From Vaginimicrobium propionicum (GTDB taxonomy: Bacteria > Actinomycetota > Actinomycetes > Propionibacteriales > Propionibacteriaceae), in NCBI RefSeq assembly GCF_900155645.1, contig NZ_LT706985.1, positions 186,001 through 250,000 of the forward strand: DNA of 64,000 nucleotides, given 5' to 3'. The position numbers were made by a program, and so were the translations under genes. Below, in pieces: positions 1 through 64,000 of the stretch; position 1 is the first letter of the stretch, and each line of letters begins with the position of its first letter. A model generated the notes under the pieces. That model saw only the letters and a list, made by a program, of their open reading frames with translations, was not told the DNA's origin and did no database searches.

Positions 1-393
1 CTATTTTGTATTCAGCTCGCCTACCAAATTCAACGTCGTGGTAGAGCTCGTGGCATAACTGGCTTTGCAGTGGATCCTGGAATAGTTACTGGTACCCGAA
101 TTTTTCGTAATTATCCGGTAGCTATTCGCTCCGCCTATCAGGTGGCCGCCCCGGTAATAAAAGGGTCAGCGGCGAAAATGTCAGCTCTAAGTGCCGGCAA
201 AGATTTGGCTTGGGTTGCGGTTGATAAAGGGGCTGAGGCTTTGGCTGGAAAGTACATTTCACATCGTCAGGCTGTGGCTAGTTCGCCTGAAAGTTACAAT
301 CTGGAGCTTTCCGACGCTGTTTGGCGCGCGTGTATGAGATTGACCGAGAATCATGTGTCTGCTCAAACTAGAGGCCGTCAACGTAATCGTTGA
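1..393 (+). CDS. Short-chain dehydrogenase/reductase, C-terminal part
   Basis: The frame is open from the first base, so the gene starts left of the window and only the last 130 residues are visible. The visible part resembles the C-terminal third of retinol-dehydrogenase-like SDR enzymes: an ITGFAVDPGIVTGTRI stretch matches the family's 'V.ALHPG.V.T' segment after the catalytic Tyr/Lys, and SPESYNLELSDAVWRACMRL matches the family's closing helix. The Rossmann glycine motif and the active-site YxxxK lie outside the window. The substrate cannot be told. Family fairly sure, function open. Confidence 0.7.
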   Translation, partial: LFCIQLAYQIQRRGRARGITGFAVDPGIVTGTRIFRNYPVAIRSAYQVAAPVIKGSAAKMSALSAGKDLAWVAVDKGAEALAGKYISHRQAVASSPESYNLELSDAVWRACMRLTENHVSAQTRGRQRNR

Positions 394-397
394 CGGC
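374..397. terminator. Perfect hairpin over the SDR stop codon
   Basis: GCCGTCAACG and CGTTGACGGC form a 10-bp perfect stem with a TAAT loop; the SDR stop codon lies in the right arm. No T-run follows on either strand, so factor-independent termination would be weak. It sits between the convergent SDR gene and ABC permease gene and may limit read-through. A chance or mRNA-stability role is equally possible. Confidence 0.3.
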
Positions 398-423
398 TCC
401 CTCTAGTGTCAGTAGTGCGGCAG

Positions 424-1254
424 TTAGCTAAGAGATACTTTCTTATTCCAGGAGTAAGCCGTTCGAACAGCCAAAATAATGGCCAGTATAGGCACAATTA
501 GGAAGGCCGTTAGTGGCATTACGGGATTGGCTCCTTGGATGAAGTCCCCAATGGAATAAGTAACTATGCTTCCAACAGTACCTGGTTCAAGCGAGATGCC
601 CAGTCGTAACACGTAGATTGATATCACCCCAAGGAGTTGGCAGACCACATAGTAGCCGACCCAAGTCACTATTGGGCCTCCGAATTTGCCTAATCTCCTT
701 GCCCAGGCCTCGAAACCTACTGAGATCGAGAAATATAGGGGGATGATCTCTGTTAGAACGAGAATTATTAGATAACAGATGATTGCCACCATCAGCCCGC
801 CTGGAAGCATAGACCATATTTCGTGAAGAACACTGAAAGTACTGCGAACGGGTGCGCCGAATCCGCCGTGTCCTTTAATGATTCCAAAAATCGCCAACAG
901 CCAAACAATGCTGGCTAATGTCAGGCCTGCCGAAATGAAAAGTGTTATGGCTGACCAGAATAGTTTCGTCCAGTATTTAGTTGCGCCTGGAGCTGGAATA
1001 GTTTGAGTCAAGTAGCCGGTTGTCGTGTAATTGGTTCGCCAATAGTCGACTACTAGATAGGCGACAGGGCCGATGGCTACAACTGCTATGCCTAGTAGAT
1101 CCAGCAGGATAAAGAATCCCGAAATGCCGGCTGATTGGCTGGTTAGCCACATACCCAGGCTGGCAAGTAGCTGGACAAGGAAGCCAATGCCGATAAATAC
1201 CAGCAGTGGCTTAGTGGTTCGCTTTATTTCGTATTTCATTAGTGTTGCGACCAT
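424..1254 (-). CDS. ABC transporter permease (YtrC/ABC-2-like)
   Basis: A 276-residue, very hydrophobic protein with about six membrane segments and a short basic cytoplasmic start (MKYEIKRT). It is probably the membrane partner of the ATPase encoded just upstream, whose 3' end it overlaps by 16 bases. The start is an ATG with a GGGAGG ribosome site 7 bases ahead inside the ATPase gene, so translation is probably coupled. I recognise no family-specific substrate motif. Context (YtrA-type regulator, ATPase, single permease) suggests an export or envelope-stress transporter; substrate unknown. Confidence 0.8.
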   Translation of the reverse strand: MVATLMKYEIKRTTKPLLVFIGIGFLVQLLASLGMWLTSQSAGISGFFILLDLLGIAVVAIGPVAYLVVDYWRTNYTTTGYLTQTIPAPGATKYWTKLFWSAITLFISAGLTLASIVWLLAIFGIIKGHGGFGAPVRSTFSVLHEIWSMLPGGLMVAIICYLIILVLTEIIPLYFSISVGFEAWARRLGKFGGPIVTWVGYYVVCQLLGVISIYVLRLGISLEPGTVGSIVTYSIGDFIQGANPVMPLTAFLIVPILAIILAVRTAYSWNKKVSLS

Positions 1255-1952
1255 GAGTAAACCTCCCTGAAAATCTGGTCGATGCTCTTTTGGTGTTCCG
1301 CGCGTAGATTGTCCACCTGGTCTGCCAGTAATGTCTTTCCGTAACGCATCATTACGACGGCGTCTAGCACCGGCTCTAAGTCGTGAATGAGATGGGTGGA
1401 GATGAGCACTAAAGAGTCGTCGCTGATGCCGCGCAAAATGCCGTCCATAATGACTTGCCTAGCTGCTGGGTCTACGCCAGAGATAGGTTCATCGAGTAAG
1501 AACACCTTTGCATTGCGTGCCAGGGTTAGGGCGATTTGGACTTTTTCTCCCATACCTTTGCTCATTTGATTCAATTTCATTTGCTTGTTTAATCCAAAGA
1601 AGCCGATTAGATCGTTGGCTTTTTCGGTGTCAAAGTCAGTAAAGAAATCGTTGAAATAAGAAATTAGTGAGATAACTGTTGCCGAGCGTGGCAAAAAGTC
1701 AGCGTCAGGCAAGAAAGCCACGTGAGCTTTGGATTCGGTTCCTGGGGTAAAACCGGCTATCTCTACGTCCCCGCTGTAGTCGTACATGAGACCGGCGAGA
1801 ATTTTTAGCAAAGTAGTTTTTCCGCAGCCATTTTCGCCTAATAAACCAACTATTTGGCCATAAGGCAGGCTCAAATTGAGCCCATCTAAGGCTGCGATTG
1901 GGCCGTAATTCTTATGGACATTTACGGCTCTGATAGCTGTGTCGTTGTTCAT
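1239..1952 (-). CDS. ABC transporter ATP-binding protein
   Basis: A 237-residue nucleotide-binding subunit. Walker A GENGCGKTT lies at residues 39-47, the signature SKGMGEK at 131-137, Walker B FLLDEP at 151-156, and an ISTHLIHD H-loop follows. The 'SKGM' signature instead of LSGGQ is usual in the CcmA/YtrB group that pairs with ABC-2-type permeases. I chose the ATG at 1952 because AAAGG lies 9 bases ahead; the ATG at 1961 overlaps the regulator stop (ATGA) but has no spacing to a ribosome site, and 1976 has none. It should energise the permease encoded downstream. Confidence 0.92.
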   Translation of the reverse strand: MNNDTAIRAVNVHKNYGPIAALDGLNLSLPYGQIVGLLGENGCGKTTLLKILAGLMYDYSGDVEIAGFTPGTESKAHVAFLPDADFLPRSATVISLISYFNDFFTDFDTEKANDLIGFFGLNKQMKLNQMSKGMGEKVQIALTLARNAKVFLLDEPISGVDPAARQVIMDGILRGISDDSLVLISTHLIHDLEPVLDAVVMMRYGKTLLADQVDNLRAEHQKSIDQIFREVYSWSQH

Positions 1953-1957
1953 TGTCG

Positions 1958-2320
1958 TCATCCTTTCTTTGGCCAACGTTGTTCAATAAGTTCAAGCGCT
2001 TGTTCGCGTGCGATTCCTAAACCGGTGCAGCTATCTATAAAGCCGTCGGCTAGTTGGGCAGCCTGTTGTGCTTTTAGTTGAGAAATTTTGGCGAGATCAT
2101 CAGTTACGAATCGCCCAGCGGTACGTTCTGCTCGACACAGCCCCTGGCGCTCCAATTCTGCTAGTGAGCGTTGCACGGTGTTTGGGTTCACCCCAAGGTC
2201 GGCAGCTAAATCGCGCACCCCAGGAATTTTTTGTCCAGGCTTCCATTGCCCTGTGACTAGTCGTCTAGTGAACTCTTCTAGTAATTGAGTCCAGATAGGT
2301 AAAGCTGGATCGAACTGCAT
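1958..2320 (-). CDS. GntR-family regulator, YtrA subfamily
   Basis: A 120-residue regulator: a winged helix near residues 10-75 (PGVRDLAADLGVNPNTVQRS is the recognition region) and only a short helical C-terminal tail, which marks the YtrA subgroup rather than FadR or HutC types. It is the first gene of a three-gene unit with an ABC ATPase and a permease; YtrA regulators generally repress such units and themselves. A perfect 18-bp palindrome 27 bases upstream of the start is the likely operator. Inducer not deducible. Confidence 0.88.
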   Translation of the reverse strand: MQFDPALPIWTQLLEEFTRRLVTGQWKPGQKIPGVRDLAADLGVNPNTVQRSLAELERQGLCRAERTAGRFVTDDLAKISQLKAQQAAQLADGFIDSCTGLGIAREQALELIEQRWPKKG

Positions 2321-2346
2321 GGCACCCCCTCATCCAGTGTCTTAAT

Positions 2347-2364
2347 GTATTAAGCGCTTAATAC
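2347..2364. promoter_or_regulatory. Likely operator of the YtrA-type regulator
   Basis: GTATTAAGCGCTTAATAC is a perfect 18-bp palindrome in the leader of the regulator/ABC operon, 27 bases before its start codon. GntR-family dimers bind such dyads, so autorepression is the natural reading. Binding itself is inferred. Confidence 0.6.
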
Positions 2365-2410
2365 TGTATGACAGTGGGTAGCGGGTGTCAATATGGTTTG
2401 TGATGTGTTA

Positions 2411-3997
2411 TTAAATGACCAGTACCACCTGAACGAGCAGGATCTTCGCTATCATTCCCAATGCGAAGGTGGCTGAATATCCTGATTCGGTACGCTCATC
2501 GTTTATTAAAGTTTGGACGTGATTTAGCAGCGCGGGCTGACCGACGAAACCAGCTAAAGCACCCGCTACGCGCGCTTGTGATAGCCCAAGTTGACGTCCA
2601 AGTAGCCAGAAGAACACCAATATAGGGGCTAGTAATAGGGCAGTTAGCCCAACTTTTATGCCATCTATTGAGAAGGCCACTGACGCGAATGCCTGGCCAG
2701 ATGACAAACCAACGGCGGCTAAAAAGAGTACCAGTCCCAATTGACGGATAGTTAAATTAGCCGCATTCGGCATCGTCCAAATAATCGGTCCGGTACGGTC
2801 TAAACGCCCCAAAATCAAGCCAACCACTAACGGGCCTGCGGCGCTACCAAGGGCTATCGAGCCGAGATTACCCAACGATATGGACACCAGACCAAGTGCC
2901 ACACCTAAGGTTATTCCCAAGCCTACAGACCAAAAATCAACTTCCGTGATTTTGCGTTCAGAATCGCCGAATACTCTAGCTAGCTCATCCTCGCGCTCTG
3001 GAGGAAAAACCACCATCACCCGGTCACCTAATTGCAAAGTGGTTTGAGCTGTAGGCAGCAGGTCAGCATCCCCTCGCCGAATCCTGGTGAGCAATGAATC
3101 GTATTGAGCCGGTATGCCTAATTCGGCTACTGTTCGTCCAGCCATATTGGGGTTGGATACCGTGAAGCGACGGAAATCAACATCCGCACGTGAGTCAGTT
3201 AAATCTTCACTAACTGAGTGTCCCAACGCATCAACGGCAGTTTTTACGCCATCGGGCAGGCCGACAACCCAAACTAAATCATTAATAGATAAGTAGTCAT
3301 GGGGATTAGCTACTCGGGCTTTGCCCTCGTGTAGTAAATAGCTGACGCGTACGCTGCCTTCGTCGCGGCCAGTTATCTCAGCGATTCCCGGAATGTCTAG
3401 GACGCGCATTGGGTTCTCCACTTTCACAGTGGCGGTCTCTAAACCTTCGTTTGCGCTTGGCGTGGCATCTTTGTTGGCTGGTAGCGGTATTTTAGCGGCC
3501 ACAGTCAATGCGATCATGGTCACTATTACCCCTAGTGGATAGGCGATTGCGTAACCAACTGCCGGATCGGTTGATCCATCAGAGGCGTCTGCTGCAGCCG
3601 CTAATGCTGGGGTGGCGGTTAATACTCCTGCGAATAATCCCGACGCCATTTCGGAGCCAACTCCCATAGGCTTAGCCGCTAGAGCCACTATCAGTGCAAA
3701 TAGCGCCAGCAGAACTACCGTTCCGGCAAGTAGACTGGCCTGTTTCTTAAGATCGCGGAAAAATGATGAGCCGGCCGCTAACCCGATGGTGTATACAAAA
3801 AGTGCCAATCCAATCGACTGAACGATCTCGAAACCTTGGCCAAGGCTAGGGTCTAGCGATCCGATGGCTAGACCTACAAATAGCGCACCGGCAGGGCCGA
3901 ATTTTAAGGGTCCAAACGGGATTGCGCCAACTAGGGTGCCTAGCGCTACCGCCAGGAAGAGGGTTAGTAATGGATTAGCGGCCAAAATCTCAATCAC
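2411..3997 (-). CDS. AspT/YidE-like transporter with two TrkA-C domains
   Basis: A 528-residue membrane protein: about five N-terminal membrane segments (residues 1-180), a soluble middle (about 200-350) with two TrkA-C-like (RCK_C) modules, and about five C-terminal segments. This split layout is that of the aspartate:alanine exchanger family (AspT, YidE, YbjL). Members exchange carboxylates or amino acids, but most are uncharacterised, and no decarboxylase gene lies beside it. The start is GTG at 3997 with only a weak ribosome site. Family sure, substrate unknown. Confidence 0.85.
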   Translation of the reverse strand: MIEILAANPLLTLFLAVALGTLVGAIPFGPLKFGPAGALFVGLAIGSLDPSLGQGFEIVQSIGLALFVYTIGLAAGSSFFRDLKKQASLLAGTVVLLALFALIVALAAKPMGVGSEMASGLFAGVLTATPALAAAADASDGSTDPAVGYAIAYPLGVIVTMIALTVAAKIPLPANKDATPSANEGLETATVKVENPMRVLDIPGIAEITGRDEGSVRVSYLLHEGKARVANPHDYLSINDLVWVVGLPDGVKTAVDALGHSVSEDLTDSRADVDFRRFTVSNPNMAGRTVAELGIPAQYDSLLTRIRRGDADLLPTAQTTLQLGDRVMVVFPPEREDELARVFGDSERKITEVDFWSVGLGITLGVALGLVSISLGNLGSIALGSAAGPLVVGLILGRLDRTGPIIWTMPNAANLTIRQLGLVLFLAAVGLSSGQAFASVAFSIDGIKVGLTALLLAPILVFFWLLGRQLGLSQARVAGALAGFVGQPALLNHVQTLINDERTESGYSATFALGMIAKILLVQVVLVI

Positions 3998-4048
3998 AAT
4001 CCAAGGTTAGTAGACCGTAGAGCGTGCAGCTTGCCGCCAGCCAATGAA

Positions 4049-4993
4049 TCAAGCCTCCAATACTGTTCTAATCTCCTCAAGGTTTTTGGGAAATAGTGTG
4101 CTAAGGGTAAGGCGCATTAATCTCGTGTTGTCTGTGGAGTCGGTATAAAGCTGGACGTTTCCGCTGCCTCGGTTAACTATGGTTCGTCCGTCTTGAGATC
4201 CACCTATTTGAACCTTGACTTTGGCTTTAACGCTTTGGGTGATGGTTGGGTCAGCTAATAAGGCCAGGGTCAGTAGGTCATGTATGCGACATCCAAGCAC
4301 TCGGTGACGCTGCCAGTAGCTGTTTAGATAGTTACGGGTTATGTCGTGAATTAGAGTGCCTATTGGTTGTCCGGCAAGACCAAGCTGAAAACATAATTCC
4401 CTGATATTGGGTGTTAATACTGCCTTGGCAGTGGCGTCTAGGCCGACCATGTCTAGATGTTGCCAATCTTGAGCAAATACTGTTGCAGCAGAGTTGGGAT
4501 CTTGCCAGATATTAAACTCTGCCCAATTGGAGACGTTGCCACCGAACTCTGCCCCGCCCATAATGGATAAGCCTTCAGCAAGTTGCGGCAATCTCGGCTC
4601 CAAGCGGATAGCGTCCGCGATATTTGTCAACGGCCCTAGCCCCACGAGCCGAATTTCGCCAGGGTTGGCGCGCACAGTTTCGACAATGAATCTACCGGCA
4701 TTTTCGTGCACATTGATTTGGCCGGCGTCTAAGTGCACTCCGCCTAAACCACCAGCGCCGTGGACGTCTTCACTGCGTTGTCGACCTTGAGATTGCAGAC
4801 CTTGTATCAGAGGTATGTCTGGGCGTTTGGCTAGGTTTAATAGGCCTGCAGCGTTAGCAGTTACGTCAGTTATGTCCACATTGCCGCCAACGGTTGTTGT
4901 CCCCATGACTTCGAATTTGTGGTATTTAAGAGCAAAAAGCAGGGCAATAGCGTCATCCACGCCGGGGTCGGTGTCGATAAGAAGTTTTAGCAC
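4049..4993 (-). CDS. Inosine/uridine-preferring nucleoside hydrolase family
   Basis: A 314-residue enzyme with the family's calcium-binding signature DTDPGVDDA at residues 7-15, a later GGAEFGGNVSNWAEFNIWQDP substrate-site stretch, and the C-terminal HDLLTLAL segment holding a conserved His and Asp. Such enzymes hydrolyse the N-glycosidic bond of nucleosides to base and ribose for salvage. The start is GTG at 4993, divergent from cysE. No nucleoside transporter is adjacent. Base preference cannot be read from the sequence. Confidence 0.9.
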   Translation of the reverse strand: MLKLLIDTDPGVDDAIALLFALKYHKFEVMGTTTVGGNVDITDVTANAAGLLNLAKRPDIPLIQGLQSQGRQRSEDVHGAGGLGGVHLDAGQINVHENAGRFIVETVRANPGEIRLVGLGPLTNIADAIRLEPRLPQLAEGLSIMGGAEFGGNVSNWAEFNIWQDPNSAATVFAQDWQHLDMVGLDATAKAVLTPNIRELCFQLGLAGQPIGTLIHDITRNYLNSYWQRHRVLGCRIHDLLTLALLADPTITQSVKAKVKVQIGGSQDGRTIVNRGSGNVQLYTDSTDNTRLMRLTLSTLFPKNLEEIRTVLEA

Positions 4994-5095
4994 TCAGCTA
5001 TCTTTGCGCAATAATGCTTTGCATGTATCTATCTAGGCCTGGTTGTTGGCTTAGATATTTCAATAAAGTGTGTATTGATGGCCTAAGGAGTGGTT

Positions 5096-5887
5096 GTGGA
5101 ACCAGTGCCTAGTGAGCAAATTTGGCATCAAGTGCGGATAGAGGCTGCCCGCGATGCCGCGCTAGAGCCATCTTTGGCAGGGTTTCTCCATGAAGCGGTG
5201 CTGCGCCACCCCTCGTTGGAATCAGCCCTTAGCTCTCTGTTAGCGGGTAAATTGGCTAATCATGCTATGACTGCTTCCGCTTTGGAATGTCTAATTGACG
5301 AGGCTTTTGCTGAGTCAAATATTCAAGACGCGATTCGAGCCGATCTGCAAGCTGTCGTTACTCGCGACCCTGCGACTTTGGGCTATAGTCAGCCGCTGCT
5401 GTACTTCAAAGGATTTCAATCCATCCAAAGCTATCGAGTTGCTCATCATTATTGGACGAGTGGGCATCAGCCGCTATCACTATTTTTGCAATCGCGTATT
5501 TCGGAAGTATTCGCGGTAGACATTCATCCTGGCGCCAGAATTGGCAGAGGCATAATGTTCGACCATGCAACATCCGTGGTTATCGGCGCGACAGCGGTTG
5601 TAGGTGACGATTTTTCGATGTTGCACGAAGTCACCCTCGGCGGTACTGGCAAAGAGTGTGGCGACCGCCATCCCAAGATTGGCCGAGGGGTGATGATAGG
5701 TGCTGGCGCTAAAGTGCTTGGCAATATCAAGGTCGGAGATTGCGCCAGAATTGGTGCCGGTTCAGTAGTGCTGCGAGATGTGCCCGCCCACACTACGGTT
5801 ACCGGGGTGCCAGCGCGCGAGATTGATGCACCTACAGAATCTTTCCCCGCTTTGACGATGAATCAAATGCTGGACGACATAAATTAA
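5096..5887 (+). CDS. cysE: Serine O-acetyltransferase
   Basis: A 263-residue protein of the long CysE form. The helical N-terminal domain (1-130) is followed by left-handed beta-helix hexapeptide repeats (about 140-240) containing the family stretches DIHPGARIGRGI, HATSVVIG, LGGTGKECGDRHPKIG and GAGAKVLGNIKVGD. It acetylates serine to O-acetylserine, the first step of cysteine synthesis. I chose GTG at 5096, with AAGGAG five bases ahead, over GTG at 5090, which overlaps that site. No cysK lies beside it here. Confidence 0.95.
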   Translation: MEPVPSEQIWHQVRIEAARDAALEPSLAGFLHEAVLRHPSLESALSSLLAGKLANHAMTASALECLIDEAFAESNIQDAIRADLQAVVTRDPATLGYSQPLLYFKGFQSIQSYRVAHHYWTSGHQPLSLFLQSRISEVFAVDIHPGARIGRGIMFDHATSVVIGATAVVGDDFSMLHEVTLGGTGKECGDRHPKIGRGVMIGAGAKVLGNIKVGDCARIGAGSVVLRDVPAHTTVTGVPAREIDAPTESFPALTMNQMLDDIN

Positions 5888-6069
5888 AATTGGTTGTGAA
5901 TAGCGTCCAATAATATTTTTATTTCTGCTATAAGAAATCTTTTTCTGCTGGAAAAAATTGCTTGTGGAAAACACTTATTTACTTAATTTAGCTCTATAAA
6001 TTATTCCTTGTCTCAGATATCTGGTGACTAGCGCTGCGCCATCTATCAACGTGTCAAGGAAGGTTAATC

Positions 6070-7164
6070 GTGTTCTTAAATTTAAGGCACCATGGTCGTA
6101 TAGCATCATTATCATTTGTATTTGCGCTAGTGGCAGCCATGTTTGCGGTTTTTTCAGTTTCCCCAGCTAGGGCTGAGGAAAGCTTTCGGGTGAGCTCTAC
6201 CGGGTCCTCCTTATCTGGAGTGCCAATTGATCGAACTGTTCCTTGGGGGTTTAAGCCATCATTAATAGATGTCGTTAATTGGAAGAATAAGACTAGAATT
6301 CAAACATATTGTGTTGAAAGAAATGTGGGCATAGTTCCTGGTGCTGAATTAAAAATTGCTGACTGGGATAGCTTTCCGGGGGATAATCAATTTGCTAAAT
6401 CTAGTCAGGCTCGCGCCAAAGCGGCTTGGATAGCGGCTCATAGTTTCCCGAATATTAGCATTGACCAGCTAAGAACAGACTCTGCTATTCCAGATTTGAA
6501 CCCAAGAGAGGCCGTTACTGCCACTCAATCAGCTATTTGGCATTTTACTGATGGGTTTGAATTAGATGGCAAACTCGCTTTCGAGCGTGTGCTTAAGCTC
6601 TATGACTACCTGGTTGGTGCAGCAAATACGGGAGCAACTTCGGCTAAATTGACGATTTCTGCTTCTTTTAATCCCAAGGTTGTGGACGGCAAATTAGGAC
6701 CCTTGCGCTTTAACTCCAGTGCTCCGATGGTGAAAGTGTCTGAGTTTCCGTTATCGCTGATGGATGCTGCCGGAAATGAGGTAGCGGCCGATGAAGTGCC
6801 TACAAACCAAGATTTGTTTTTCCAGTTATCTCCTGGTGCTAGCGAAGGTGAAGCTGAAGTGAGCGCGACAGTTGATGGCAGTGAGTTGGTTGGCCAGCTC
6901 TTATTGCCGATAGCTGCTCAAGAGCGCCACCAAACACTAATGATCGTCAATGCAAAACAATATGAAACAAGCATCACAGTTGGGGTGAAATGGCCAGCCA
7001 TGCCACTAGAACCCAAACCTGAACCGACGCCCTCGCCAGCGTTTATGCCAAGTTCTAAGAATAAAGTGCCTAAACCGAGAGTGCTTCCGGCTACTGGGTC
7101 TGGAACGCTGATTTTCGATATCTTGTCTAAATACCAGCTTGACAGCTATCGGGAAATATTTTGA
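6070..7164 (+). CDS. Secreted thioester-domain protein with LPATG motif
   Basis: A 364-residue protein with a signal peptide (basic start, hydrophobic core about 11-33, cut near ARAEE). Cys81 (QTYCVERN) and Gln153 (ATQSAIWHFTDG) match the Cys and Gln of thioester domains, which in Gram-positive surface adhesins form an internal bond that can attach covalently to host or surface amines. A beta-rich region follows, then a Pro-rich linker (about 312-337) and LPATG at 339-343. The tail after LPATG is only 21 residues, without the hydrophobic segment and basic end needed for sortase anchoring. GTG start with AAGGAAGG six bases ahead. No sortase gene in the window. Confidence 0.8.
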   Translation: MFLNLRHHGRIASLSFVFALVAAMFAVFSVSPARAEESFRVSSTGSSLSGVPIDRTVPWGFKPSLIDVVNWKNKTRIQTYCVERNVGIVPGAELKIADWDSFPGDNQFAKSSQARAKAAWIAAHSFPNISIDQLRTDSAIPDLNPREAVTATQSAIWHFTDGFELDGKLAFERVLKLYDYLVGAANTGATSAKLTISASFNPKVVDGKLGPLRFNSSAPMVKVSEFPLSLMDAAGNEVAADEVPTNQDLFFQLSPGASEGEAEVSATVDGSELVGQLLLPIAAQERHQTLMIVNAKQYETSITVGVKWPAMPLEPKPEPTPSPAFMPSSKNKVPKPRVLPATGSGTLIFDILSKYQLDSYREIF

Positions 7165-7192
7165 ATATCTCAAAAGATGTTAACCTGATTGG

Positions 7193-7618
7193 GTGACTGA
7201 AACAGATTGGCCAACCAAGATTAGGGGTGCCGGTCTGCGCGTAACAGCTCCCAGGTTAGCTGTTTTAACAGCTTTGGACACTAGTTCTCATGCCAGTGTT
7301 GATGAGGTAATCGAATCGGTTTCAGCACAAGGGGAAGTGCTCAGCGTCCAATCTGCCTATAACGTGCTAACTGATTTGGTTTCGGCTGGGTTAGTGCGCA
7401 GCATAGAACTAGCTCATCAACCAGCCAGATTCGAGATCGACACCGGTGACAATCATCATCATGTGGTCTGTTCGCGGTGTGGTCGCATTGAGGACGTCGA
7501 ATGTGCAGTTGGTTCCGCGCCATGCCTGACGCCAGCTAACGATCACGGCATGAGCGTTTGGAAAGCTGATGTGCTTTATCGCGGGCTGTGCGCTGACTGC
7601 CAATCTGCTAACAATTAA
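7193..7618 (+). CDS. Fur-family metal or peroxide regulator
   Basis: A 141-residue Fur-type repressor: a winged helix (1-80, recognition region SVQSAYNVLTDLVSAGLVR) and a metal-binding dimer domain with HHHVVCSRCG (Cys93, Cys96) and a second CADC (Cys133, Cys136), the structural zinc pair. This layout fits actinobacterial FurA/CatR-like or PerR-like proteins, but no katG or transporter is adjacent, so metal and targets cannot be told. GTG start at 7193 with no clear ribosome site. Its last four bases overlap the convergent TRIC gene. Confidence 0.88.
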   Translation: MTETDWPTKIRGAGLRVTAPRLAVLTALDTSSHASVDEVIESVSAQGEVLSVQSAYNVLTDLVSAGLVRSIELAHQPARFEIDTGDNHHHVVCSRCGRIEDVECAVGSAPCLTPANDHGMSVWKADVLYRGLCADCQSANN

Positions 7619-8349
7619 TCTTCCTCGGGCGGCTTGATAGCTTCGATGGAGCCAGTTGGTGCGTCCGCATGTTTTGTGCGTCTAAGACCTCGAATACGAA
7701 AGACCCTAGACATTCTCCCGGACGCTAAATCAATGCCACCACGCGGTAGCGACCAGCCATGACGTCGCGCGAACCAACCCAGCAGTAGACAGCTGATAAT
7801 ACACACCCCCATTGCCATGGGGGTGTGCCCTGTTTTAGCGATAATTAATGCCAAAATTGAACCAAATAATGCCACTGTTGCGTATAGTTCATTGCCGCCA
7901 AAAATTACTGGCACTCGTCCCGCTAATACATCTCGGATGACCCCGCCGCCAACCACGGTGATTGTGCCTAAGATGATACAAGCTAAGGGGGCTAGCCCGA
8001 AGGCCATAGCTTTCAGGGTGCCGGTAGTTGCCCAGCATCCCAAGGCCAATAGATCAGTAAAGCTGAGTAGTTTCGCGAATCGTTGCCCACTCATATTGAT
8101 TAGATAACCGAGAACGGTGGCGATGATGGCGCCTGTCATATAAATCGGATCAGTTAAAGCCACTGGCATAGTGCTTAGCAGCACGTCGCGTAGCATGCCG
8201 CCACCCAAAGCGGTCGTTATAGCCAACACTGCAAAGCCGATAATGTCGAACTTCAATGATCTAGCTAGTGCGGCAGCCATTAAGCCACTGCTGAGTACGC
8301 CGGTAACTTCGACGATTCTAAAAAGCAGACTGGGATTAAATTCGACCAC
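7615..8349 (-). CDS. TRIC-type cation channel family protein (UPF0126)
   Basis: A 244-residue membrane protein with about seven segments built from two similar halves, each with the family glycine/arginine signature: GGGMLRDVL near residue 48 and GGGVIRDVLAGRVP near residue 135. Prokaryotic TRIC homologues form trimeric potassium/cation pores; many genomes label them YicG/UPF0126. The C-terminal 40 residues are basic and cytoplasmic. GTG start. The gene converges on the Fur-family gene with a 4-base overlap. Confidence 0.88.
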   Translation of the reverse strand: MVEFNPSLLFRIVEVTGVLSSGLMAAALARSLKFDIIGFAVLAITTALGGGMLRDVLLSTMPVALTDPIYMTGAIIATVLGYLINMSGQRFAKLLSFTDLLALGCWATTGTLKAMAFGLAPLACIILGTITVVGGGVIRDVLAGRVPVIFGGNELYATVALFGSILALIIAKTGHTPMAMGVCIISCLLLGWFARRHGWSLPRGGIDLASGRMSRVFRIRGLRRTKHADAPTGSIEAIKPPEED

Positions 8350-8379
8350 TGTTAAAGGCTATCTCAGCTAGTCGGTTAG

Positions 8380-9849
8380 CTAGAATTTCGTGGCCGCGAG
8401 CTCTTTGGCGCGATCAAATTCCTGGTCAATTGGAGGCTTGGTAGTAAGTAGTGAGACGAGTACCGTAACTGCAGCGTTGGCTATAAAACCAGGAATAATT
8501 TCGTAGAGTTCGGCGAATGGGGTTTGACCCCAAATAAATACCACTACGGCGCCAGTAATCATTCCTAGGAGTACGCCCACTGCGCTAGCTCTCTTCCAAA
8601 ATAGAGAAATTAATACAGCCGGTCCGAAAGTGGCGCCGAAGCCTGCCCAAGCGAAGGCCACGAGACGAAGAATCGTATCGTTTTGGGTCCAAGCCATCGC
8701 CCCAGCAATCAAGGCGATGATTAGTACCCCCAATCTGCCTAGCCAAACCTGAGTGCGAGGCTGAATCTCGCGCTTGATAAATATGCCGGCCAAATCTTCT
8801 ACTAAGGCAGAGCTAGTAACAATTAATTGAGATGAAACTGTTGACATAATGGCAGCTAGCACTGCAGCTAAAACGAAACCAGCGACCAGTGGGTGAAATA
8901 AAATTTGTGAGAGAGTTAGAAAAACAGTCTCCGGATTCTTTAGCCCGCCATGCTTGGCGAAATAGGCGATACCGATCAAGGCGCTCATCGTGGTACCGAA
9001 AAGCGATAGAGCAACCCAGCCTAGGCCAACTCTGCGGCCAGCTTTAGCGTCAGCAGGTGAACGCAGCGCCATGAAGCGAACGATGATGTGTGGTTGGCCA
9101 AAATAGCCTAGGCCCCAGCCCAAAGCCGAGATGACTACTATCGGAGCCACCCCTTTTAATAAGGCGAATGCGTCGGGTTTGACTGCCAAGACAGTGGTGA
9201 CCATCTCAGCCGGTCCGCCTACCTCGAATAGCCCGATAATCGGCACTAAAATCAGGGCAGCCATCATTAATAGACCCTGCATCATATCGGTATAAGAAGC
9301 CCCGATGAAACCACCGAAAAATGTATATAAGACGGTAACTCCAGCCACGATCAGCAATCCGATTCGGTAGGTAGAACCGAAGGAACTTTCAAAGAAGATG
9401 CCACCAGCAACCATGCCGCTAGAGACGTAAAAAGTGAAGAAAATCAGGATAGTTAGTCCTGCCACTACGCGTAGTGCGCGTGACTTGTCGCGAAGACGCT
9501 GATCTAAGAAAGACGGGATGGTGATGGCGTTTTGGGCAACCTCTGTATAACTTCGCAGCCTTGGTGCCACCAATTTCCAGTTCAACCAGGTGCCGATTGT
9601 CAAACCGATAGCAATCCAAGCCTGGTTCAACCCCATGGCATAGATCGCACCAGGTAAACCCATCAGCAACCAACCAGACATATCAGAGGCGCCAGCGCTT
9701 AAGGCGGCCACTGCTGGCGGTAGTTTCCTGCCGCCTAGCATGTAATCGTGTAGATTTTTCGTGCGCCGATTAGCCCAAAAGCCAATCCCGATCATTATCG
9801 CGAAATATATACAGATCGCAATCACCTTGAACATTTGGTCTATCGTCAC
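8380..9849 (-). CDS. putP: Sodium/proline symporter
   Basis: A 489-residue sodium:solute symporter (SSS family) with about 13 membrane segments. GGRKLPPAVAALSAGASDMSGWLLMG near residues 40-65 is characteristic of PutP, as are the later GLGYFGQPHIIVRFMA and MSTVSSQLIVTSSALVEDL stretches that form part of the sodium site. It imports proline with sodium. I chose the GTG at 9849, with GGAGG eight bases ahead, over the TTG at 9864 which overlaps that site. No proline dehydrogenase gene is adjacent, so it may serve nutrition or osmoprotection. Confidence 0.93.
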   Translation of the reverse strand: MTIDQMFKVIAICIYFAIMIGIGFWANRRTKNLHDYMLGGRKLPPAVAALSAGASDMSGWLLMGLPGAIYAMGLNQAWIAIGLTIGTWLNWKLVAPRLRSYTEVAQNAITIPSFLDQRLRDKSRALRVVAGLTILIFFTFYVSSGMVAGGIFFESSFGSTYRIGLLIVAGVTVLYTFFGGFIGASYTDMMQGLLMMAALILVPIIGLFEVGGPAEMVTTVLAVKPDAFALLKGVAPIVVISALGWGLGYFGQPHIIVRFMALRSPADAKAGRRVGLGWVALSLFGTTMSALIGIAYFAKHGGLKNPETVFLTLSQILFHPLVAGFVLAAVLAAIMSTVSSQLIVTSSALVEDLAGIFIKREIQPRTQVWLGRLGVLIIALIAGAMAWTQNDTILRLVAFAWAGFGATFGPAVLISLFWKRASAVGVLLGMITGAVVVFIWGQTPFAELYEIIPGFIANAAVTVLVSLLTTKPPIDQEFDRAKELAATKF

Positions 9850-10028
9850 GCCGCATGCCTCCAAAAACTCTACTTTCGCGAGAATATAGCCACTTCATCT
9901 CTCGGCTATAAAAGTCCGATTCGCGGACGATACCCAGAGTTGGTTACCCTAAGTCGTTCAATCGCTCCTTTTTGCTGCTCGGGTAGTAGAATCAAGCCAA
10001 TCTGACTGAAGAAATATCAGGAGTCAAT

Positions 10029-10346
10029 ATGACCTATGTGATCGCCTTGCCATGTGTGGACGTTATGGATCGTGCCTGCGTGGAGGAGTGCCCAGTAGAT
10101 TGCATCTATGAAGGCCAGCGCACGCTATACATCCACCCAGATGAATGCGTCGATTGCGGTGCTTGTGAGCCGGTATGCCCTACCGAGGCAATCTATTATG
10201 AAGATGATTTGCCTGAAGATTTGGAAGAATGGGCTGATATCAACGCTTCATTCTTCGACGAGATAGGTTCGCCGGGGGGTGCGGCGCGAGAGGGTGCCTA
10301 CGACCACGACGAGCCTAGGGTTGCTGAGCTACCACCACAGAATTAA
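10029..10346 (+). CDS. fdxA: Seven-iron ferredoxin
   Basis: A 105-residue ferredoxin, almost identical in its first 60 residues to the actinobacterial FdxA pattern. Cysteines at 9, 17, 21, 25, 40, 43, 46 and 50 provide one 3Fe-4S and one 4Fe-4S cluster (CVEECPVDCIYEG and CVDCGACEPVCP). The C-terminal half is acidic. It is a soluble electron carrier. ATG start with AGGAG ahead; a strong hairpin terminator follows 13 bases after the stop. It precedes dapC, as in many actinobacteria. Confidence 0.96.
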   Translation: MTYVIALPCVDVMDRACVEECPVDCIYEGQRTLYIHPDECVDCGACEPVCPTEAIYYEDDLPEDLEEWADINASFFDEIGSPGGAAREGAYDHDEPRVAELPPQN

Positions 10347-10358
10347 TCGGCTAAATAC

Positions 10359-10400
10359 ACTCTGGCGCGGGCTTAAGCTCCGCGCCAGAGTCGTTTATTT
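10359..10400 (+). terminator. Terminator between fdxA and dapC
   Basis: ACTCTGGCGCGG pairs with CCGCGCCAGAGT (12 bp) around a 9-base loop, followed by CGTTTATTT. It lies 13 bases after the fdxA stop and should end that transcript, leaving dapC to its own start or to read-through. Confidence 0.85.
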
Positions 10401-10422
10401 CGACGAAGAGTCGGGAGTCTGA

Positions 10423-11523
10423 ATGGATAAGGTAAGCAAAAAATTACCCACGTTCCCGTGGGATACCCTCAGCGAAGCTACCAAATGTGCCACTTCTCAT
10501 CCTGGGGGCATTGTCGATCTATCCGTCGGAACGCCGGTGGATCCAGTGCCGCAGGTAGCTATCGACGCTTTAACTGAAACAGCCCCGGCTGCGAGCGGTT
10601 ATCCACAAGTGTGGGGCAGTGCTGGGCTTCGCAAAGCCATCATTAACTACTTGGCTCGAATTTGGAATGCCTGCGGTTTAGTCGATGACAATGTTCTACC
10701 GGTGATGGGCACCAAAGAATTCGTTGGTTGGCTGCCAATCCAATTAGGTATCGATGAAAACTGCAATGTCATCATCCCGACTAGGGCTTATCCCACTTAT
10801 GAAGTTGGGGCTTTGCTTGCTGGCGCGCGAGTCATAAGGTGTGACGATCCGGAAAAGGTTAAAGACAAGCCAGCCCTGATTTGGATAAATTATCCGGCAA
10901 ATCCTACTGGCGCAGTAGCAGACGTCGGACTAGTTAGGGCGTGGATTAAATTTGCTCAAGATAACGGTGCAGTACTGGCTAGCGATGAATGCTACGGCGA
11001 GTTTTGGTGGGATAAAAAACCCGTTTCCATTCTTGACCCCACAGTAAACGATGGGTGCCTGACTGGGCTTTTAGCATGCCATTCATTATCGAAACGTTCA
11101 AATATGGCCGGTTTTCGTGCTGGATTCGCAGCAGGGGACGCAGATCTCATTAGTGAGTTGCTTAAGGTTCGTAAGCATACGGGTGCGATGATCGCCAGCC
11201 CAGTACAAGCTGCCATGAAAGCTGCTCTAAATGATGATGAACATGTTGAGATTCAGCGTCGCCGTTATCGGTTACGTCGAGAAAAATTGGCTAACGCCCT
11301 GGTTGCTGCTGGTTTCAGAATCGACGAGTCAGCTGGCTCAATCTATCTTTGGGCTACCCAAGACAAACCATGCCGCGAGTCAGTGTCCTGGCTAGCCGAT
11401 CGTGGCATTCTGGTGGCGCCAGGCGATTTCTATGGTGACCAGACCCACGTCCGGGTGGGGTTAACAGCTAGTGATGAGCGTATTGAGGCAGCATGTGCCA
11501 GGCTGGTTAGCCAGGCTGGCTAG
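10423..11523 (+). CDS. dapC: Succinyldiaminopimelate transaminase
   Basis: A 366-residue class I/II aminotransferase of the actinobacterial DapC type. It makes N-succinyl-L,L-diaminopimelate from the keto precursor in lysine and peptidoglycan synthesis. Seen: YPQVWGSAGLRKAI near 60, NYPANPTGA near 157, SDECYGEFWW near 187 and the PLP lysine Lys224 in HSLSKRSNMAGFRAG. ATG start with GGGAG five bases ahead. The order fdxA-dapC is standard in actinobacteria and supports DapC over a general aspartate transaminase. Its 3' end overlaps the convergent next gene by 17 bases. Confidence 0.93.
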   Translation: MDKVSKKLPTFPWDTLSEATKCATSHPGGIVDLSVGTPVDPVPQVAIDALTETAPAASGYPQVWGSAGLRKAIINYLARIWNACGLVDDNVLPVMGTKEFVGWLPIQLGIDENCNVIIPTRAYPTYEVGALLAGARVIRCDDPEKVKDKPALIWINYPANPTGAVADVGLVRAWIKFAQDNGAVLASDECYGEFWWDKKPVSILDPTVNDGCLTGLLACHSLSKRSNMAGFRAGFAAGDADLISELLKVRKHTGAMIASPVQAAMKAALNDDEHVEIQRRRYRLRREKLANALVAAGFRIDESAGSIYLWATQDKPCRESVSWLADRGILVAPGDFYGDQTHVRVGLTASDERIEAACARLVSQAG

Positions 11524-12439
11524 TGTTATCGTCCGCCTGCGGGCTACGTAACCAAATTTGTACCTTTCCTGGCACTTCATCAGGCTGGACAGTCGTATCT
11601 GAAACCCAAGGCAAGTATTCTTCACCGCTAAGTTTCCAAGAGTTATCTCCGTAACGGATAGCGGTGATACCGGCATCTCGTGACCACAGTTGGCTAAGTT
11701 GTGCCAAAGCCCAGCCGGTCGTTTCATCAGGGGCAGTAACTTCAACCAAATACGACCCGTCAGTGGTTATTTGAATACTGTCGCCAAAAATTTGCGTCAG
11801 GTGCTGAGTCAATGCGTCCGGGTTGGCTGGGTTTTGGGATCTATCGATGCAGGTCACCGACATCGGGCTGTATCCCGTTAAAGCAGACGCCCATATTCTG
11901 GCATTTGGCTCGTGTTTACGATAAGCCTGCGGGTGATTAGAGCGCTGCACCTCTTGGGCAGTATCGTTAATGTCGCTCATCTGCCAGTCTTGGATTTTCA
12001 CTAGTGCATCGTAAAAAGCGCCGGCTGAATACCAGGGATCCATTATTTGTTCCTCGCTGCCCCAACCCTGGGATGGTCGTTGTTGGAAAAGCCCTAGTGA
12101 ATCACGATCTCCGTAGTCAAGGTTATATAGGTTAGATTCCTGGTAAGCCGTGGTTAGTGCGATAGTGGCAGCCCTAGCCGGAAGTCCTCGATGCAGTGAC
12201 TCGCCGACGATTACTGAAACATTTATAGCTTGTTCGTAGTCAACGGCAGCGACTTGACCTTCAATATTTACCTGACAGCCTTCCGGCGGTTGCCAAACCG
12301 AGACTGACGAATTTGAACTGGCTAATAGGCTGACCCCAGTGGCAACTAAAGCCGCGATTATGGCAAGTGACAACAAAAACACGCCAAGCTCTCGTGCACG
12401 CGAAACAGGACGCTTGCTGGTTCGTGATTTCTTAGCCAT
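11507..12439 (-). CDS. Membrane-anchored lysozyme/transglycosylase-like protein
   Basis: A 310-residue protein with a basic start, one membrane segment (about 17-40) and an extracellular part. The stretch TTAYQESNLYNLDYGDRDSLGLFQQRPSQGWG (about 107-138, written here only to name its key residues Glu, Gly-Leu-Phe-Gln-Gln and Trp) resembles a lysozyme-like fold found in actinobacterial proteins often mislabelled 'heavy metal transporter'. A cell-wall role is likely but unproven; the catalytic Glu is inferred. It is divergent from the LOG gene and convergent with dapC. Confidence 0.6.
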   Translation of the reverse strand: MAKKSRTSKRPVSRARELGVFLLSLAIIAALVATGVSLLASSNSSVSVWQPPEGCQVNIEGQVAAVDYEQAINVSVIVGESLHRGLPARAATIALTTAYQESNLYNLDYGDRDSLGLFQQRPSQGWGSEEQIMDPWYSAGAFYDALVKIQDWQMSDINDTAQEVQRSNHPQAYRKHEPNARIWASALTGYSPMSVTCIDRSQNPANPDALTQHLTQIFGDSIQITTDGSYLVEVTAPDETTGWALAQLSQLWSRDAGITAIRYGDNSWKLSGEEYLPWVSDTTVQPDEVPGKVQIWLRSPQADDNTSQPG

Positions 12440-12595
12440 CCATCCTCATTTGTGTGCCAGACGATATCTTCTAGCGCCCAGCCTACCGAAGACGAGGATA
12501 GGCTAATCACCCAATTGACCCTTAGTCGGTAGTCTTGAAATCAGTTGAATATCGAAAGAGTTAGTCGAGCAAGGGCTCGAAACGCAGGAGGATTT

Positions 12596-13375
12596 ATGAG
12601 TCAATCATCTAAGCAGTGGCCAGGATTTGATAATGCGCCAGTACCGAATGGAGATTTGGTTGCGCAAGGGCCAGTCATTCGTCGCGGTGGCATGGTAGAG
12701 GCTACGACTACTGATCAGCGCTTATTGGAAACCCGTGGCGACTACAACTGGTTGCACTCTGATCCCTGGCGTGTACTACGAATTCAAGCGGAATTTGTTG
12801 AAGGATTTGGCACCTTATCAGAATTAGGGCCAGCGATAAGTATCTTTGGCTCGGCTCGGGCAGAACCAGGCTCTAACCACTATGAAGCGGCCGTTGAGAT
12901 TGGTCAGAAATTGGTAGAAAAAGGTTATGCCGTCATAACGGGCGGCGGGCCGGGCTTAATGGAAGCTACTAACTTAGGCGCTGATCGAGTATCTGGAACT
13001 TCTGTCGGCTTGGGTATTGAATTACCGTTCGAATCCAAGCTGAACGATCATGTAAACCTTGGTATTAATTTTCGATATTTCTTCGCCCGTAAAGTGATGT
13101 TCTTGAAATATGCTCAAGGATTCGTCGTTATGCCAGGCGGCTACGGCACCTGCGATGAATTATTCGAGGCGCTGACTCTTGTTCAGACCGGAAAGGCTGG
13201 CCATTTTCCCATCGTCTTATTCGGCAGCCAATACTGGGGTGGGTTAATTGAGTGGATGCACAACCAGGCGTATTCCAACGGCTATATCAGCAAGAGTGAT
13301 TTGGAGTTATTTAAGATTAGCGATGAGGTAGATGAAACAATCGAATTGGTCACCCAAGGAAAGTTCGAAGACTGA
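12596..13375 (+). CDS. LOG family protein (TIGR00730 type)
   Basis: A 259-residue Rossmann-fold protein with the LOG motif PGGYGTCDE and an upstream GGGPGLMEATN loop. Family members remove ribose 5-phosphate from cytokinin nucleotides or similar nucleotides; they are often misnamed lysine decarboxylases. This is the longer actinobacterial form with about 60 extra N-terminal residues, as encoded near dapC and glgA in mycobacteria. I chose ATG at 12596, preceded by AGGAGG, over the upstream TTG at 12545, which has no ribosome site. The stop overlaps the next start (TGATG), so the two are co-translated. Confidence 0.88.
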   Translation: MSQSSKQWPGFDNAPVPNGDLVAQGPVIRRGGMVEATTTDQRLLETRGDYNWLHSDPWRVLRIQAEFVEGFGTLSELGPAISIFGSARAEPGSNHYEAAVEIGQKLVEKGYAVITGGGPGLMEATNLGADRVSGTSVGLGIELPFESKLNDHVNLGINFRYFFARKVMFLKYAQGFVVMPGGYGTCDELFEALTLVQTGKAGHFPIVLFGSQYWGGLIEWMHNQAYSNGYISKSDLELFKISDEVDETIELVTQGKFED

Positions 13376-13827
13376 TGAATCTATTGTGGGTCGTCGTGAT
13401 ATTGGCAGTGATTGGGGTTGGAATAATTGCCGCAACAGGTCATTTTACGCCGTTAGCCGAACAAGTAGATGAGCGGCCAAGCCTTGATCTTGATTTTCCG
13501 ATAACCGCAACGCAACTACGTGTCATTGATTTTGAGCGCGTCCTGAGGGGATACCAGTGTCAAAGCGTTGATGAGAGCGTCAAACACCTAGCCAACCTCT
13601 TGGAGAATGGCACGCTAACTACCAAAGATCTAGATGAGCCGCGATTTGAGATAGTTGCTAACGGCTACTGGCCGAGCCAAGTTGATTCGGTACTAGAGCA
13701 ATTGCGTACGCAATGTATTGACCAGCCAAATCCTGAATTACCTAATGCTGAGAATATGCCTGGCGTGGGTGTAGGTACTCGATTAGGCCAAACTGAAATG
13801 CAAGCTAAGACTGACATTGTTAGCTAA
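13375..13827 (+). CDS. Membrane protein with DivIVA-like repeats
   Basis: A 150-residue protein: one N-terminal membrane segment (3-24) and a cytoplasmic part with two short DivIVA-type motifs, FERVLRGYQCQSVDE near 54-68 and FEIVANGYWPSQVDSVLEQL near 92-111. It overlaps the LOG gene stop by one base. The same position in mycobacterial genomes is held by a DivIVA-domain membrane protein between the LOG gene and DUF3117. A role in cell pole or envelope growth is possible but not shown. Confidence 0.7.
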   Translation: MNLLWVVVILAVIGVGIIAATGHFTPLAEQVDERPSLDLDFPITATQLRVIDFERVLRGYQCQSVDESVKHLANLLENGTLTTKDLDEPRFEIVANGYWPSQVDSVLEQLRTQCIDQPNPELPNAENMPGVGVGTRLGQTEMQAKTDIVS

Positions 13828-13937
13828 CAAGGTGCGTGGTTTGGTGCTATCGGGGATAATGGAAGCATGGTCGCCAAAGATACGGTGCACTCAGTGAGTG
13901 CCCGTTTGGTGAGGCAAGAAAAGAATTGAGGAAGAAT

Positions 13938-14105
13938 ATGGCAGCGATGAAGCCACGTACCGGAGATGGGCCTATGGAGGTCGTCAAGGAAGGGCGCGGG
14001 CTAGTGATGCGTCTTCCAGTGGACGGCGGGGGACGGTTGGTAGTTGAGATCAATGCGCAAGAAGCGGCTGAATTGATGAACTGCCTTAAAACAGTAGTCG
14101 AATAG
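13938..14105 (+). CDS. DUF3117 protein, 55 residues
   Basis: A 55-residue protein recognised by its invariant start MAAMKPRTGDGPMEV and the KEGRGLVMRLPVDGGGRLVVE core. DUF3117 is almost confined to actinobacteria and sits beside glgA as here; its function is unknown. The start has GAGGAAG ahead. A small hairpin (GCACTC-AGT-GAGTGC at 13887-13901) and GATAAT at 13855-13860 lie in the 110-base leader, so it may have its own promoter. Confidence 0.93.
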   Translation: MAAMKPRTGDGPMEVVKEGRGLVMRLPVDGGGRLVVEINAQEAAELMNCLKTVVE

Positions 14106-14126
14106 TAGTTAGAATTATTGATATTT

Positions 14127-14162
14127 TTTTGGGGGCTTGCATTGATTTGCAAGCCCCCAAAA
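14127..14162. terminator. Bidirectional hairpin between DUF3117 and glgA
   Basis: TTTTGGGGGCTTGCA pairs perfectly with TGCAAGCCCCCAAAA (15 bp) around the loop TTGATT. It lies between two convergent genes and can act on both strands, although a T-run after the stem exists only as part of the stem itself. Confidence 0.75.
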
Positions 14163-14170
14163 TGTTTTCA

Positions 14171-15358
14171 CTAAGAGTTATAGCGTTCGATCGCTAATTT
14201 GTAGACCTCGAGAGTGTCCTTTGCAATCTGCATCCACGAGAAGTGGTCTATACAACGTTGACGACCAGCCTTGCCGAATTTGCGGGCTAGTTCTTCGTCA
14301 GTGACAACCTTGTTCACTTGGGTGGCGAAGTTGTCTTCAAATTGTTGAACGTATGCGGGATCTTCGGCCTGGTCTGGGTCGTAGGGGACTAACAAGCCAG
14401 TTTCGCCGTCCATGACAACCTCTGGGATGCCGCCGACTGCTGAGGCTACCACGGCAGTTTCGGCAGCCATCGCCTCAAGGTTAACGATGCCTAGCGGCTC
14501 GTAAATTGATGGGCAGGCAAAGACCGTCGCATGGCTGACCACCTGACGAACGCCGTCTCTGGGAGCCATCTCTTTAACCCAAATCACGTCGTCACCCTTC
14601 ACCTTGCGCAAGGCTTCCAGCGACTTGTCGAATTCGGCGGCAATCTCCGGGGTATCAGGTGAGGAAGCTAACATCACAATTTGAACCCCAGGCTCAATCT
14701 TTTGAGCAGCTCTGACTAGGTGCACTAAACCTTTTTGCTTGGTGATTCGACCGACGAACACCACCGAAGGTCGGTTAACATCCATACCAATGGAATCACA
14801 GAAATCGTGGGCAGATTCTGGGTAGAACTCCTCAGTATCAATACCGTTAAGCACCACGTGAACCTTTTCGGGATCCAATTGCGGATAGCAACGCAAAATG
14901 TCATTACGCATCGCATTAGAAACGCCGATAACGGCCGAGGCGCCTTCATAAGCAGTTTTCTCTGCCCAGCTTGAAATCTCGTATCCGCCGGCCAACTGAT
15001 CACGCTTCCAAGGGCGCAATGGTTCGAGAGAGTGAGCTGAGACTACGTGTGGGACTGACTTGAATAGCCCACCCAAGTGCCCAGCCATATTGGCATACCA
15101 GGTATGCGAATGTACTAGGTCAAGTTTTTCGGGCAGTGCAGCCACCATAGAGAGGTCAGCGCCCAGCACTCTAAGGGCTGAGTTGGCTTCAGGTGGGAAA
15201 TCTTCTTTATGTGCCGTGGCGCCCTCGCGGGGTTCACCCATGCATTGGACGTCGACGTCAACAAGTTGACGTAAACATGGCACGAGCTGGCCAACATGTA
15301 CGCCAGCACCACCGTAAATGAAAGGAGGATATTCACGAGTAAGAATGGAAACGCGCAT
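14171..15358 (-). CDS. glgA: GT4 glycosyltransferase, actinobacterial GlgA/GlgM type
   Basis: A 395-residue GT4 retaining glycosyltransferase. The start MRVSILTREYPPFIYGGAG carries the sugar-nucleotide glycine loop; FVGRITKQKG near 203 and the SIYEPLGIVNLEAMA nucleotide-site motif (with its two Glu) near 288 are typical. In actinobacteria this enzyme uses ADP-glucose from GlgC to make maltose 1-phosphate or extend glucan; the mycobacterial version is called GlgM. It is much shorter than E. coli GlgA (GT5). Divergent from glgC, so both probably share a regulated 160-base region. Confidence 0.92.
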   Translation of the reverse strand: MRVSILTREYPPFIYGGAGVHVGQLVPCLRQLVDVDVQCMGEPREGATAHKEDFPPEANSALRVLGADLSMVAALPEKLDLVHSHTWYANMAGHLGGLFKSVPHVVSAHSLEPLRPWKRDQLAGGYEISSWAEKTAYEGASAVIGVSNAMRNDILRCYPQLDPEKVHVVLNGIDTEEFYPESAHDFCDSIGMDVNRPSVVFVGRITKQKGLVHLVRAAQKIEPGVQIVMLASSPDTPEIAAEFDKSLEALRKVKGDDVIWVKEMAPRDGVRQVVSHATVFACPSIYEPLGIVNLEAMAAETAVVASAVGGIPEVVMDGETGLLVPYDPDQAEDPAYVQQFEDNFATQVNKVVTDEELARKFGKAGRQRCIDHFSWMQIAKDTLEVYKLAIERYNS

Positions 15359-15518
15359 GGCTTGATATTTTCACATCAAGGCAGATGAGGGGGCAAAGAA
15401 GCAAAGTTTGACTCAAAGTGCCAAAAGTTGCCTAAGTTTAGGCAGTTTTCTGCGCTACATAACCACAAGTTATGGCAATTCTCTGAAAAATGATGAGCGA
15501 ACCCTATAAGTTCAAGTT

Positions 15519-16742
15519 ATGGCTTCACCAAAAATTCTTTCGATTGTCCTAGCTGGTGGCGAAGGCAAGAGACTAATGCCGTTGACTGCTGATAGAGCAA
15601 AGCCGGCAGTGCCTTTTGGTGGCACTTATCGACTCATCGATTTTGTGCTCTCCAATATGGTCAACTCCAATCTCGTGCAGATTGCCGTCCTTACCCAGTA
15701 CAAGTCGCATTCGCTTGACCGTCACATTTCTGTGACCTGGCGGATGTCAACGTTGTTGGGTAATTACGTCACTCCTGTTCCGGCTCAGCAACGCCGCGGG
15801 CCGCACTGGTATCAAGGCAGTGCGGATGCCGTTTACCAGTCAATGAACTTGATTCGTGACGCTGACCCGGATTATGTGGTCATTTTCGGCGCTGACAATA
15901 TTTACCGCATGGATGTGGGTCAGATGCTTCAGCATCATATTGACTCCGGTTTAGAGGCTACTGTGGCCGCCATTAGAGTTCCGCGCAGTGAAGCTAGCGC
16001 TTTCGGTATCATTGATGCTGGTTCTGATGCTGTCATTAAAGAGTTCCTCGAAAAGCCTGCCGACCCGCCAGGACTATCCGATAGTCCGAATGAGAGTTTT
16101 GCCTCTATGGGTAACTACATCTTTAGCCGCAAGGCTTTGGTAGATATTCTTGAGGCTGACGCCGCTGATCCAGACTCTAAGCACGACATGGGTGGCAATA
16201 TCATCCCAAGTTTCGTCTCTAAGTCGGAGTGCAGTGTCTACGATTTCACTAAGAATGATGTGCCTGGCTCGACTGAGAAAGACAAGAATTACTGGCGAGA
16301 CGTCGGCACCATCGACGCATTCTTTGATGCTCACATGGATTTGATCTCGGTTGATCCAGAGTTCAACTTGTACAACCGTGAGTGGCCAATTTGGACGAAT
16401 CAGGTGCAAAGCCCAGGTGCGAAATTCACTTTGCACGGCACTGCCGAGTCGTCCATTGTTACCAACGGTTGTGTTATCTCTGGCGGCGACGTGGATCACT
16501 CAGTGTTAAGCCCAGGTGTACGTGTCGAACAAGGCAGTTCGCTTGACCGTTGCGTTGTTATGGATAACACCAGGATTGGTAAGAATGTGACTTTGCGTAA
16601 TGTCATTCTTGACAAGTCTGTGATAGTCCCAGATAACACTCAAATTGGGGTGGATCACGAGGCTGATGAAGCTCGCGGTCTGCTAGTTTCGCCTAACGGT
16701 GTGACCGTCGTCCCCAAGGGTATTGAAGTCAAGCCTGTTTAG
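15519..16742 (+). CDS. glgC: Glucose-1-phosphate adenylyltransferase
   Basis: A 407-residue enzyme making ADP-glucose for glycogen synthesis. The N-terminal domain has [25 protein letters not shown] in which the Gly loop and the Arg/Lys contacts are intact; GSADAVYQ near 100 and [15 protein letters not shown] follow; the C-terminal hexapeptide beta-helix (about 300-390) holds allosteric sites. No ribosome site precedes the ATG; TATAAG lies 10-15 bases ahead of it, so the mRNA may be almost leaderless. A strong terminator follows. Confidence 0.96.
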
Positions 16743-16759
16743 TACTAGTCAAACAGTTA

Positions 16760-16803
16760 GTTGGCCTCCCTCAAGCACTTGAGGGAGGCCAACTTGCGTT
16801 TTT
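16760..16803. terminator. Terminator between glgC and methyltransferase
   Basis: GTTGGCCTCCCTCAAG pairs with CTTGAGGGAGGCCAAC (16 bp, CA at the tip) and is followed by TTGCGTTTTTC on the + strand. The convergent methyltransferase gene ends directly after it, so it may serve both. Confidence 0.88.
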
Positions 16804-16804
16804 C

Positions 16805-17461
16805 TTAACCCTTTACAGCAGCAACTAGACCGCTTGACAGCGGCAACATTACTGGGGTGAATTCTTCTGAATCGAGTAGCGCTTGGAGGGCTTCACGGAT
16901 GATAAGCGTTTCGTCCGACTCATCACTTGGGTTTGCCACTAAGTTTTTCCACAGCACGTCATTTATTACCATCACGCCGCCATCGCGCAGTAGACGTTGA
17001 CCTTGAGCTACGTATTCGACATATTCCAGCTTGTCCCCGTTAATAAAGACCAAGTCGTATGCGCCCTGACGTAGATTGTCCAACACCTCTAAAGCGGTGC
17101 CGTTGATTAACCGAAATCTAGGGTTAGTCAACCCAGCATTACGAAAAGCCTGGCGAGCAAGCTGCTGCCAATCGGCCTGGGAGTCGATTGAGGTAAGTAT
17201 GGACTCCTTTGTCATTCCAGCCAATAGGGCTAGGCCAGATGAGCCAGTACCAGTGCCGATTTCCACCACATTGGTAGCCTTTATCGTCTTGGCGATGAAA
17301 GTTAAAAAAGCTAGTGCGCCAGTGGAGGGCACTTCGACGCCTAGGGTTATGGCCTCGTCACGGGTTTGTGAAATCAGTTCGTCAAGTAAGACGAAATCTT
17401 CGGCATAATCAAGGGAACGACTATCTAACGTTCTTATCTCAGGTGTATTGGATTCGCTCAC
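16805..17461 (-). CDS. Class I SAM-dependent O-methyltransferase
   Basis: A 218-residue methyltransferase of the caffeoyl-CoA/catechol O-methyltransferase group. VVEIGTGTGSSGLAL (about 71-85) is the SAM-binding motif I, and YDLVFINGDKLEYVEY (about 135-150) corresponds to the metal-binding motif, with Asn-Gly where family members often have Asp. It matches the position and length of mycobacterial Rv1220c. Natural substrate unknown. The start is GTG at 17461. Confidence 0.8.
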   Translation of the reverse strand: MSESNTPEIRTLDSRSLDYAEDFVLLDELISQTRDEAITLGVEVPSTGALAFLTFIAKTIKATNVVEIGTGTGSSGLALLAGMTKESILTSIDSQADWQQLARQAFRNAGLTNPRFRLINGTALEVLDNLRQGAYDLVFINGDKLEYVEYVAQGQRLLRDGGVMVINDVLWKNLVANPSDESDETLIIREALQALLDSEEFTPVMLPLSSGLVAAVKG

Positions 17462-17559
17462 GTGGTAAGCCTAGCGGTCAAAGCGCGTCTATCATGCTAT
17501 TAGTTAATTGTTTGACGAATGCTCGGTAATTAAGCCCCGTTGATTAAGGTGGATAAATT

Positions 17560-18441
17560 ATGACGACGAAAGAAATTGGCCGCTTGGTAACCGCTATGGT
17601 TACCCCATTTCGTCGCGATGGCGAGCTTGATATTGCACGAGCTAGACAGCTTGCCGACCGCCTCGTTGATGAGCAACATAACGAAGCCATTCTGGTAAAT
17701 GGAACTACCGGGGAATCGCCGACCACTACTAGTGATGAGAAGATAGCACTGGTTAAGGCGGTTAAAGAACAGTTAGGTGAGCGTGCAGGCGTTATTGCAG
17801 GGGTAGGGACGAACGACACGCGTAGCTCGATTGAGATGGCCAAGCGTTCTGCTGATGCTGGAGCTGATGCGTTGCTGGCGGTCACCCCGTATTATTCGTT
17901 ACCCCCTCAAGATGCGATCATTTCTCATTTCATGCATCTTGCTGACGCTACAGATCTGCCCGTTATCCTTTATGACATTCCACACCGTACTGGCAGGCCA
18001 ATTGAAACCGAATCTTTGTTGGAATTAGCTAAGCACCCAAACATCATCGGGGTGAAAGATGCCAAGAAAGATATGGTTGCTGCTGCCAGTGTGTTGGCTC
18101 AAACAGATTTGCGTTATTGGGCTGGAGATGACGCGAAGGTCTTACCCGAGTTGGCTATCGGTGGTTACGGGGTGGTGGGAACTTCCACCCATTTCACTGG
18201 ACGGCGTACCCGTGAGCTTATCGATGCTTATCTGGCAGGTGATCAGGATAAAGCCTTGACAATCTATCGTGAGTTACTTCCGGTATATACCGGAGTGTTC
18301 GCAACTCAAGGGGTCATGTTGGTCAAAGCAGGTTTAGCTCATCTTGGTTTTCCCGTCGGTGGTGTGCGTCCGCCGTTACTTGACGCTAATGAGAGCCAAG
18401 CTAAAGCATTTGGCGCCATCCTAGATGCTGCCAAACTTTAA
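17560..18441 (+). CDS. dapA: 4-hydroxy-tetrahydrodipicolinate synthase
   Basis: A 293-residue TIM-barrel enzyme condensing pyruvate with aspartate semialdehyde, the first committed step to diaminopimelate and lysine. Seen: LVNGTTGESPTTT near 46 (substrate Thr pair), LYDIPHRTGRP near 137 (the proton-relay Tyr), IGVKDAKKD near 165 with the Schiff-base Lys. ATG start after an AAGGTGG site. It precedes DUF3046 and recA. With dapC it supplies cell-wall DAP. Confidence 0.96.
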   Translation: MTTKEIGRLVTAMVTPFRRDGELDIARARQLADRLVDEQHNEAILVNGTTGESPTTTSDEKIALVKAVKEQLGERAGVIAGVGTNDTRSSIEMAKRSADAGADALLAVTPYYSLPPQDAIISHFMHLADATDLPVILYDIPHRTGRPIETESLLELAKHPNIIGVKDAKKDMVAAASVLAQTDLRYWAGDDAKVLPELAIGGYGVVGTSTHFTGRRTRELIDAYLAGDQDKALTIYRELLPVYTGVFATQGVMLVKAGLAHLGFPVGGVRPPLLDANESQAKAFGAILDAAKL

Positions 18442-18469
18442 CTTTGATTCGGTTCGTAGTCTATAGAAC

Positions 18470-18664
18470 ATGCGCGAGCAGGAATTGTGGCAGCGACTTA
18501 ATGAGTCTCTGGGTCAGTCTTATGCTTTGGTGTGGACGGAACAAACAGTGCTGGCTGATCTAGATTCACGCACAGTTCGCCAAGCCTTGCATGACGGCGT
18601 GGCCTGTAAGACTATCTGGCGAGCAGTATGGAAATTTTTGGAGTTGCCAGATAGTAAAAGATAG
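18470..18664 (+). CDS. DUF3046 protein, 64 residues
   Basis: A 64-residue protein of an actinobacterial family that lies directly upstream of recA. The pattern 'ELW.R....G..YA..W.....LA.L..RTV..AL..G......WRAV...L.LP' is intact. Function unknown. It starts 28 bases after dapA and may be in one transcript with it; the recA promoter with its LexA box lies after its stop. Confidence 0.9.
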   Translation: MREQELWQRLNESLGQSYALVWTEQTVLADLDSRTVRQALHDGVACKTIWRAVWKFLELPDSKR

Positions 18665-18696
18665 ATTCAGCCGACACGTGAGTTCGTAGCTTGCAT

Positions 18697-18710
18697 CGAA
18701 CAATTGTTCG
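18697..18710. promoter_or_regulatory. LexA (SOS) box of recA
   Basis: CGAACAATTGTTCG is a perfect palindrome fitting the Gram-positive/actinobacterial SOS box CGAAC-N4-GTTCG, about 130 bases before the recA start. A half-site-like TTGTTCG follows at about 18717-18723. LexA from this window should bind here and release on DNA damage. Confidence 0.9.
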
Positions 18711-18839
18711 GATAGATTGTTCGTTGTGCCGTTCGCGGTGTTGGCAAAATCGACGCACTTGTTGGCTGAATGAAAATTGTCACTGGCAATGTCTATAGTG
18801 CCCAACGCAAGCGAGTTGATTTTTAGAAGGAGAAATGAC

Positions 18840-19898
18840 ATGGCTGGAGGAGCGGATCGTCAAAAGGCTCTTGATCAAGCCCTGATGCGGATCGAGAAGC
18901 AGTACGGTAAAGGCTCGGTGATGCGTCTTGGCGATCAGGTTAATGTCAGTATCGAAGTCATTCCTACCGGCTCTATAGCTCTAGATATGGCCTTAGGTAT
19001 AGGTGGGCTGCCGCGGGGGAGGATCGTCGAGATCTATGGGCCAGAGTCCAGCGGTAAAACTACTGTTGCCCTACACGCCATTGCTAGTGCACAGAAGCAA
19101 GGTGGTATTTGTGCTTTTATCGATGCAGAACACGCTCTAGACCCAACTTATGCGGCAGCTCTGGGAGTCAACGTTGATGAGTTGTTGGTAAGCCAGCCAG
19201 ATAACGGTGAGCAAGCTTTGGAAATTGCCGACATGCTGGTGCGTTCGGGTGCAATTGAGTTGGTGGTTATCGACTCGGTGGCTGCGTTGACGCCGAAAGC
19301 TGAGATTGAAGGCGATATGGGTGATTCTCATGTCGGTCTACAGGCCAGGCTGATGAGTCAGGCCTTAAGGAAAATGACCGGCGCACTAAAAGGCACCAAT
19401 ACCACTGCCATCTTCATTAACCAGCTGCGCGAAAAGATTGGTGTCATGTTTGGCAACCCTGAAACTACTACTGGCGGGCGAGCGCTGAAATTTTATTCCT
19501 CAGTACGTCTTGACGTGCGTCGTCTAGAAGCGTTGAAGGATGGCACTGAGGTGATCGGTAACAGAACTCGAATAAAGGTTGTTAAGAATAAAGTTGCTCC
19601 GCCATTCAAGCAGGCCGAATTCGACATTATGTATGGGTTAGGTATCAGCCGCGAAGGCAGCTTGATTGATATGGGTGTTGATTTGGGGATTATCCGAAAG
19701 GCTGGTTCTTGGTTCACCTATGAGGGCGATCAAATGGGTCAAGGAAAAGAAAATGCCCGCAATTATTTGAAGACTAATCCAGATATCGCTGATGAGATTG
19801 ACGCTAAAATACGCGAACAGTTATCTCCAAAAGTTCAGCCGGATAGTGATGAAGTGCCTGAAGGGGTAAATCCTGAAACGGGGGAGATAGAATTCTGA
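18840..19898 (+). CDS. recA: Recombinase RecA
   Basis: A 352-residue recombinase without intein. Walker A GPESSGKT lies at residues 67-74, the VVIDSVAAL Walker B region follows near 140, and the DNA-binding loops contain [21 protein letters not shown] and [17 protein letters not shown]. RecA drives strand exchange and, as a filament, triggers LexA self-cleavage. I chose ATG at 18840 with AGAAGGAG ahead; an upstream in-frame start at 18777 would add non-conserved residues. An SOS box controls it. recX follows with a 4-base overlap. Confidence 0.98.
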
Positions 19899-20389
19899 GT
19901 CCGAGCGAAGAGCGGCAACCAAACCCAGTTGACTTAGCTAAAAAAATTGCGTTACGCAGACTTAATAGGCGCGCCCAAAGCCGAGGTGAGTTAGCCAAAT
20001 ATTTAGCAACCAAGCAAGTGCCCGAAGAAACCATTCGGCAAGTGCTAAATCGCTTCGAGGAAGTTGGGCTTATCGATGATGCTAAGTTTTCGCTAGCTTG
20101 GGTCGAGTATCGGCACCAGACTAAGGGTTTAGCTAGGTCTGCTATTGCCAGGGAGCTGCGCGCCAAAGGTGTAGCTGATCATATTATTGAGGACGCATTA
20201 AGGACTGTCGATGACGAAGCGGAGTTCGCCAGGGCACGTGAGATTGCGATGAGGAAAGCCTCGCGACTGGTTGAAGTTGATCGTCAGGTGGCATATCGCC
20301 GCATCGGTTCTGCGCTGGCCCGTAAGGGTTATTCTCCGCCTGTTGTCGTTCGCGTTTTAGGTGAGATACTTCATGATTGGCCCCGATAA
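19895..20389 (+). CDS. recX: Regulatory protein RecX, probably non-AUG start
   Basis: A RecX-type three-helix-repeat protein that limits RecA filaments. The conserved first repeat ([25 protein letters not shown]) lies upstream of the only in-frame ATG/GTG/TTG codon (GTG at 20018), which would delete it. The frame is open back to 19877. The plausible starts are CTG at 19895, which overlaps the recA stop as CTGA, or ATT at 19892; GGGGGAG at 19880-19886 stands at correct distance from both. I give CTG 19895 (164 residues), uncertain by one codon. The rest ([25 protein letters not shown]) is typical. Confidence 0.85.
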
Positions 20390-20495
20390 CCAGGCCTGAT
20401 TTTTCCGGAGGCGGTATGCTCGCCATAAAACCTTTTGTCGAAGCTGGCCTTATACGCTAGTCAAGGCAGAGATTTTATGAAGCAAGGAGAACCGC

Positions 20496-21950
20496 ATGTC
20501 GCAAATTATTGCGTGGGTTATCGTTGCGCTCCTGCTCGTAGCCGTAGCAGCTATGGCGATAATTATTAATCGAAATAACACTGCAAATAGCATTGCTGCC
20601 GCGCAGAACGGTTCTATAGAGGAACGTCGGCGCGAACTCATACAACGTGAAGAACGTCTTAGTGAACGCGAGGATAGGTTGACCGAATCAGGCCAGCTAT
20701 TACGCGAAGAATCGCTGCGCATAAATGAGGAATACGGGCGGGTTCGCACCCAACGTGAAGAACTCGAAGAAGCTAATCAAGAAATATCTAAACTCAAAGC
20801 CACCGTTCAGGCAGAACTGGAGCGCATCGGTGGTTTAAGCCGCGAGGAAGCTAGCGCCGAAGTAATGGAAGAGGCTCGCGTTAGCGCAAGATCAGCCGCA
20901 ACGTTGCAGGCAAAACAATTAGAAGCCGACATTATAGGTGCAGCTCAGCAACGAGCTGCGGAAGTTTTGGCCACAACTATCCAGCGAATTGCCGCTGAGC
21001 AAACTGCGGAGACTGTCGTTACTTCCGTTGATTTGCCACGTGAGGAACTCAAGGGACGAATTATTGGCAGAGAAGGCCGCAATATTCGAGTGTTTGAGCA
21101 AGTCACGGGCGTAAACGTGATTATTGACGACACTCCAGGGGTAGTGCTGCTCAGTTGTTTTGATCCGGTTCGTCGCCAAGCGGCCAGATTAACTTTGACC
21201 GAGTTAATTGATGACGGGCGAATAAATCCGGCACGTATCGAAGAAATACATGCTCGCTCTCAAGCAACAGTTGCAGAGGAGTGCCGTCGGGCAGGCGTAG
21301 AGGCTTTAGAAGATATCGGCATCAATGATGTAGCTGAGCCGTTGTTGGCTGTTATAGGTTCTTTGCAATATCGGACGAGCTACGGCCAAAATGTGTTAAG
21401 CCATATGTGTGAGTGTGCTCGATTAGCCGGATCAATGGCTGCAGAATTAGGTCTTAATGCTAAAAGTTGTAAACGAGCCGCATTCATGCACGATATCGGC
21501 AAGGCTCTAGTGACTGCCGGAGATGGATCGCACGCCTTAGAGGGTGCTGAATTAGCTGCCAAGCATGGGGAGTCGCCTGAAGTAGTTAACGCCATCGCTT
21601 CGCACCATGGCGAGGTGGAAGCCAACTGTGTAGAGGCTGTTATCACCCAGGCTGCGGATACGATTTCTAGTTCTAGGCCTGGTGCGCGTCGGGAATCTTT
21701 GGAAGCATACGTCAAAAGGCTAGAAAGCATTGAAGAAATCGGGCTAGCTCATAGCGGGGTTGATCGAGTTTATGCTATGCAATCCGGCCGAGAAGTTCGG
21801 GTGGTTGTTTTGCCTGAGCGAATCAGTGACGATGAGACGCAAGTCTTAGCGGCAGATATTGCTGCTGAAATCCAAGACAAATTGGCTTATCCAGGCAATG
21901 TCAAGGTTACGGTGGTTAGAGAATCGCGAGCCACTGCCATAGCGCATTAA
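20496..21950 (+). CDS. rny: Ribonuclease Y
   Basis: A 484-residue endoribonuclease of bulk mRNA decay. N-terminal membrane anchor (about 4-24), long charged coiled coil (about 40-150), KH domain with LKGRIIGREGRNIRVFE near 183, and an HD domain with HDIGKAL near 331 and IASHHGE near 368. ATG start with AAGGAG ahead. Ribonuclease Y is sporadic in actinobacteria and sits after recA-recX in several of them, as here. Confidence 0.96.
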   Translation: MSQIIAWVIVALLLVAVAAMAIIINRNNTANSIAAAQNGSIEERRRELIQREERLSEREDRLTESGQLLREESLRINEEYGRVRTQREELEEANQEISKLKATVQAELERIGGLSREEASAEVMEEARVSARSAATLQAKQLEADIIGAAQQRAAEVLATTIQRIAAEQTAETVVTSVDLPREELKGRIIGREGRNIRVFEQVTGVNVIIDDTPGVVLLSCFDPVRRQAARLTLTELIDDGRINPARIEEIHARSQATVAEECRRAGVEALEDIGINDVAEPLLAVIGSLQYRTSYGQNVLSHMCECARLAGSMAAELGLNAKSCKRAAFMHDIGKALVTAGDGSHALEGAELAAKHGESPEVVNAIASHHGEVEANCVEAVITQAADTISSSRPGARRESLEAYVKRLESIEEIGLAHSGVDRVYAMQSGREVRVVVLPERISDDETQVLAADIAAEIQDKLAYPGNVKVTVVRESRATAIAH

Positions 21951-21984
21951 CTCTTATCCTTAATCGGCTAAACTGTGTTCCCTC

Positions 21985-23463
21985 ATGTCTAACTCAGTTT
22001 TTTCGCTTGACCGCCCACGCACCTATCAGGTCATCACCTATGGGTGCCAGATGAATGCCCATGATTCCGAAAGAATCTGTGGCCTGCTTGAAGAGGCTGG
22101 GCTGGTAAGAAGCCAGCCTAGCCCTGGCGTATTGGCTGATGCTGATGTGGTGGTATTCAACACCTGTGCAGTCAGGGAAAATGCCGATAACCGCTTATAT
22201 GGCAATCTTGGCCACCTTAAAAGTGTTAAAGAAACCCGTCCAGGTGGCATGCAGATTGCTGTCGGTGGATGCATGGCTCAAAAAGATAAAGATCTGATTC
22301 TTAAAAAGGCTCCCTGGGTGGACGTGGTTTTTGGCACCAATAATTTAGGTTCACTGCCTGGGTTGCTAGAGCGAGCCAGAGCCAATAACGCTGCCCAGAT
22401 TGAAATTGAAGAAGCCTTACAGACTTTCCCGTCAAACCTACCAACCAGGCGCGAGTCTGCTTATTCGGCTTGGGTATCAATTTCAGTCGGGTGTAATAAC
22501 ACCTGCACCTTCTGCATCGTGCCGTCGCTGCGCGGAAAAGAGACGGACCGCCGGCCAGGTGAGATTTTGGCTGAAATCGAAATGCTAGTTGATCAAGGGG
22601 TGCAAGAAATTACCCTGCTAGGTCAAAACGTCAATACCTATGGGGTCGAATTCGGGGATCGGCAAGCATTCGCTAAATTGTTGCGAGCCTGCGGCCAAAT
22701 ATCAGGTTTGCGTAGGGTGCGTTTCACTAGTCCCCACCCGGCGTCTTTCACCAGTGACGTAATAGCTGCAATGGCTGAGACGCCAAACGTTATGCCGTCG
22801 TTACACATGCCGCTCCAGTCTGGTTCTGACAAGGTACTTCGTGAAATGCGTCGCAGTTATAGATCGAAGAAATTCTTACGCATTTTGGATGAGGTGCGTG
22901 AGAAGTTGCCGAAGGCGGCAATAACTACCGACATTATTGTTGGTTTCCCTGGTGAAACTGATGAAGATTTTGAAGAGACTATGCGCCTGGTACAGCAAGC
23001 GAGATTCGCTGGTGTTTACACCTTCCAGTACTCGATTCGTCCAGGAACTCCTGCTGGCGAAATGCCTAACCAGGTGCCAGCTGATGTCGTCCAAGCTCGC
23101 TATGAACGGCTAGTTGAATTAGTTGATCAAATCGCTTGGGAAGAAAATCAGAAACTTGAAGGTCAATTAGTCGAGGTGATGTTCGCCACGGGTGAGGGGC
23201 GAAAAGATGATCAACGTTCCAGAATTTCTGGGCGTTGCCCGGATAATCGGTTAGTCCACGTGTCTGTTCCTGACGGTGACCCTCCCATGCCGCGTCCGGG
23301 CGACATAGGTTGGGTTCGTATTACTCACGCTGCACCACACCACTTAGTTGCAGATTCGCCGATTATTCGACTAGAGCGAACGGCAGGTGGTGACGCTTGG
23401 CAGGCGCTTAATACGCCTTCTGGTGGTCAGGTGAGTATGGGGATCCCGAAACTGGTTCGTTGA
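21985..23463 (+). CDS. miaB: tRNA-2-methylthio-N6-dimethylallyladenosine synthase
   Basis: A 492-residue radical-SAM methylthiotransferase that adds a methylthio group to i6A37 in tRNA. The N-terminal domain has [21 protein letters not shown] and two further cluster Cys ([18 protein letters not shown]). The radical SAM motif CNNTCTFC lies near 169, and a TRAM domain near 390-460. The start has no ribosome site, and TAAACT lies 10 bases before the ATG, which suggests a nearly leaderless transcript. The stop overlaps miaA by one base; the two act in sequence on the same nucleotide. Confidence 0.96.
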
Positions 23464-24371
23464 TGAATCCGCTAATTGTTCTAAACGGGCCGACCGCCTC
23501 GGGCAAAACTCGATTGGCGGTCGATCTTGCGCATAAATTAGGTCGGCGTGCTGAAATCGTTAATGGCGACGCTATGTTGATTTATCGCGGTATGGATATC
23601 GGGTCAGCCAAGCCCTCACTGGCTGAACGTGGTGGAGTTCCCCATCATTTGATTGATGTTTTAGATATTACCCAGACGGCTTCAGTTGCAGACTTTCAGT
23701 CAATGGCCCGTCTGAAAATAGCCGAGATTAGATCCAGAGACGGGATCCCAATTTTGGTTGGTGGGTCGAATCTTTACGTTCGTGCTGTGGTAGATGAATT
23801 CGACTTTCCTGGCACTGACCCGATTATTCGCCAACGGTGGGGTAGTCAGCTAGAGCGAATAGGCTCACGTGCCTTGCACGAGATATTAGCGTCCAAAGCA
23901 CCCGCTGCTGCTAAAGAAATCGAACCGGGCAACGGGCGACGCATAGTTCGAGCTTTAGAAATTTTTGAGCTAACCGGACGGGTGAGCGGTAAATTGCCTG
24001 AGCTTCGCTATGCCTTAGAGGATGTGCACCAATTTGGGCTACGACTGTCGCGACAGGCTCTAGATCAGCGGATAGCTGAGCGAGTCGATAACATGTGGTC
24101 AGCTGGCCTAGTCGCAGAGGTGACCCATCTTGCCGAGCTAGGCTTGCGTGACGGTCTGACCGCCTCTAGAGGGTTGGGCTACCGTCAGGTGTTGGCTTAC
24201 CTCGATGGTGAAATAACCGAAGCGCAAGCCAAACAGCAAACTATCGACGCTACTAGGCGTTTTTCTCGCAAACAATTGGGTTGGTTTCGTCGAGACCCAA
24301 GAATAAGTTGGCTTTATGCGGGAGATCCGGAAAATCCGACAAAGATCATTAGATCTCTAGGGTTGAGCTAA
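23463..24371 (+). CDS. miaA: tRNA dimethylallyltransferase
   Basis: A 302-residue enzyme that prenylates A37 in tRNAs reading codons that begin with U, giving the substrate of MiaB. P-loop NGPTASGKTRLA near 8, NGDAMLIYRGMDIGSAKPS near 34, GGSNLYVRAVVD near 100, and the RQLGWFRRD-like SRKQLGWFRRDP near 271 are all present. I chose ATG at 23463 (stop/start overlap TGATG with miaB) over a TTG one codon upstream. Confidence 0.96.
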   Translation: MNPLIVLNGPTASGKTRLAVDLAHKLGRRAEIVNGDAMLIYRGMDIGSAKPSLAERGGVPHHLIDVLDITQTASVADFQSMARLKIAEIRSRDGIPILVGGSNLYVRAVVDEFDFPGTDPIIRQRWGSQLERIGSRALHEILASKAPAAAKEIEPGNGRRIVRALEIFELTGRVSGKLPELRYALEDVHQFGLRLSRQALDQRIAERVDNMWSAGLVAEVTHLAELGLRDGLTASRGLGYRQVLAYLDGEITEAQAKQQTIDATRRFSRKQLGWFRRDPRISWLYAGDPENPTKIIRSLGLS

Positions 24372-24407
24372 TAATTTTGTCACCGAGCCAAGCTAGGCTT
24401 GGACGCA

Positions 24408-25844
24408 ATGAATACTTCGACAAACGATGGGCTTGGATCGCAAACCTTAGGCGATGAATACTCGGACGAGAAGCTAATTCCTGGTGAGTTGGATTTGGCT
24501 GAGCGATTATCACTGCGCCGTGTTGCTGGGCTATCAACTGAGCTGTCTGATGTTGGTGATGTGGAATATCGTCAACTTCGTCTAGAGCGGGTTGTGCTGG
24601 TTTCGGTTTGGGATGTGGGCAGTGCAGAAGCAGCAAAGAACTCCTTGTTTGAGTTAAAGGCGTTAGCTCAAACTGCGGGCTGCCAAATCCTGGATGGGCT
24701 TATGCAGCGTCGCAATCATCCAGACCCTGCCACTTATATTGGGGCTGGCAAAGTCGATGAATTACGTCAAGTAGTTTTAGCCACTGGCGCTGATACAGTC
24801 ATTTGTGATGGCGAGCTTAGCCCGGCGCAACTGCGCAATCTGGAAGATCGAGTGGGGGTGAAAGTCGTTGATAGGACGGCTTTAATCCTAGACATTTTTG
24901 CTCAACACGCTAAAAGTGTGGAAGGTAAAACACAGGTTGAATTAGCGCAATTGAATTATTTGAAGCAACGCCTACGCGGTTGGGGTGATTCGCTCTCACG
25001 CCAGGTTGGTGGGCGAGCTGCTGGCGGGGTAGGCATTGGTGGACGTGGGCCAGGTGAAACGAAAATCGAAACTGATCGCCGACGCATCAATACTCGGATA
25101 GCCATTTTGCGGCGTAAACTGCGCCAATTAGATCAAACACGAGCCCTGAAGCGAGCTGATAGGCACCGAAATCAAGTGCCTTCAGTAGCCATCGTCGGTT
25201 ATACGAATGCTGGTAAATCGTCGCTGCTAAATCGGTTAACTGATGCAGGAGTCTTGGTTGAAGATGCCCTCTTCGCAACTTTAGATCCGACCACCAGGCG
25301 TTCCTTAACGAGTGACGGACGTGTATATACGTTGACCGATACTGTCGGTTTCGTCCGTCATCTGCCAACTGATTTGGTAGAAGCGTTTAGATCTACCCTA
25401 GAAGAGACGAATCAAGCCGATTTGTTATTGCATGTTGTTGATGGGTGCGACGCTGACCCAGCCGGGCAGGTAGCAGCCGTTAACCAAGTGTTAGCTGATA
25501 TTGGTGCAGAAAATATTGCTCAACAGCTAGTCATAAACAAGGTTGACTTGGTTGATAACGATCAATTAATAATCTTGCGCCACCTCTACCCGCAGGCAAT
25601 TTTCTGTTCTGCCGCTACTGGGGAGGGTATAGACAAACTGCGCTCTTGTATTCAAGAGCGCCTACCTTCACCTGCGGTAGAAGTTGATCTAGTTATTCCT
25701 TGGGATCGCGGAGATTTGGTAGACCAAGTGCATAAACACGGAGAGCTTTTAGATAGCAGTTTTTTGTCTTCTGGAACCAAAGTTCATGCCCTAGTAAATC
25801 CTGGATTAGCAGCAGAATTAGCTAAGGTGTGTGGACATGAGTAG
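24408..25844 (+). CDS. hflX: Ribosome-associated GTPase HflX
   Basis: A 478-residue GTPase that splits stalled ribosomes. The N-terminal glycine-rich HflX domain includes PDPATYIGAGKVDEL near 104 and GGRGPGETKIETDRRRI near 206; the G domain has G1 GYTNAGKSS near 263, G3 DTVGF near 310 and G4 NKVD near 378. ATG at 24408 preferred to TTG at 24399; the ribosome site is weak. It follows miaA, as in many bacteria, and overlaps dinG by 8 bases. Confidence 0.95.
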   Translation: MNTSTNDGLGSQTLGDEYSDEKLIPGELDLAERLSLRRVAGLSTELSDVGDVEYRQLRLERVVLVSVWDVGSAEAAKNSLFELKALAQTAGCQILDGLMQRRNHPDPATYIGAGKVDELRQVVLATGADTVICDGELSPAQLRNLEDRVGVKVVDRTALILDIFAQHAKSVEGKTQVELAQLNYLKQRLRGWGDSLSRQVGGRAAGGVGIGGRGPGETKIETDRRRINTRIAILRRKLRQLDQTRALKRADRHRNQVPSVAIVGYTNAGKSSLLNRLTDAGVLVEDALFATLDPTTRRSLTSDGRVYTLTDTVGFVRHLPTDLVEAFRSTLEETNQADLLLHVVDGCDADPAGQVAAVNQVLADIGAENIAQQLVINKVDLVDNDQLIILRHLYPQAIFCSAATGEGIDKLRSCIQERLPSPAVEVDLVIPWDRGDLVDQVHKHGELLDSSFLSSGTKVHALVNPGLAAELAKVCGHE

Positions 25845-27777
25845 CCTCGAATATCGGGCAGCTCTTGAGCTTGCGGTGGCTAAACTTAGGGGGGAATCTC
25901 GTTCTGGTCAGCTGGAAATGGCTGATGCGGTCGCCAAAACTTTGGAAGCTGGCGAGCACTTATTGGTTCAAGCAGGTACAGGCACTGGGAAATCGCTGGC
26001 ATATCTAGCCCCGGCATTGCTGTGGGCTATTGACAGTGGACAACAGGTTATTGTCGCCACCGCAACCTTGGCTTTGCAAACTCAATTAGCTACTAAAGAT
26101 GTGCCGGTAATCGTTGAGGCTATTGCCAAGATAAGTGGCGAAAATCCAAAGGTTGCTTTACTAAAAGGGCGATCAAATTACGCCTGTTTACTACGTGCCT
26201 ACCAAAACATTGCCCAAGACCAGGATGCATTGATTGGTGCCCAGCCAGGCGGAGCTTATTCGACAGGAGCCCAAGTTGTTTCATTGCGTGGGTGGGTGGA
26301 TGAGCAACGAGAAAACGGTGGCACCGGAGATCGCGACGAAGCCCCTAGCCATAATGATCAAGCCTGGGCGCAAGTGTCGGTTTCTGGACGTGAATGCGTA
26401 GGCGGGGCGTCTTGTCCGTTCAGTGAGGAATGTTTTTCGCAGCGAGCTAAAAAAATTGCTAGTCAGGCGGATCTGGTTATAACGAACCATGCTTTATTGG
26501 CGATAGACGCCATGAACGAGAACAACATTTTGCCTGACCATGGTGCAGTAATTATCGATGAAGCCCATGATCTGACCAATAGGTTTACCTCAGCGGCTAG
26601 CGCCGAGTTTAATTCGCAAGCCCTTATTAGGCTAAGTAGGCGGGTAAAACCCCACGTCAGCGATGAGTTGTGTGAACAATTATTAGAGTGTGCAGACAGC
26701 ATAGAGTCGGCTCTTGACGCCAGTGTTCCTGGGCGGATAACCAATGAGACGGCTAGCCCGATAATTGCTGTAAAGACTACGTGTAAAGTGCTGCGCGATT
26801 TAGTTAGTGCATTGAGAAATTCTTCTGGTGCTGATATTCCACCTGAGCGTATTCAGGCGGCTGGTTTGGCTGATGAGCTACTTGGTGTGGCTACCCGGAT
26901 TAGCGATTTAAGTACCAATGACGTGGTTTGGGTCAGCGCCTCCGAGCGTTTCGGGTCTAGCCTGAATATTGCTCCATTGTCAGTTGCCGATTTGATCCGA
27001 GAAAACGTTTTTGCTCAAACTGCCACTATTTTGACTTCTGCAACGCTGACTATTGGTGGCGATTTCAAAGCAATAGCCGGAAGTATTGGTCTGAAACTAA
27101 ATGATGAAATGGCCTGGCGTGGTCTAGATGTTGGTTCTCCGTTCGATTATCCGAGTCAGGGGATTCTTTATGTAGGTGCCGACTTGCCTAAACCTGGTCG
27201 TGACGGGCTTCCAGATGAGATATTGGCTCGGGTAGCTGAGTTGGTTTGGGCTGCAGACGGACGTACTCTGGGGCTTTTTTCTTCTGCGGCGGCAGCCAAA
27301 CAGGCTGGTGAATATGTACGTAACGAATTGCCGCAGATGAGCATTCTTTGCCAAGGTGAAGCTCAACTAGCGGATTTGACCAGGCAATTTGTGTCAGATC
27401 CACGCTCTTGTCTATTTGGAACACTAAGTCTTTGGCAAGGCATAGATGCCCCAGGAGATACTTGTCAATTGGTCATCATTGACCGTATTCCATTTCCTCG
27501 CCCCGACGACCCATTGGTTAGGGCACGTCAAGATAAAGTTCAACGTGGCGGCGGAAATGGGTTTATGCAGATAGCCGCAACCCACGCGGGGCTATTGTTG
27601 GCTCAAGGCGCTGGCAGACTAATTCGTTCAAAAAATGATCGTGGAGTAGTGGCTATTTTAGATTCCAGAATCCATAGTCAAGGTTACGGACGGTTCTTAT
27701 TGAGATCGCTACCACCTTTATGGCAAACAACCGATCTTGAGACCGTAGTTGGCGCCTTAAAACGGTTAACAGCCTAG
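25837..27777 (+). CDS. dinG: DinG-type ATP-dependent DNA helicase
   Basis: A 646-residue XPD/DinG-like superfamily 2 helicase without exonuclease domain. Walker [14 protein letters not shown] near 47, DEAH box IIDEAHD near 235, four Cys for an iron-sulphur cluster ([20 protein letters not shown], near 110-195), and helicase motifs V/VI near 530-610 ending with GAGRLIRS. It acts in DNA repair, unwinding 5'-overhang structures. Start ATG at 25837 with AAGGTG seven bases ahead, inside hflX. No LexA box directly before it. It ends against lexA, overlapping 4 bases. Confidence 0.92.
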
Positions 27778-28505
27778 AGTCTACGTAAAACGGTAACCAC
27801 TTTGCCGAGAATTGTTGCATTATTACCGTTAATGGGCTGGTAGTTGGGATTATGTGGCAGTAGCCAAATTTGGTCAGCTGTTTTCTTGAAGGTTTTTACG
27901 GTGGCTTCGCCGTCAATCATGGCAGCAACAATTTCACCGTTCTCGGCTTGTGGTTGACGCCGTACGACCACGTAGTCGCCGTCGCAGATTGCGGCCTCAA
28001 TCATGGAGTCTCCGCGCACTTCAAGCATAAATACCTCGCCGTGGCCGACTAACTGCTGTGGTAAATCAAAGACGTCCTCTTCATGCTGTTGGGCGAAAAT
28101 CGGTGCGCCGGCTGCGATTCGCCCGATTAGCGGCACGCTTACTGAATTAATGTCATCCTTGATGCTCTCTCGCATGGATGGCGGTAAATGCACCTCTAAG
28201 GCTCGCGAGCGATTTGGTTGCCGGCGAATGTAGCCAAGTTTCTCCAAAACATTTAATTGGTGAGCAACACTCGATGGGCTTGCTAAACCGGCTGCTCGCC
28301 CCATCTCTCTAATGGATGGGGGATAGCCATTCGCCTCAATCGATTCAGAAATGACCTCCAACAATAGTCGCTGACGAGCTGTTAATCCGTCGGCGTCTGA
28401 GCCACTTGTTTCGGCTGAATCTTTGCCCAGTGCTTTAGCCAAAGCTTTTCCGCTAGGGCGTCCGACACGCCCGGTGGATTCGGGTCGCTTAGGAGTCTTT
28501 GTCAT
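27774..28505 (-). CDS. lexA: SOS repressor LexA
   Basis: A 243-residue repressor: a 40-residue basic N-terminal extension usual in actinobacteria, a winged helix (about 41-105, [19 protein letters not shown]), the Ala132-Gly133 self-cleavage bond in [10 protein letters not shown], and the Ser167/Lys204 dyad (RGDSM, ATVKTF) with the family's 37-residue spacing. It represses recA, itself and probably the divergent membrane-protein gene, through the boxes at 18697, 28538 and 28637. Confidence 0.97.
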
Positions 28506-28537
28506 GAAACAAAATTATCGAATAGCGTCGCTCAATT

Positions 28538-28551
28538 CAAACACCTGTTCG
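28538..28551. promoter_or_regulatory. LexA box before lexA
   Basis: On the minus strand it reads CGAACAGGTGTTTG, differing from the dyad CGAAC-N4-GTTCG only in the last half (TTTG). It lies 33 bases upstream of the lexA start, right for autorepression. Confidence 0.8.
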
Positions 28552-28636
28552 AGTGTGGCGAAAAATTGTCACACCCTAGTGTTTAACTTTTTCTCGTCAG
28601 GTTGAAAGAGAGCCATGACTGGTCTAACCTATAAAT

Positions 28637-28650
28637 CGAACAGTAGTTCT
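28637..28650. promoter_or_regulatory. LexA box before the small membrane-protein gene
   Basis: CGAACAGTAGTTCT matches CGAAC-N4-GTTCG except for the last base. It lies 39 bases before the ATG at 28690. If the gene began at 28615 instead, the box would be inside it; its position therefore also supports the later start. Confidence 0.75.
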
Positions 28651-28689
28651 ATAACGTGTTGTAGTTCGACTGACCGGAAGGAGCCGAAA

Positions 28690-29028
28690 ATGAGTGCACA
28701 AACTGTAAGTCGATCGTCAGTAATCATCAAGAAGGCAACGACTAGGTCTACGCGTGGCTCGTGGCATTCGTTGATGCGTCAGCCAGCTTTTCCTGGTTCG
28801 CGTCCCAAGGCCGTTTCGGCACCGTCCAGGAAATCTGTCCCAATGGAGTTGGCTGTAAATAAGCCTACTGGTGATCTGAGTGAGCGGTTTTTGGCCGCGG
28901 TGGCATTGGTTTTTATGGCTGCTGTTGTTATGGGGGTGTGCGTCATTGGGGTTCAATTTTTTCTAATAAGCAGTCCAGAGGTTGGGCAAAACGTTAGTGA
29001 CTTGGCTGTTGCTGTTGCTCAAAAATGA
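28690..29028 (+). CDS. Small SOS-controlled membrane protein
   Basis: A 112-residue protein: a basic Ser/Arg/Lys-rich N-terminus (1-62), then SERFLAAVALVFMAAVVMGV, a single membrane segment (about 66-90), and a short outside tail. No LysM domain is visible. It sits between lexA and nrdR, where other actinobacteria carry SOS-induced division inhibitors (DivS in Corynebacterium, the LysM protein Rv2719c/ChiZ in mycobacteria; YneA plays the part in Bacillus). ATG chosen because GGAAGGAG lies 7 bases ahead and a LexA box precedes it. A division-inhibitor role is inference from position and control. Confidence 0.75.
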   Translation: MSAQTVSRSSVIIKKATTRSTRGSWHSLMRQPAFPGSRPKAVSAPSRKSVPMELAVNKPTGDLSERFLAAVALVFMAAVVMGVCVIGVQFFLISSPEVGQNVSDLAVAVAQK

Positions 29029-29104
29029 TGGCGGTAAATGCCAAAGCGGTGTTGCTTTTTTGTTTCCGCTAATCTGACTGGTTTTCTATTGTTTTGTGAG
29101 GCGA

Positions 29105-29138
29105 TAAAAAAGATCGGTGCGCCTAAGCGCACCGATCT
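29105..29138 (-). terminator. Terminator of the RDD-family gene
   Basis: AGATCGGTGCGC pairs with GCGCACCGATCT (12 bp, CTAA loop). Read on the minus strand, the stem is followed by TTTTT, the form of an intrinsic terminator for the gene ending at 29167. It can also stop transcripts from the + strand gene ending at 29028. Confidence 0.85.
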
Positions 29139-29166
29139 GAAAATAATAATTAAATAGTGGTTCTAA

Positions 29167-29988
29167 TTAATACTGGTATGGCTGACCAGAGCCGCCCACT
29201 ATAGGATCATCAACAACCACCACGGTATTGCAGATCTTGTCGGCTAAAGTTTGACGCTTTTGATCCCAAAGCGGGAATAGCCAGCCAACGTAGCAAATGA
29301 TGGAGTCAATAAGGTGTGCAATCCAGCGCAGTACAGACTTTCCAAACCCGATCACCTGGCCAGTGTTGGCGTCAATCAGCCTGGTGTGAGCGATCCGGCG
29401 TCCAAAAGATTGTCCGGTGGTGCCGCCGAGGTAGCCCGTGTTATAAATCATGAAGCCTAGAGCGGCTATGGCGAGGATGTCTGAAACAATATTGGAGCTC
29501 GAGGTGGAGCCAGTGAAGATTCCCGTTAAGATACTCACCACCAAAGATGGGGCGACGTAGTCAACAAGTCCACCTAATGCACGCTTGGGCCAGTCTGCTA
29601 GGGGTAGGGCTTGGCCGTAGTTCGCGTTGGGGGTTGGCTGGCTGAGATATTGATTGGCCGCATTAGGGTCATATCCATATGGCTGGTTATATTCGCTATT
29701 GCGCTGGCTGTTGTATGCGTCGTTTGGCTGGCCGTAAGTAGCTGCCGGGTTGGGGTAACTTTGTGAAGTCTGATCGAAAGACGGTTGGCCGTAGGGATTT
29801 GTCTGTTCCCCATTTGTTCCTTGCGGCTGATTGCTCGGATTTTCGTATTGCCCGTAGGGGTTTTCAAATTGTGGGACAGTTGGCTGATTAGCCTCATTGG
29901 TTGAGTTTTGTCTCTGGTCTAGGTTCTCGTTGTTTCCAATGGGCTGGCCTGCAGGATCCTGAGGCGAATTCCAGTTTTCGTTGCTCAC
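29167..29988 (-). CDS. RDD family membrane protein with Asn/Gln/Pro-rich N-terminus
   Basis: A 273-residue protein. Residues 1-125 are low-complexity, rich in Asn, Gln, Pro, Tyr and Gly (recurring NPYGQ, YENP, YGQP). The RDD domain (about 130-265) has WPKRALGGLVDYV with its Arg/Asp, about three membrane segments, GGTTGQSFGRRIAHTRLID and the final LADKICNTVVV. RDD proteins are poorly known; some are Na+(K+)/H+ antiporters. The start is GTG with GGAG seven bases ahead. The disordered part may bind partners; function unknown. Confidence 0.82.
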   Translation of the reverse strand: MSNENWNSPQDPAGQPIGNNENLDQRQNSTNEANQPTVPQFENPYGQYENPSNQPQGTNGEQTNPYGQPSFDQTSQSYPNPAATYGQPNDAYNSQRNSEYNQPYGYDPNAANQYLSQPTPNANYGQALPLADWPKRALGGLVDYVAPSLVVSILTGIFTGSTSSSNIVSDILAIAALGFMIYNTGYLGGTTGQSFGRRIAHTRLIDANTGQVIGFGKSVLRWIAHLIDSIICYVGWLFPLWDQKRQTLADKICNTVVVVDDPIVGGSGQPYQY

Positions 29989-30090
29989 TTAGATGCTCCG
30001 ATCAATTTTTAGGGTATCTACAAATATTTTAGCTATTAAGAATCTTAGGGCTTGGCTGGGTCATGAATGAACTAGCCATATTATATTAAC

Positions 30091-30435
30091 GTGGCGAGGG
30101 TTTATCGAACGGCGTTTGGTGGTTTTGTGCTCGCCGGTTGTCTAGTTCTTGGTGCCTATTGTCTAGGTCTTTCTTTTCCGTGCCCATTTTTAAGGTTAAC
30201 TGGCTGGCGATGCCCGTTGTGTGGTTCAACTCGGGCAGCCCTCAGCCTGCTTAAAGGCGATATTAGTCAGGCCTTTGCTTACAATCAGTTGTTATGTCTA
30301 GGGACAGTTTTGTGGTTACTGTGGCTAGTGGGGCTCAAATTCTGCCCAGATAAACTGCCAAAACTTAAACAGAATACCTGGTATGTGTTTATTGGCGTCA
30401 TCGCCCTGGTGTTTACGGTAATCAGGAATTTTTAG
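30091..30435 (+). CDS. DUF2752 membrane protein
   Basis: A 114-residue protein with three membrane segments and the family core CPFLRLTGWRCPLCGSTRA (two Cys pairs) followed by LLKGDISQAFAYN. DUF2752 proteins are widespread in actinobacteria and Bacteroidetes, without known function; the Cys pairs suggest metal or redox chemistry at the membrane. GTG start without a clear ribosome site. Independent of nrdR, whose promoter (TATGAT at 30494-30499) lies after it. Confidence 0.85.
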   Translation: MARVYRTAFGGFVLAGCLVLGAYCLGLSFPCPFLRLTGWRCPLCGSTRAALSLLKGDISQAFAYNQLLCLGTVLWLLWLVGLKFCPDKLPKLKQNTWYVFIGVIALVFTVIRNF

Positions 30436-30601
30436 CTTGCCAGACATGGTTGTTTTCTGATCACGTCGCGTTTTTCTTTCCTGGCAAATCGTGTATGATG
30501 ATGCCCACATCTAGTAGTTACAGAGATGTAATTCATCTATGGGTTGTGGTTTAGCGAGTTTTGAGCCATAATTTTTGAGACGTTTTAGGAGGTGTCTTTG
30601 G

Positions 30602-31105
30602 GTGAATTGTCCATACTGCCACCACCCGGAATCACGCGTCCTTGATTCGCGCGTGGTAGAGGACGGTTTGTCTATTAGACGCCGCCGGGCTTGCCAGGAG
30701 TGCGGTAAGCGTTTCACTACTATCGAGAGAATCCAGCTAGTGATCGTCAAACGTAGTGGGGTCATTGAGCCGTTCAACCGCGAAAAGGTTATTGACGGTG
30801 TCCGTAAAGCGTGCAAAGGTCGGCCGGTCGGTGAGGAGCAACTTGCTAAGCTCGGCCAAACCGTCGAAGAGACTATTCGCTCCACTGGCCAGTCAGAAGT
30901 TCCCAGCGGTCAAGTGGGGCTGGCGATTCTTCGCCCGCTTAGCAAACTTGATCCAGTGGCTTATCTGAGGTTTGCCAGCGTATACAAGAACTATCAAAGC
31001 CTTGATGATTTCTCTAAAGAAATTGATCGAATGAAAACAGAAATAATCGCCGATCTCGCTCAGAGCTCGGTGCCGTCAGTTAACCAGCCGAAAGAAGAAA
31101 AGTAA
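30602..31105 (+). CDS. nrdR: Transcriptional repressor NrdR
   Basis: A 167-residue regulator of ribonucleotide reductase genes. The N-terminal zinc ribbon CPYC...CQEC and the stretch [13 protein letters not shown] lead to an ATP-cone domain (about 49-140, [16 protein letters not shown]). It senses ATP/dATP. I chose GTG at 30602, with AGGAGG nine bases ahead, because the family starts directly at 'M.CP.C'. The stop shares a base with the nrdJ start, so it is an operon. I found no clear NrdR box in the leader. Confidence 0.96.
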
Positions 31106-33960
31106 TGACCGACACCTCTACCGATCAGGTCGACCGTAGTAGCGCACCTGGCTTAACCGTTAAGCGCGCTTTCGCTACGCCTGGAGTTCACCCCTACGAT
31201 GAGGTGACTTGGCAGAAACGCGATGTCGTCCAGACTAACTGGAAGACAGGTGAGGTGGTTTTCAGCCAGCCCGGAGTGGAATTTCCCGATTTCTGGAGCC
31301 AAAACGCCTCAACTATCGTCACCACGAAGTATTTTCGCGGGGCGCTAGGCAGCCCACAACGTGAATCCAGTCTGAAAACGTTGATTGATCGGGTGGTAAA
31401 TAAATATCGCGAAACTGGCGAAAAAGCCGGATACTTCAACACTCATGAAGATGCAGAAGCTTTCGCTGATGATTTAACTTGGTTGTTGGTTCATCAATAT
31501 TTCAGCTTCAATTCGCCGGTTTGGTTTAACGTTGGGACATCTGCAAAACAGCAAGTAAGTGCCTGTTTTATCTTGTCGGTAGAGGATTCAATGGAATCAA
31601 TCCTCAATTGGTATCGCGAAGAAGGCATGATCTTCAAGGGTGGGTCTGGTGCTGGAATTAACTTGTCGAAGATTCGTTCTTCCCATGAATTGCTGCGTTC
31701 TTCAGGCGGCACTGCCTCCGGTCCGGTCAGTTTTATGCGTGGGGCAGATGCGTCGGCAGGAACTATCAAATCCGGTGGCGCTACTAGGCGTGCTGCCAAG
31801 ATGGTTGTGTTGGATATTGACCATCCAGATATCGAAGAGTTTATCGAGACTAAATCTCGCGAGGAAGATAAGATTCGCGCGCTAAGGGACGCCGGATTTG
31901 ACATGGATCTGGGTGGTAAAGATTTCTTTTCTGTTCAGTATCAAAATGCCAATAATTCTGTGCGGGTTACCGATGACTTTATGGATGCGGTAGTAAACCG
32001 CACTAAGTTTGGTTTGACGGCGCGCACTAACGGTGAAGTTGTAGAAGAAGTTGATGCTCGCGAACTTTTCCAAAAGATAGCTAAAGCTGCTTGGGAGTGC
32101 GCAGATCCTGGCGTTCAGTACGATACGACGATTAACCGCTGGCATACCACCCCAAACTCGGGTCGTATTAATGCCTCCAACCCCTGCTCGGAATATATGA
32201 GCTTGGATAATTCTTCATGCAACCTTGCCAGCTTGAATCTGCTGAAATTCTTACGTGAAGATGATGAAACGTTTGAAATTGAGCGTTTCATAAAGGCTGT
32301 CGAATTAATCATCACTGCGATGGATATTTCGATTATTTTTGCTGATTTCCCGACTGAGCCGATCGCTCAAACTACCCGTGATTTCCGGCAATTAGGCATT
32401 GGCTACGCCAACTTGGGCGCCCTGCTAATGGCCTTGGGTAAAGGCTATGATTCCGAGGGCGGGCGTGCTATTGCGGCTGCTATCACTTCGTTGATGACAG
32501 GCACCGCCTATCGGCGCTCGGCCGAGTTAGCTGAAATTGTTGGAGCTTATAAAGGTTACGAAATCAACTCCGAAGCGCACAATCATGTGATGGAGATGCA
32601 TCGTGAGGCTAATCAGGCCATAACGACTTTGACGAAGCTGGATGAAGATATTCGTAAGGCGGCCACTGGCCAATGGAATAAGGTTTGTGAAGCCGGGCCG
32701 GTAATCGGATTCCGCAACGCTCAAGTATCCGTTCTAGCTCCCACCGGCACTATCGGATTCATGATGGATTGCGATACTACCGGCATCGAACCAGATTTCT
32801 CGCTCGTCAAATTCAAGAAATTGGTTGGCGGTGGCTCTATGCAAATCGTAAACCAAACAGTGCCTAGGGCATTGAAGAATTTGGGTTACGACAAGGAAGT
32901 ATCTGACGAAATCGTCAAATATATTGCAGAAAAAGGCAATGTGATTGATGCTCCTGGCTTAAAGACGGAACATTATGAAGTTTTTGATACTGCCATGGGT
33001 GTGCGTTCTATTGAGCCGATGGGCCATGTCAGGATGATGGCTGCGGTCCAGCCGTTCCTTTCTGGTGCAATATCTAAAACCGTTAACCTGCCAGAAAGTG
33101 CGACGGTCGCTGACATTGCTGAGGTATATCTACAGGGCTGGAAACTTGGGTTGAAAGCCATTGCTGTTTATCGGGATAACTGCAAGGTATCTCAACCGTT
33201 GGCGGTAGCCAAGACTGAGGATAAAAAATCTGGCGCCGAGGTTAAAACTGAGGTTCGGGTGGAGTACCGTCCCAGACGGCGTCGTTTGCCGAAGTCCAGA
33301 ATGGGACGAACCACCTCTTTCGCTGTAGGTGGTGCAGAAGGATATATGACATCGGGCGCCTACAATGATGGACGATTAGGCGAGGTTTTCCTGAAACTTG
33401 GCAAACAAGGCTCCACCCTTTCTGGTGTGATGGACGCGTTCTCGATTGCAGTTTCTATCGGGTTGCAGTATGGGGTGCCGTTGACGACCTTCGTCCAGAA
33501 ATTCACGAACCTGAAATTTGAGCCAGCCGGTATGACCGATGACCCAGATATTCGTATCGCTCAATCGGTTATGGACTTCATCTTCCGTAGGCTAGCGCTG
33601 GATTATTTAGATTTCGATGAACGGTCTGAGCTTGGAATTTACACTTCGGCTGAGCGCGCTCACTATGTTGAGACTGGCTCTTATCTTTCTGAGGAAGAAG
33701 AGGCCGAGCTGCCTGAATATCAGCAGCTAAAGAATGACGCTGGTGACAACATGCGTTTCGATGATGCAGGTCCAGTTCAACCCAGCTTGATTTCAGCCAC
33801 GCCAACTTCCGGCAATGCTCACACCACCTCAGAACTGATGGAAGCTATGACCGGTATGGCCTTCGATGCACCATTGTGCATGACCTGCGGGACGAAAATG
33901 CGGCCTTCAGGCTCGTGCTATGTCTGTGAAGGTTGTGGCTCGACCAGCGGTTGCAGCTAA
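31105..33960 (+). CDS. nrdJ: Adenosylcobalamin-dependent ribonucleotide reductase (class II)
   Basis: A 951-residue class II reductase that makes dNTPs from ribonucleotides with a radical from coenzyme B12. Seen: VSACFILSVEDSMES (first redox Cys), FKGGSGAGINLSKIRSS, NPCSEYMSLDNSSCNLASLNL with the active Cys and Glu, LAPTGTIGFMMDCDTTG, and a C-terminal zinc-like CMTCG...CYVCEGCG for reduction. It needs no oxygen, fits an anaerobic or microaerobic life, and requires cobalamin supply. No other reductase lies in the window. Confidence 0.97.
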   Translation: MTDTSTDQVDRSSAPGLTVKRAFATPGVHPYDEVTWQKRDVVQTNWKTGEVVFSQPGVEFPDFWSQNASTIVTTKYFRGALGSPQRESSLKTLIDRVVNKYRETGEKAGYFNTHEDAEAFADDLTWLLVHQYFSFNSPVWFNVGTSAKQQVSACFILSVEDSMESILNWYREEGMIFKGGSGAGINLSKIRSSHELLRSSGGTASGPVSFMRGADASAGTIKSGGATRRAAKMVVLDIDHPDIEEFIETKSREEDKIRALRDAGFDMDLGGKDFFSVQYQNANNSVRVTDDFMDAVVNRTKFGLTARTNGEVVEEVDARELFQKIAKAAWECADPGVQYDTTINRWHTTPNSGRINASNPCSEYMSLDNSSCNLASLNLLKFLREDDETFEIERFIKAVELIITAMDISIIFADFPTEPIAQTTRDFRQLGIGYANLGALLMALGKGYDSEGGRAIAAAITSLMTGTAYRRSAELAEIVGAYKGYEINSEAHNHVMEMHREANQAITTLTKLDEDIRKAATGQWNKVCEAGPVIGFRNAQVSVLAPTGTIGFMMDCDTTGIEPDFSLVKFKKLVGGGSMQIVNQTVPRALKNLGYDKEVSDEIVKYIAEKGNVIDAPGLKTEHYEVFDTAMGVRSIEPMGHVRMMAAVQPFLSGAISKTVNLPESATVADIAEVYLQGWKLGLKAIAVYRDNCKVSQPLAVAKTEDKKSGAEVKTEVRVEYRPRRRRLPKSRMGRTTSFAVGGAEGYMTSGAYNDGRLGEVFLKLGKQGSTLSGVMDAFSIAVSIGLQYGVPLTTFVQKFTNLKFEPAGMTDDPDIRIAQSVMDFIFRRLALDYLDFDERSELGIYTSAERAHYVETGSYLSEEEEAELPEYQQLKNDAGDNMRFDDAGPVQPSLISATPTSGNAHTTSELMEAMTGMAFDAPLCMTCGTKMRPSGSCYVCEGCGSTSGCS

Positions 33961-33971
33961 AACTGGCATAA

Positions 33972-34009
33972 AAATAGTGCGGGCATCCGGTTGGTTGTCC
34001 GCACTATTT
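33972..34009. terminator. Hairpin between nrdJ and the larA-like gene
   Basis: AAATAGTGCGG pairs with CCGCACTATTT (11 bp). It lies between two convergent genes and has A/T-rich flanks on both sides, so it can end both transcripts. Confidence 0.75.
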
Positions 34010-34022
34010 CTATTGATAACGG

Positions 34023-35300
34023 TTATTTCTTTGGCCGCTCAGACTCAAGTCTGAATAGCACCTCACCAGCGTCGTGGACGACGTAGTAATCCGGGTTTTT
34101 CATTAGCTCGGGAATGGTCTTGGGGTCGCGATAGCCGAGATTAATTGATTCGCATACTTCCTTTGGGATTTGAGTGGCCAAAGTGACCTGCAAGCGGCAC
34201 TTTTCTTCGCCGGTTTCGGCATTATAGGTGCCAGCTCCACGTAAGTGGGTTGAGTGGGCTAGTACACCCCATGGTTCGTCCTTAAACTTGTCCCATTGGC
34301 CAACGAAATAGTCGCGGCAGTGATAGCCAATACGATAAATCTGTTCGTGAGCTTCGGAAACCTCAGTGATATGCGGGGCATAGATAATCACCTCGCCACC
34401 GTCAGCTACTGCCGGTTCCGTCTTATAGAAGCCCTTGGCGGCCGTCCAGATGTCGTGATAACGCTCTGGAATTTCAGAGATAACATTCTTCAGTGGCTCG
34501 GCAACATATCTGATGTGAGTTTGGGCGGTGACCTGCGCTTGGTCTGCCCAAGCATCTTCGGGGCTGCCGAAAGCTACCGACTCCAGATAGGATTCATGGG
34601 CTTTAACTACAAAAGCCAGGCAATATTTTTCGCCTGGAATCATTGAGGCGCCCTCATTGATCATCGCGCGGACTGGAGTCACGCCTGGGGTACCGATCAT
34701 TTTTGCTGACGTAATCAATGCGCCTACCCAGTGGGTTAAATTAATTAACTCTTCTTTGGCGCAGCCGGGAATAAAGTATTTATTTCCGCCAGAGATACCA
34801 ACGACCTCGTGCGGCAAGATTGGGCCGATGATGATTTTCACGTCCGCTTCCACCACACGGCGGTTAATCAACACGTCCGAGCCGAGCTTTAGGCGTTTGC
34901 CAGACAATTCGTAAATTCGTTCGGCAGGGATCTCTCCCACACTGACTAGCTCATCATCGTCTTTCCATAGGTGATTGACGATTTCCATGCCAGGGTACAC
35001 CTCATCGAGATTGGCTTTGGCGTCGCCGGCGGTCCAAAGCGCGATCTCATCGGGTTCCATATATTCGTGAGTGCCTAGGGCGATCACCGTGGATAGTTTG
35101 CCGACCCTATCAATAAGGTGTTTATAGGCAACTTTAAGGATTGCTGCTAGTGGGCAGCTTCGGGTGTCATCCGGAATGATTAAGACAACGTTTTTCCCGG
35201 CTACATCGATTTTAGAAAATGCTTCGCCAACAAATCCGTCGAATTCTTCCGGCGTAATTTTGTAGCCAGGCTCACCTAGGCTAGTTAGCTCAATAGTCAT
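34023..35300 (-). CDS. LarA-like nickel-dependent racemase/2-epimerase
   Basis: A 425-residue LarA-family protein (DUF2088 plus C-terminal LarA domain). His164, Lys174 and His190 in PHEVVGISGGNK...LTH have the spacing of His174, Lys184 and His200 of Lactobacillus lactate racemase, where the Lys carries the nickel-pincer cofactor; His78 (ALGTHEY) fits the catalytic His of the N-terminal domain, and DDTRSCP is intact. Relatives racemise or epimerise 2-hydroxy acids, among them gluconate (GntE). Divergent from uxaC-uxuB, so a sugar acid is the likely substrate. ATG at 35300 with AGGAGAG ahead. LarB, LarC and LarE are not in the window. Confidence 0.88.
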   Translation of the reverse strand: MTIELTSLGEPGYKITPEEFDGFVGEAFSKIDVAGKNVVLIIPDDTRSCPLAAILKVAYKHLIDRVGKLSTVIALGTHEYMEPDEIALWTAGDAKANLDEVYPGMEIVNHLWKDDDELVSVGEIPAERIYELSGKRLKLGSDVLINRRVVEADVKIIIGPILPHEVVGISGGNKYFIPGCAKEELINLTHWVGALITSAKMIGTPGVTPVRAMINEGASMIPGEKYCLAFVVKAHESYLESVAFGSPEDAWADQAQVTAQTHIRYVAEPLKNVISEIPERYHDIWTAAKGFYKTEPAVADGGEVIIYAPHITEVSEAHEQIYRIGYHCRDYFVGQWDKFKDEPWGVLAHSTHLRGAGTYNAETGEEKCRLQVTLATQIPKEVCESINLGYRDPKTIPELMKNPDYYVVHDAGEVLFRLESERPKK

Positions 35301-35331
35301 GATTTCTCTCCTGATGATGGCTGAAATCCAC

Positions 35332-35377
35332 CTAACGCGCTTAAGTCTATGCAAAACAATCAGACTTTAGGCGTTAG
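35332..35377. promoter_or_regulatory. Long inverted repeat between larA-like gene and uxaC
   Basis: CTAACGCGCTTAAGTCT (35332-35348) and AGACTTTAGGCGTTAG (35362-35377) form an imperfect inverted repeat with a 13-base spacer, inside the 144-base divergent region. It is a candidate operator for a uronate regulator; the bound protein is unknown and no regulator gene lies next to it. Confidence 0.5.
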
Positions 35378-35444
35378 AACATAGTTTCCGATCAATCATT
35401 GGCAACCGCCAACAAAGACGTAGACAACCCGGAAGAATAGGTAC

Positions 35445-36860
35445 ATGCCTAAACTGACTCTCAATGACGATCGACTTTTTCCGGCTGAACCTAGTCAACG
35501 TGAGTTGACTAGAAAGATCTACGCTCAAACCCGTGATTTACCCATCATTTCCCCGCACGGTCATGTGCCGCCCGCCTGGTTTAGCGAAAATACCTCTTTC
35601 GGGAATCCAACGCAGTTGCTGTTAACCCCTGACCACTATGTCAACCGTATTTTGCACGCCAACGGTGTCGAATTGTGTGATCTAGGTGTGCCCGGCAAGA
35701 CGATGGACGAAGCTGGGAACCGAAAAGCTTGGCGGCTATTCTGCCAGCATTGGACTGACTTCAACGGCACTGCAATGCGCTACTGGATGGTCGACCAATT
35801 GGCCGGTATTTTCGGTGTCACTCAGCGTCCTAGCGCTGAGACTGCCGATGAGATTTATGACCAAATTCAAGCCTGGATTGATGACCCTAATCACCGTCCA
35901 CGTGAATTGATGGATAAATTCAATATTGAGTTCATCGCTACTACTGATGACCCATGCGACGATTTAGAAGACCATCGTAAAATACACCAGAACCAGGCTT
36001 TCAGCTCAAAACACCGGGTAGTGCCAACCTTCCGTCCAGATAAATATTTAGAGCCAGGACGCTCAGACTGGAACGATCTAGTCGACAGTTTAGGTGAGGT
36101 TTCTGGAGTAAACGTCGACACTCTGTCCGGCTATACCGAGGCAATGGAAAATAGACGAGCTTACTTCAAGGCGAATGGGGCTATTAGCACCGACCATTCT
36201 CATGCCGATTTAGACACTAGTGCCCCCGACCAGGCTGAGGCTGCCAAGCTATATGAATTAGCTCGAACCGGTAAAATAAGCCAAGCCCAAGCTGACCAGT
36301 TACGTAAATATTTTGTGTTAGATCAAATCCGGATGGCCACCGAGGATGGGTTGACTATGACCCTCCATCCGGCGGTATTCCGCAATCACGACCAAGAAGC
36401 CTTCTCAACCTATGGTGCTGATGTTGGCGGCGATATCCCTTATGCCCTCGAGGTGACTAAGGCTCTGCGTCCAGCATTGAATAAGTTCGGCAATCATCCC
36501 AACCTCAAGTTGGTGGTATTTACCCTTGATGAGGACGTTTTCAGTCGCGAAATTGCCCCGTTGGCTGGCTATTATCGTTCGCTCTATATTGGGGTTCCGT
36601 GGTGGTTTATCGACGCTCCGGAGTCGATTCTGCGTTACAAGCAGTCGATTACTGAGATGGCCGGATTTAGCCGCACATCCGGAATGATAGATGACACTCG
36701 CGCATTCTGTTCTATACCCGCCCGGCACGACATGTCCCGGCGTCTAGACGCGGTGCACTTAGCCAAGTTGGTTGCTGTTCACCGTCTAGACCTTGACGAA
36801 GCTATCGACCAAGCCATCAGGCTGGTTGTTGACCAACCAAAGAAGGTGTTTAACCTGTGA
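35445..36860 (+). CDS. uxaC: Glucuronate/uronate isomerase
   Basis: A 471-residue UxaC: it isomerises D-glucuronate to D-fructuronate, or D-galacturonate to tagaturonate. ISPHGHVPPAWF near 34-45 has the metal His pair of the amidohydrolase-like fold; FIATTDDPCDDLEDH near 163, TLHPAVFRN near 307 and ARHDMSRRLDAVHLAKLVA near the end are family marks. ATG start with GGAAGA ahead. The stop overlaps uxuB by 4 bases (GTGA), so they form an operon. Confidence 0.95.
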   Translation: MPKLTLNDDRLFPAEPSQRELTRKIYAQTRDLPIISPHGHVPPAWFSENTSFGNPTQLLLTPDHYVNRILHANGVELCDLGVPGKTMDEAGNRKAWRLFCQHWTDFNGTAMRYWMVDQLAGIFGVTQRPSAETADEIYDQIQAWIDDPNHRPRELMDKFNIEFIATTDDPCDDLEDHRKIHQNQAFSSKHRVVPTFRPDKYLEPGRSDWNDLVDSLGEVSGVNVDTLSGYTEAMENRRAYFKANGAISTDHSHADLDTSAPDQAEAAKLYELARTGKISQAQADQLRKYFVLDQIRMATEDGLTMTLHPAVFRNHDQEAFSTYGADVGGDIPYALEVTKALRPALNKFGNHPNLKLVVFTLDEDVFSREIAPLAGYYRSLYIGVPWWFIDAPESILRYKQSITEMAGFSRTSGMIDDTRAFCSIPARHDMSRRLDAVHLAKLVAVHRLDLDEAIDQAIRLVVDQPKKVFNL

Positions 36861-38245
36861 GTAGATTAAATCGTAACGAAAATGGCCGTAAAGCCGCCCC
36901 GATTCGCATAATTCACTTGGGTATCGGTAATTTCACCAGAGCCCACCAAGCCTGGTACACCGAACACGCTAGTGATGCTGATGAGTGGGGCATTGCCGGT
37001 TTCGCTGGACGTACCACCCTTGAGCCTCGCGAATCCCCGCGCGATGACGCACTCGACGCCCAAGAAGGGCTATATCAGTTATGCATTCAGCACCCGGATG
37101 GTGACAAGGTTGAGGTTATTTCTTCCGTGTCGCACACTTTCCGTTCCCATGAGCATGATGCTTGGACGCGGATGTTTAGCGATCCGAATGTCGTTATCGT
37201 TACCTCAACCATCACCGAGGCTGGTTACTGCCGCGACAAGGACGGCAACCTGGATACGGCCAATGAGAATGTTGCCAAAGATATCGAGTTGCTGAAGTCT
37301 GGTGATCTGGATTCGCCAGTATTCTCTGGACCTGGCAAATTCGTTCGCGGCCTTCTGGCTAGGCGCAAAGCCAATGCTGGCCCCATCACCTTCGTGCCTT
37401 GCGATAACGTGCCAGAAAACGGCGAAATGGCGGAGCGAATCATCCGTCAAGCCGCTGAAAAAGTTGATCCCAGCCTGGTTGATTGGATTAATGAAAATGT
37501 CGGTTTCGTCACCACAATGGTTGACCGGATCACCCCGCGTGCCACTGATGAAGACCGTGATCGGGTTGCTGAAGAAACGGGCATCCGTGATGAGGGTCTA
37601 GTCGTTACCGAGCCGTTCGCGGAATGGGTGTTAGCTGGTGAGTTTAAGGCCGGTCGTCCCAAGTGGGAAGCTGTGGGAGCGAAATTTGTTGACGATATCC
37701 TCCCACATGAGATGCGTAAGCTCTATCTGCTTAACGGCTCGCATTCCTTGATGGCCTATGCTGCGTCAATTCTTGGCCACGAAACTGTTTATGACGCTAT
37801 TAGTGATGAAAAGGTCGCCGGCTGGGTCAATGAATGGTGGGATAATGCTGCCGAAATATTGCCGCTACCAGCTAGCGAGATTAATGAATATCGTGCAGCT
37901 TTACTTGAGCGCTATCGCAACCCAAGAATTAAACATTTGCTCGCGCAGATTGCCAATGATGGTACTCAAAAGTTGCCCATTCGTATCGTCCCGACGATTC
38001 AGCATTTCGCTAAAGAAGGCAAGGTTGCTTTGGGTGCCACAAGGGCAGTAGCTGCGTGGACTCTACACTTGCGTGGCATTGGCGCGCCCATCGGTGACGC
38101 TGGTGCTGACGAGTTGAAGCCGTTGGTTGCTGGTAGTTTGGAGGATTCTGTAAAGAATGTTCTGAAATGGCTGAAGATTTCCGATGCCGAAGTAGTTAAG
38201 GCGGTGTTAGCTCAAGCTCAGGAGCTGATTTCCTTAGCCAAATAG
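36857..38245 (+). CDS. uxuB: Mannitol-dehydrogenase family: probable fructuronate reductase
   Basis: A 462-residue long-chain polyol dehydrogenase. LGIGNFTRAHQAWYT at 22-36 is the NAD site and 'F.RAH' family signature; KLYLLNGSHSLMAYAA near 291-306 has the catalytic Lys, Asn and His. The family covers mannitol 2-dehydrogenase, fructuronate reductase and tagaturonate reductase. Directly after uxaC, fructuronate to mannonate reduction is most likely; tagaturonate reduction cannot be excluded. GTG start. No uxuA, kdgK or kdgA follows; a strong terminator closes the unit. Confidence 0.9.
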   Translation: MSRLNRNENGRKAAPIRIIHLGIGNFTRAHQAWYTEHASDADEWGIAGFAGRTTLEPRESPRDDALDAQEGLYQLCIQHPDGDKVEVISSVSHTFRSHEHDAWTRMFSDPNVVIVTSTITEAGYCRDKDGNLDTANENVAKDIELLKSGDLDSPVFSGPGKFVRGLLARRKANAGPITFVPCDNVPENGEMAERIIRQAAEKVDPSLVDWINENVGFVTTMVDRITPRATDEDRDRVAEETGIRDEGLVVTEPFAEWVLAGEFKAGRPKWEAVGAKFVDDILPHEMRKLYLLNGSHSLMAYAASILGHETVYDAISDEKVAGWVNEWWDNAAEILPLPASEINEYRAALLERYRNPRIKHLLAQIANDGTQKLPIRIVPTIQHFAKEGKVALGATRAVAAWTLHLRGIGAPIGDAGADELKPLVAGSLEDSVKNVLKWLKISDAEVVKAVLAQAQELISLAK

Positions 38246-38252
38246 CAATAAC

Positions 38253-38302
38253 CAATAAAAGTTGCCCCGACCTCCACAGTAAGGTCGGGGCAACTTTTAT
38301 TG
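38253..38302. terminator. Strong hairpin between uxuB and the sugar operon
   Basis: CAATAAAAGTTGCCCCGACCT (38253-38273) is fully complementary to 38282-38302, a 21-bp stem with an 8-base loop, with A/T runs at its foot on both strands. It ends both convergent operons. (The left arm is 21 bases; key part: GTTGCCCCGACC.). Confidence 0.9.
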
Positions 38303-38313
38303 AGTTGAATAAC

Positions 38314-39162
38314 TCAGTAACCGATTGACTTTAAGTACTGCCTGGAGTCTTTTATGCAATCTAGTGGGTCACGACCATAGGTCAGATCCTGCTCGATGAA
38401 AAAGAAATCTGCGCCAGCTTTCTCGGCTGCTGGCAGTAATTTCGGCCAGTTCATATTGCCTTGGCCAACCTCAGCGAACTCAGAAATCGATAGGAAAAGG
38501 TTATATCCCTTCTCCATATCTCCTGAACTTAGCGCCTCAATGGCTTCGTTCGGTAGCGCGCCCACACGGAAATCTTTAACGTGGATTAGCTTGCAAACAC
38601 CCGAGTACTGCTCCAGCATCTCAATTGGATCCATGCCGCCGCGCAACACCCAGTGCAGGTCAACCTCGAAGAATAGGTGAGGAGCTACCCTGCGCACGAT
38701 GTCAAAGAGACGTTCGCCATCAAATTTAGCTAGGTCAACGTGGTGATTGTGGTAGCAGAGCGTGATGCCGTCTTTGGCTAGCCGTTCAGCATATGGTTCT
38801 ACTTCGCCTGCCCAAGACTCGCAGGCTTGTTTTGACACCATCGCTGAGAATGGCATCATGCCAATACGGACATAGTTACAATCCAATCGGCGGCAGTCAG
38901 CCACGATTTTGTCGTAGTCGCCTTCTAGGGTGTCCCCGGTTGCGGTCGGCCCGGCATTCAAAGCCACCGACAAGGCACCAACTTTGACGCCTAATTCTTT
39001 GACGCCACGTTCTAGATCAGCAGTATTCTTCTCGTCCATCGGAATCTGCGATACCTCAACGGCGTGCAAATCCATGTCGGCAATCTTTTGCAGGACGGGG
39101 AACATGCCTTCTTTGGCAACCTGATCCTTAAGCATCATCATCTGTACACCAAGTACAGCCAT
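38314..39162 (-). CDS. Sugar phosphate isomerase/epimerase family, TIM barrel (2)
   Basis: A 282-residue xylose-isomerase-like TIM barrel (AP_endonuc_2). Possible metal ligands and substrate residues: CYHNHHVDLAKF near 138, FEVDLHWVLRGG near 167, KLIHVKDFRV near 192 and FFIEQD near 256. Such proteins act as epimerases, dehydratases or ketoglycoside-cleaving enzymes and often pair with Gfo/Idh/MocA oxidoreductases. It is the last of four genes in one operon (42214 to 38314). ATG start with AAAGGA ahead. Substrate unknown. Confidence 0.85.
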   Translation of the reverse strand: MAVLGVQMMMLKDQVAKEGMFPVLQKIADMDLHAVEVSQIPMDEKNTADLERGVKELGVKVGALSVALNAGPTATGDTLEGDYDKIVADCRRLDCNYVRIGMMPFSAMVSKQACESWAGEVEPYAERLAKDGITLCYHNHHVDLAKFDGERLFDIVRRVAPHLFFEVDLHWVLRGGMDPIEMLEQYSGVCKLIHVKDFRVGALPNEAIEALSSGDMEKGYNLFLSISEFAEVGQGNMNWPKLLPAAEKAGADFFFIEQDLTYGRDPLDCIKDSRQYLKSIGY

Positions 39163-39193
39163 ATCTATTCCTTTCAGCCTTTAGTACGTCGGT

Positions 39194-40357
39194 TTAGGAG
39201 CGAGTCTCGAACTTGCCCTCGTCCTTGATACGCTTATTCAGCTCATCAAGGTAGCGATCCTCGTCGAAATTGGTGAGGTCAATTTCTTCCCCGGTCCAAG
39301 CGGAGAGTTGAATACCGTTGGCTAGTCGCACGCCATTGATACCGTCTGAGCCGGGAGCCAACAATTCGGTGCCATTCTTGACGGCAGCAGCAAAGTTCTC
39401 CATAACCTCGCAGTGCTGCTCACCCCACACAGAGCTGTATTCGCGTTCTTCAACATCCCAGAACTCAGAAACATCGAGTTGGCCGCTGAACAGTTTGCCA
39501 ACCTCTTCCATGCCCATATTCTTAGACAGTTCCTGTTCGGCTTGCTTGAGCCTCCAGATGGTGACCTTCTTGGAGTTGTCAACAACGATTTTGCCCTTGT
39601 CGCAAAGGATTTCGAGGCGGTCAGTGCCCGGCATATCGTGGGTGCAAGTGATAAAGGTGCCGGTGGCGCCATTGCCGAAATCGACCAGGGCGTTGACCTC
39701 ATCTTCGGTAGCGATATCGCGCCGGAAACCGAATTGGCACTTGGCGAATACACTCTTAGGGATGCCGCAAATCCACTGCCACAGGTCAAGCTGGTGCGGT
39801 GCCTGGTTTACCAAAACGCCACCGCCTTCACCGCCCCAGGTGGCGCGCCACTCAGACTGGTCGTAATAGCCTTGGGGACGCCACCAGTTAGTGATAATCC
39901 ACGAGGTGTGCCGCAGCTGACCCAATTCGCCGGAATCGAGTAGCGCCTTAATATCCTTATAAAGCTGGTTGGTGCGTTGGTTGAAGAACACGCCAAAAAC
40001 CAGATTCGGCTTCGTCTTAGCGAAGTCGATGACCCGTTGGGCTTGCTTGGTGTAGACAGCTAGCGGCTTTTCTAATAGCGTGTGTACGCCGTGCTCTAGT
40101 GCGTAGATACCCATTTCTGGATGCAGATAGTGGGGGACGGTGGTGACGACAGCGTCTACCTTGCCCGAATCAATCATTTCTTTGTAATCAGTGAAGAACG
40201 GCACGCCTAATTTGTCGGCGTCCGCTTTCTTTTCTTCGAGAATGTCACAGATAGCCGCAACCTCGACGTTGGGGGTGCGTCCGTCAGCAATGAATCCGGC
40301 ATAGGCACCGCCTTCAGCGCCTAGCCCGATAATGCCTAACCGTAATTTGTCACTCAA
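39194..40357 (-). CDS. Gfo/Idh/MocA oxidoreductase (2)
   Basis: A 387-residue NAD(P)-dependent sugar oxidoreductase. Rossmann start GIIGLGAEGGAYAGF at 8-22, the catalytic-Lys motif LLEKPLAVY near 93, and the substrate-site NQAPHQLDLWQW near 183 with Asp/His as in glucose-fructose or inositol dehydrogenases. Members oxidise a sugar hydroxyl, often at C3. A TTG start at 40357 with GGAGG seven bases ahead. Third gene of the operon, 16 bases after the first oxidoreductase gene; the two share little beyond family motifs and may use different substrates. Confidence 0.9.
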   Translation of the reverse strand: MSDKLRLGIIGLGAEGGAYAGFIADGRTPNVEVAAICDILEEKKADADKLGVPFFTDYKEMIDSGKVDAVVTTVPHYLHPEMGIYALEHGVHTLLEKPLAVYTKQAQRVIDFAKTKPNLVFGVFFNQRTNQLYKDIKALLDSGELGQLRHTSWIITNWWRPQGYYDQSEWRATWGGEGGGVLVNQAPHQLDLWQWICGIPKSVFAKCQFGFRRDIATEDEVNALVDFGNGATGTFITCTHDMPGTDRLEILCDKGKIVVDNSKKVTIWRLKQAEQELSKNMGMEEVGKLFSGQLDVSEFWDVEEREYSSVWGEQHCEVMENFAAAVKNGTELLAPGSDGINGVRLANGIQLSAWTGEEIDLTNFDEDRYLDELNKRIKDEGKFETRS

Positions 40358-40373
40358 TTTATTGCCTCCTTGG

Positions 40374-41381
40374 TTAATTGTGATTGGTAAATGCTGGTGA
40401 TTGGTCGTAAATTTTCTTCAAAATTTGCAAAGTTTTCATTGATTCTGCCGGGGTTATCCAGAAAGGCTCAGTATCGTCTAGCTTCTGGTAGAAATCTTCA
40501 ATCAGTAATTGATGTGAAACACCCCAGTAGGTGCGGCCAACACTGGGAGCTTTTCGCTCTTGCCAGTGCTTTTGGCTGCCATCGGCAAACCACACCGTCA
40601 ACCCGTCGCGAATCAGTGCTCGGCCAAGACTGCCGACCACTTCAACTTCTACCGGATGGTTATATGGCATGGTCAGCGAGGCGAAGAACGAGGTTTGGGT
40701 GCCCGATTCATTGGTGAACATAGCTTGGACGCTGTCTTCAACCTCGATGACGTCGCCGAACTTCATGGCGTTGGCTTGCCCTTTTACGTCGATAACTGGC
40801 CCCATTAACCATTGCGCCAAATCAATCGTGTGATATGCCTGGTTAATCATTAGGCCACCACCAGAGCCTTCCCAGGTTCCCCGCCAAGGTTTCGCGTGGT
40901 AATAGTCGGGCGTGCGTGTCCACATTACTTGGGCAGATCCACCTTGGATCTCGCCTAAGACTCCTTCGTCCAGTAATCGTCGTAAGCGTTGGGATGAGAC
41001 GTTATAGCGATTCTGCAGGCATATGCCAATCTTCGAGGTGGCTTTCGCTGCTGCGTCAATAATTCGCTGGCCGTCAGCGATGGTGTGCGCTAGGGGCTTC
41101 TCTAGGATGACGTTTTTGCCGGCTTCTAAAGCTGCTATCGCACAGTCAGCATGGGCAAAATGTGGGGTGGTGATGTGGACAACATCGCAATCGGTTGACT
41201 CCAGCAATTTAGCTATGGAATCAAATCCAACTACGCCAGTTTGGTGCTCAGCTAAGGCAAGCTGGGCAGGGTCGTTATCGCAAACCGCCACCAACTCGAT
41301 GTCGTCTAGGGCGTTGATTGCTTCCAGATGTACCTGGTAGACGTCCCCGCAGCCAACAATGGCTGCTTTTTTTACTGCCAT
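40374..41381 (-). CDS. Gfo/Idh/MocA oxidoreductase (1)
   Basis: A 335-residue member of the same family as the next gene. AIVGCGDVYQVHLEAI at 8-23 binds the cofactor, ILEKPLAHT near 92 holds the catalytic Lys, and INQAYHTIDLAQWLMG near 179 the substrate His/Asp. It overlaps the upstream isomerase gene by 10 bases (ATG start with AGGACA ahead), so the two are translationally coupled. Likely makes a keto-sugar or keto-glycoside for the partner TIM-barrel enzyme. Substrate unknown. Confidence 0.9.
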   Translation of the reverse strand: MAVKKAAIVGCGDVYQVHLEAINALDDIELVAVCDNDPAQLALAEHQTGVVGFDSIAKLLESTDCDVVHITTPHFAHADCAIAALEAGKNVILEKPLAHTIADGQRIIDAAAKATSKIGICLQNRYNVSSQRLRRLLDEGVLGEIQGGSAQVMWTRTPDYYHAKPWRGTWEGSGGGLMINQAYHTIDLAQWLMGPVIDVKGQANAMKFGDVIEVEDSVQAMFTNESGTQTSFFASLTMPYNHPVEVEVVGSLGRALIRDGLTVWFADGSQKHWQERKAPSVGRTYWGVSHQLLIEDFYQKLDDTEPFWITPAESMKTLQILKKIYDQSPAFTNHN

Positions 41382-42214
41382 TGAATGTCCTGCTCTTTAA
41401 ATATGCCGGTCAGCGCGTTATATGCCTTTGTCCAAAGTTCCGGCCCACATAGCCCGCCGAAAGCGTCGAATTGCCCGAGGTGAGGCTCAATGGAGAAGAA
41501 GCCGGAGAAACCGTCCTTGTTGAGTTCGGCTACGACTTCGCGCACTTGACCGTCGCCTTCCCCGCATGGCACGACCTCTTCGACACCTAGCTTCATAGTG
41601 TCAGCCAAGGCATCCTTGCAGTGGATGTAGTCGGTGTATTGGCGCACCTTTGGATAAGCCTCATCGAATGGCTTGACGTGACACTGGACGTAGTTAGCCG
41701 GGTCAAAAATGCCTCGGTAGTGCGGCGAATCAATCGTCTGAATCAAGTCAACGACCCGCTCGGGGGTGTCCCCGTAGATACCTTTCTCATTCTCGTGCAG
41801 CATGGTGACGCCGCCAGCCTCAGCAAGCTCAACAAATTTACGAGTTCTAGCCATCACTTCGTCACGGTATTTGGCTGGGTCTTCGCCCTCAGGCATGAAG
41901 AACGAGAACATGCGGATGTACTTTGTGCCGAAAAATTTCGCTACCTCAACAGCGTGGGCGGCTCTGGCCAAATGTTTGTCGAATGGGTCAGTGATATTTA
42001 TCTTGCCGATATCCGAACCTACCGCCGAGAGTTTGATACCGGCTTTATCCAACATGGACTTGGCTTTGGCTAGCTGCTCGTCGGTGAGGTCGAGGACTTT
42101 AATATCCCAGGCGCTGCGGAACTCAACATGCGATATTTCCAGCTTCTTTAGCAGGTCAATCTGTTCGGCTAGGTCGTGCGATATTTCGTCGGCGAAACCA
42201 GTAAGAGTAAACAA
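41372..42214 (-). CDS. Sugar phosphate isomerase/epimerase family, TIM barrel (1)
   Basis: A 280-residue TIM barrel, first gene of the operon. Candidate metal ligands: MLHENEKGIYGDTPE near 148 (Glu), GIFDPANYVQ near 178 (Asp), YIHCKDALAD near 205 (His) and FSIEPH near 245 (Glu). Together with the coupled oxidoreductase it resembles pairs that oxidise and then rearrange or cleave sugars. TTG start at 42214 with AGGAGG seven bases ahead; no better start exists because the family begins here (MFTLTGFADE). Confidence 0.85.
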   Translation of the reverse strand: MFTLTGFADEISHDLAEQIDLLKKLEISHVEFRSAWDIKVLDLTDEQLAKAKSMLDKAGIKLSAVGSDIGKINITDPFDKHLARAAHAVEVAKFFGTKYIRMFSFFMPEGEDPAKYRDEVMARTRKFVELAEAGGVTMLHENEKGIYGDTPERVVDLIQTIDSPHYRGIFDPANYVQCHVKPFDEAYPKVRQYTDYIHCKDALADTMKLGVEEVVPCGEGDGQVREVVAELNKDGFSGFFSIEPHLGQFDAFGGLCGPELWTKAYNALTGIFKEQDIQWQ

Positions 42215-42475
42215 TGTATAACCTCCTGCTTATGTCTCATAGTCGGCCAAATTACGTACCAGGCGAGACGCATTCTTGATATAAGTAAGCCTAGTCGGGT
42301 GCCTCTAAGGGGTGGGCTGAATAAGATAATTTCATCAGCGAGCCGCTTAGCTAAAGAATGACTCAAATTCAAGAAAATAAAACACCCAAAATGCTAAACT
42401 TTTTTCTTTCGTTTGAAAATCTATCGTTGGTGCTTAAGACGGGATTGTGGTTGCCGTTATTTGTCTATAAATAAA
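42215..42475. promoter_or_regulatory. Leader of the four-gene sugar operon
   Basis: Together with the terminator that follows, this is a 315-base stretch without a gene. It must hold the promoter of the operon starting at 42214. I see an AGGAGG ribosome site at 42222-42227 (minus strand) and A/T-rich DNA near 42360-42420, but no convincing -35/-10 pair or long dyad, and no copy of the inverted repeat found before uxaC. Confidence 0.4.
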
Positions 42476-42509
42476 CTTTGGGAGCCGCGTCGAAACGCAG
42501 CTCCCAAAG
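42476..42509 (-). terminator. Terminator of the GPH symporter gene
   Basis: CTTTGGGAGC pairs with GCTCCCAAAG, with inner GCG/CGC pairing. On the minus strand it is followed by TTTATTTATAG. It lies 20 bases after the symporter stop and separates it from the operon downstream. Confidence 0.85.
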
Positions 42510-42529
42510 AATTAGGAATAATTAGTTGA

Positions 42530-43999
42530 TTACTTCTTAGCTAGTGGATCCTCAGCGTGAACCTCACCCTTGCGGCGGGCGCGCAGGATAGCGGTGTTGG
42601 TCAGCACTGCCTGCTTCTTTAGCGGGTAGAGGAATAACAGCACGATGGCGACTAGTAGGCAGAAAACGCCTGGCAGGACGTTGGTCAGCATGTAGATTCC
42701 GTCGATGGCTGACTGCGACTGAGCCTCGCCCGCCTTAGCGGCAGCGGAATCAAAACCAACCATGGTTAGCGCATGACCGGTCAAGAAGCCAGCGAATGCC
42801 TGACCGAGTTTACGAGCCCAGGAGTAGATGGCATAAGTTGTGCCATCATCACGGTATCCGCTGCGTACTTCCTGATAGTCAATAACGTCAGTAATGAATG
42901 CCCAAATCAGGAAGTTGAAGATAGCAATGCAGAACATGGCCACACCGTAGAAGATGATCCACACCCAAGCATTCTGAATTTTCAGGAAGTAGGCAATCAA
43001 CAGCACTGCGCCGCCGATGAACATCGCTACCACACCGGTTTCAGCCTTGCCGAAGCGTTTGCCCCACATTGGTGCCAACACAATCAAGGCGAAAGCTGGA
43101 ATTAGCGCAACCATCGAAGCTGGGGACTGCAGTTGGCCGTTGCCGAAGTAAGACAACAAGATGTAGGGCAGGATACCGCCGAGGAACATCATGCCAATTA
43201 GCAAGCACAAGGCCGCCAAAACGATAGTTAGCAGTGCTTTGTTGGTGAACAGTGAGCTGAGCATCTTGCCAATAGACTCGCCCTTTTGCTTGTCTTCACC
43301 TTCGGCTGGGGTAGCCACCACGCGCTCTTCCACGTTCATGTAGCACAGTGAGTAGCAGATGACTGCGGCCACCGCGCAAGCTATAGCTGCGATGGTCATC
43401 CTCGGCCCGCTAAGGTTTGAGACACCCTCAAGCGTCTTAGTGTAGACGAATATCGGCACCACGGCGTTCAAAAGCAGGTTTGCTAGGTTGGCGCCAGTTG
43501 AGCGGAATACTGAAAGCTGTGCACGGTCATCAGGGTTGTCAGAGACCACCGACGCCATTGAGCCATAGGGAATGTTGATTGCCGTGTAGCAGAGGGATCC
43601 CCACAGGAAGTAGGTGCAGCACATCCACACCAGGCGGCTGCTGTAGGATTCCCAATCAGCGACGAAAGACATGTACATCAAGGCGGAAGCGACCGCTACT
43701 GGAATAGCGACAATTTTAATCCAGCGCTTGAATTTGGTGCCGCCTTTCTTGATGGGAATTCGGTCGACCAGGATCCCCATGCCAACGTCAGTGAAAGCGT
43801 CAAGGCACCGTGCCACAAGGAAGAGGGTGCCTACGTGAGCGGCCTTGATGCCGACCACATTGGTATAGAACACCATGAAAAACGTAGATTGGAGAATGAA
43901 GGTGAAGTCGTTACCAAAATCACCAAACATGTAGCCGATCTTGTCGCGCATCGAGAACGGTCGTACTTGCCGTTTCGATTCTGTCGGCGTTGAAGACAT
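42530..43999 (-). CDS. GPH-family sugar:cation symporter (MFS)
   Basis: A 489-residue membrane protein with about 12 segments, of the glycoside-pentoside-hexuronide:cation symporter family (MelB/GusB-like). RDKIGYMFGDFGNDFTFILQ near 19 and the loop LDAFTDVGMGILVDR (Asp residues of the cation site) near 66 are typical; so is the late DVIDYQEVRSGYRDDGTTYAIYSWARKLGQ stretch near 367, of which I note Asp, Glu and Arg. It should import a glycoside or hexuronide for the neighbouring enzymes. ATG at 43999 with AGGAG ahead, over 44020. Confidence 0.9.
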   Translation of the reverse strand: MSSTPTESKRQVRPFSMRDKIGYMFGDFGNDFTFILQSTFFMVFYTNVVGIKAAHVGTLFLVARCLDAFTDVGMGILVDRIPIKKGGTKFKRWIKIVAIPVAVASALMYMSFVADWESYSSRLVWMCCTYFLWGSLCYTAINIPYGSMASVVSDNPDDRAQLSVFRSTGANLANLLLNAVVPIFVYTKTLEGVSNLSGPRMTIAAIACAVAAVICYSLCYMNVEERVVATPAEGEDKQKGESIGKMLSSLFTNKALLTIVLAALCLLIGMMFLGGILPYILLSYFGNGQLQSPASMVALIPAFALIVLAPMWGKRFGKAETGVVAMFIGGAVLLIAYFLKIQNAWVWIIFYGVAMFCIAIFNFLIWAFITDVIDYQEVRSGYRDDGTTYAIYSWARKLGQAFAGFLTGHALTMVGFDSAAAKAGEAQSQSAIDGIYMLTNVLPGVFCLLVAIVLLFLYPLKKQAVLTNTAILRARRKGEVHAEDPLAKK

Positions 44000-44040
44000 A
44001 TTAGCTCCTGACACGTCCATGATTAAGCTGTCATTTGGCA

Positions 44041-44091
44041 GCTCAACCGTTAGGGAAATTACTTAAAACACCCTAATGGACGCTGTTGAGC
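44041..44091. promoter_or_regulatory. Nested inverted repeats upstream of the GPH symporter
   Basis: GCTCAAC (44041-44047) pairs with GTTGAGC (44085-44091), and inside it TTAGGG (44050-44055) with CCCTAA (44071-44076). The structure starts 42 bases before the symporter ATG and may be an operator or a leader hairpin. No known regulator site is recognised. Confidence 0.4.
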
Positions 44092-44205
44092 TTGGCTAGA
44101 AGTTAAACAATTTTTCTATAAGTTGCCTGAAATTAAGATTGGTTATTTCTGCTTCTGCAAAGAAAGCATTTGAAACGAAAAAAATGGTAAAATCATAGTC
44201 AAAAA

Positions 44206-45459
44206 CTAGCGGCGATAAGTTATTTCACCATTTTTAATCGTCAACGTTATGGGGTCGGGTAGCTCAAGTCCGGTATATGGATTATTTATGCCTTTTGAAA
44301 CCGAATTAGCAGACTCCACAAGGCAACGCCTATCTGGGTCAATTAACACCAAATTGGCTGGTTGGCCGACGGCGATTTCATGTCCTTGACCCGTTGCTTT
44401 GCCAAGATAAGCCGGCTGGTAACTCATCACGTCTACAAGCCGATCCCAACCCATCAGACCTGGTTTAATCATCGTCTCAATAACTACCGCCAAGGCTTGT
44501 TCTAGGCCGGTCATTCCCGGTTTAGCTAAAGGGAATGGTTGATTCTTTGAGGCTTGTGAATGGGGTGCGTGATCCGTGCCAACAATGTCGATGGTGCCGT
44601 CAGCTAACCCTGCGCGCACTGCCTCTACGTCTTCATAGCCTCTCAGTGGAGGATTAACCTTGAACCGTGTATCTAGGCTGGTCAGCTTATCGCTGGTAAG
44701 CAGTAAGTGATGGGGAGTAACTTCAGCGCTGATTCTTATCCCGCGAGCCTTCGCCCACCGCACCACCTCAACTGATTGGGCGGTGGACACGTGGCAGGCA
44801 TGTACTCGTGCGCCGGTTAATTCGGCGAGCATAGCGTCACGGGCGATAATGATGGCTTCTGCTGGCCAAGGCCAACCGGCTAACCCTAGCTGTTTGGCGA
44901 TAGAGGCCTCATCGGCACAAGCTGTGGCAGTGGCGAGATTGTGGTCTTGGCAGTGTTGGGCAATTAATACGTTATTTCTTGCTGCAGCCTCCAGAGCCTG
45001 TCGCATAATATTGGCATCCATGACGCAACGGCCGTCATCGCTAAAAACATTGACGCCAGCTTCTGCTAGCGCGTCGATATCGGTTAGTTTTTCACCCGCC
45101 AGCCCTTCGGTAATGGCTGCAATCACTTCGACTTGAGCCGAGGTGCCGGTGGCTTTTTCGCGAATCTTTTGCACTTTGGCTACGGAATCTGTAACCGGAT
45201 CGGTATTAGCCATAGCAAATACGCAGGTGTAGCCACCGTGAGCTGCCGCAGCGGTACCGCTAGCGATAGTTTCTGATTCTTCGCCACCTGGCTCGCGCAA
45301 ATGGGTGTGCAAATCAACCAAGCCTGGCAAAACTAGTTGGCCGTTAGCGTCGATTACTTGGTTATCTGCTGGCAAGTAATCAACGAAGCGCGAGCCGGCG
45401 ATGAAAATATCGCTCGAATGTCCATAAATATTGCGAGCTTTGCGAATAACTAGGCTCAT
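44206..45459 (-). CDS. pyrC: Dihydroorotase
   Basis: A 417-residue class I dihydroorotase that closes carbamoyl-aspartate to dihydroorotate in pyrimidine synthesis. LVDLHTHLREPGGEESET near 46-63 carries the zinc His pair and substrate Arg, ANTDP near 87, AQHCQDH near 168, HACHVST near 223, and GTDHAPH near 294 with the catalytic Asp. ATG at 45459 with GAAAGG ahead, preferred to 45495. No other pyr gene is adjacent; pepN lies 50 bases upstream on the same strand. Confidence 0.95.
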   Translation of the reverse strand: MSLVIRKARNIYGHSSDIFIAGSRFVDYLPADNQVIDANGQLVLPGLVDLHTHLREPGGEESETIASGTAAAAHGGYTCVFAMANTDPVTDSVAKVQKIREKATGTSAQVEVIAAITEGLAGEKLTDIDALAEAGVNVFSDDGRCVMDANIMRQALEAAARNNVLIAQHCQDHNLATATACADEASIAKQLGLAGWPWPAEAIIIARDAMLAELTGARVHACHVSTAQSVEVVRWAKARGIRISAEVTPHHLLLTSDKLTSLDTRFKVNPPLRGYEDVEAVRAGLADGTIDIVGTDHAPHSQASKNQPFPLAKPGMTGLEQALAVVIETMIKPGLMGWDRLVDVMSYQPAYLGKATGQGHEIAVGQPANLVLIDPDRRCLVESANSVSKGINNPYTGLELPDPITLTIKNGEITYRR

Positions 45460-45508
45460 GGCAGGCCTTTCAGTACGTAACTTGGGTCGCCTCAAGCCTA
45501 GCTAGACC

Positions 45509-48106
45509 TCAGCTATTTTTCGCGTCTAAGTGCTGGGCAGTGTTGGCTCGTTTTTGGTCAGCAATATTTTCAGTAACAGTTCGCAAGGCCTGCTCAGGTA
45601 GCTTGTGTTCGGCCAAGAACGCTTCAACTTTGCCGATCCAGGCATCATCGGCAAACGGTGTCGGCCACAAATAACGCAGCACCTGTTCGCGAATCGTTGC
45701 TCCGCGAGAAGACCAAACTGATTTCGGATCGCAAATCTGAGCCAAAATATCGAGATATTTATCTCGATAATCCGTGAGCATCTCTTCTTGGCCATAACGG
45801 AAGAAATTTGCTGTGATTTCTTCATTCGTGTGATTAGCCAAGTCACTTTCCATCACTAGCCGCCAGGCATCTGCCTTTGCGGCTGGAATATTTAGTGCAG
45901 CTTTAGCTCCAGCTGCCGATTGGGTGCCTTGAATAGTGTTGTCGCGAGCTAATTCAGCTTCGATGACGTCGATATCGATGGCACCAATTCTCGCTAACGA
46001 ATTAATCGCCAGCCAACGGCGGTCGGAATCAATTACTAGACCCTGAGGTACTTCTTCGCCAGCCAACCAGGCTTTCAGCAATTCAGCTCCAGCCGGGGAG
46101 TCAATGCTGCGGATTAAAGCATCGGCATAACACAGTTGAATATCAGAGGCTGGCTGTGCCTTTTTCAGGTGCTCGGCAAATCCGGCCACCAAACTCGCGC
46201 GGTGAGTCTGGCGATTTTCGGGTGCAGCGAAAGAGGTTGCGGCTCGTGCTAGTTGATTAGTTAGATAGCGAATCGCTGAATCATCGTCTTCGCCCCAAAG
46301 GCCAGCTAGTACAGCATCGATATAGGTTTTTGATGGCAGTTCACCGTCCAGCCACGAGTTTGTCAAAGCTGTCCAAACCATTACCCGTCCCATCGGGTCA
46401 GGCATTTTGGCAATATTTCGCAGTGCAATTTCTTGACTGCGGGGGTCAAGACGTACCTTGACATAGCCAAGATCGCGGTCGTTAAGCAGCACTAGGTCGG
46501 GACGTTTAGTCGAAACCAGGGCGGCAATAGGGGTTGATTCGCCGTGCACATCAACCGGCATTGATTGGGCACACACCAGTTGCCCTTGTTCATCGAAGTT
46601 ATAGCAACCGATAGCTATGGTATGGGTGCGCAAGGTTGGGTGTGCCTCATCAAAAGTCTGGACGATGTCGAAAGAGGTGATGACATCATCTTCATTAGTG
46701 CAAATCTGTGGGTAAAGCGTATTTACGCCAGCAGTTTGCAGCCACTGGCTAGTGAAACCGCTAAGGTCGCGCCCGCTCGCGTTTTCCAGAGCCTCCAAAA
46801 GATCATTGAAAACCGTATTGGAATAGGCATGGTCTACGAAGTACTGTCTAACGCCAGCTATGAACTTATCCTCACCAACATAGCTAACTAATTGTTTAAG
46901 GACGGATGCTCCTTTGGCGTAGGTGATGCCGTCAAAGTTTGCGTCTACGGCGTCCAGATCGACCATGTCGTTGGCTATCGGATGGGTGGTAGGCAATTGG
47001 TCGGCACGATAAGCCCAGGCCTTGCGGGCATTAGCGAATGTCACCCAAGGGTTGCGTCCGCCGTAGCGCTTAGCGATTTCTGCCTGGCAGAAATAGGCCG
47101 ACCATTCAGCGAATGATTCATTTAACCAAATGTCATTCCACCATTTCATTGTTACTAAATCGCCGAACCACATATGAGCCAACTCATGCAAGATGGTGTT
47201 GTCGCGTGCGTCATAGCGATCAGCTCCCACCTTGGAGCGGAAAAGGTATTGGTCTCGGAATGTTACGCAACCAACATTTTCCATCGCGCCAAAATTGAAT
47301 TCTGGAACGAATATTTGATCATATTTGTCGAAAGCGTATTCGCGATTCCATTTTTCTTCATAAACCTCGAATCCACGCTGGGCGGTTTGGCGGATTCGGT
47401 CAGCATCTAAGAATTCTGCCATTGACTCGCGGCAAACCACGGCAGCTGGAATCTCGCCTTTAACAGAGTGAATAGTGCCTGGAGATACGTGGTATTCGCC
47501 ACACACCAAAGCTGTCAGATAGGTGGAAATTGGTGGGGTAGGTGCGAAATCCCATTTGGAGAATTCGTCATCAATCCTTTCAGGGGTTGGGGTAATCGAA
47601 TTAGAGATAGCTACCCAATGGCTCGGGGCAATTAAGGTCAGCTGGAAACTCGCTTTTAGATCAGGTTGCTCAAAATTGGCGTACATCCGTCGAGCATCCG
47701 CCGATTCAAATTGTGAATACAAACTGATTTTAGAGTCAGCAGGATCAACAAAGCGGTGCAGACCTTCGCCAGTATGCGAATAACGCATTAGAGCAGAAAT
47801 AGTTAAAGTATTTTCGCCAGGTTTTGGAGTAAACGGGAAACGGCTACCTTCGTAGTCATCAGTATTTAACGGTTGGCCATTTAACTGAGCATCAAGAACT
47901 TTATCTGCGATAACATCAATCCAAGTTGGCTGACCCGTAGCATCAAAGATAACTTTCGTGGTAGCAACGAAGTTTTTATCGGGATGAGCTAAAGCGGTGG
48001 TATCTGGGTAGCGACCGCTCAAATCAACCAGAACTTCATAGCTATGGGTAGATAGATTATTTGAACGGGTCTCCGCCTCAGCGCGGGTGATATTCTCGCT
48101 GCTCAT
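45509..48106 (-). CDS. pepN: Aminopeptidase N (M1 metallopeptidase)
   Basis: An 865-residue M1 aminopeptidase. The exopeptidase motif GAMENVG near 259, the zinc site HELAHMWFGD near 295 with the third ligand in NESFAEW about 19 residues later, and a Tyr-containing region follow; the C-terminal ERAP-like helical domain fills residues 520-850. It trims N-terminal residues from peptides in the cytoplasm. Start ATG with AAGG ahead. Divergent from the nitroreductase gene, the same neighbour pair as Rv2467/Rv2466c in mycobacteria. Confidence 0.96.
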   Translation of the reverse strand: MSSENITRAEAETRSNNLSTHSYEVLVDLSGRYPDTTALAHPDKNFVATTKVIFDATGQPTWIDVIADKVLDAQLNGQPLNTDDYEGSRFPFTPKPGENTLTISALMRYSHTGEGLHRFVDPADSKISLYSQFESADARRMYANFEQPDLKASFQLTLIAPSHWVAISNSITPTPERIDDEFSKWDFAPTPPISTYLTALVCGEYHVSPGTIHSVKGEIPAAVVCRESMAEFLDADRIRQTAQRGFEVYEEKWNREYAFDKYDQIFVPEFNFGAMENVGCVTFRDQYLFRSKVGADRYDARDNTILHELAHMWFGDLVTMKWWNDIWLNESFAEWSAYFCQAEIAKRYGGRNPWVTFANARKAWAYRADQLPTTHPIANDMVDLDAVDANFDGITYAKGASVLKQLVSYVGEDKFIAGVRQYFVDHAYSNTVFNDLLEALENASGRDLSGFTSQWLQTAGVNTLYPQICTNEDDVITSFDIVQTFDEAHPTLRTHTIAIGCYNFDEQGQLVCAQSMPVDVHGESTPIAALVSTKRPDLVLLNDRDLGYVKVRLDPRSQEIALRNIAKMPDPMGRVMVWTALTNSWLDGELPSKTYIDAVLAGLWGEDDDSAIRYLTNQLARAATSFAAPENRQTHRASLVAGFAEHLKKAQPASDIQLCYADALIRSIDSPAGAELLKAWLAGEEVPQGLVIDSDRRWLAINSLARIGAIDIDVIEAELARDNTIQGTQSAAGAKAALNIPAAKADAWRLVMESDLANHTNEEITANFFRYGQEEMLTDYRDKYLDILAQICDPKSVWSSRGATIREQVLRYLWPTPFADDAWIGKVEAFLAEHKLPEQALRTVTENIADQKRANTAQHLDAKNS

Positions 48107-48287
48107 TTTTGCCTTACTACTTCTAAAATCAGTCTATTTGGATGCAAAGCTGGAAAACTTAGCACACCCACATTAGCGCCGAGGACAATATTCGCCTAGC
48201 GCGGGTGAGTTCAACTCTTTTTGAGTATTTTCGCCAGCTCTCATCGTTATTGTGCAAAGTCTTGTGATAGATGGTTTGCTAGAAGCT

Positions 48288-48890
48288 ATGACTACAAGAG
48301 TTGATTTCTGGTTCGATCCGCTTTGCCCCTGGGCGTGGATGACCTCACGCTGGATGTTAGAGGTCGAGAAAGTTCGTGATGTAAAAACTGTTTTTCACGT
48401 TATGAGTTTGGCGGTTTTGAATGAAGATAGCGATAGTGAATACGCCAAGAATTTAGCGAAAAATGGGCCTATCGGAGTGCGGGCCTGTATCGCCGTTGAA
48501 AAGAAATATGGCTCTGAGGATCTGGCAAAGTTTTATACCGCATTAGGTATTCGCTATCACCTAAATGGAGAAACAAAAGGGGATCCCAAGGTAATTGCTG
48601 CAGCACTTGATGATTGTGGATTTGATAATGAAATAGTTGATATAGCTCAAACTACTGCTCTCGATGATGAAGTTAGAGCTAGTCACCATGCGGGGATGGA
48701 CCCTGTTGGCCAAGATGTCGGCACCCCGGTTTTACATATCAATGGCAAAGCAATGTTTGGCCCGGTAATTTCACCGGCACCAAAAGGCGAAAAAGCAGGT
48801 TTGCTTTTTGATGGCGTAAATCTGGTAACTGCTACTGATGGCTTTTTTGAACTTAAACGAGGACGCGACAGGGGTCCTATTTTTGATTAA
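48288..48890 (+). CDS. Mycothiol-dependent nitroreductase-like DsbA-fold protein
   Basis: A 200-residue thioredoxin/DsbA-fold protein. [11 protein letters not shown] at 6-16 is the active motif of the Rv2466c group (CPWxW/C, here with a single Cys), [19 protein letters not shown] near 142 is the cis-Pro region, and the length fits. Rv2466c in mycobacteria reduces nitro compounds with mycothiol and protects against oxidative stress. Position beside pepN supports orthology. ATG at 48288 chosen; upstream residues from 48252 are not conserved. It implies that the cell makes mycothiol. Confidence 0.85.
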
Positions 48891-48950
48891 GAACATATTT
48901 CGCTATTTGCTCTAAAATAGATATCCAGAGTTTGATTTGGAGGCTTGGGG

Positions 48951-49754
48951 ATGTCCGTTGAGCCGCACCCGCGCGATTTGCCTCGTTGGGCGAAAGTCGA
49001 CGATGTCGCGCTGACGCCCGGACGTGGGCAATATCCTGCCCCCAGGCGCGCTTTGTTGGCTCCACAATCGCAGACCTTCAATCTCAACGCATCCCCAAGG
49101 CGTGCGCTGATTGAACCGTCCCGTAAAATAATCAAGGTTCCCGAACTAAGCCCCGAACAATTACGAAATTTGCAGCGTGCCCGTCGAGGTGCACCGGTGA
49201 GAGCTTTCTTGGATCGGCTCTTTGATGGTTTCGACGCTCAGCGTGCCAGACGTGGTCTAGTTGATCCGGCTAGAGTAGTGGCGGCTCAGTTAATGAAATT
49301 ATCTGAGCTTGACCCACGATGGGGTTTCGTCCAGGCATTGAGAATGGATGACGGCCATATCAACCTTGACCACTGGGTTGTCGGGCCGGGTGGGTTATAC
49401 CTGTTGTCAACTAAAGTTCACCCCGGTTCGAGGCTTTATGTTGCTGGCGATAACTTTTTAGTTGACGGCAAAGACGCCCCATACGTTCCAAAAATGCGTG
49501 AAACAGCCTTGGAAAACGCTGAGGCGCTGGCGGCCAATATGCGTTGGGATTTAGACGTTATGGGGGTCATCGTTCCCCTAGATGATCGTCAGCTGACCGT
49601 CGATCTGCAGCCCTATGCTGTCCAAGTACTAGATGAAGACGGGTTAGTAGATTGGCTGGTTAATCGTCCGGACGAATTAACTAAGCGCCAGGTTCTAGCG
49701 GCCTATAACGCTGCTCGAAATAGTTCATCGTGGGGGCCAAAGTTTGGCGCTTAG
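48951..49754 (+). CDS. NERD-domain-like protein
   Basis: A 267-residue protein. After a basic 110-residue N-terminal part, residues 125-235 resemble a nuclease-related (NERD) fold: INLDHWVVGPGGLYLLSTKVHPG has the family's 'D..VVGP.G.F...TK' with Asp and Lys of a PD-(D/E)xK-type centre, then VDGKDAPYVPKMRETALENAEAL. NERD proteins are thought to act on DNA or RNA; activity is unproven here. ATG with GGAGG seven bases ahead. It lies between the nitroreductase gene and ligA. Confidence 0.6.
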   Translation: MSVEPHPRDLPRWAKVDDVALTPGRGQYPAPRRALLAPQSQTFNLNASPRRALIEPSRKIIKVPELSPEQLRNLQRARRGAPVRAFLDRLFDGFDAQRARRGLVDPARVVAAQLMKLSELDPRWGFVQALRMDDGHINLDHWVVGPGGLYLLSTKVHPGSRLYVAGDNFLVDGKDAPYVPKMRETALENAEALAANMRWDLDVMGVIVPLDDRQLTVDLQPYAVQVLDEDGLVDWLVNRPDELTKRQVLAAYNAARNSSSWGPKFGA

Positions 49755-49833
49755 CCCTCTCGGCTATGGCCGTTGTCAGGGTAAGCTTTGGCTAGTGCTC
49801 TGGCATTGAGACCAGCTTGAGCCAGCCAGGTAG

Positions 49834-51996
<2,163 letters not shown>

Positions 51997-52048
51997 GCAA
52001 ATCTTTGGCGTTACACATAAAAATCCTTAGGTCTGGAATAATTAACTT

Positions 52049-52501
52049 ATGCGTGTTCACATTGCTACAGATCATGCAGCCTTTGAGCTGAAAGAATTTC
52101 TTGTCGCCGGGCTCCGCGACGCCGGATATGACGTCGTTGACCACGGTGCTAAAACCTATAACGATCAAGACGATTATCCCGACTTTGTTATCCCGGCGGC
52201 CGAGGCAGTGGTAGCCGAGCTAGATCAGGGTTCGTTGGGAATAGTTCTCGGCGGCTCGGGTAACGGCGAGCAAATCGCCGCTAACAAGGTGAAAGGCATT
52301 CGGGCTGCCTGGGCTGACACTATCGAGTTAGCCCAACTTGGACGCCAACACAACAACGCCAACGTGTTGTCTTTGGGTGGGAGAGTGGTTAGCAATGAAT
52401 CAGGTTTGGAGATTGCCAAGGCTTTCTTAGAAACCAAGTTCACTGATAATGGACGCCATCTGCGCCGGATAAATAAGATACGCGACTACGAAAACCGCTA
52501 A
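52049..52501 (+). CDS. rpiB: Ribose 5-phosphate isomerase B
   Basis: A 150-residue isomerase interconverting ribose 5-phosphate and ribulose 5-phosphate. ATDHAAFELKE at 6-16 and GGSGNGEQIAANKVKGIRAA near 69-88 are family motifs; the Glu in NGEQ replaces the Cys base of the E. coli-type enzyme, as in mycobacterial RpiB. If gluconate feeds the pentose phosphate pathway, this enzyme would act next. No clear ribosome site; the start is the first ATG. Its stop overlaps the convergent small gene by 4 bases. Confidence 0.95.
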   Translation: MRVHIATDHAAFELKEFLVAGLRDAGYDVVDHGAKTYNDQDDYPDFVIPAAEAVVAELDQGSLGIVLGGSGNGEQIAANKVKGIRAAWADTIELAQLGRQHNNANVLSLGGRVVSNESGLEIAKAFLETKFTDNGRHLRRINKIRDYENR

Positions 52502-52668
52502 TTCAAACGTTGCCCATTCATTCGGGCAACCAACGAAGCTATTACCTGATTAGGTTTAAGATTTTTAATTTGATGCTCGGGCTCGGGAAGATTTAATTCT
52601 CGAGCCCGCAGCGCTCTATCGTAATCAACCATTTTGGTGATGCCGTCACGCCCCAATTCACGGGTCAT
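52498..52668 (-). CDS. Unrecognised small protein, 56 residues
   Basis: A 56-residue frame read on the minus strand from ATG at 52668, with AGGAGAG five bases ahead (CTGCA spacer), to TAG overlapping the rpiB stop. The protein is charged and soluble: MTRELGRDGITKMVDYDRAL at the start, then RARELNLPEPEHQIKNLKPN, then VIASLVARMNGQRLN. The ribosome site, clean open frame and codon use like the neighbours argue that it is real. I do not recognise a family. It may be regulatory or a partner of RpiB; nothing shows this. Confidence 0.6.
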   Translation of the reverse strand: MTRELGRDGITKMVDYDRALRARELNLPEPEHQIKNLKPNQVIASLVARMNGQRLN

Positions 52669-53091
52669 TGCAGCTCTCCTCTTTGGCGATTGTTCCGATC
52701 ATCTAGCCAACGGCTGAATCAGCTTTGGCATCATCCCTAGTTTGGGGCAAGTGGGCGGCTCGCGTCTAGGGACACGCTCACTTTTCCAAAACGTCAACAA
52801 GGAAAGAAAAGCAACCCCACCGGAGTTTGAAACACAACAGCCGAATCATCGGGCCATCCCTAACGCGAGCCTGGCAAACACAATAACACACCCGACGCCC
52901 GCCGGGGTTGGGGGTGAGGTTTTGGGTAAAAAATGGGTAAAAAAGTTTTGCCGCTAGATGCTGGTTTGTGCGTGAAAATCTTTACCCGGTAAAAAACGAA
53001 AACACCAGATTAACCCTCTAGACTCCCGATAACACCTCATCGGGTTGGGGGTAAAACACGTAGCCAAACAGCTAAAACTCGGAAAATCACC
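52669..53091. other. Intergenic stretch between the small gene and tRNA-Pro
   Basis: About 420 bases without a supported gene. A frame at 52742-52957 encodes no recognisable protein and lacks a ribosome site. The right half has four GGTAAAA-type motifs (52924, 52935, 52988, 53049) and a short dyad TTTACC-C-GGTAAA at 52981. Being just downstream of a tRNA 3' end, it could be a relic of an integration site. Confidence 0.4.
52923..52944. repeat. Tandem TGGGTAAAAAA repeat
   Basis: Two exact adjacent copies of the 11-base unit TGGGTAAAAAA. Related single copies (GGTAAAAAA at 52988, GGGTAAAA at 53049) lie closer to the tRNA gene. Such direct repeats beside a tRNA resemble arm-type integrase sites, but no integrase gene is visible. 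Confidence 0.75.
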
Positions 53092-53167
53092 TGGTCGGGG
53101 CGGCGGGACTCGAACCCGCGATCTCCTGCTCCCAAAGCAGGCGCGCTAGCCACTACGCTACGCCCCG
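53092..53167 (-). tRNA. tRNA-Pro (TGG)
   Basis: On the minus strand a complete cloverleaf: acceptor CGGGGCG/CGCCCCG, D arm, anticodon stem CCTGC/GCAGG with loop TTTGGGA (anticodon TGG), T arm GCGGG-TTCGAGT-CCCGC, discriminator A and an encoded CCA end. It reads proline CCA/CCN codons. Confidence 0.95.
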
Positions 53168-53192
53168 TTACTGGTTGATCTTAGCCAACCCG

Positions 53193-53263
53193 AGCGGACG
53201 ACGGGAATCGAACCCGCGTTGCCAGTTTGGAAGACTGGGGCTCTACCATTGAGCTACGTCCGC
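53193..53263 (-). tRNA. tRNA-Gly (TCC)
   Basis: On the minus strand: acceptor GCGGACG/CGTCCGC, D arm GCTC/GAGC, anticodon stem CCAGT/ACTGG with loop CTTCCAA (anticodon TCC), T arm with TTCGATT, discriminator T. CCA is not encoded. It is 25 bases upstream of tRNA-Pro and probably co-transcribed with it. Confidence 0.95.
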
Positions 53264-53451
53264 GCGTCACTATTAGGCAACTCGGCTATGCTAGCCGATT
53301 CTGGGGCTAAATGCGCAACTGGCTAGCAAATGTGATGCTATCCACGGTTAGGGACTCGTTAAGGTCTAGGAGTAATGATCTGTTGGGGAACAGTATGTGC
53401 CCATCAATGCAACTAGGCTTTTGCTAGTACTCGAATAGAAGGCGGATGATA

Positions 53452-54141
53452 ATGCCGTACCAACCTACCCAAAAAGAGCAGAATTTCTTTCTCGATGTTA
53501 TCGAGGTCTCACAGGTGGCTAGCCACATGAGGCGAGTGAAGTTTCAGGCCAAAGACCTACTGGCGCAAACCCCAGTAACGAATTCGTCGCCGATATCATG
53601 TTGGTTCTCCGATGAATATGACGAATATATGCGTAGCTATACCATCGTCAATATCGACCGAGATAACGCCACATTGGAAATGTATTTTCTACTTCACCCA
53701 GGGCAGGGGCCGGCAACCAATTGGGCACGCAATGTAAAAGTTGGTGACGAGTTATATGTCACTTACTACGGTTCTAAAGGGTTCCAATTGCCTAGCCCAG
53801 CACCTAAAGGAATACTTTTTATTGCCGACGGTGCCGGTGTGGCATATGTGAATGCTGCCGCAGAAATGATTCCCGAAGATATGGGTCTTAAAATCATCTT
53901 GGTACGTCATAATCCTCAAGATGATGACGTACCCACAATTAGATCTTCGACCTGGGTTGATGCAAACCAGCTCGAGGAAGAATTAGCTGGCAATGATTGG
54001 TCAGATTGGGCGGCAGACATTATTTGTGAGGCGGGGGTTGCACAGCAAGCGCGTAAAATTTTGAGCGAAAAATTGCCTCGTGAGCGGCTTCATTTACATG
54101 CATATTGGACGATTTGCGGGTCTATGGGAACCTCGAAATGA
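53452..54141 (+). CDS. Siderophore-interacting FAD-binding protein
   Basis: A 229-residue flavin reductase-like protein (SIP family). RSYTIVNIDRDN near 61 corresponds to the FAD motif R-x-Y-(S/T), and GPATNWARNVKVGDEL near 85 is typical; the C-terminal half (ILFIADGAGVAYVNAAAEM near 120) is the NAD(P)H-binding region. Such enzymes reduce ferric siderophores in the cytoplasm. I chose ATG at 53452, with AAGGCGG six bases ahead, over 53446. No siderophore transporter is adjacent, so its substrate could be host haem or an imported siderophore encoded elsewhere. Confidence 0.82.
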   Translation: MPYQPTQKEQNFFLDVIEVSQVASHMRRVKFQAKDLLAQTPVTNSSPISCWFSDEYDEYMRSYTIVNIDRDNATLEMYFLLHPGQGPATNWARNVKVGDELYVTYYGSKGFQLPSPAPKGILFIADGAGVAYVNAAAEMIPEDMGLKIILVRHNPQDDDVPTIRSSTWVDANQLEEELAGNDWSDWAADIICEAGVAQQARKILSEKLPRERLHLHAYWTICGSMGTSK

Positions 54142-54239
54142 AAATACTGTTTGGCCAGCGTAGTCTTGGCTAGATATTATTCAACGGTTGCAGCAAGATA
54201 AGTTGCGTAAAGACAAGTCAATGAATATCAGGAGACCAA

Positions 54240-55667
54240 GTGCCAAGCGCTGTCGAGCAGATTAACCCGACAAGGGTAAAGCTAACTATTGAGGTACCTT
54301 TCGCTGAGCTGGAGCCAGCGATTGACCAGGCTTATAAGCAGATCGCGAATCAGGTTAACCTGCCTGGATTCCGTAAAGGTAAAGTTCCTCCGCGCCTTAT
54401 CGATCAGCGTTTTGGTCGTGGCGTGGTATTGCAAGAAGCCATAAATGACTATTTGCCAACCGCCTACGCCTCAGCTGTCAAGGACAATGAGATCCACCCA
54501 CTAGGTCAGCCAGAGATTGACATTACTGAGCTGGATGATGGCAATAAGGTGATTTTCAGCGCCGAGGTGGATGTGCGTCCAGAATTCGAGTTGCCGAATT
54601 TCTCAGAAATCTTTGTGGAGGTGCCAGCAGTCAAGGTGGACGATGAGGTCGTCAACCAGCGTGTTGAACTGCTACGCACCCAATTTGCTGACTTAAACGA
54701 GGTAGACCGGGCTGGTAGCAAGGGTGATGTTGCGGTATTTAACCTAACTGCCACCAAAGACGGTAACCCCCTTGAGGATGCTGAAGCCAAGGATATGCAG
54801 TACCGCATTGGTGACGGCGGCATGATTGATGGCCTAGATGAGGCCCTAGAAGGTATGAAGGCTGGAGACTCGAAGTCGTTTTCCACCAAACTCGTCGGTG
54901 GCTCGCTGAAGGATGTTCAAGCTGAGGTTGAAGTTGAGGTTTCCAAGGTGATGGAGCAGAAACTACCTGAGCTAAACGATGACTTCTCCCAATTAGTCTC
55001 CGAATTCGACACCGTAGATGAAATGATTGATGACTTGCGTGAAAATCTGGTGCGCATGTCACGACTACAGCAAGCTAATGCAGCCCGCGAGCTTGTTCTA
55101 GAAGAGGTTGTAAAGAAGGTCGAATTCGAATTACCGGCCAAGCTACTCGAAGACGAAAAGAAGGCTCGCCATGAAGCCATCGAGAATCAACTCAAGCAGG
55201 CAGGATTGACCGTAGAAGAATACCTGAAGAACAATCCTGAAGAAGGTGAAGATCCGGACGCCTTCTGGACGCTCATTGACAAGCGCGCCGACGAAGGTTT
55301 GCGCGCCCAAATCATTTTGGATCAGGTGGCTGACACTTCTGAGATACCAGTGTCTCAGGAAGAGTTGACGGCTTTGATTATCCAGAAAGCTCAGCAGTCT
55401 GGGCGTAGCGCCGAAGAAGAAATGAGCCACATGTTGGAACACAACCACATGGGCGAATGGATGGGCGAGGTGCGCCGCGGCAAGGCTTTGGGTCAGATCG
55501 TTGCCGAGGCGAATATTGCCGATGATTCTGGCGCGAAACTTGCTTTAGACAAGCTAAATAGCGATGGCACTATCGCCGAGGAAGATTCAGCTGAAAAAGA
55601 AGACCCTGAAACAGCTGACCAGGCAGAGGCTGCTGATAGCGAAGAAGAAAGCGATAGCAACGCTTAA
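54240..55667 (+). CDS. tig: Trigger factor
   Basis: A 475-residue ribosome-bound chaperone and prolyl isomerase. The ribosome-binding signature GFRKGKVPP lies at 43-51, the FKBP-type domain about 155-245 with FNLTATKDGNPLEDAE, and the helical C-terminal arms follow to 425. An acidic tail (about 440-475, rich in Glu, Asp and Ser) closes it, as in other actinobacteria. GTG start with CAGGAG ahead. Upstream of clpP-clpX as usual. Confidence 0.97.
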   Translation: MPSAVEQINPTRVKLTIEVPFAELEPAIDQAYKQIANQVNLPGFRKGKVPPRLIDQRFGRGVVLQEAINDYLPTAYASAVKDNEIHPLGQPEIDITELDDGNKVIFSAEVDVRPEFELPNFSEIFVEVPAVKVDDEVVNQRVELLRTQFADLNEVDRAGSKGDVAVFNLTATKDGNPLEDAEAKDMQYRIGDGGMIDGLDEALEGMKAGDSKSFSTKLVGGSLKDVQAEVEVEVSKVMEQKLPELNDDFSQLVSEFDTVDEMIDDLRENLVRMSRLQQANAARELVLEEVVKKVEFELPAKLLEDEKKARHEAIENQLKQAGLTVEEYLKNNPEEGEDPDAFWTLIDKRADEGLRAQIILDQVADTSEIPVSQEELTALIIQKAQQSGRSAEEEMSHMLEHNHMGEWMGEVRRGKALGQIVAEANIADDSGAKLALDKLNSDGTIAEEDSAEKEDPETADQAEAADSEEESDSNA

Positions 55668-55685
55668 TCAAAACGATTGAAAATC

Positions 55686-56768
55686 ATGGAGCCAAGAAAC
55701 GACCAGCAACCTGGCAGTCATGGACTGCCTAGGTTGGTGGTCGTTTTGCTTGGTTTAGCTGGAGCGCTCATCACTTTGGCGCTGATGCATGAATATGCTT
55801 CAATAATTGGCCCGCTGCTACTGGCCTTAAATCTGCTGATTACTGCTTATCCAGTGCATTATTGGCTGGTTAAGAAAGGCACCCCAGCTTGGTTGGCCGC
55901 CATTGTCATGATGTTAGGTGTTTACGCCGTCCTGGTTGCGATGGTTGCAGGTTTAGCTTGGTCGGTCGCTGAAATGGTTAACGTCCTACCGAATTATGCT
56001 GCCGAATGGAATAGCCTTTATCACTCCACTCTTGACTTGGCTGAGCGTGTAGGTTTCGATGCTTCTCAGTTAGCGAATCTATTTAGTGCTATTGACCCAA
56101 ACTCGATTATCAGTGCTGCAGGTTCCATCTTTTCTGGTGCGTCCGGATTTATGGGCATGTTGATAATTATCGTCATGGCGATTTTCTTTATGGCGATGGA
56201 CGCCACCGGGTTTTCCTCAAGAATGCGCTGGCTAAACAGAATTAGACCAAACACTAGTGCTGCGCTTGTCCAATTTGCTCAAGGGGTACGTCGCTATTGG
56301 CTTGTGACTACGATCTTTGGTTTGATAGTCGCCATTTTAGACGGCATCGCCTTGCAGATAATGGATGTGCCTTTGGTATTGGTTTGGGCATTATTTAGTT
56401 TCTTAACTAACTACATTCCAAATATTGGCTTTGTTATCGGCTTATTGCCGCCAGCCCTAGTAGCGTTATTCGCTAATGGGTGGCAGACAGCTGTAGCGGT
56501 AATAGTTGTTTATTCGGTATTGAATTTTGTTGTTCAATCGTTGATCCAACCAAGATTTACTGGCGAATCGGTTGGTGTAACCCCGACAGTGTCATTCATA
56601 TCCTTGCTGTTGTGGTCTGTAGTGCTCGGCGGTATTGGCTCCTTGCTGGCCTTGCCAATGACTTTGTTAGTCAAGGCTCTATTGATCGATATTGACCCCA
56701 AATCTAGGTGGGCAGGATTATTGATTAATTCTAGAGCCGAAGACGCTTTAGAGCCTGGCGACCTATAG
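55686..56768 (+). CDS. AI-2E family membrane protein (1)
   Basis: A 360-residue membrane protein with about seven segments. The C-terminal half has the family core FLTNYIPNIGFVIGLLPP near 246 and QPRFTGESVGVTP near 289. The family includes the supposed AI-2 exporter TqsA and sodium/proton antiporters; function differs between members. ATG at 55686 chosen; no clear ribosome site precedes it or the TTG at 55677. It is followed 21 bases later by a paralogue. Confidence 0.82.
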   Translation: MEPRNDQQPGSHGLPRLVVVLLGLAGALITLALMHEYASIIGPLLLALNLLITAYPVHYWLVKKGTPAWLAAIVMMLGVYAVLVAMVAGLAWSVAEMVNVLPNYAAEWNSLYHSTLDLAERVGFDASQLANLFSAIDPNSIISAAGSIFSGASGFMGMLIIIVMAIFFMAMDATGFSSRMRWLNRIRPNTSAALVQFAQGVRRYWLVTTIFGLIVAILDGIALQIMDVPLVLVWALFSFLTNYIPNIGFVIGLLPPALVALFANGWQTAVAVIVVYSVLNFVVQSLIQPRFTGESVGVTPTVSFISLLLWSVVLGGIGSLLALPMTLLVKALLIDIDPKSRWAGLLINSRAEDALEPGDL

Positions 56769-56789
56769 CCTTTAGCCAGGGAGGCTGTT

Positions 56790-58073
56790 ATGGATCCAAT
56801 TAGCGAGAGTATTTCGCTTAATGAGCAGCTACGCAAAGTGCAGGCGAAGAATAATCGTGCTTTTCAACCAGATATTGGGGGAGCGACCAGGGTTGAGCGC
56901 CACATTGTCAAGTCTGCCCCCAATGCCAGCGGGTTAAAACTCTTAGCCGAGCAGCGTGAGTGGGATCTTTCTCATTCCAAAGATCCCTCAGATGTTCCCC
57001 AAGGACCCTACTGGGGTGCCCCACCGCACTTGCCCCGTTTTGTGACCATACTTTTGGCTATATTGGGTGCCGCTGGGCTGATCTTTTTGCTGAAATCCTT
57101 GTCGTGGTTGTTAGCTCCAACATTCTTGGCCTTAAATCTGGTTATAGCGGTGTATCCCGTTCAATCTTCGCTGCGCCGTCATGGTTGGCCAAGTTGGCTA
57201 GCGGTTTTATTGACAGCCTTAACTTTACTGGCGTTAATTAGTGCAATCGTGGTGATGGGCATTTGGGCGGTTACCAGCGTCGTCAACGAAGCCCCACAAT
57301 ATGCTAAAGCCGTTGTCGGGGTATATAACGACATTTATCAGTGGCTAATTAACCAAGGCCTAGATGAGCAAACGCTACGAAAGCTGTATAACGAATTCGA
57401 TCCAAAAAGTCTTTTGGGTGCGCTGCCGACTCTTTTCTCTGGAGTTTCGGGTTTAGTTTCCTTGGTGACTGTAGTGGCATCCATGTTGATTATGATGATG
57501 ATTGACGTTGGCGGCTGGGCGAACCGGATTGCTATTGCCGGAGCGTCACATCCCAGGATAGTTGCCGCGATGCGCATGTTTAGCGGGGGAATACGTAAAT
57601 ATTGGTTGGTTTCAAGCGGGTTTGGCCTAGTGATGGCCACCTTGAATTATGTTGAGTTGCGCATAGTCTCAGCTCCGTTGCCGTTTGTGTGGGCGATGTT
57701 GACCTTCTTCACCACCTTTATTCCGTCGGTAGGTTTCTTCTTTGCCATGGTGCCGCCAGTGTTAGTTACTGGCTTGATGCTTGACTGGAAATCAGCGCTT
57801 ATTTTGTTGGCGATGTATCTAGTTACTACCTGGGTTGTTCAAGGAGTTTTCCAGCCTTTGATGACAGGCGATGCAGTGGGAGTCAACGCCACAGTGGCTT
57901 TAGTGTCGTTGCTTTTTTGGGCGTGGGTATTTGGTCCATTAGGTGCCCTAATCGCATTGCCATGCACTCTATTAACCAAAGCGTTGCTCGTGGATGCAGA
58001 TCCCAAAGCGCGCTGGGTCAACTCTTTTATCTCAAATAAAGCTGAAGTACGCGGTGCAGCCTCACAGTCCTAG
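56790..58073 (+). CDS. AI-2E family membrane protein (2)
   Basis: A 427-residue paralogue of the preceding gene: shared blocks are FTTFIPSVGFFFAMVPP, QPLMTGDAVGVNA and LIALPCTLLTKALLVDADPKARW against FLTNYIPNIGFVIGLLPP, QPRFTGESVGVTP and LLALPMTLLVKALLIDIDPKSRW of the first. It has a longer charged N-terminus (about 80 residues) before the membrane part. ATG start with GGGAGG ahead. A tandem pair suggests a two-subunit or divergent transporter. Substrate unknown. Confidence 0.85.
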   Translation: MDPISESISLNEQLRKVQAKNNRAFQPDIGGATRVERHIVKSAPNASGLKLLAEQREWDLSHSKDPSDVPQGPYWGAPPHLPRFVTILLAILGAAGLIFLLKSLSWLLAPTFLALNLVIAVYPVQSSLRRHGWPSWLAVLLTALTLLALISAIVVMGIWAVTSVVNEAPQYAKAVVGVYNDIYQWLINQGLDEQTLRKLYNEFDPKSLLGALPTLFSGVSGLVSLVTVVASMLIMMMIDVGGWANRIAIAGASHPRIVAAMRMFSGGIRKYWLVSSGFGLVMATLNYVELRIVSAPLPFVWAMLTFFTTFIPSVGFFFAMVPPVLVTGLMLDWKSALILLAMYLVTTWVVQGVFQPLMTGDAVGVNATVALVSLLFWAWVFGPLGALIALPCTLLTKALLVDADPKARWVNSFISNKAEVRGAASQS

Positions 58074-58129
58074 CCACTATTGGGCGGGTTTTTAGACAGT
58101 AGTTTGGGTGGCCAGGTAGGTTTTTAGTT

Positions 58130-58759
58130 GTGAATGAACGAGAAGATTCCCGCTTTGCGCGGATGGCGGTAGCTCCTGGCAGCGCCGGAATGACTGATAA
58201 CGTCTATCAGTCCTTACTTGCCAACCGCATTGTTTTCTTGCGCGGCGAGGTAAAGGAAGAAAACTCCAACGCCATCGCGGCTCAGTTATTGCTGCTGAAT
58301 GCTGAGGATCCTAACCGCGATATTTACTTCTACATTAATTCCCCTGGTGGGTCTGTCTATGACGGCATGGCCATCTACGACACTATGCAGTGGATTTCTA
58401 ATGATGTAGTGACTGTAGCTATGGGCATGGCTGCGTCAATGGGTCAGTTCTTATTGAGTGCAGGCACCAAAGGTAAGCGTTACGCCTTGCCACACGCTCG
58501 TATCTTGATGCACCAGCCTTCTGGCGGCATAGGCGGAACCGCTTCCGACATTAAGATTCAGGCAGAACAAAGCCTCTACATCAAGCAAGAGCTATCCGAA
58601 TTAAATGCTTTGCATACCGGACGTGACGTTGAGCAAATCATTGCCGATTCAGATCGCGATAGGTGGTTTACCGCTCAACAGGCCTTGGAGTATGGCTTTA
58701 TCGACCACGTCATCGATAAGGCTAGCCAGATCTCTAATTCTGACGCACCTAATCAGTGA
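58130..58759 (+). CDS. clpP1: ATP-dependent Clp protease subunit ClpP1
   Basis: A 209-residue serine protease. Ser103 (GMAASMGQF) and His128 (RILMHQPSGG) of the catalytic triad are in place, with NSPGGSVYDGMAIYDTMQ near 70. Actinobacteria carry two ClpP proteins that form a mixed ring, fed by ClpX. GTG start at 58130 with a weak ribosome site. The stop overlaps a GTG (58756) of the next gene; they form an operon. Confidence 0.95.
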   Translation: MNEREDSRFARMAVAPGSAGMTDNVYQSLLANRIVFLRGEVKEENSNAIAAQLLLLNAEDPNRDIYFYINSPGGSVYDGMAIYDTMQWISNDVVTVAMGMAASMGQFLLSAGTKGKRYALPHARILMHQPSGGIGGTASDIKIQAEQSLYIKQELSELNALHTGRDVEQIIADSDRDRWFTAQQALEYGFIDHVIDKASQISNSDAPNQ

Positions 58760-58767
58760 GGATAGCC

Positions 58768-59442
58768 GTGAACTTTGAAACGATACCGGGCACGAATTTG
58801 CCGAAGGCAGCGGTTAGCCCAGATTATCTGCCTCGCATGGATTACATCATTCCGCAGTGGGAGGAGCGCACCAGTTATGGAGTGCGTCGCGTAGACCCAT
58901 ACACCAAACTCTTCGAGGAGCGCATTATCTTCCTCGGCACTCCAGTTAGCGACGAGATCGCCAACGCGGTGATGGCGCAGATGTTATGTCTGCAATCTAT
59001 GGATGCAGATCGTCAAATCTCTATGTACATCAACTCACCGGGAGGCTCTTTTACAGCCTTGACGGCGATCTACGACACCATGGAATACATCAAACCTGAC
59101 GTTCAGACGATTTGTTTAGGACAAGCCGCCTCTGCAGCTGCAGTGCTTTTGGCTGCCGGAACGAAAGGTAAGAGGTTGGCTCTTCCGAATTCACGGATTC
59201 TAATCCATCAGCCTGCTTTGGGTGGGCAGGGTACTTACGGGCAGTCGTCAGATCTTGAGATTGCAGCCAACGAGATTTTGCGGATCCGTTCTCTGATGGA
59301 GCAAATGTTGGCTGACAAGACAGGCCAGCCAGTTGAAAAAATTAGCCACGACGTCGAGCGTGACAAGTATTTAACTGCCCAAGAAGCTGTTGAATATGGC
59401 ATTATCGACGAGGTTTTAACCTCACTTAATGACAAGAAATAG
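58768..59442 (+). CDS. clpP2: ATP-dependent Clp protease subunit ClpP2
   Basis: A 224-residue second ClpP subunit. Ser122 (GQAASAAAVLL) and His147 (RILIHQPALGGQGTYGQ) belong to the triad; the N-terminal extension YIIPQWEERTSYGVRRVDPYTKLFEERIIFLG is usual for ClpP2 and may be processed. I chose GTG at 58768, which has AGGA six bases ahead, over the GTG at 58756 that overlaps the clpP1 stop. The clpX gene follows after a possible terminator. Confidence 0.94.
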   Translation: MNFETIPGTNLPKAAVSPDYLPRMDYIIPQWEERTSYGVRRVDPYTKLFEERIIFLGTPVSDEIANAVMAQMLCLQSMDADRQISMYINSPGGSFTALTAIYDTMEYIKPDVQTICLGQAASAAAVLLAAGTKGKRLALPNSRILIHQPALGGQGTYGQSSDLEIAANEILRIRSLMEQMLADKTGQPVEKISHDVERDKYLTAQEAVEYGIIDEVLTSLNDKK

Positions 59443-59453
59443 CTCTATCTAAG

Positions 59454-59505
59454 CGGCGGGTCTAAACGTCTAGTCCAGGCTAGAACGCCAAGACTCGCCG
59501 TTTTA
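59454..59505 (+). terminator. Possible terminator between clpP2 and clpX
   Basis: CGGCGGGTCT and AGACTCGCCG pair over 10 bp with one mismatch; the loop holds a smaller stem TCTAG/CTAGA, and TTTT follows. It may attenuate, leaving clpX to its own promoter as well. Confidence 0.5.
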
Positions 59506-59578
59506 GTTTGTCGTTGCTAAGAAATGTCACCAGCTCAGGTTAGGGTGATGGTCATCAACTTTTTTAGGAGGCTTGCTG

Positions 59579-60841
59579 ATGGCTCGCATAGGTGAGAGCG
59601 GGGATCTGTTCAAGTGCTCGTTCTGTGGCAAGACCCAAAAGCAAGTCAATAAATTGATTGCTGGTCCTGGCGTCTATATCTGCGATGAGTGCATCGACCT
59701 ATGTAACGAGATCATTGATGAAGAGCTGCATGCTTCATCTAAACTAAGTGCCCCTGACGAGCTGCCCAAACCGCAAGAGATTTGTGAATTCCTAGATCAA
59801 TACATTGTTGGTCAACAGTCGGCTAAACGTACCTTGTCGGTGGCTGTATATAACCATTACAAGCGTCTTCACGCTACCAGCAGCAACGACGATGTTGAGT
59901 TAGCTAAATCTAATATTTTGTTACTGGGGCCTACAGGTTGTGGCAAGACATATTTGGCTCAAACTTTGGCGCGTATCCTTAATGTGCCTTTCGCAATGTG
60001 CGACGCCACCGCATTAACAGAGGCCGGCTATGTCGGTGAGGACGTTGAAAACATTTTAGTCAAGCTGCTTCAAGATTGTGATTACGATGTTGAGCGTGCA
60101 GAGACCGGAATTATCTATATAGACGAAATTGATAAGGTTTCTCGCAAAGCAGATAACCCCTCAATTACCCGTGATGTGTCTGGTGAAGGCGTCCAGCAGG
60201 CACTATTAAAAATTTTAGAGGGTACGGTAGCCTCCGTCCCGCCTCAGGGTGGACGCAAACATCCCAATCAAGACTTTATTCAATTAGATACCACCGGTAT
60301 TTTATTTATCGTCGGTGGGGCATTCGCTGGTCTAGAAGAAATAATCAACCACAGGGTTGGTACTCGTCCTCTAGGTTTTGCCGTCGAGGACGTAGCCAGC
60401 GAGGTAAACGAATTAGATCCGTTCGAGAAAGTCATCCCAGAGGATCTACATAAATACGGCTTAATTCCAGAATTTATTGGCAGAGTGCCGATGATAGCTA
60501 CCGTCCCCAAGCTCGATCAGCTTGCGTTAGAACGCATTCTGGTAGAGCCAAAGAATGCTTTGATTAAGCAATTTTGTAAGTTATTTGAGCTTGACGATGT
60601 GGAGCTGAAGTTCACAAATGGCGCAGTCACAGCGATTGCTGAGAAGGCGCTGGCTCGCGGAATTGGGGCGCGTGGTTTGCGATCGATTCTTGAAGAATTA
60701 TTGCGCGACACCATGTACGAGGTGCCCTCTAATAGCGAGGTTGGTCAAGTCATCATTGACGAAGACGTTGTACGTGGAGCTAAAAAACCGTTACTAGTGG
60801 CTCGCGATGAATTGGAGTCCCAGGCAGAACTGTCCGCATAA
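59579..60841 (+). CDS. clpX: ATP-dependent Clp protease ATPase ClpX
   Basis: A 420-residue AAA+ unfoldase that feeds substrates to ClpP. N-terminal C4 zinc finger with Cys13, Cys16, Cys35, Cys38; Walker A GPTGCGKT at 117-124; [11 protein letters not shown] Walker B near 175; [20 protein letters not shown] sensor/pore region; and the AGRG-like [10 protein letters not shown] near 360. ATG chosen with AGGAGG seven bases ahead. The IGF loop for ClpP contact is not separately located. thrC follows 17 bases later. Confidence 0.97.
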
Positions 60842-60858
60842 CGGCTAGGCTTGACATT

Positions 60859-62301
60859 GTGAGATACCGTTCGACGAGAGCCAGTAAGGACGCCGATTTA
60901 CAAACTTTCTGCGATATTCTACTTGGCGGTCTAGCCCCCGATGGTGGGCTATATATGCCAGTCTCCTACCCGCAGATCAGCCAGTACCTGCCCAAATGGC
61001 GTCAAGTATTGACTGATGAAGGCTATAGTGCGCTGGCTTTCGAAGTGCTACGACTCTTCATCGACGATATTGCGCCTACAGATTTACGCGCTATTTGTGA
61101 TCGCGCCTATAACTATCCAAAGTTTTCTGACCCCAATATAGTCTCGGCTGAACAGATCGGCACTGGACGTATCTGGGTCGGCCACATCTCGAACGGGCCA
61201 ACAGCAGCGTTCAAAGATATGGCAATGCAGCTGTTAGGTGAATTATTTGAGTACGAGCTAGCCAGGCGCGATTCTAGGCTAACTATTGTGGGAGCGACAA
61301 GCGGTGACACTGGCAGTTCAGCCGAATACGCGCTGCGTGGCAGGCCAGGAATAAAAGTTGTCATGCTTACTCCGGCAGGACGTATGACGCCCTTCCAGCG
61401 CGCTCAGATGTACACCTTGGATGACGAAAATATCGTAAACATTGCCCTAGACGGTGTCTTTGATGACTGTCAAGACCTAGTCAAAGCATTGAATCTGGAT
61501 GCCGAGTTCAAAGCAAAATATGCTATTGGCGCGGTTAACTCGATTAACTGGGCCAGGCTTGCTGCCCAGGTCGTTTATTACGTCGCATTGTGGCTAAAAG
61601 TCAGCCAATCTGATGACGAAGTGGTTAACTTTGCTGTTCCTAGCGGTAATTTTGGCAATATTTGTGCTGGCCATATCGCCCGTCAAATGGGTTTGCCGAT
61701 TGGTCGCTTAATCCTTGCCACCAACGAGAACGATGTTCTTGATGAGTTTTTCCATACCGGCAACTATCGGGTGCGTCCTAGCGACGAGGTGCTAGCAACC
61801 AGTTCGCCGTCAATGGACATTTCCAAGGCATCAAATTTTGAGCGTTTCATCTTTGACCTGCTAGACCACGACGCTGCTCGAGTAGCCGACCTGTTTGGGC
61901 GTCAAATACCTGAACAAGGACGTTTTACCTTGGCGCATACGCCAGAGTTCGATCAGGCAGCCAGCCGTTTTGGGTTCCTGTCGGGAGCCTCAGATCACCA
62001 GCTTAGAATTATCACTATCGCTGGTCTATATAAATCACTAGGTATATTGGTAGACCCGCACACGGCAGACGGTATCCACGTCGCTACCGATATGTTGGGC
62101 GAAGTAGAGGGCAAGATAATTGCTTTAGAAACTGCGCTGCCAGTTAAATTTGCTGACACTATCTTCGAAGCAACCGAAACTTACCCACAGGTGCCTGAGC
62201 GTTTTCGGGGGATAGAGGATAAGCCAGCCCACGCTATTGAATTACCGAATGACCTAGAAGCCTTAAAAGCAATTATTATTTCTGCCTACAACAAGGCCTA
62301 A
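60859..62301 (+). CDS. thrC: Threonine synthase
   Basis: A 480-residue PLP enzyme making threonine from O-phosphohomoserine. GGLAPDGGLYMP near 23-34 and the PLP lysine Lys119 in SNGPTAAFKDMAMQ are diagnostic; GATSGDTGSS near 145 binds phosphate. This is the long E. coli/yeast-like form, not the shorter type with other thr genes. GTG start at 60859, 17 bases after clpX; no hom or thrB neighbours. A hairpin terminator closes it. Confidence 0.95.
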   Translation: MRYRSTRASKDADLQTFCDILLGGLAPDGGLYMPVSYPQISQYLPKWRQVLTDEGYSALAFEVLRLFIDDIAPTDLRAICDRAYNYPKFSDPNIVSAEQIGTGRIWVGHISNGPTAAFKDMAMQLLGELFEYELARRDSRLTIVGATSGDTGSSAEYALRGRPGIKVVMLTPAGRMTPFQRAQMYTLDDENIVNIALDGVFDDCQDLVKALNLDAEFKAKYAIGAVNSINWARLAAQVVYYVALWLKVSQSDDEVVNFAVPSGNFGNICAGHIARQMGLPIGRLILATNENDVLDEFFHTGNYRVRPSDEVLATSSPSMDISKASNFERFIFDLLDHDAARVADLFGRQIPEQGRFTLAHTPEFDQAASRFGFLSGASDHQLRIITIAGLYKSLGILVDPHTADGIHVATDMLGEVEGKIIALETALPVKFADTIFEATETYPQVPERFRGIEDKPAHAIELPNDLEALKAIIISAYNKA

Positions 62302-62332
62302 CACGGGCTGGCAGTAGGTAAGAAACGCTAAA

Positions 62333-62380
62333 CATTGCCTAGGTGTAGACCGGTAAAGCCAACACCTAGGCAATGCTTTC
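62333..62380. terminator. Terminator between thrC and valS
   Basis: CATTGCCTAGGTGT pairs with ACACCTAGGCAATG (14 bp, 15-base loop), followed by CTTTCTGTTATT. Lying between convergent genes it can serve both. Confidence 0.8.
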
Positions 62381-62382
62381 TG

Positions 62383-64000
62383 TTATTCAGTGACTAATTC
62401 GGCTTTTACGTTGAGGTGTTCGCCCTCGGTGACATACTCGATCTCACCGTCGATGTGGCCAACCTTGCGTAAATCTGCCTCAACAGTTTTCAACAGATCC
62501 AGGTCGCTTTGTGCGCCGCTAATCGTAACGTGAGCCAATGGAGTCTTTTGAGAAACTTTCGCTTGCGATTTAACCCCGCGCAACCCAATCAACGTTGCCG
62601 ATACTGCCGCTAGCAAAGCCGAATCACCACCACTAGGCAGTTCGTCGGTGTTTGGCCAGTCAGCCAGGTGAATTGAACCTTCTTGCCACCAACTCCAAAC
62701 CTCTTCGGTGACGAAAGGTAGGAACGGGGCAAATAGCCTGAGCATGGTACTCAAAGCTAACTGCAAGCTGGCGTGCGCTGAATCTGCTCCAGCCTGACCG
62801 AGCGCGCCGTGAGAGCGTTCTTTTACCGTTTCTAGGTAGTCATCGCAGAAAGTCCAGAAGAACTGTTCGGTAGCTTCCAGAGCGTCGGTGTATTGATATT
62901 TCTCGAATGCTTCGGTGGCGGTTTCAACCACTTTGGCAAGCTCAGCTAACATCGACAAATCCAACGGGTCAGTGATTAGCTCATAGTCAACTGGCGATTG
63001 ACCCATTAAAGCGAACTTCGATGCATTCAAGATTTTCACCGCAAGACGCCGACCAACTTTCATCTGGCCCTCATCAAACGGGGAATCCATGCCTGGACGA
63101 GCCATGGCTGCTCGCCAACGCACCGCGTCTGAACCGAAGCGTTCAAGAATCTCGGTGGGCACTACCACATTGCCTTTAGATTTAGACATCTTCTTTCGGT
63201 CTGGATCCATGACGAATCCTGACAGGGTAGTGGTGTGCCAGGGCAGCTTATTTTCTTCTAGATGGCTACGCAGCACCCTAGTGAACAGCCAGGTACGAAT
63301 AATGTCGTGGGCTTGGGGGGCCATATCCATCGGATAGGTGAGTCTATATAGCTCGTCATCGCTGCCCCAACCGCAAGCAATTTGTGGGGTTAACGAGCTA
63401 GTCGCCCACGTATCCATGACGTCTGGGTCACCAATAAAGCCCCCAGCTGCGCCTCGCTGGCTCTCGTCAAATCCGGGCGGGCATTCAGATTGTGGGTCAA
63501 CAGGTAGCTGATTCTCCTCCGGTAACAACAGCTCATCAAGAATTGGCTGGCCGTCGGCGTCCAAGCGATACCACAATGGGAATGGGATACCGAAAAACCG
63601 CTGCCTAGAAATCAACCAATCGCCGCTCAGACCGTTAACCCAATCCTCGTAACGGTGGCGCATGAAATCAGGCACCCAATGCAGTTGACGACCACGCTCT
63701 AACATGGCATTTTTTAGCTGGGCATCACGTCCGCCGTTAGTGAAATACCACTGCCTAGTCGAGACGATTTCTAGGGGCTTGTCCCCGCGCTCATAGAAAT
63801 TAGCTTTGCGCTGGGTCGGTTCCGGTTCTCCAAGCAGATCGCCGGTTTCACGCAACAAATCAACCATTTCCTTACGTGCGCTGAAGGTAGTTTTTCCCGC
63901 TAAACGTTCGTAAGGGGATTTGTTTACCAGCCATTCTGGGGTTTCAGTAATCATGCGGCCATTGCGTTGAATGATTACGCGGGTTGGTAGCTGTAACTCT
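62383..64000 (-). CDS. valS: Valine--tRNA ligase, C-terminal part (runs off the right edge)
   Basis: The frame is open to the end of the window, so the start lies beyond it; about 539 residues of the C-terminal part are visible. Seen: GRMITETPEWLVNKSP and WYFTNGG in the editing/catalytic part, SGDWLISRQRFFGIPFPLWY, the KMSKS loop in DRKKMSKSKGNVVVP, and an anticodon-binding helical domain. The C-terminus lacks the coiled-coil arm of the E. coli enzyme, a form common in actinobacteria. It charges tRNA-Val and follows clpX in actinobacterial order. Confidence 0.95.
   Translation of the reverse strand, partial: ELQLPTRVIIQRNGRMITETPEWLVNKSPYERLAGKTTFSARKEMVDLLRETGDLLGEPEPTQRKANFYERGDKPLEIVSTRQWYFTNGGRDAQLKNAMLERGRQLHWVPDFMRHRYEDWVNGLSGDWLISRQRFFGIPFPLWYRLDADGQPILDELLLPEENQLPVDPQSECPPGFDESQRGAAGGFIGDPDVMDTWATSSLTPQIACGWGSDDELYRLTYPMDMAPQAHDIIRTWLFTRVLRSHLEENKLPWHTTTLSGFVMDPDRKKMSKSKGNVVVPTEILERFGSDAVRWRAAMARPGMDSPFDEGQMKVGRRLAVKILNASKFALMGQSPVDYELITDPLDLSMLAELAKVVETATEAFEKYQYTDALEATEQFFWTFCDDYLETVKERSHGALGQAGADSAHASLQLALSTMLRLFAPFLPFVTEEVWSWWQEGSIHLADWPNTDELPSGGDSALLAAVSATLIGLRGVKSQAKVSQKTPLAHVTISGAQSDLDLLKTVEADLRKVGHIDGEIEYVTEGEHLNVKAELVTE

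Follow-up and report, generated by a model that had tools for sequence, protein, structure and literature searches.

How Vaginimicrobium propionicum carries glucuronate beyond mannonate is the question raised by a divergent gene arrangement in the stretch of DNA analysed here (the window, 64,000 nucleotides). On the plus strand lie uxaC, encoding glucuronate isomerase (35445..36860; NCBIfam NF002794, 505.8 bits against a cut-off of 387), and uxuB, encoding a probable fructuronate reductase (D-mannonate oxidoreductase) with Mannitol_dh domains (36857..38245). On the minus strand lies a larA-family gene, predicted from its Lar_N domain, its match to structure 4NAR and its residues to encode a probable D-gluconate/D-mannonate 2-epimerase (GntE; 34023..35300). 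The earlier note had placed larA and uxaC-uxuB on one regulatory region, and the 144 bp between the divergent genes (35301..35444) are indeed common to larA and uxaC. It had also suggested a bypass from mannonate to gluconate, an idea that our comparisons support, with the activity of the larA product being predicted. We consider it highly probable that larA encodes a nickel-pincer-nucleotide (NPN)-dependent D-mannonate/D-gluconate 2-epimerase and that glucuronate is converted to ribulose-5-phosphate via UxaC, UxuB, GntE, gluconokinase and 6-phosphogluconate dehydrogenase (6PGDH, Gnd). The genes found and not found, the residues, the fold and the recurrent linkage are observed, and from them we infer the substrate, the kinase assignment, the direction of flux and the regulation in this genome.

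In the proposed route, UxaC would isomerise glucuronate to fructuronate, which UxuB would reduce to D-mannonate; LarA/GntE would then epimerise D-mannonate at C2 to D-gluconate through a hidden hydride transfer to NPN, the cofactor that LarB, LarC and LarE would supply; an FGGY gluconokinase would yield 6-phosphogluconate, and 6PGDH would oxidise this to ribulose-5-phosphate. The uxuB product belongs to the mannitol-dehydrogenase family, with 36% identity to Escherichia coli UxuB and 28% to UxaB. It falls under the NCBIfam PRK15037 cut-off (244.9 against 603 bits), and this UxuB model is slightly outscored by the one for D-arabinitol 4-dehydrogenase (259 bits, cut-off 600). E. coli UxuB is nearer than UxaB for all 41 proteins compared, namely the uxuB product of the window and 40 homologues above 350 bits, weaker ones having been left out.

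The larA reading frame (34023-35354, minus strand) begins at TTG, and the ATG at 35300 gives a product of 425 amino acids, in which Pfam Lar_N (PF09861) scores 80.4 bits against a cut-off of 23.3. Numbered from this ATG, H164, K174 and H190 are the nickel-pincer residues, and their spacings of 10 and 16 are those of H174/K184/H200 in LarA (residue numbers from PMC7583248), just as had been noticed in the earlier reading of the sequence. D44, R47, H78 and K289 correspond to D72, R75, H108 and K298 of LarA, and with these all seven NPN/catalytic residues examined are present. The AlphaFold model has a pLDDT of 94.7, and the top 12 matches in a structural search with it are all LarA-family chains. 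By domain, fold and residues, the larA product is a member of the LarA superfamily of NPN-dependent racemases and epimerases. A search of viral contigs with P0001 found no relative. The cofactor genes larB, larC and larE are adjacent on one strand elsewhere in the genome (G000:C1 1683293-1686103), all above their NCBIfam cut-offs (LarB 263 bits, cut-off 175; LarE 271, 150; LarC1 180, 90; LarC2 121, 50).

Within the superfamily, the nearest relative by both sequence and structure is GntE2/LarAH20 of Thermotoga maritima (4NAR, Q9WYS3). It is the top PDB sequence match (residues 36-421, 191 bits; next 38.5) and the top structural match (Z of 48.5 over 403 residues; runner-up 35.0), with lactate racemases at 33-35 and Mar2 at 29. 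The two proteins, 32% identical in structural alignment, share the fold, the NPN/catalytic residues, a glutamate at the first specificity position, a tryptophan in helix 11 and A-H in helix 14, but the second specificity residue is V here and S in GntE2. The published D-gluconate 2-epimerase signature of E, V, A and H (PMC11770544), at the positions of F175, F176, W358 and T359 of LarA, is matched by E165, V166, A348 and H349, of which the last two were placed via alignment with 4NAR rather than superposition on LarA; W285 is also present. The signature occurs in 27 of 27 aligned clade members; in its place, three proteins of the LAR type show F-F or F-M, and Y. A tree containing no HGR or MAR sequence separates these three proteins from the larA clade with split support of 100/100. 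By this split and by the lead of 4NAR over LarA and Mar2, the larA product falls with GntE and not with other LarA types. Branches are long among the larA clade, GntE2 and LarAH group 18, and the branching order of these three is not settled; the GntE2 branch is very long and meets the outgroup, and we therefore do not claim a sister relation between GntE2 and the larA clade. Group 18 (NF052594, putative hexonate epimerase) carries the same E, V, W, A and H and is the top NCBIfam model, but membership was rejected because its 151.7 bits fall short of the 500-bit cut-off, which two group-18 proteins from this bacterial family exceed with 575 and 577 bits. LarA homologues include a gluconate 2-epimerase, as the earlier note stated, and mannonate/gluconate epimerase activity has been measured in vitro for GntE1 and GntE2 (PMC7583248).

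A genome-wide search found no GntK-type gluconokinase (TIGR01313), and the FGGY family was tested in its place. The candidate, L008, has the gluconokinase model TIGR01314 as its top match, ahead by 81 bits, at a score (362.3 bits) below the equivalog cut-off of 648.55; hence a gluconokinase, which the earlier note had proposed to look for, exists as a candidate but not at the curated threshold. Two FGGY kinases scanned from relatives' clusters also fall below this cut-off. The L008 gene is distant from larA in its own genome. Within 10 kb of larA in the best 80 of 556 loci, FGGY kinases of the L008 type occur at 14 loci, the L010 type at one (L143) and the XylB type at one (L132). Sixteen kinases from relatives prefer L008 among all six FGGY proteins of this genome, a preference that is partly built in because they were chosen as L008-like. 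By these comparisons, L008 is the counterpart of the FGGY kinase in the relatives' larA clusters.

Clusters that combine larA with an FGGY kinase and Gnd are compatible with either order of kinase and epimerase, and mannonate might instead be phosphorylated first, a 2-epimerase then converting 6-phosphomannonate to 6-phosphogluconate, with LarA acting on the phosphorylated acid or on another substrate. Indeed, the available part of PMC6978723 describes mannonate kinase and 6-phosphomannonate 2-epimerase activities in extracts of Lactobacillus suebicus, whose galacturonate pathway feeds the phosphoketolase pathway through isomerase steps. As described there, that pathway resembles our proposed route in reaching 6-phosphogluconate by isomerase steps while skipping UxuA, KdgK and KdgA, and in being redox-neutral to ribulose-5-phosphate; it differs in that the kinase precedes the epimerase, whereas in our proposed route the epimerase precedes the kinase. 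The same part of that paper assigns no gene to the phosphomannonate epimerase, free mannonate is the substrate on which GntE1 and GntE2, relatives with measured activity, act, and the larA product has the GntE signature, all of which makes the kinase-first order improbable here.

The linkage of larA to genes of the proposed route recurs in relatives. We examined the best 80 of 556 loci, a sample that is biased to near relatives because of this ranking and includes several short contigs; by title 79 are actinobacterial, the exception being a MAG (L075) labelled Acidobacteria. Near larA in these 80 loci are UxaC (46), UxuB (45), a LacI regulator (44), LarC (28), LarE (28), LarB (27) and Gnd (22), and UxuA is near larA in none. 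The divergent larA-uxaC arrangement, with a gap of 76-256 bp, is seen in 32 of the 80 named loci and in 11 of 20 family loci. The available DNA of 24 of the 80 loci, some of them on short contigs and six from Kribbella, lacks uxaC, uxuB, gnd and the kinase, which is one point in favour of LarA epimerising another uronate-derived acid. Desguin and colleagues suggested D-glucarate to D-mannarate for GntE1, an enzyme of a group with uronic-acid genomic context; its Km for mannonate is high (120 mM), and its authors doubted mannonate as the native substrate. The recurrent linkage to UxuB, gnd and the FGGY kinase, together with the missing UxuA, suits mannonate to gluconate, and we regard a different acid as an unlikely substrate.

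Co-occurrence across the bacterial family is in keeping with a D-mannonate/D-gluconate epimerase in glucuronate breakdown. UxaC occurs in 37 of the 38 family genomes carrying this larA. Among the 56 family genomes with UxaC, 32 have larA without UxuA, 5 have both, 9 have UxuA only and 10 have neither; the five with both indicate that larA is not a simple replacement for UxuA. These counts refer to 97 family genomes, some incomplete, assumed to lie all within the 391 genomes searched (for which non-matches are named in part), with a weak UxuA match in G060 left out. One locus-level UxaC count is too low, because a long overlapping frame masked the gene in L047 and L058.

The V. propionicum genome, a single contig with 99.95% completeness, contains no match to UxuA (PF03786) or to the KDPG aldolase KdgA (PF01081), and by these families the classical UxuA-KdgK-KdgA route is not encoded in it. 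All seven PfkB proteins of the genome (one a pyridoxal kinase) were scanned, and none reaches a KdgK model cut-off; KdgK is likely missing, but this is not proven because one of them, L163, is weakly KDG-kinase-like (97.5 bits against 440). The earlier reading, that all three enzymes are missing from the window, extends to the whole genome for UxuA and KdgA and is likely but unproven for KdgK. A search for the enolase superfamily (MR_MLE) gave two matches, of which one is MenC, at 371.5 bits over a cut-off of 288, and the other, a weak one, reads as enolase from its N-terminus, so that no ManD-type mannonate dehydratase is seen. A passage of glucuronate via KDG, relying on a mannonate dehydratase and an aldolase that escaped recognition and leaving larA to gluconate use only, is very improbable, since it has L163 in its favour and against it the missing UxuA, PF01081 aldolase and ManD-type enolase, as well as the position of the L163 gene away from the uronate genes. 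With neither a mannonate dehydratase nor a KDPG aldolase recognisable, the bypass would be the sole isomerase-type glucuronate route in this genome. With uxuA and kdgA not found, with larB, larC and larE, with a kinase candidate and with GntE2 as the nearest relative of its LarA, the genome shows none of the findings that the earlier note named as refuting the bypass. Gnd is present and glucose-6-phosphate dehydrogenase (G6PD_C) has no match genome-wide.

As a kind, the bypass is known. A mannonate-gluconate route was proposed earlier for T. maritima (Rodionova 2012, as cited in the available part of PMC6978723), where, according to the same source, the GntE2 gene lies between those for fructuronate reductase and gluconate kinase, and activity has been measured for two bacterial GntEs. 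Our T. maritima control genome, however, has UxuA and KdgA, whereas that of V. propionicum has neither. GntE1/LarAH19 of Corynebacterium glutamicum, compared by description only, has measured mannonate to gluconate activity (PMC7583248) and a uronic-acid context; the C. glutamicum control genome matched UxaC and LarC and, as in V. propionicum, neither UxuA nor KdgA, and a Lar_N search of it gave no match. What is new is the recurrent actinobacterial larA cluster with gnd and an operator common to the relatives' genes, and a genome in which the bypass looks obligatory. The earlier basis that we found consists of the gene order of one hyperthermophile and in vitro assays; many lineages now give genomic support. 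The route is recurrent and probably co-regulated in Actinobacteria, which bears on the in vivo role of actinobacterial GntE, and nickel supply becomes a testable requirement for uronate use. More tentatively, and with somewhat less than even confidence, we suggest that nickel-dependent GntE is a standard link from hexuronates to the pentose phosphate pathway in much of Actinomycetota, under a dedicated LacI that also controls gnd, that in V. propionicum, with its missing glucose-6-phosphate dehydrogenase, the chain UxaC-UxuB-GntE-gluconokinase-Gnd would provide the sole oxidative way into that pathway, fed by glucuronate (or gluconate) rather than glucose, and that growth on glucuronate needs nickel.

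The operator consensus in relatives is TGGCAACCGGTTGCCA. Sites matching at least 11 of its 14 positions lie upstream of larA in 36 of 100 cases, uxaC in 34 of 62, lacI in 22 of 61 and gnd in 8 of 34, against 2 of 59 before uxuB and about 1% in shuffles that preserve single-base content only. The consensus was read partly from regions later counted, and the counts are not independent because some of L046-L065 duplicate named loci (e.g. L058 and L068). This pattern suggests an operator common to the cluster genes in relatives and, probably, their co-regulation. In the window, the top TGGCAACCGGTTGCCA score of the larA-uxaC intergenic region ranks 66; the weak candidate site TTGGCAACCGCCAA (35399..35412) keeps one half only, GGTTGCCA, on the minus strand. 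As a palindrome, TTGGCAACCGCCAA is not conserved and has a second exact copy at 33199 inside the gene at 31105-33960; with half of the consensus kept and the palindrome not conserved, it was rejected as proof of regulation in this genome.

Downstream of uxuB, all on the minus strand, lie further genes whose homologues occur near larA in some of the same 80 loci (best of 556): the xylose-isomerase-like TIM barrel proteins (PF01261) TIM1 (38314..39162; 4 loci) and TIM2 (41372..42214; 11), and the Gfo/Idh/MocA oxidoreductases GFO1 (39194..40357; 5) and GFO2 (40374..41381; 12). TIM1 is possibly part of the same catabolic locus as larA-uxaC-uxuB. Beyond them, a GPH-family symporter (42530..44020; TIGR00792, 291.3 bits, cut-off 231.35), with a homologue near larA in 11 of the 80 loci, is a candidate importer of glucuronides or glycosides.

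The larA-like gene (34023-35300, minus strand, from an ATG start; a longer, TTG-started frame extends to 35354) diverges from uxaC (35445-36860, plus strand), which uxuB (36857-38245, plus strand) overlaps by four bases. The earlier note's claim that larA shares a regulatory region with uxaC-uxuB is borne out in the form of a divergent pair, with 144 bp between larA and uxaC. The larA-uxaC-uxuB observation is real, and a predicted gluconate 2-epimerase (GntE) route is well supported in this genome, a single contig of 2,010,679 bases (completeness 99.95%) that alone represents its genus in the compared set. In such a route, glucuronate would pass through fructuronate to mannonate, which the LarA-like protein (P0001, 425 residues) would epimerize to gluconate, with the redox chemistry hidden inside the nickel-pincer nucleotide cofactor, and gluconate would be converted through 6-phosphogluconate to ribulose-5-phosphate and CO2. 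The balance is one NAD(P)H spent at the UxuB step, one NADPH gained at 6-phosphogluconate dehydrogenase (Gnd) and one ATP consumed.

The GntE route itself is known already. Mannonate to gluconate activity has been measured for GntE1 and GntE2, of which GntE2 probably admits mannonate to the pentose phosphate pathway, while mannonate as the native substrate of GntE1 is doubted (PMC7583248). PMC6978723 reports the proposal of the route for T. maritima by Rodionova in 2012 and describes a kinase-first variant in L. suebicus. The broad actinobacterial context is new as far as found in print: among the publications listed, judged by title and abstract opening in a library with few subscription journals, none deals with a larA-uxaC-uxuB-gnd cluster in Actinobacteria.

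The nickel-pincer residues noticed earlier in P0001 (H164, K174 and H190) have spacings of 10 and 16, equal to those of H174, K184 and H200 in LarA (numbering of PMC7583248), and D44, R47, H78 and K289 are further LarA-type residues. Gluconate 2-epimerases usually carry E, V, A and H at LarA positions F175, F176, W358 and T359 (PMC11770544); P0001 has E165, V166, A348 and H349, the last two assigned via alignment with T. maritima GntE2 (4NAR), and all 27 aligned clade members, P0001 included, show this signature. GntE2 of T. maritima has E, S, A, H instead; in three LAR-type proteins the first two positions read F-F or F-M, and no A-H aligns. The best sequence match of P0001 is 4NAR (191 bits, residues 36-421), followed by Mar2 (38.5), and its AlphaFold model (mean pLDDT 94.7, 36 relatives as input) aligns with 4NAR over 403 residues in VIA-align (Z 48.5, rmsd 2.1), with Z 33-35 for lactate racemases and Z 29 for Mar2. 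The expected placement with GntE-type proteins holds insofar as GntE-like and LAR-type proteins separate at 100/100, but long branches blur the order among the P0001 clade, GntE2 and group 18.

Membership of NCBIfam group 18 was rejected for P0001, for which this is the top model yet scores 151.7 bits against a cut-off of 500; 4NAR likewise falls short (179 bits against 500), and 575 and 577 bits are reached by two group-18 proteins that occur in the bacterial family of V. propionicum. A second kind of LarA occurs in this family, two of its members (L149, L150) lying above the group-18 cut-off and three (L151, L152, L155) joining them in the tree; larE lies close by in three of these five loci, with larB also close by in two of the three. 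Three genomes with this second kind (G002, G020, G059) have UxaC and lack both UxuA and a larA of the P0001 type.

The reported lack of the usual downstream enzymes holds for UxuA, with no match genome-wide (19 of 97 family genomes have one above cut-off), and for KdgA, the KDPG aldolase (PF01081), also without a match genome-wide. No ManD-type dehydratase appeared either, the two MR_MLE matches being MenC, above its cut-off, and an enolase judged by its N-terminus. For KdgK the picture is less sharp: none of seven PfkB proteins reaches the cut-off of a KdgK model, but one (L163), not adjacent to uronate genes, is weakly KDG-kinase-like. At 167 bits against a cut-off of 700, this isolated protein (L166:6830-7918) is similar to the kinase portion of a KDPG-aldolase/kinase fusion; the genome itself has no aldolase match to PF01081.

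The cofactor genes larB, larC and larE are all present, grouped together away from larA and each above its NCBIfam cut-off. The 6-phosphogluconate dehydrogenase gene adjoins a LacI regulator gene, and glucose-6-phosphate dehydrogenase (Zwf) has no match in the genome; the oxidative pentose phosphate branch thus seemingly lacks its usual first step, so that gluconate is the sole familiar source of 6-phosphogluconate, short of an unrelated type of glucose-6-phosphate dehydrogenase. The gluconokinase is represented by candidates: TIGR01313 has no match in the genome, and six of seven FGGY_N matches (the seventh under cut-off) were examined, comprising one GlpK, two XylB, L008, L010 and L012. Gluconokinase is the best model for L008 (362 bits) and L010 (181 bits), but none of the six reaches its curated cut-off of 648.55, which two scanned kinases from relatives' clusters likewise miss.

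A profile scan of named genomes gave at least 556 relatives, of which the best 80 were kept and viewed up to 10 kb either side of larA (at least 5 kb on both sides in 57 loci). Among these best 80 of at least 556, UxaC lies near larA in 46, UxuB in 45, both in 40, LacI in 44, LarC and LarE in 28 each, LarB in 27, Gnd in 22 and UxuA in none; nearby FGGY kinases are L008-type in 14, L010-type in one (L143) and XylB-type in one (L132). A Knoellia cluster (L092) unites larB, larE, larC, a GPH symporter, GFO2, TIM2, GFO1, TIM1, uxuB, uxaC, larA, lacI, gnd and a kinase. The 14 L008-type kinases and two from family loci, all preselected as L008-like, match L008 best among the six FGGY proteins (42-51% identity). 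Since the L010-type kinase of Brachybacterium (L143:14643, 407 bits) stands beside uxaC, uxuB and larA, L010 is a second gluconokinase candidate.

Within the family, UxaC is found in 37 of 38 genomes bearing a larA of the P0001 type (97 genomes; Fisher p 2e-11, uncorrected for kinship). Among 56 genomes with UxaC, 32 have larA without UxuA, five have both, nine have UxuA without larA (one with a distant LarA homologue) and ten have neither (four with only a distant homologue). The five holders of both (G015, G038, G071, G085, G095) belong to one genus (g16), the source of the most similar larA found.

UxaC, UxuB, Gnd and the kinase are all missing nearby in 24 of the best 80 loci of at least 556, some on short contigs. 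Six of these are close larA relatives from Kribbella (L099, L105, L110, L116, L119, L135), whose conserved neighbours include two FAD-linked-oxidase-like proteins, judged by sequence starts. The Kribbella larA may serve a different route, which counts against one uniform larA function.

The divergent larA/uxaC arrangement recurs with gaps of 76-256 bp in 32 of the best 80 named loci (of at least 556) and 11 of 20 family loci. A palindrome, TGGCAACCGGTTGCCA, scored at 11 or more of 14 matching positions, lies upstream of larA (36/100), uxaC (34/62), lacI (22/61), gnd (8/34) and the GPH symporter (3/10) in relatives, against a shuffled background of about 1% (GPH 2%), and is scarce upstream of uxuB (2/59), the kinase (0/16), larE (1/30) and larC (2/29). 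These sites precede larA/uxaC, lacI and gnd, so in relatives the predicted route is probably under LacI control at its start as well as its end. The palindrome is weakly matched in V. propionicum, by a single half-site ranking 66 within the window, and has no strong match upstream of its lacI-gnd pair.

Gfo/Idh/MocA oxidoreductases (GFO), xylose-isomerase-like TIM barrels (TIM) and a GPH symporter adjoin uxuB (window 38314-44020), and the set recurs, whole or in part, beside larA-uxaC-uxuB in other Actinobacteria (L079, L092, L101, L111). Going by their families, they might import a glucuronide or other glycoside and open it by oxidation and elimination.
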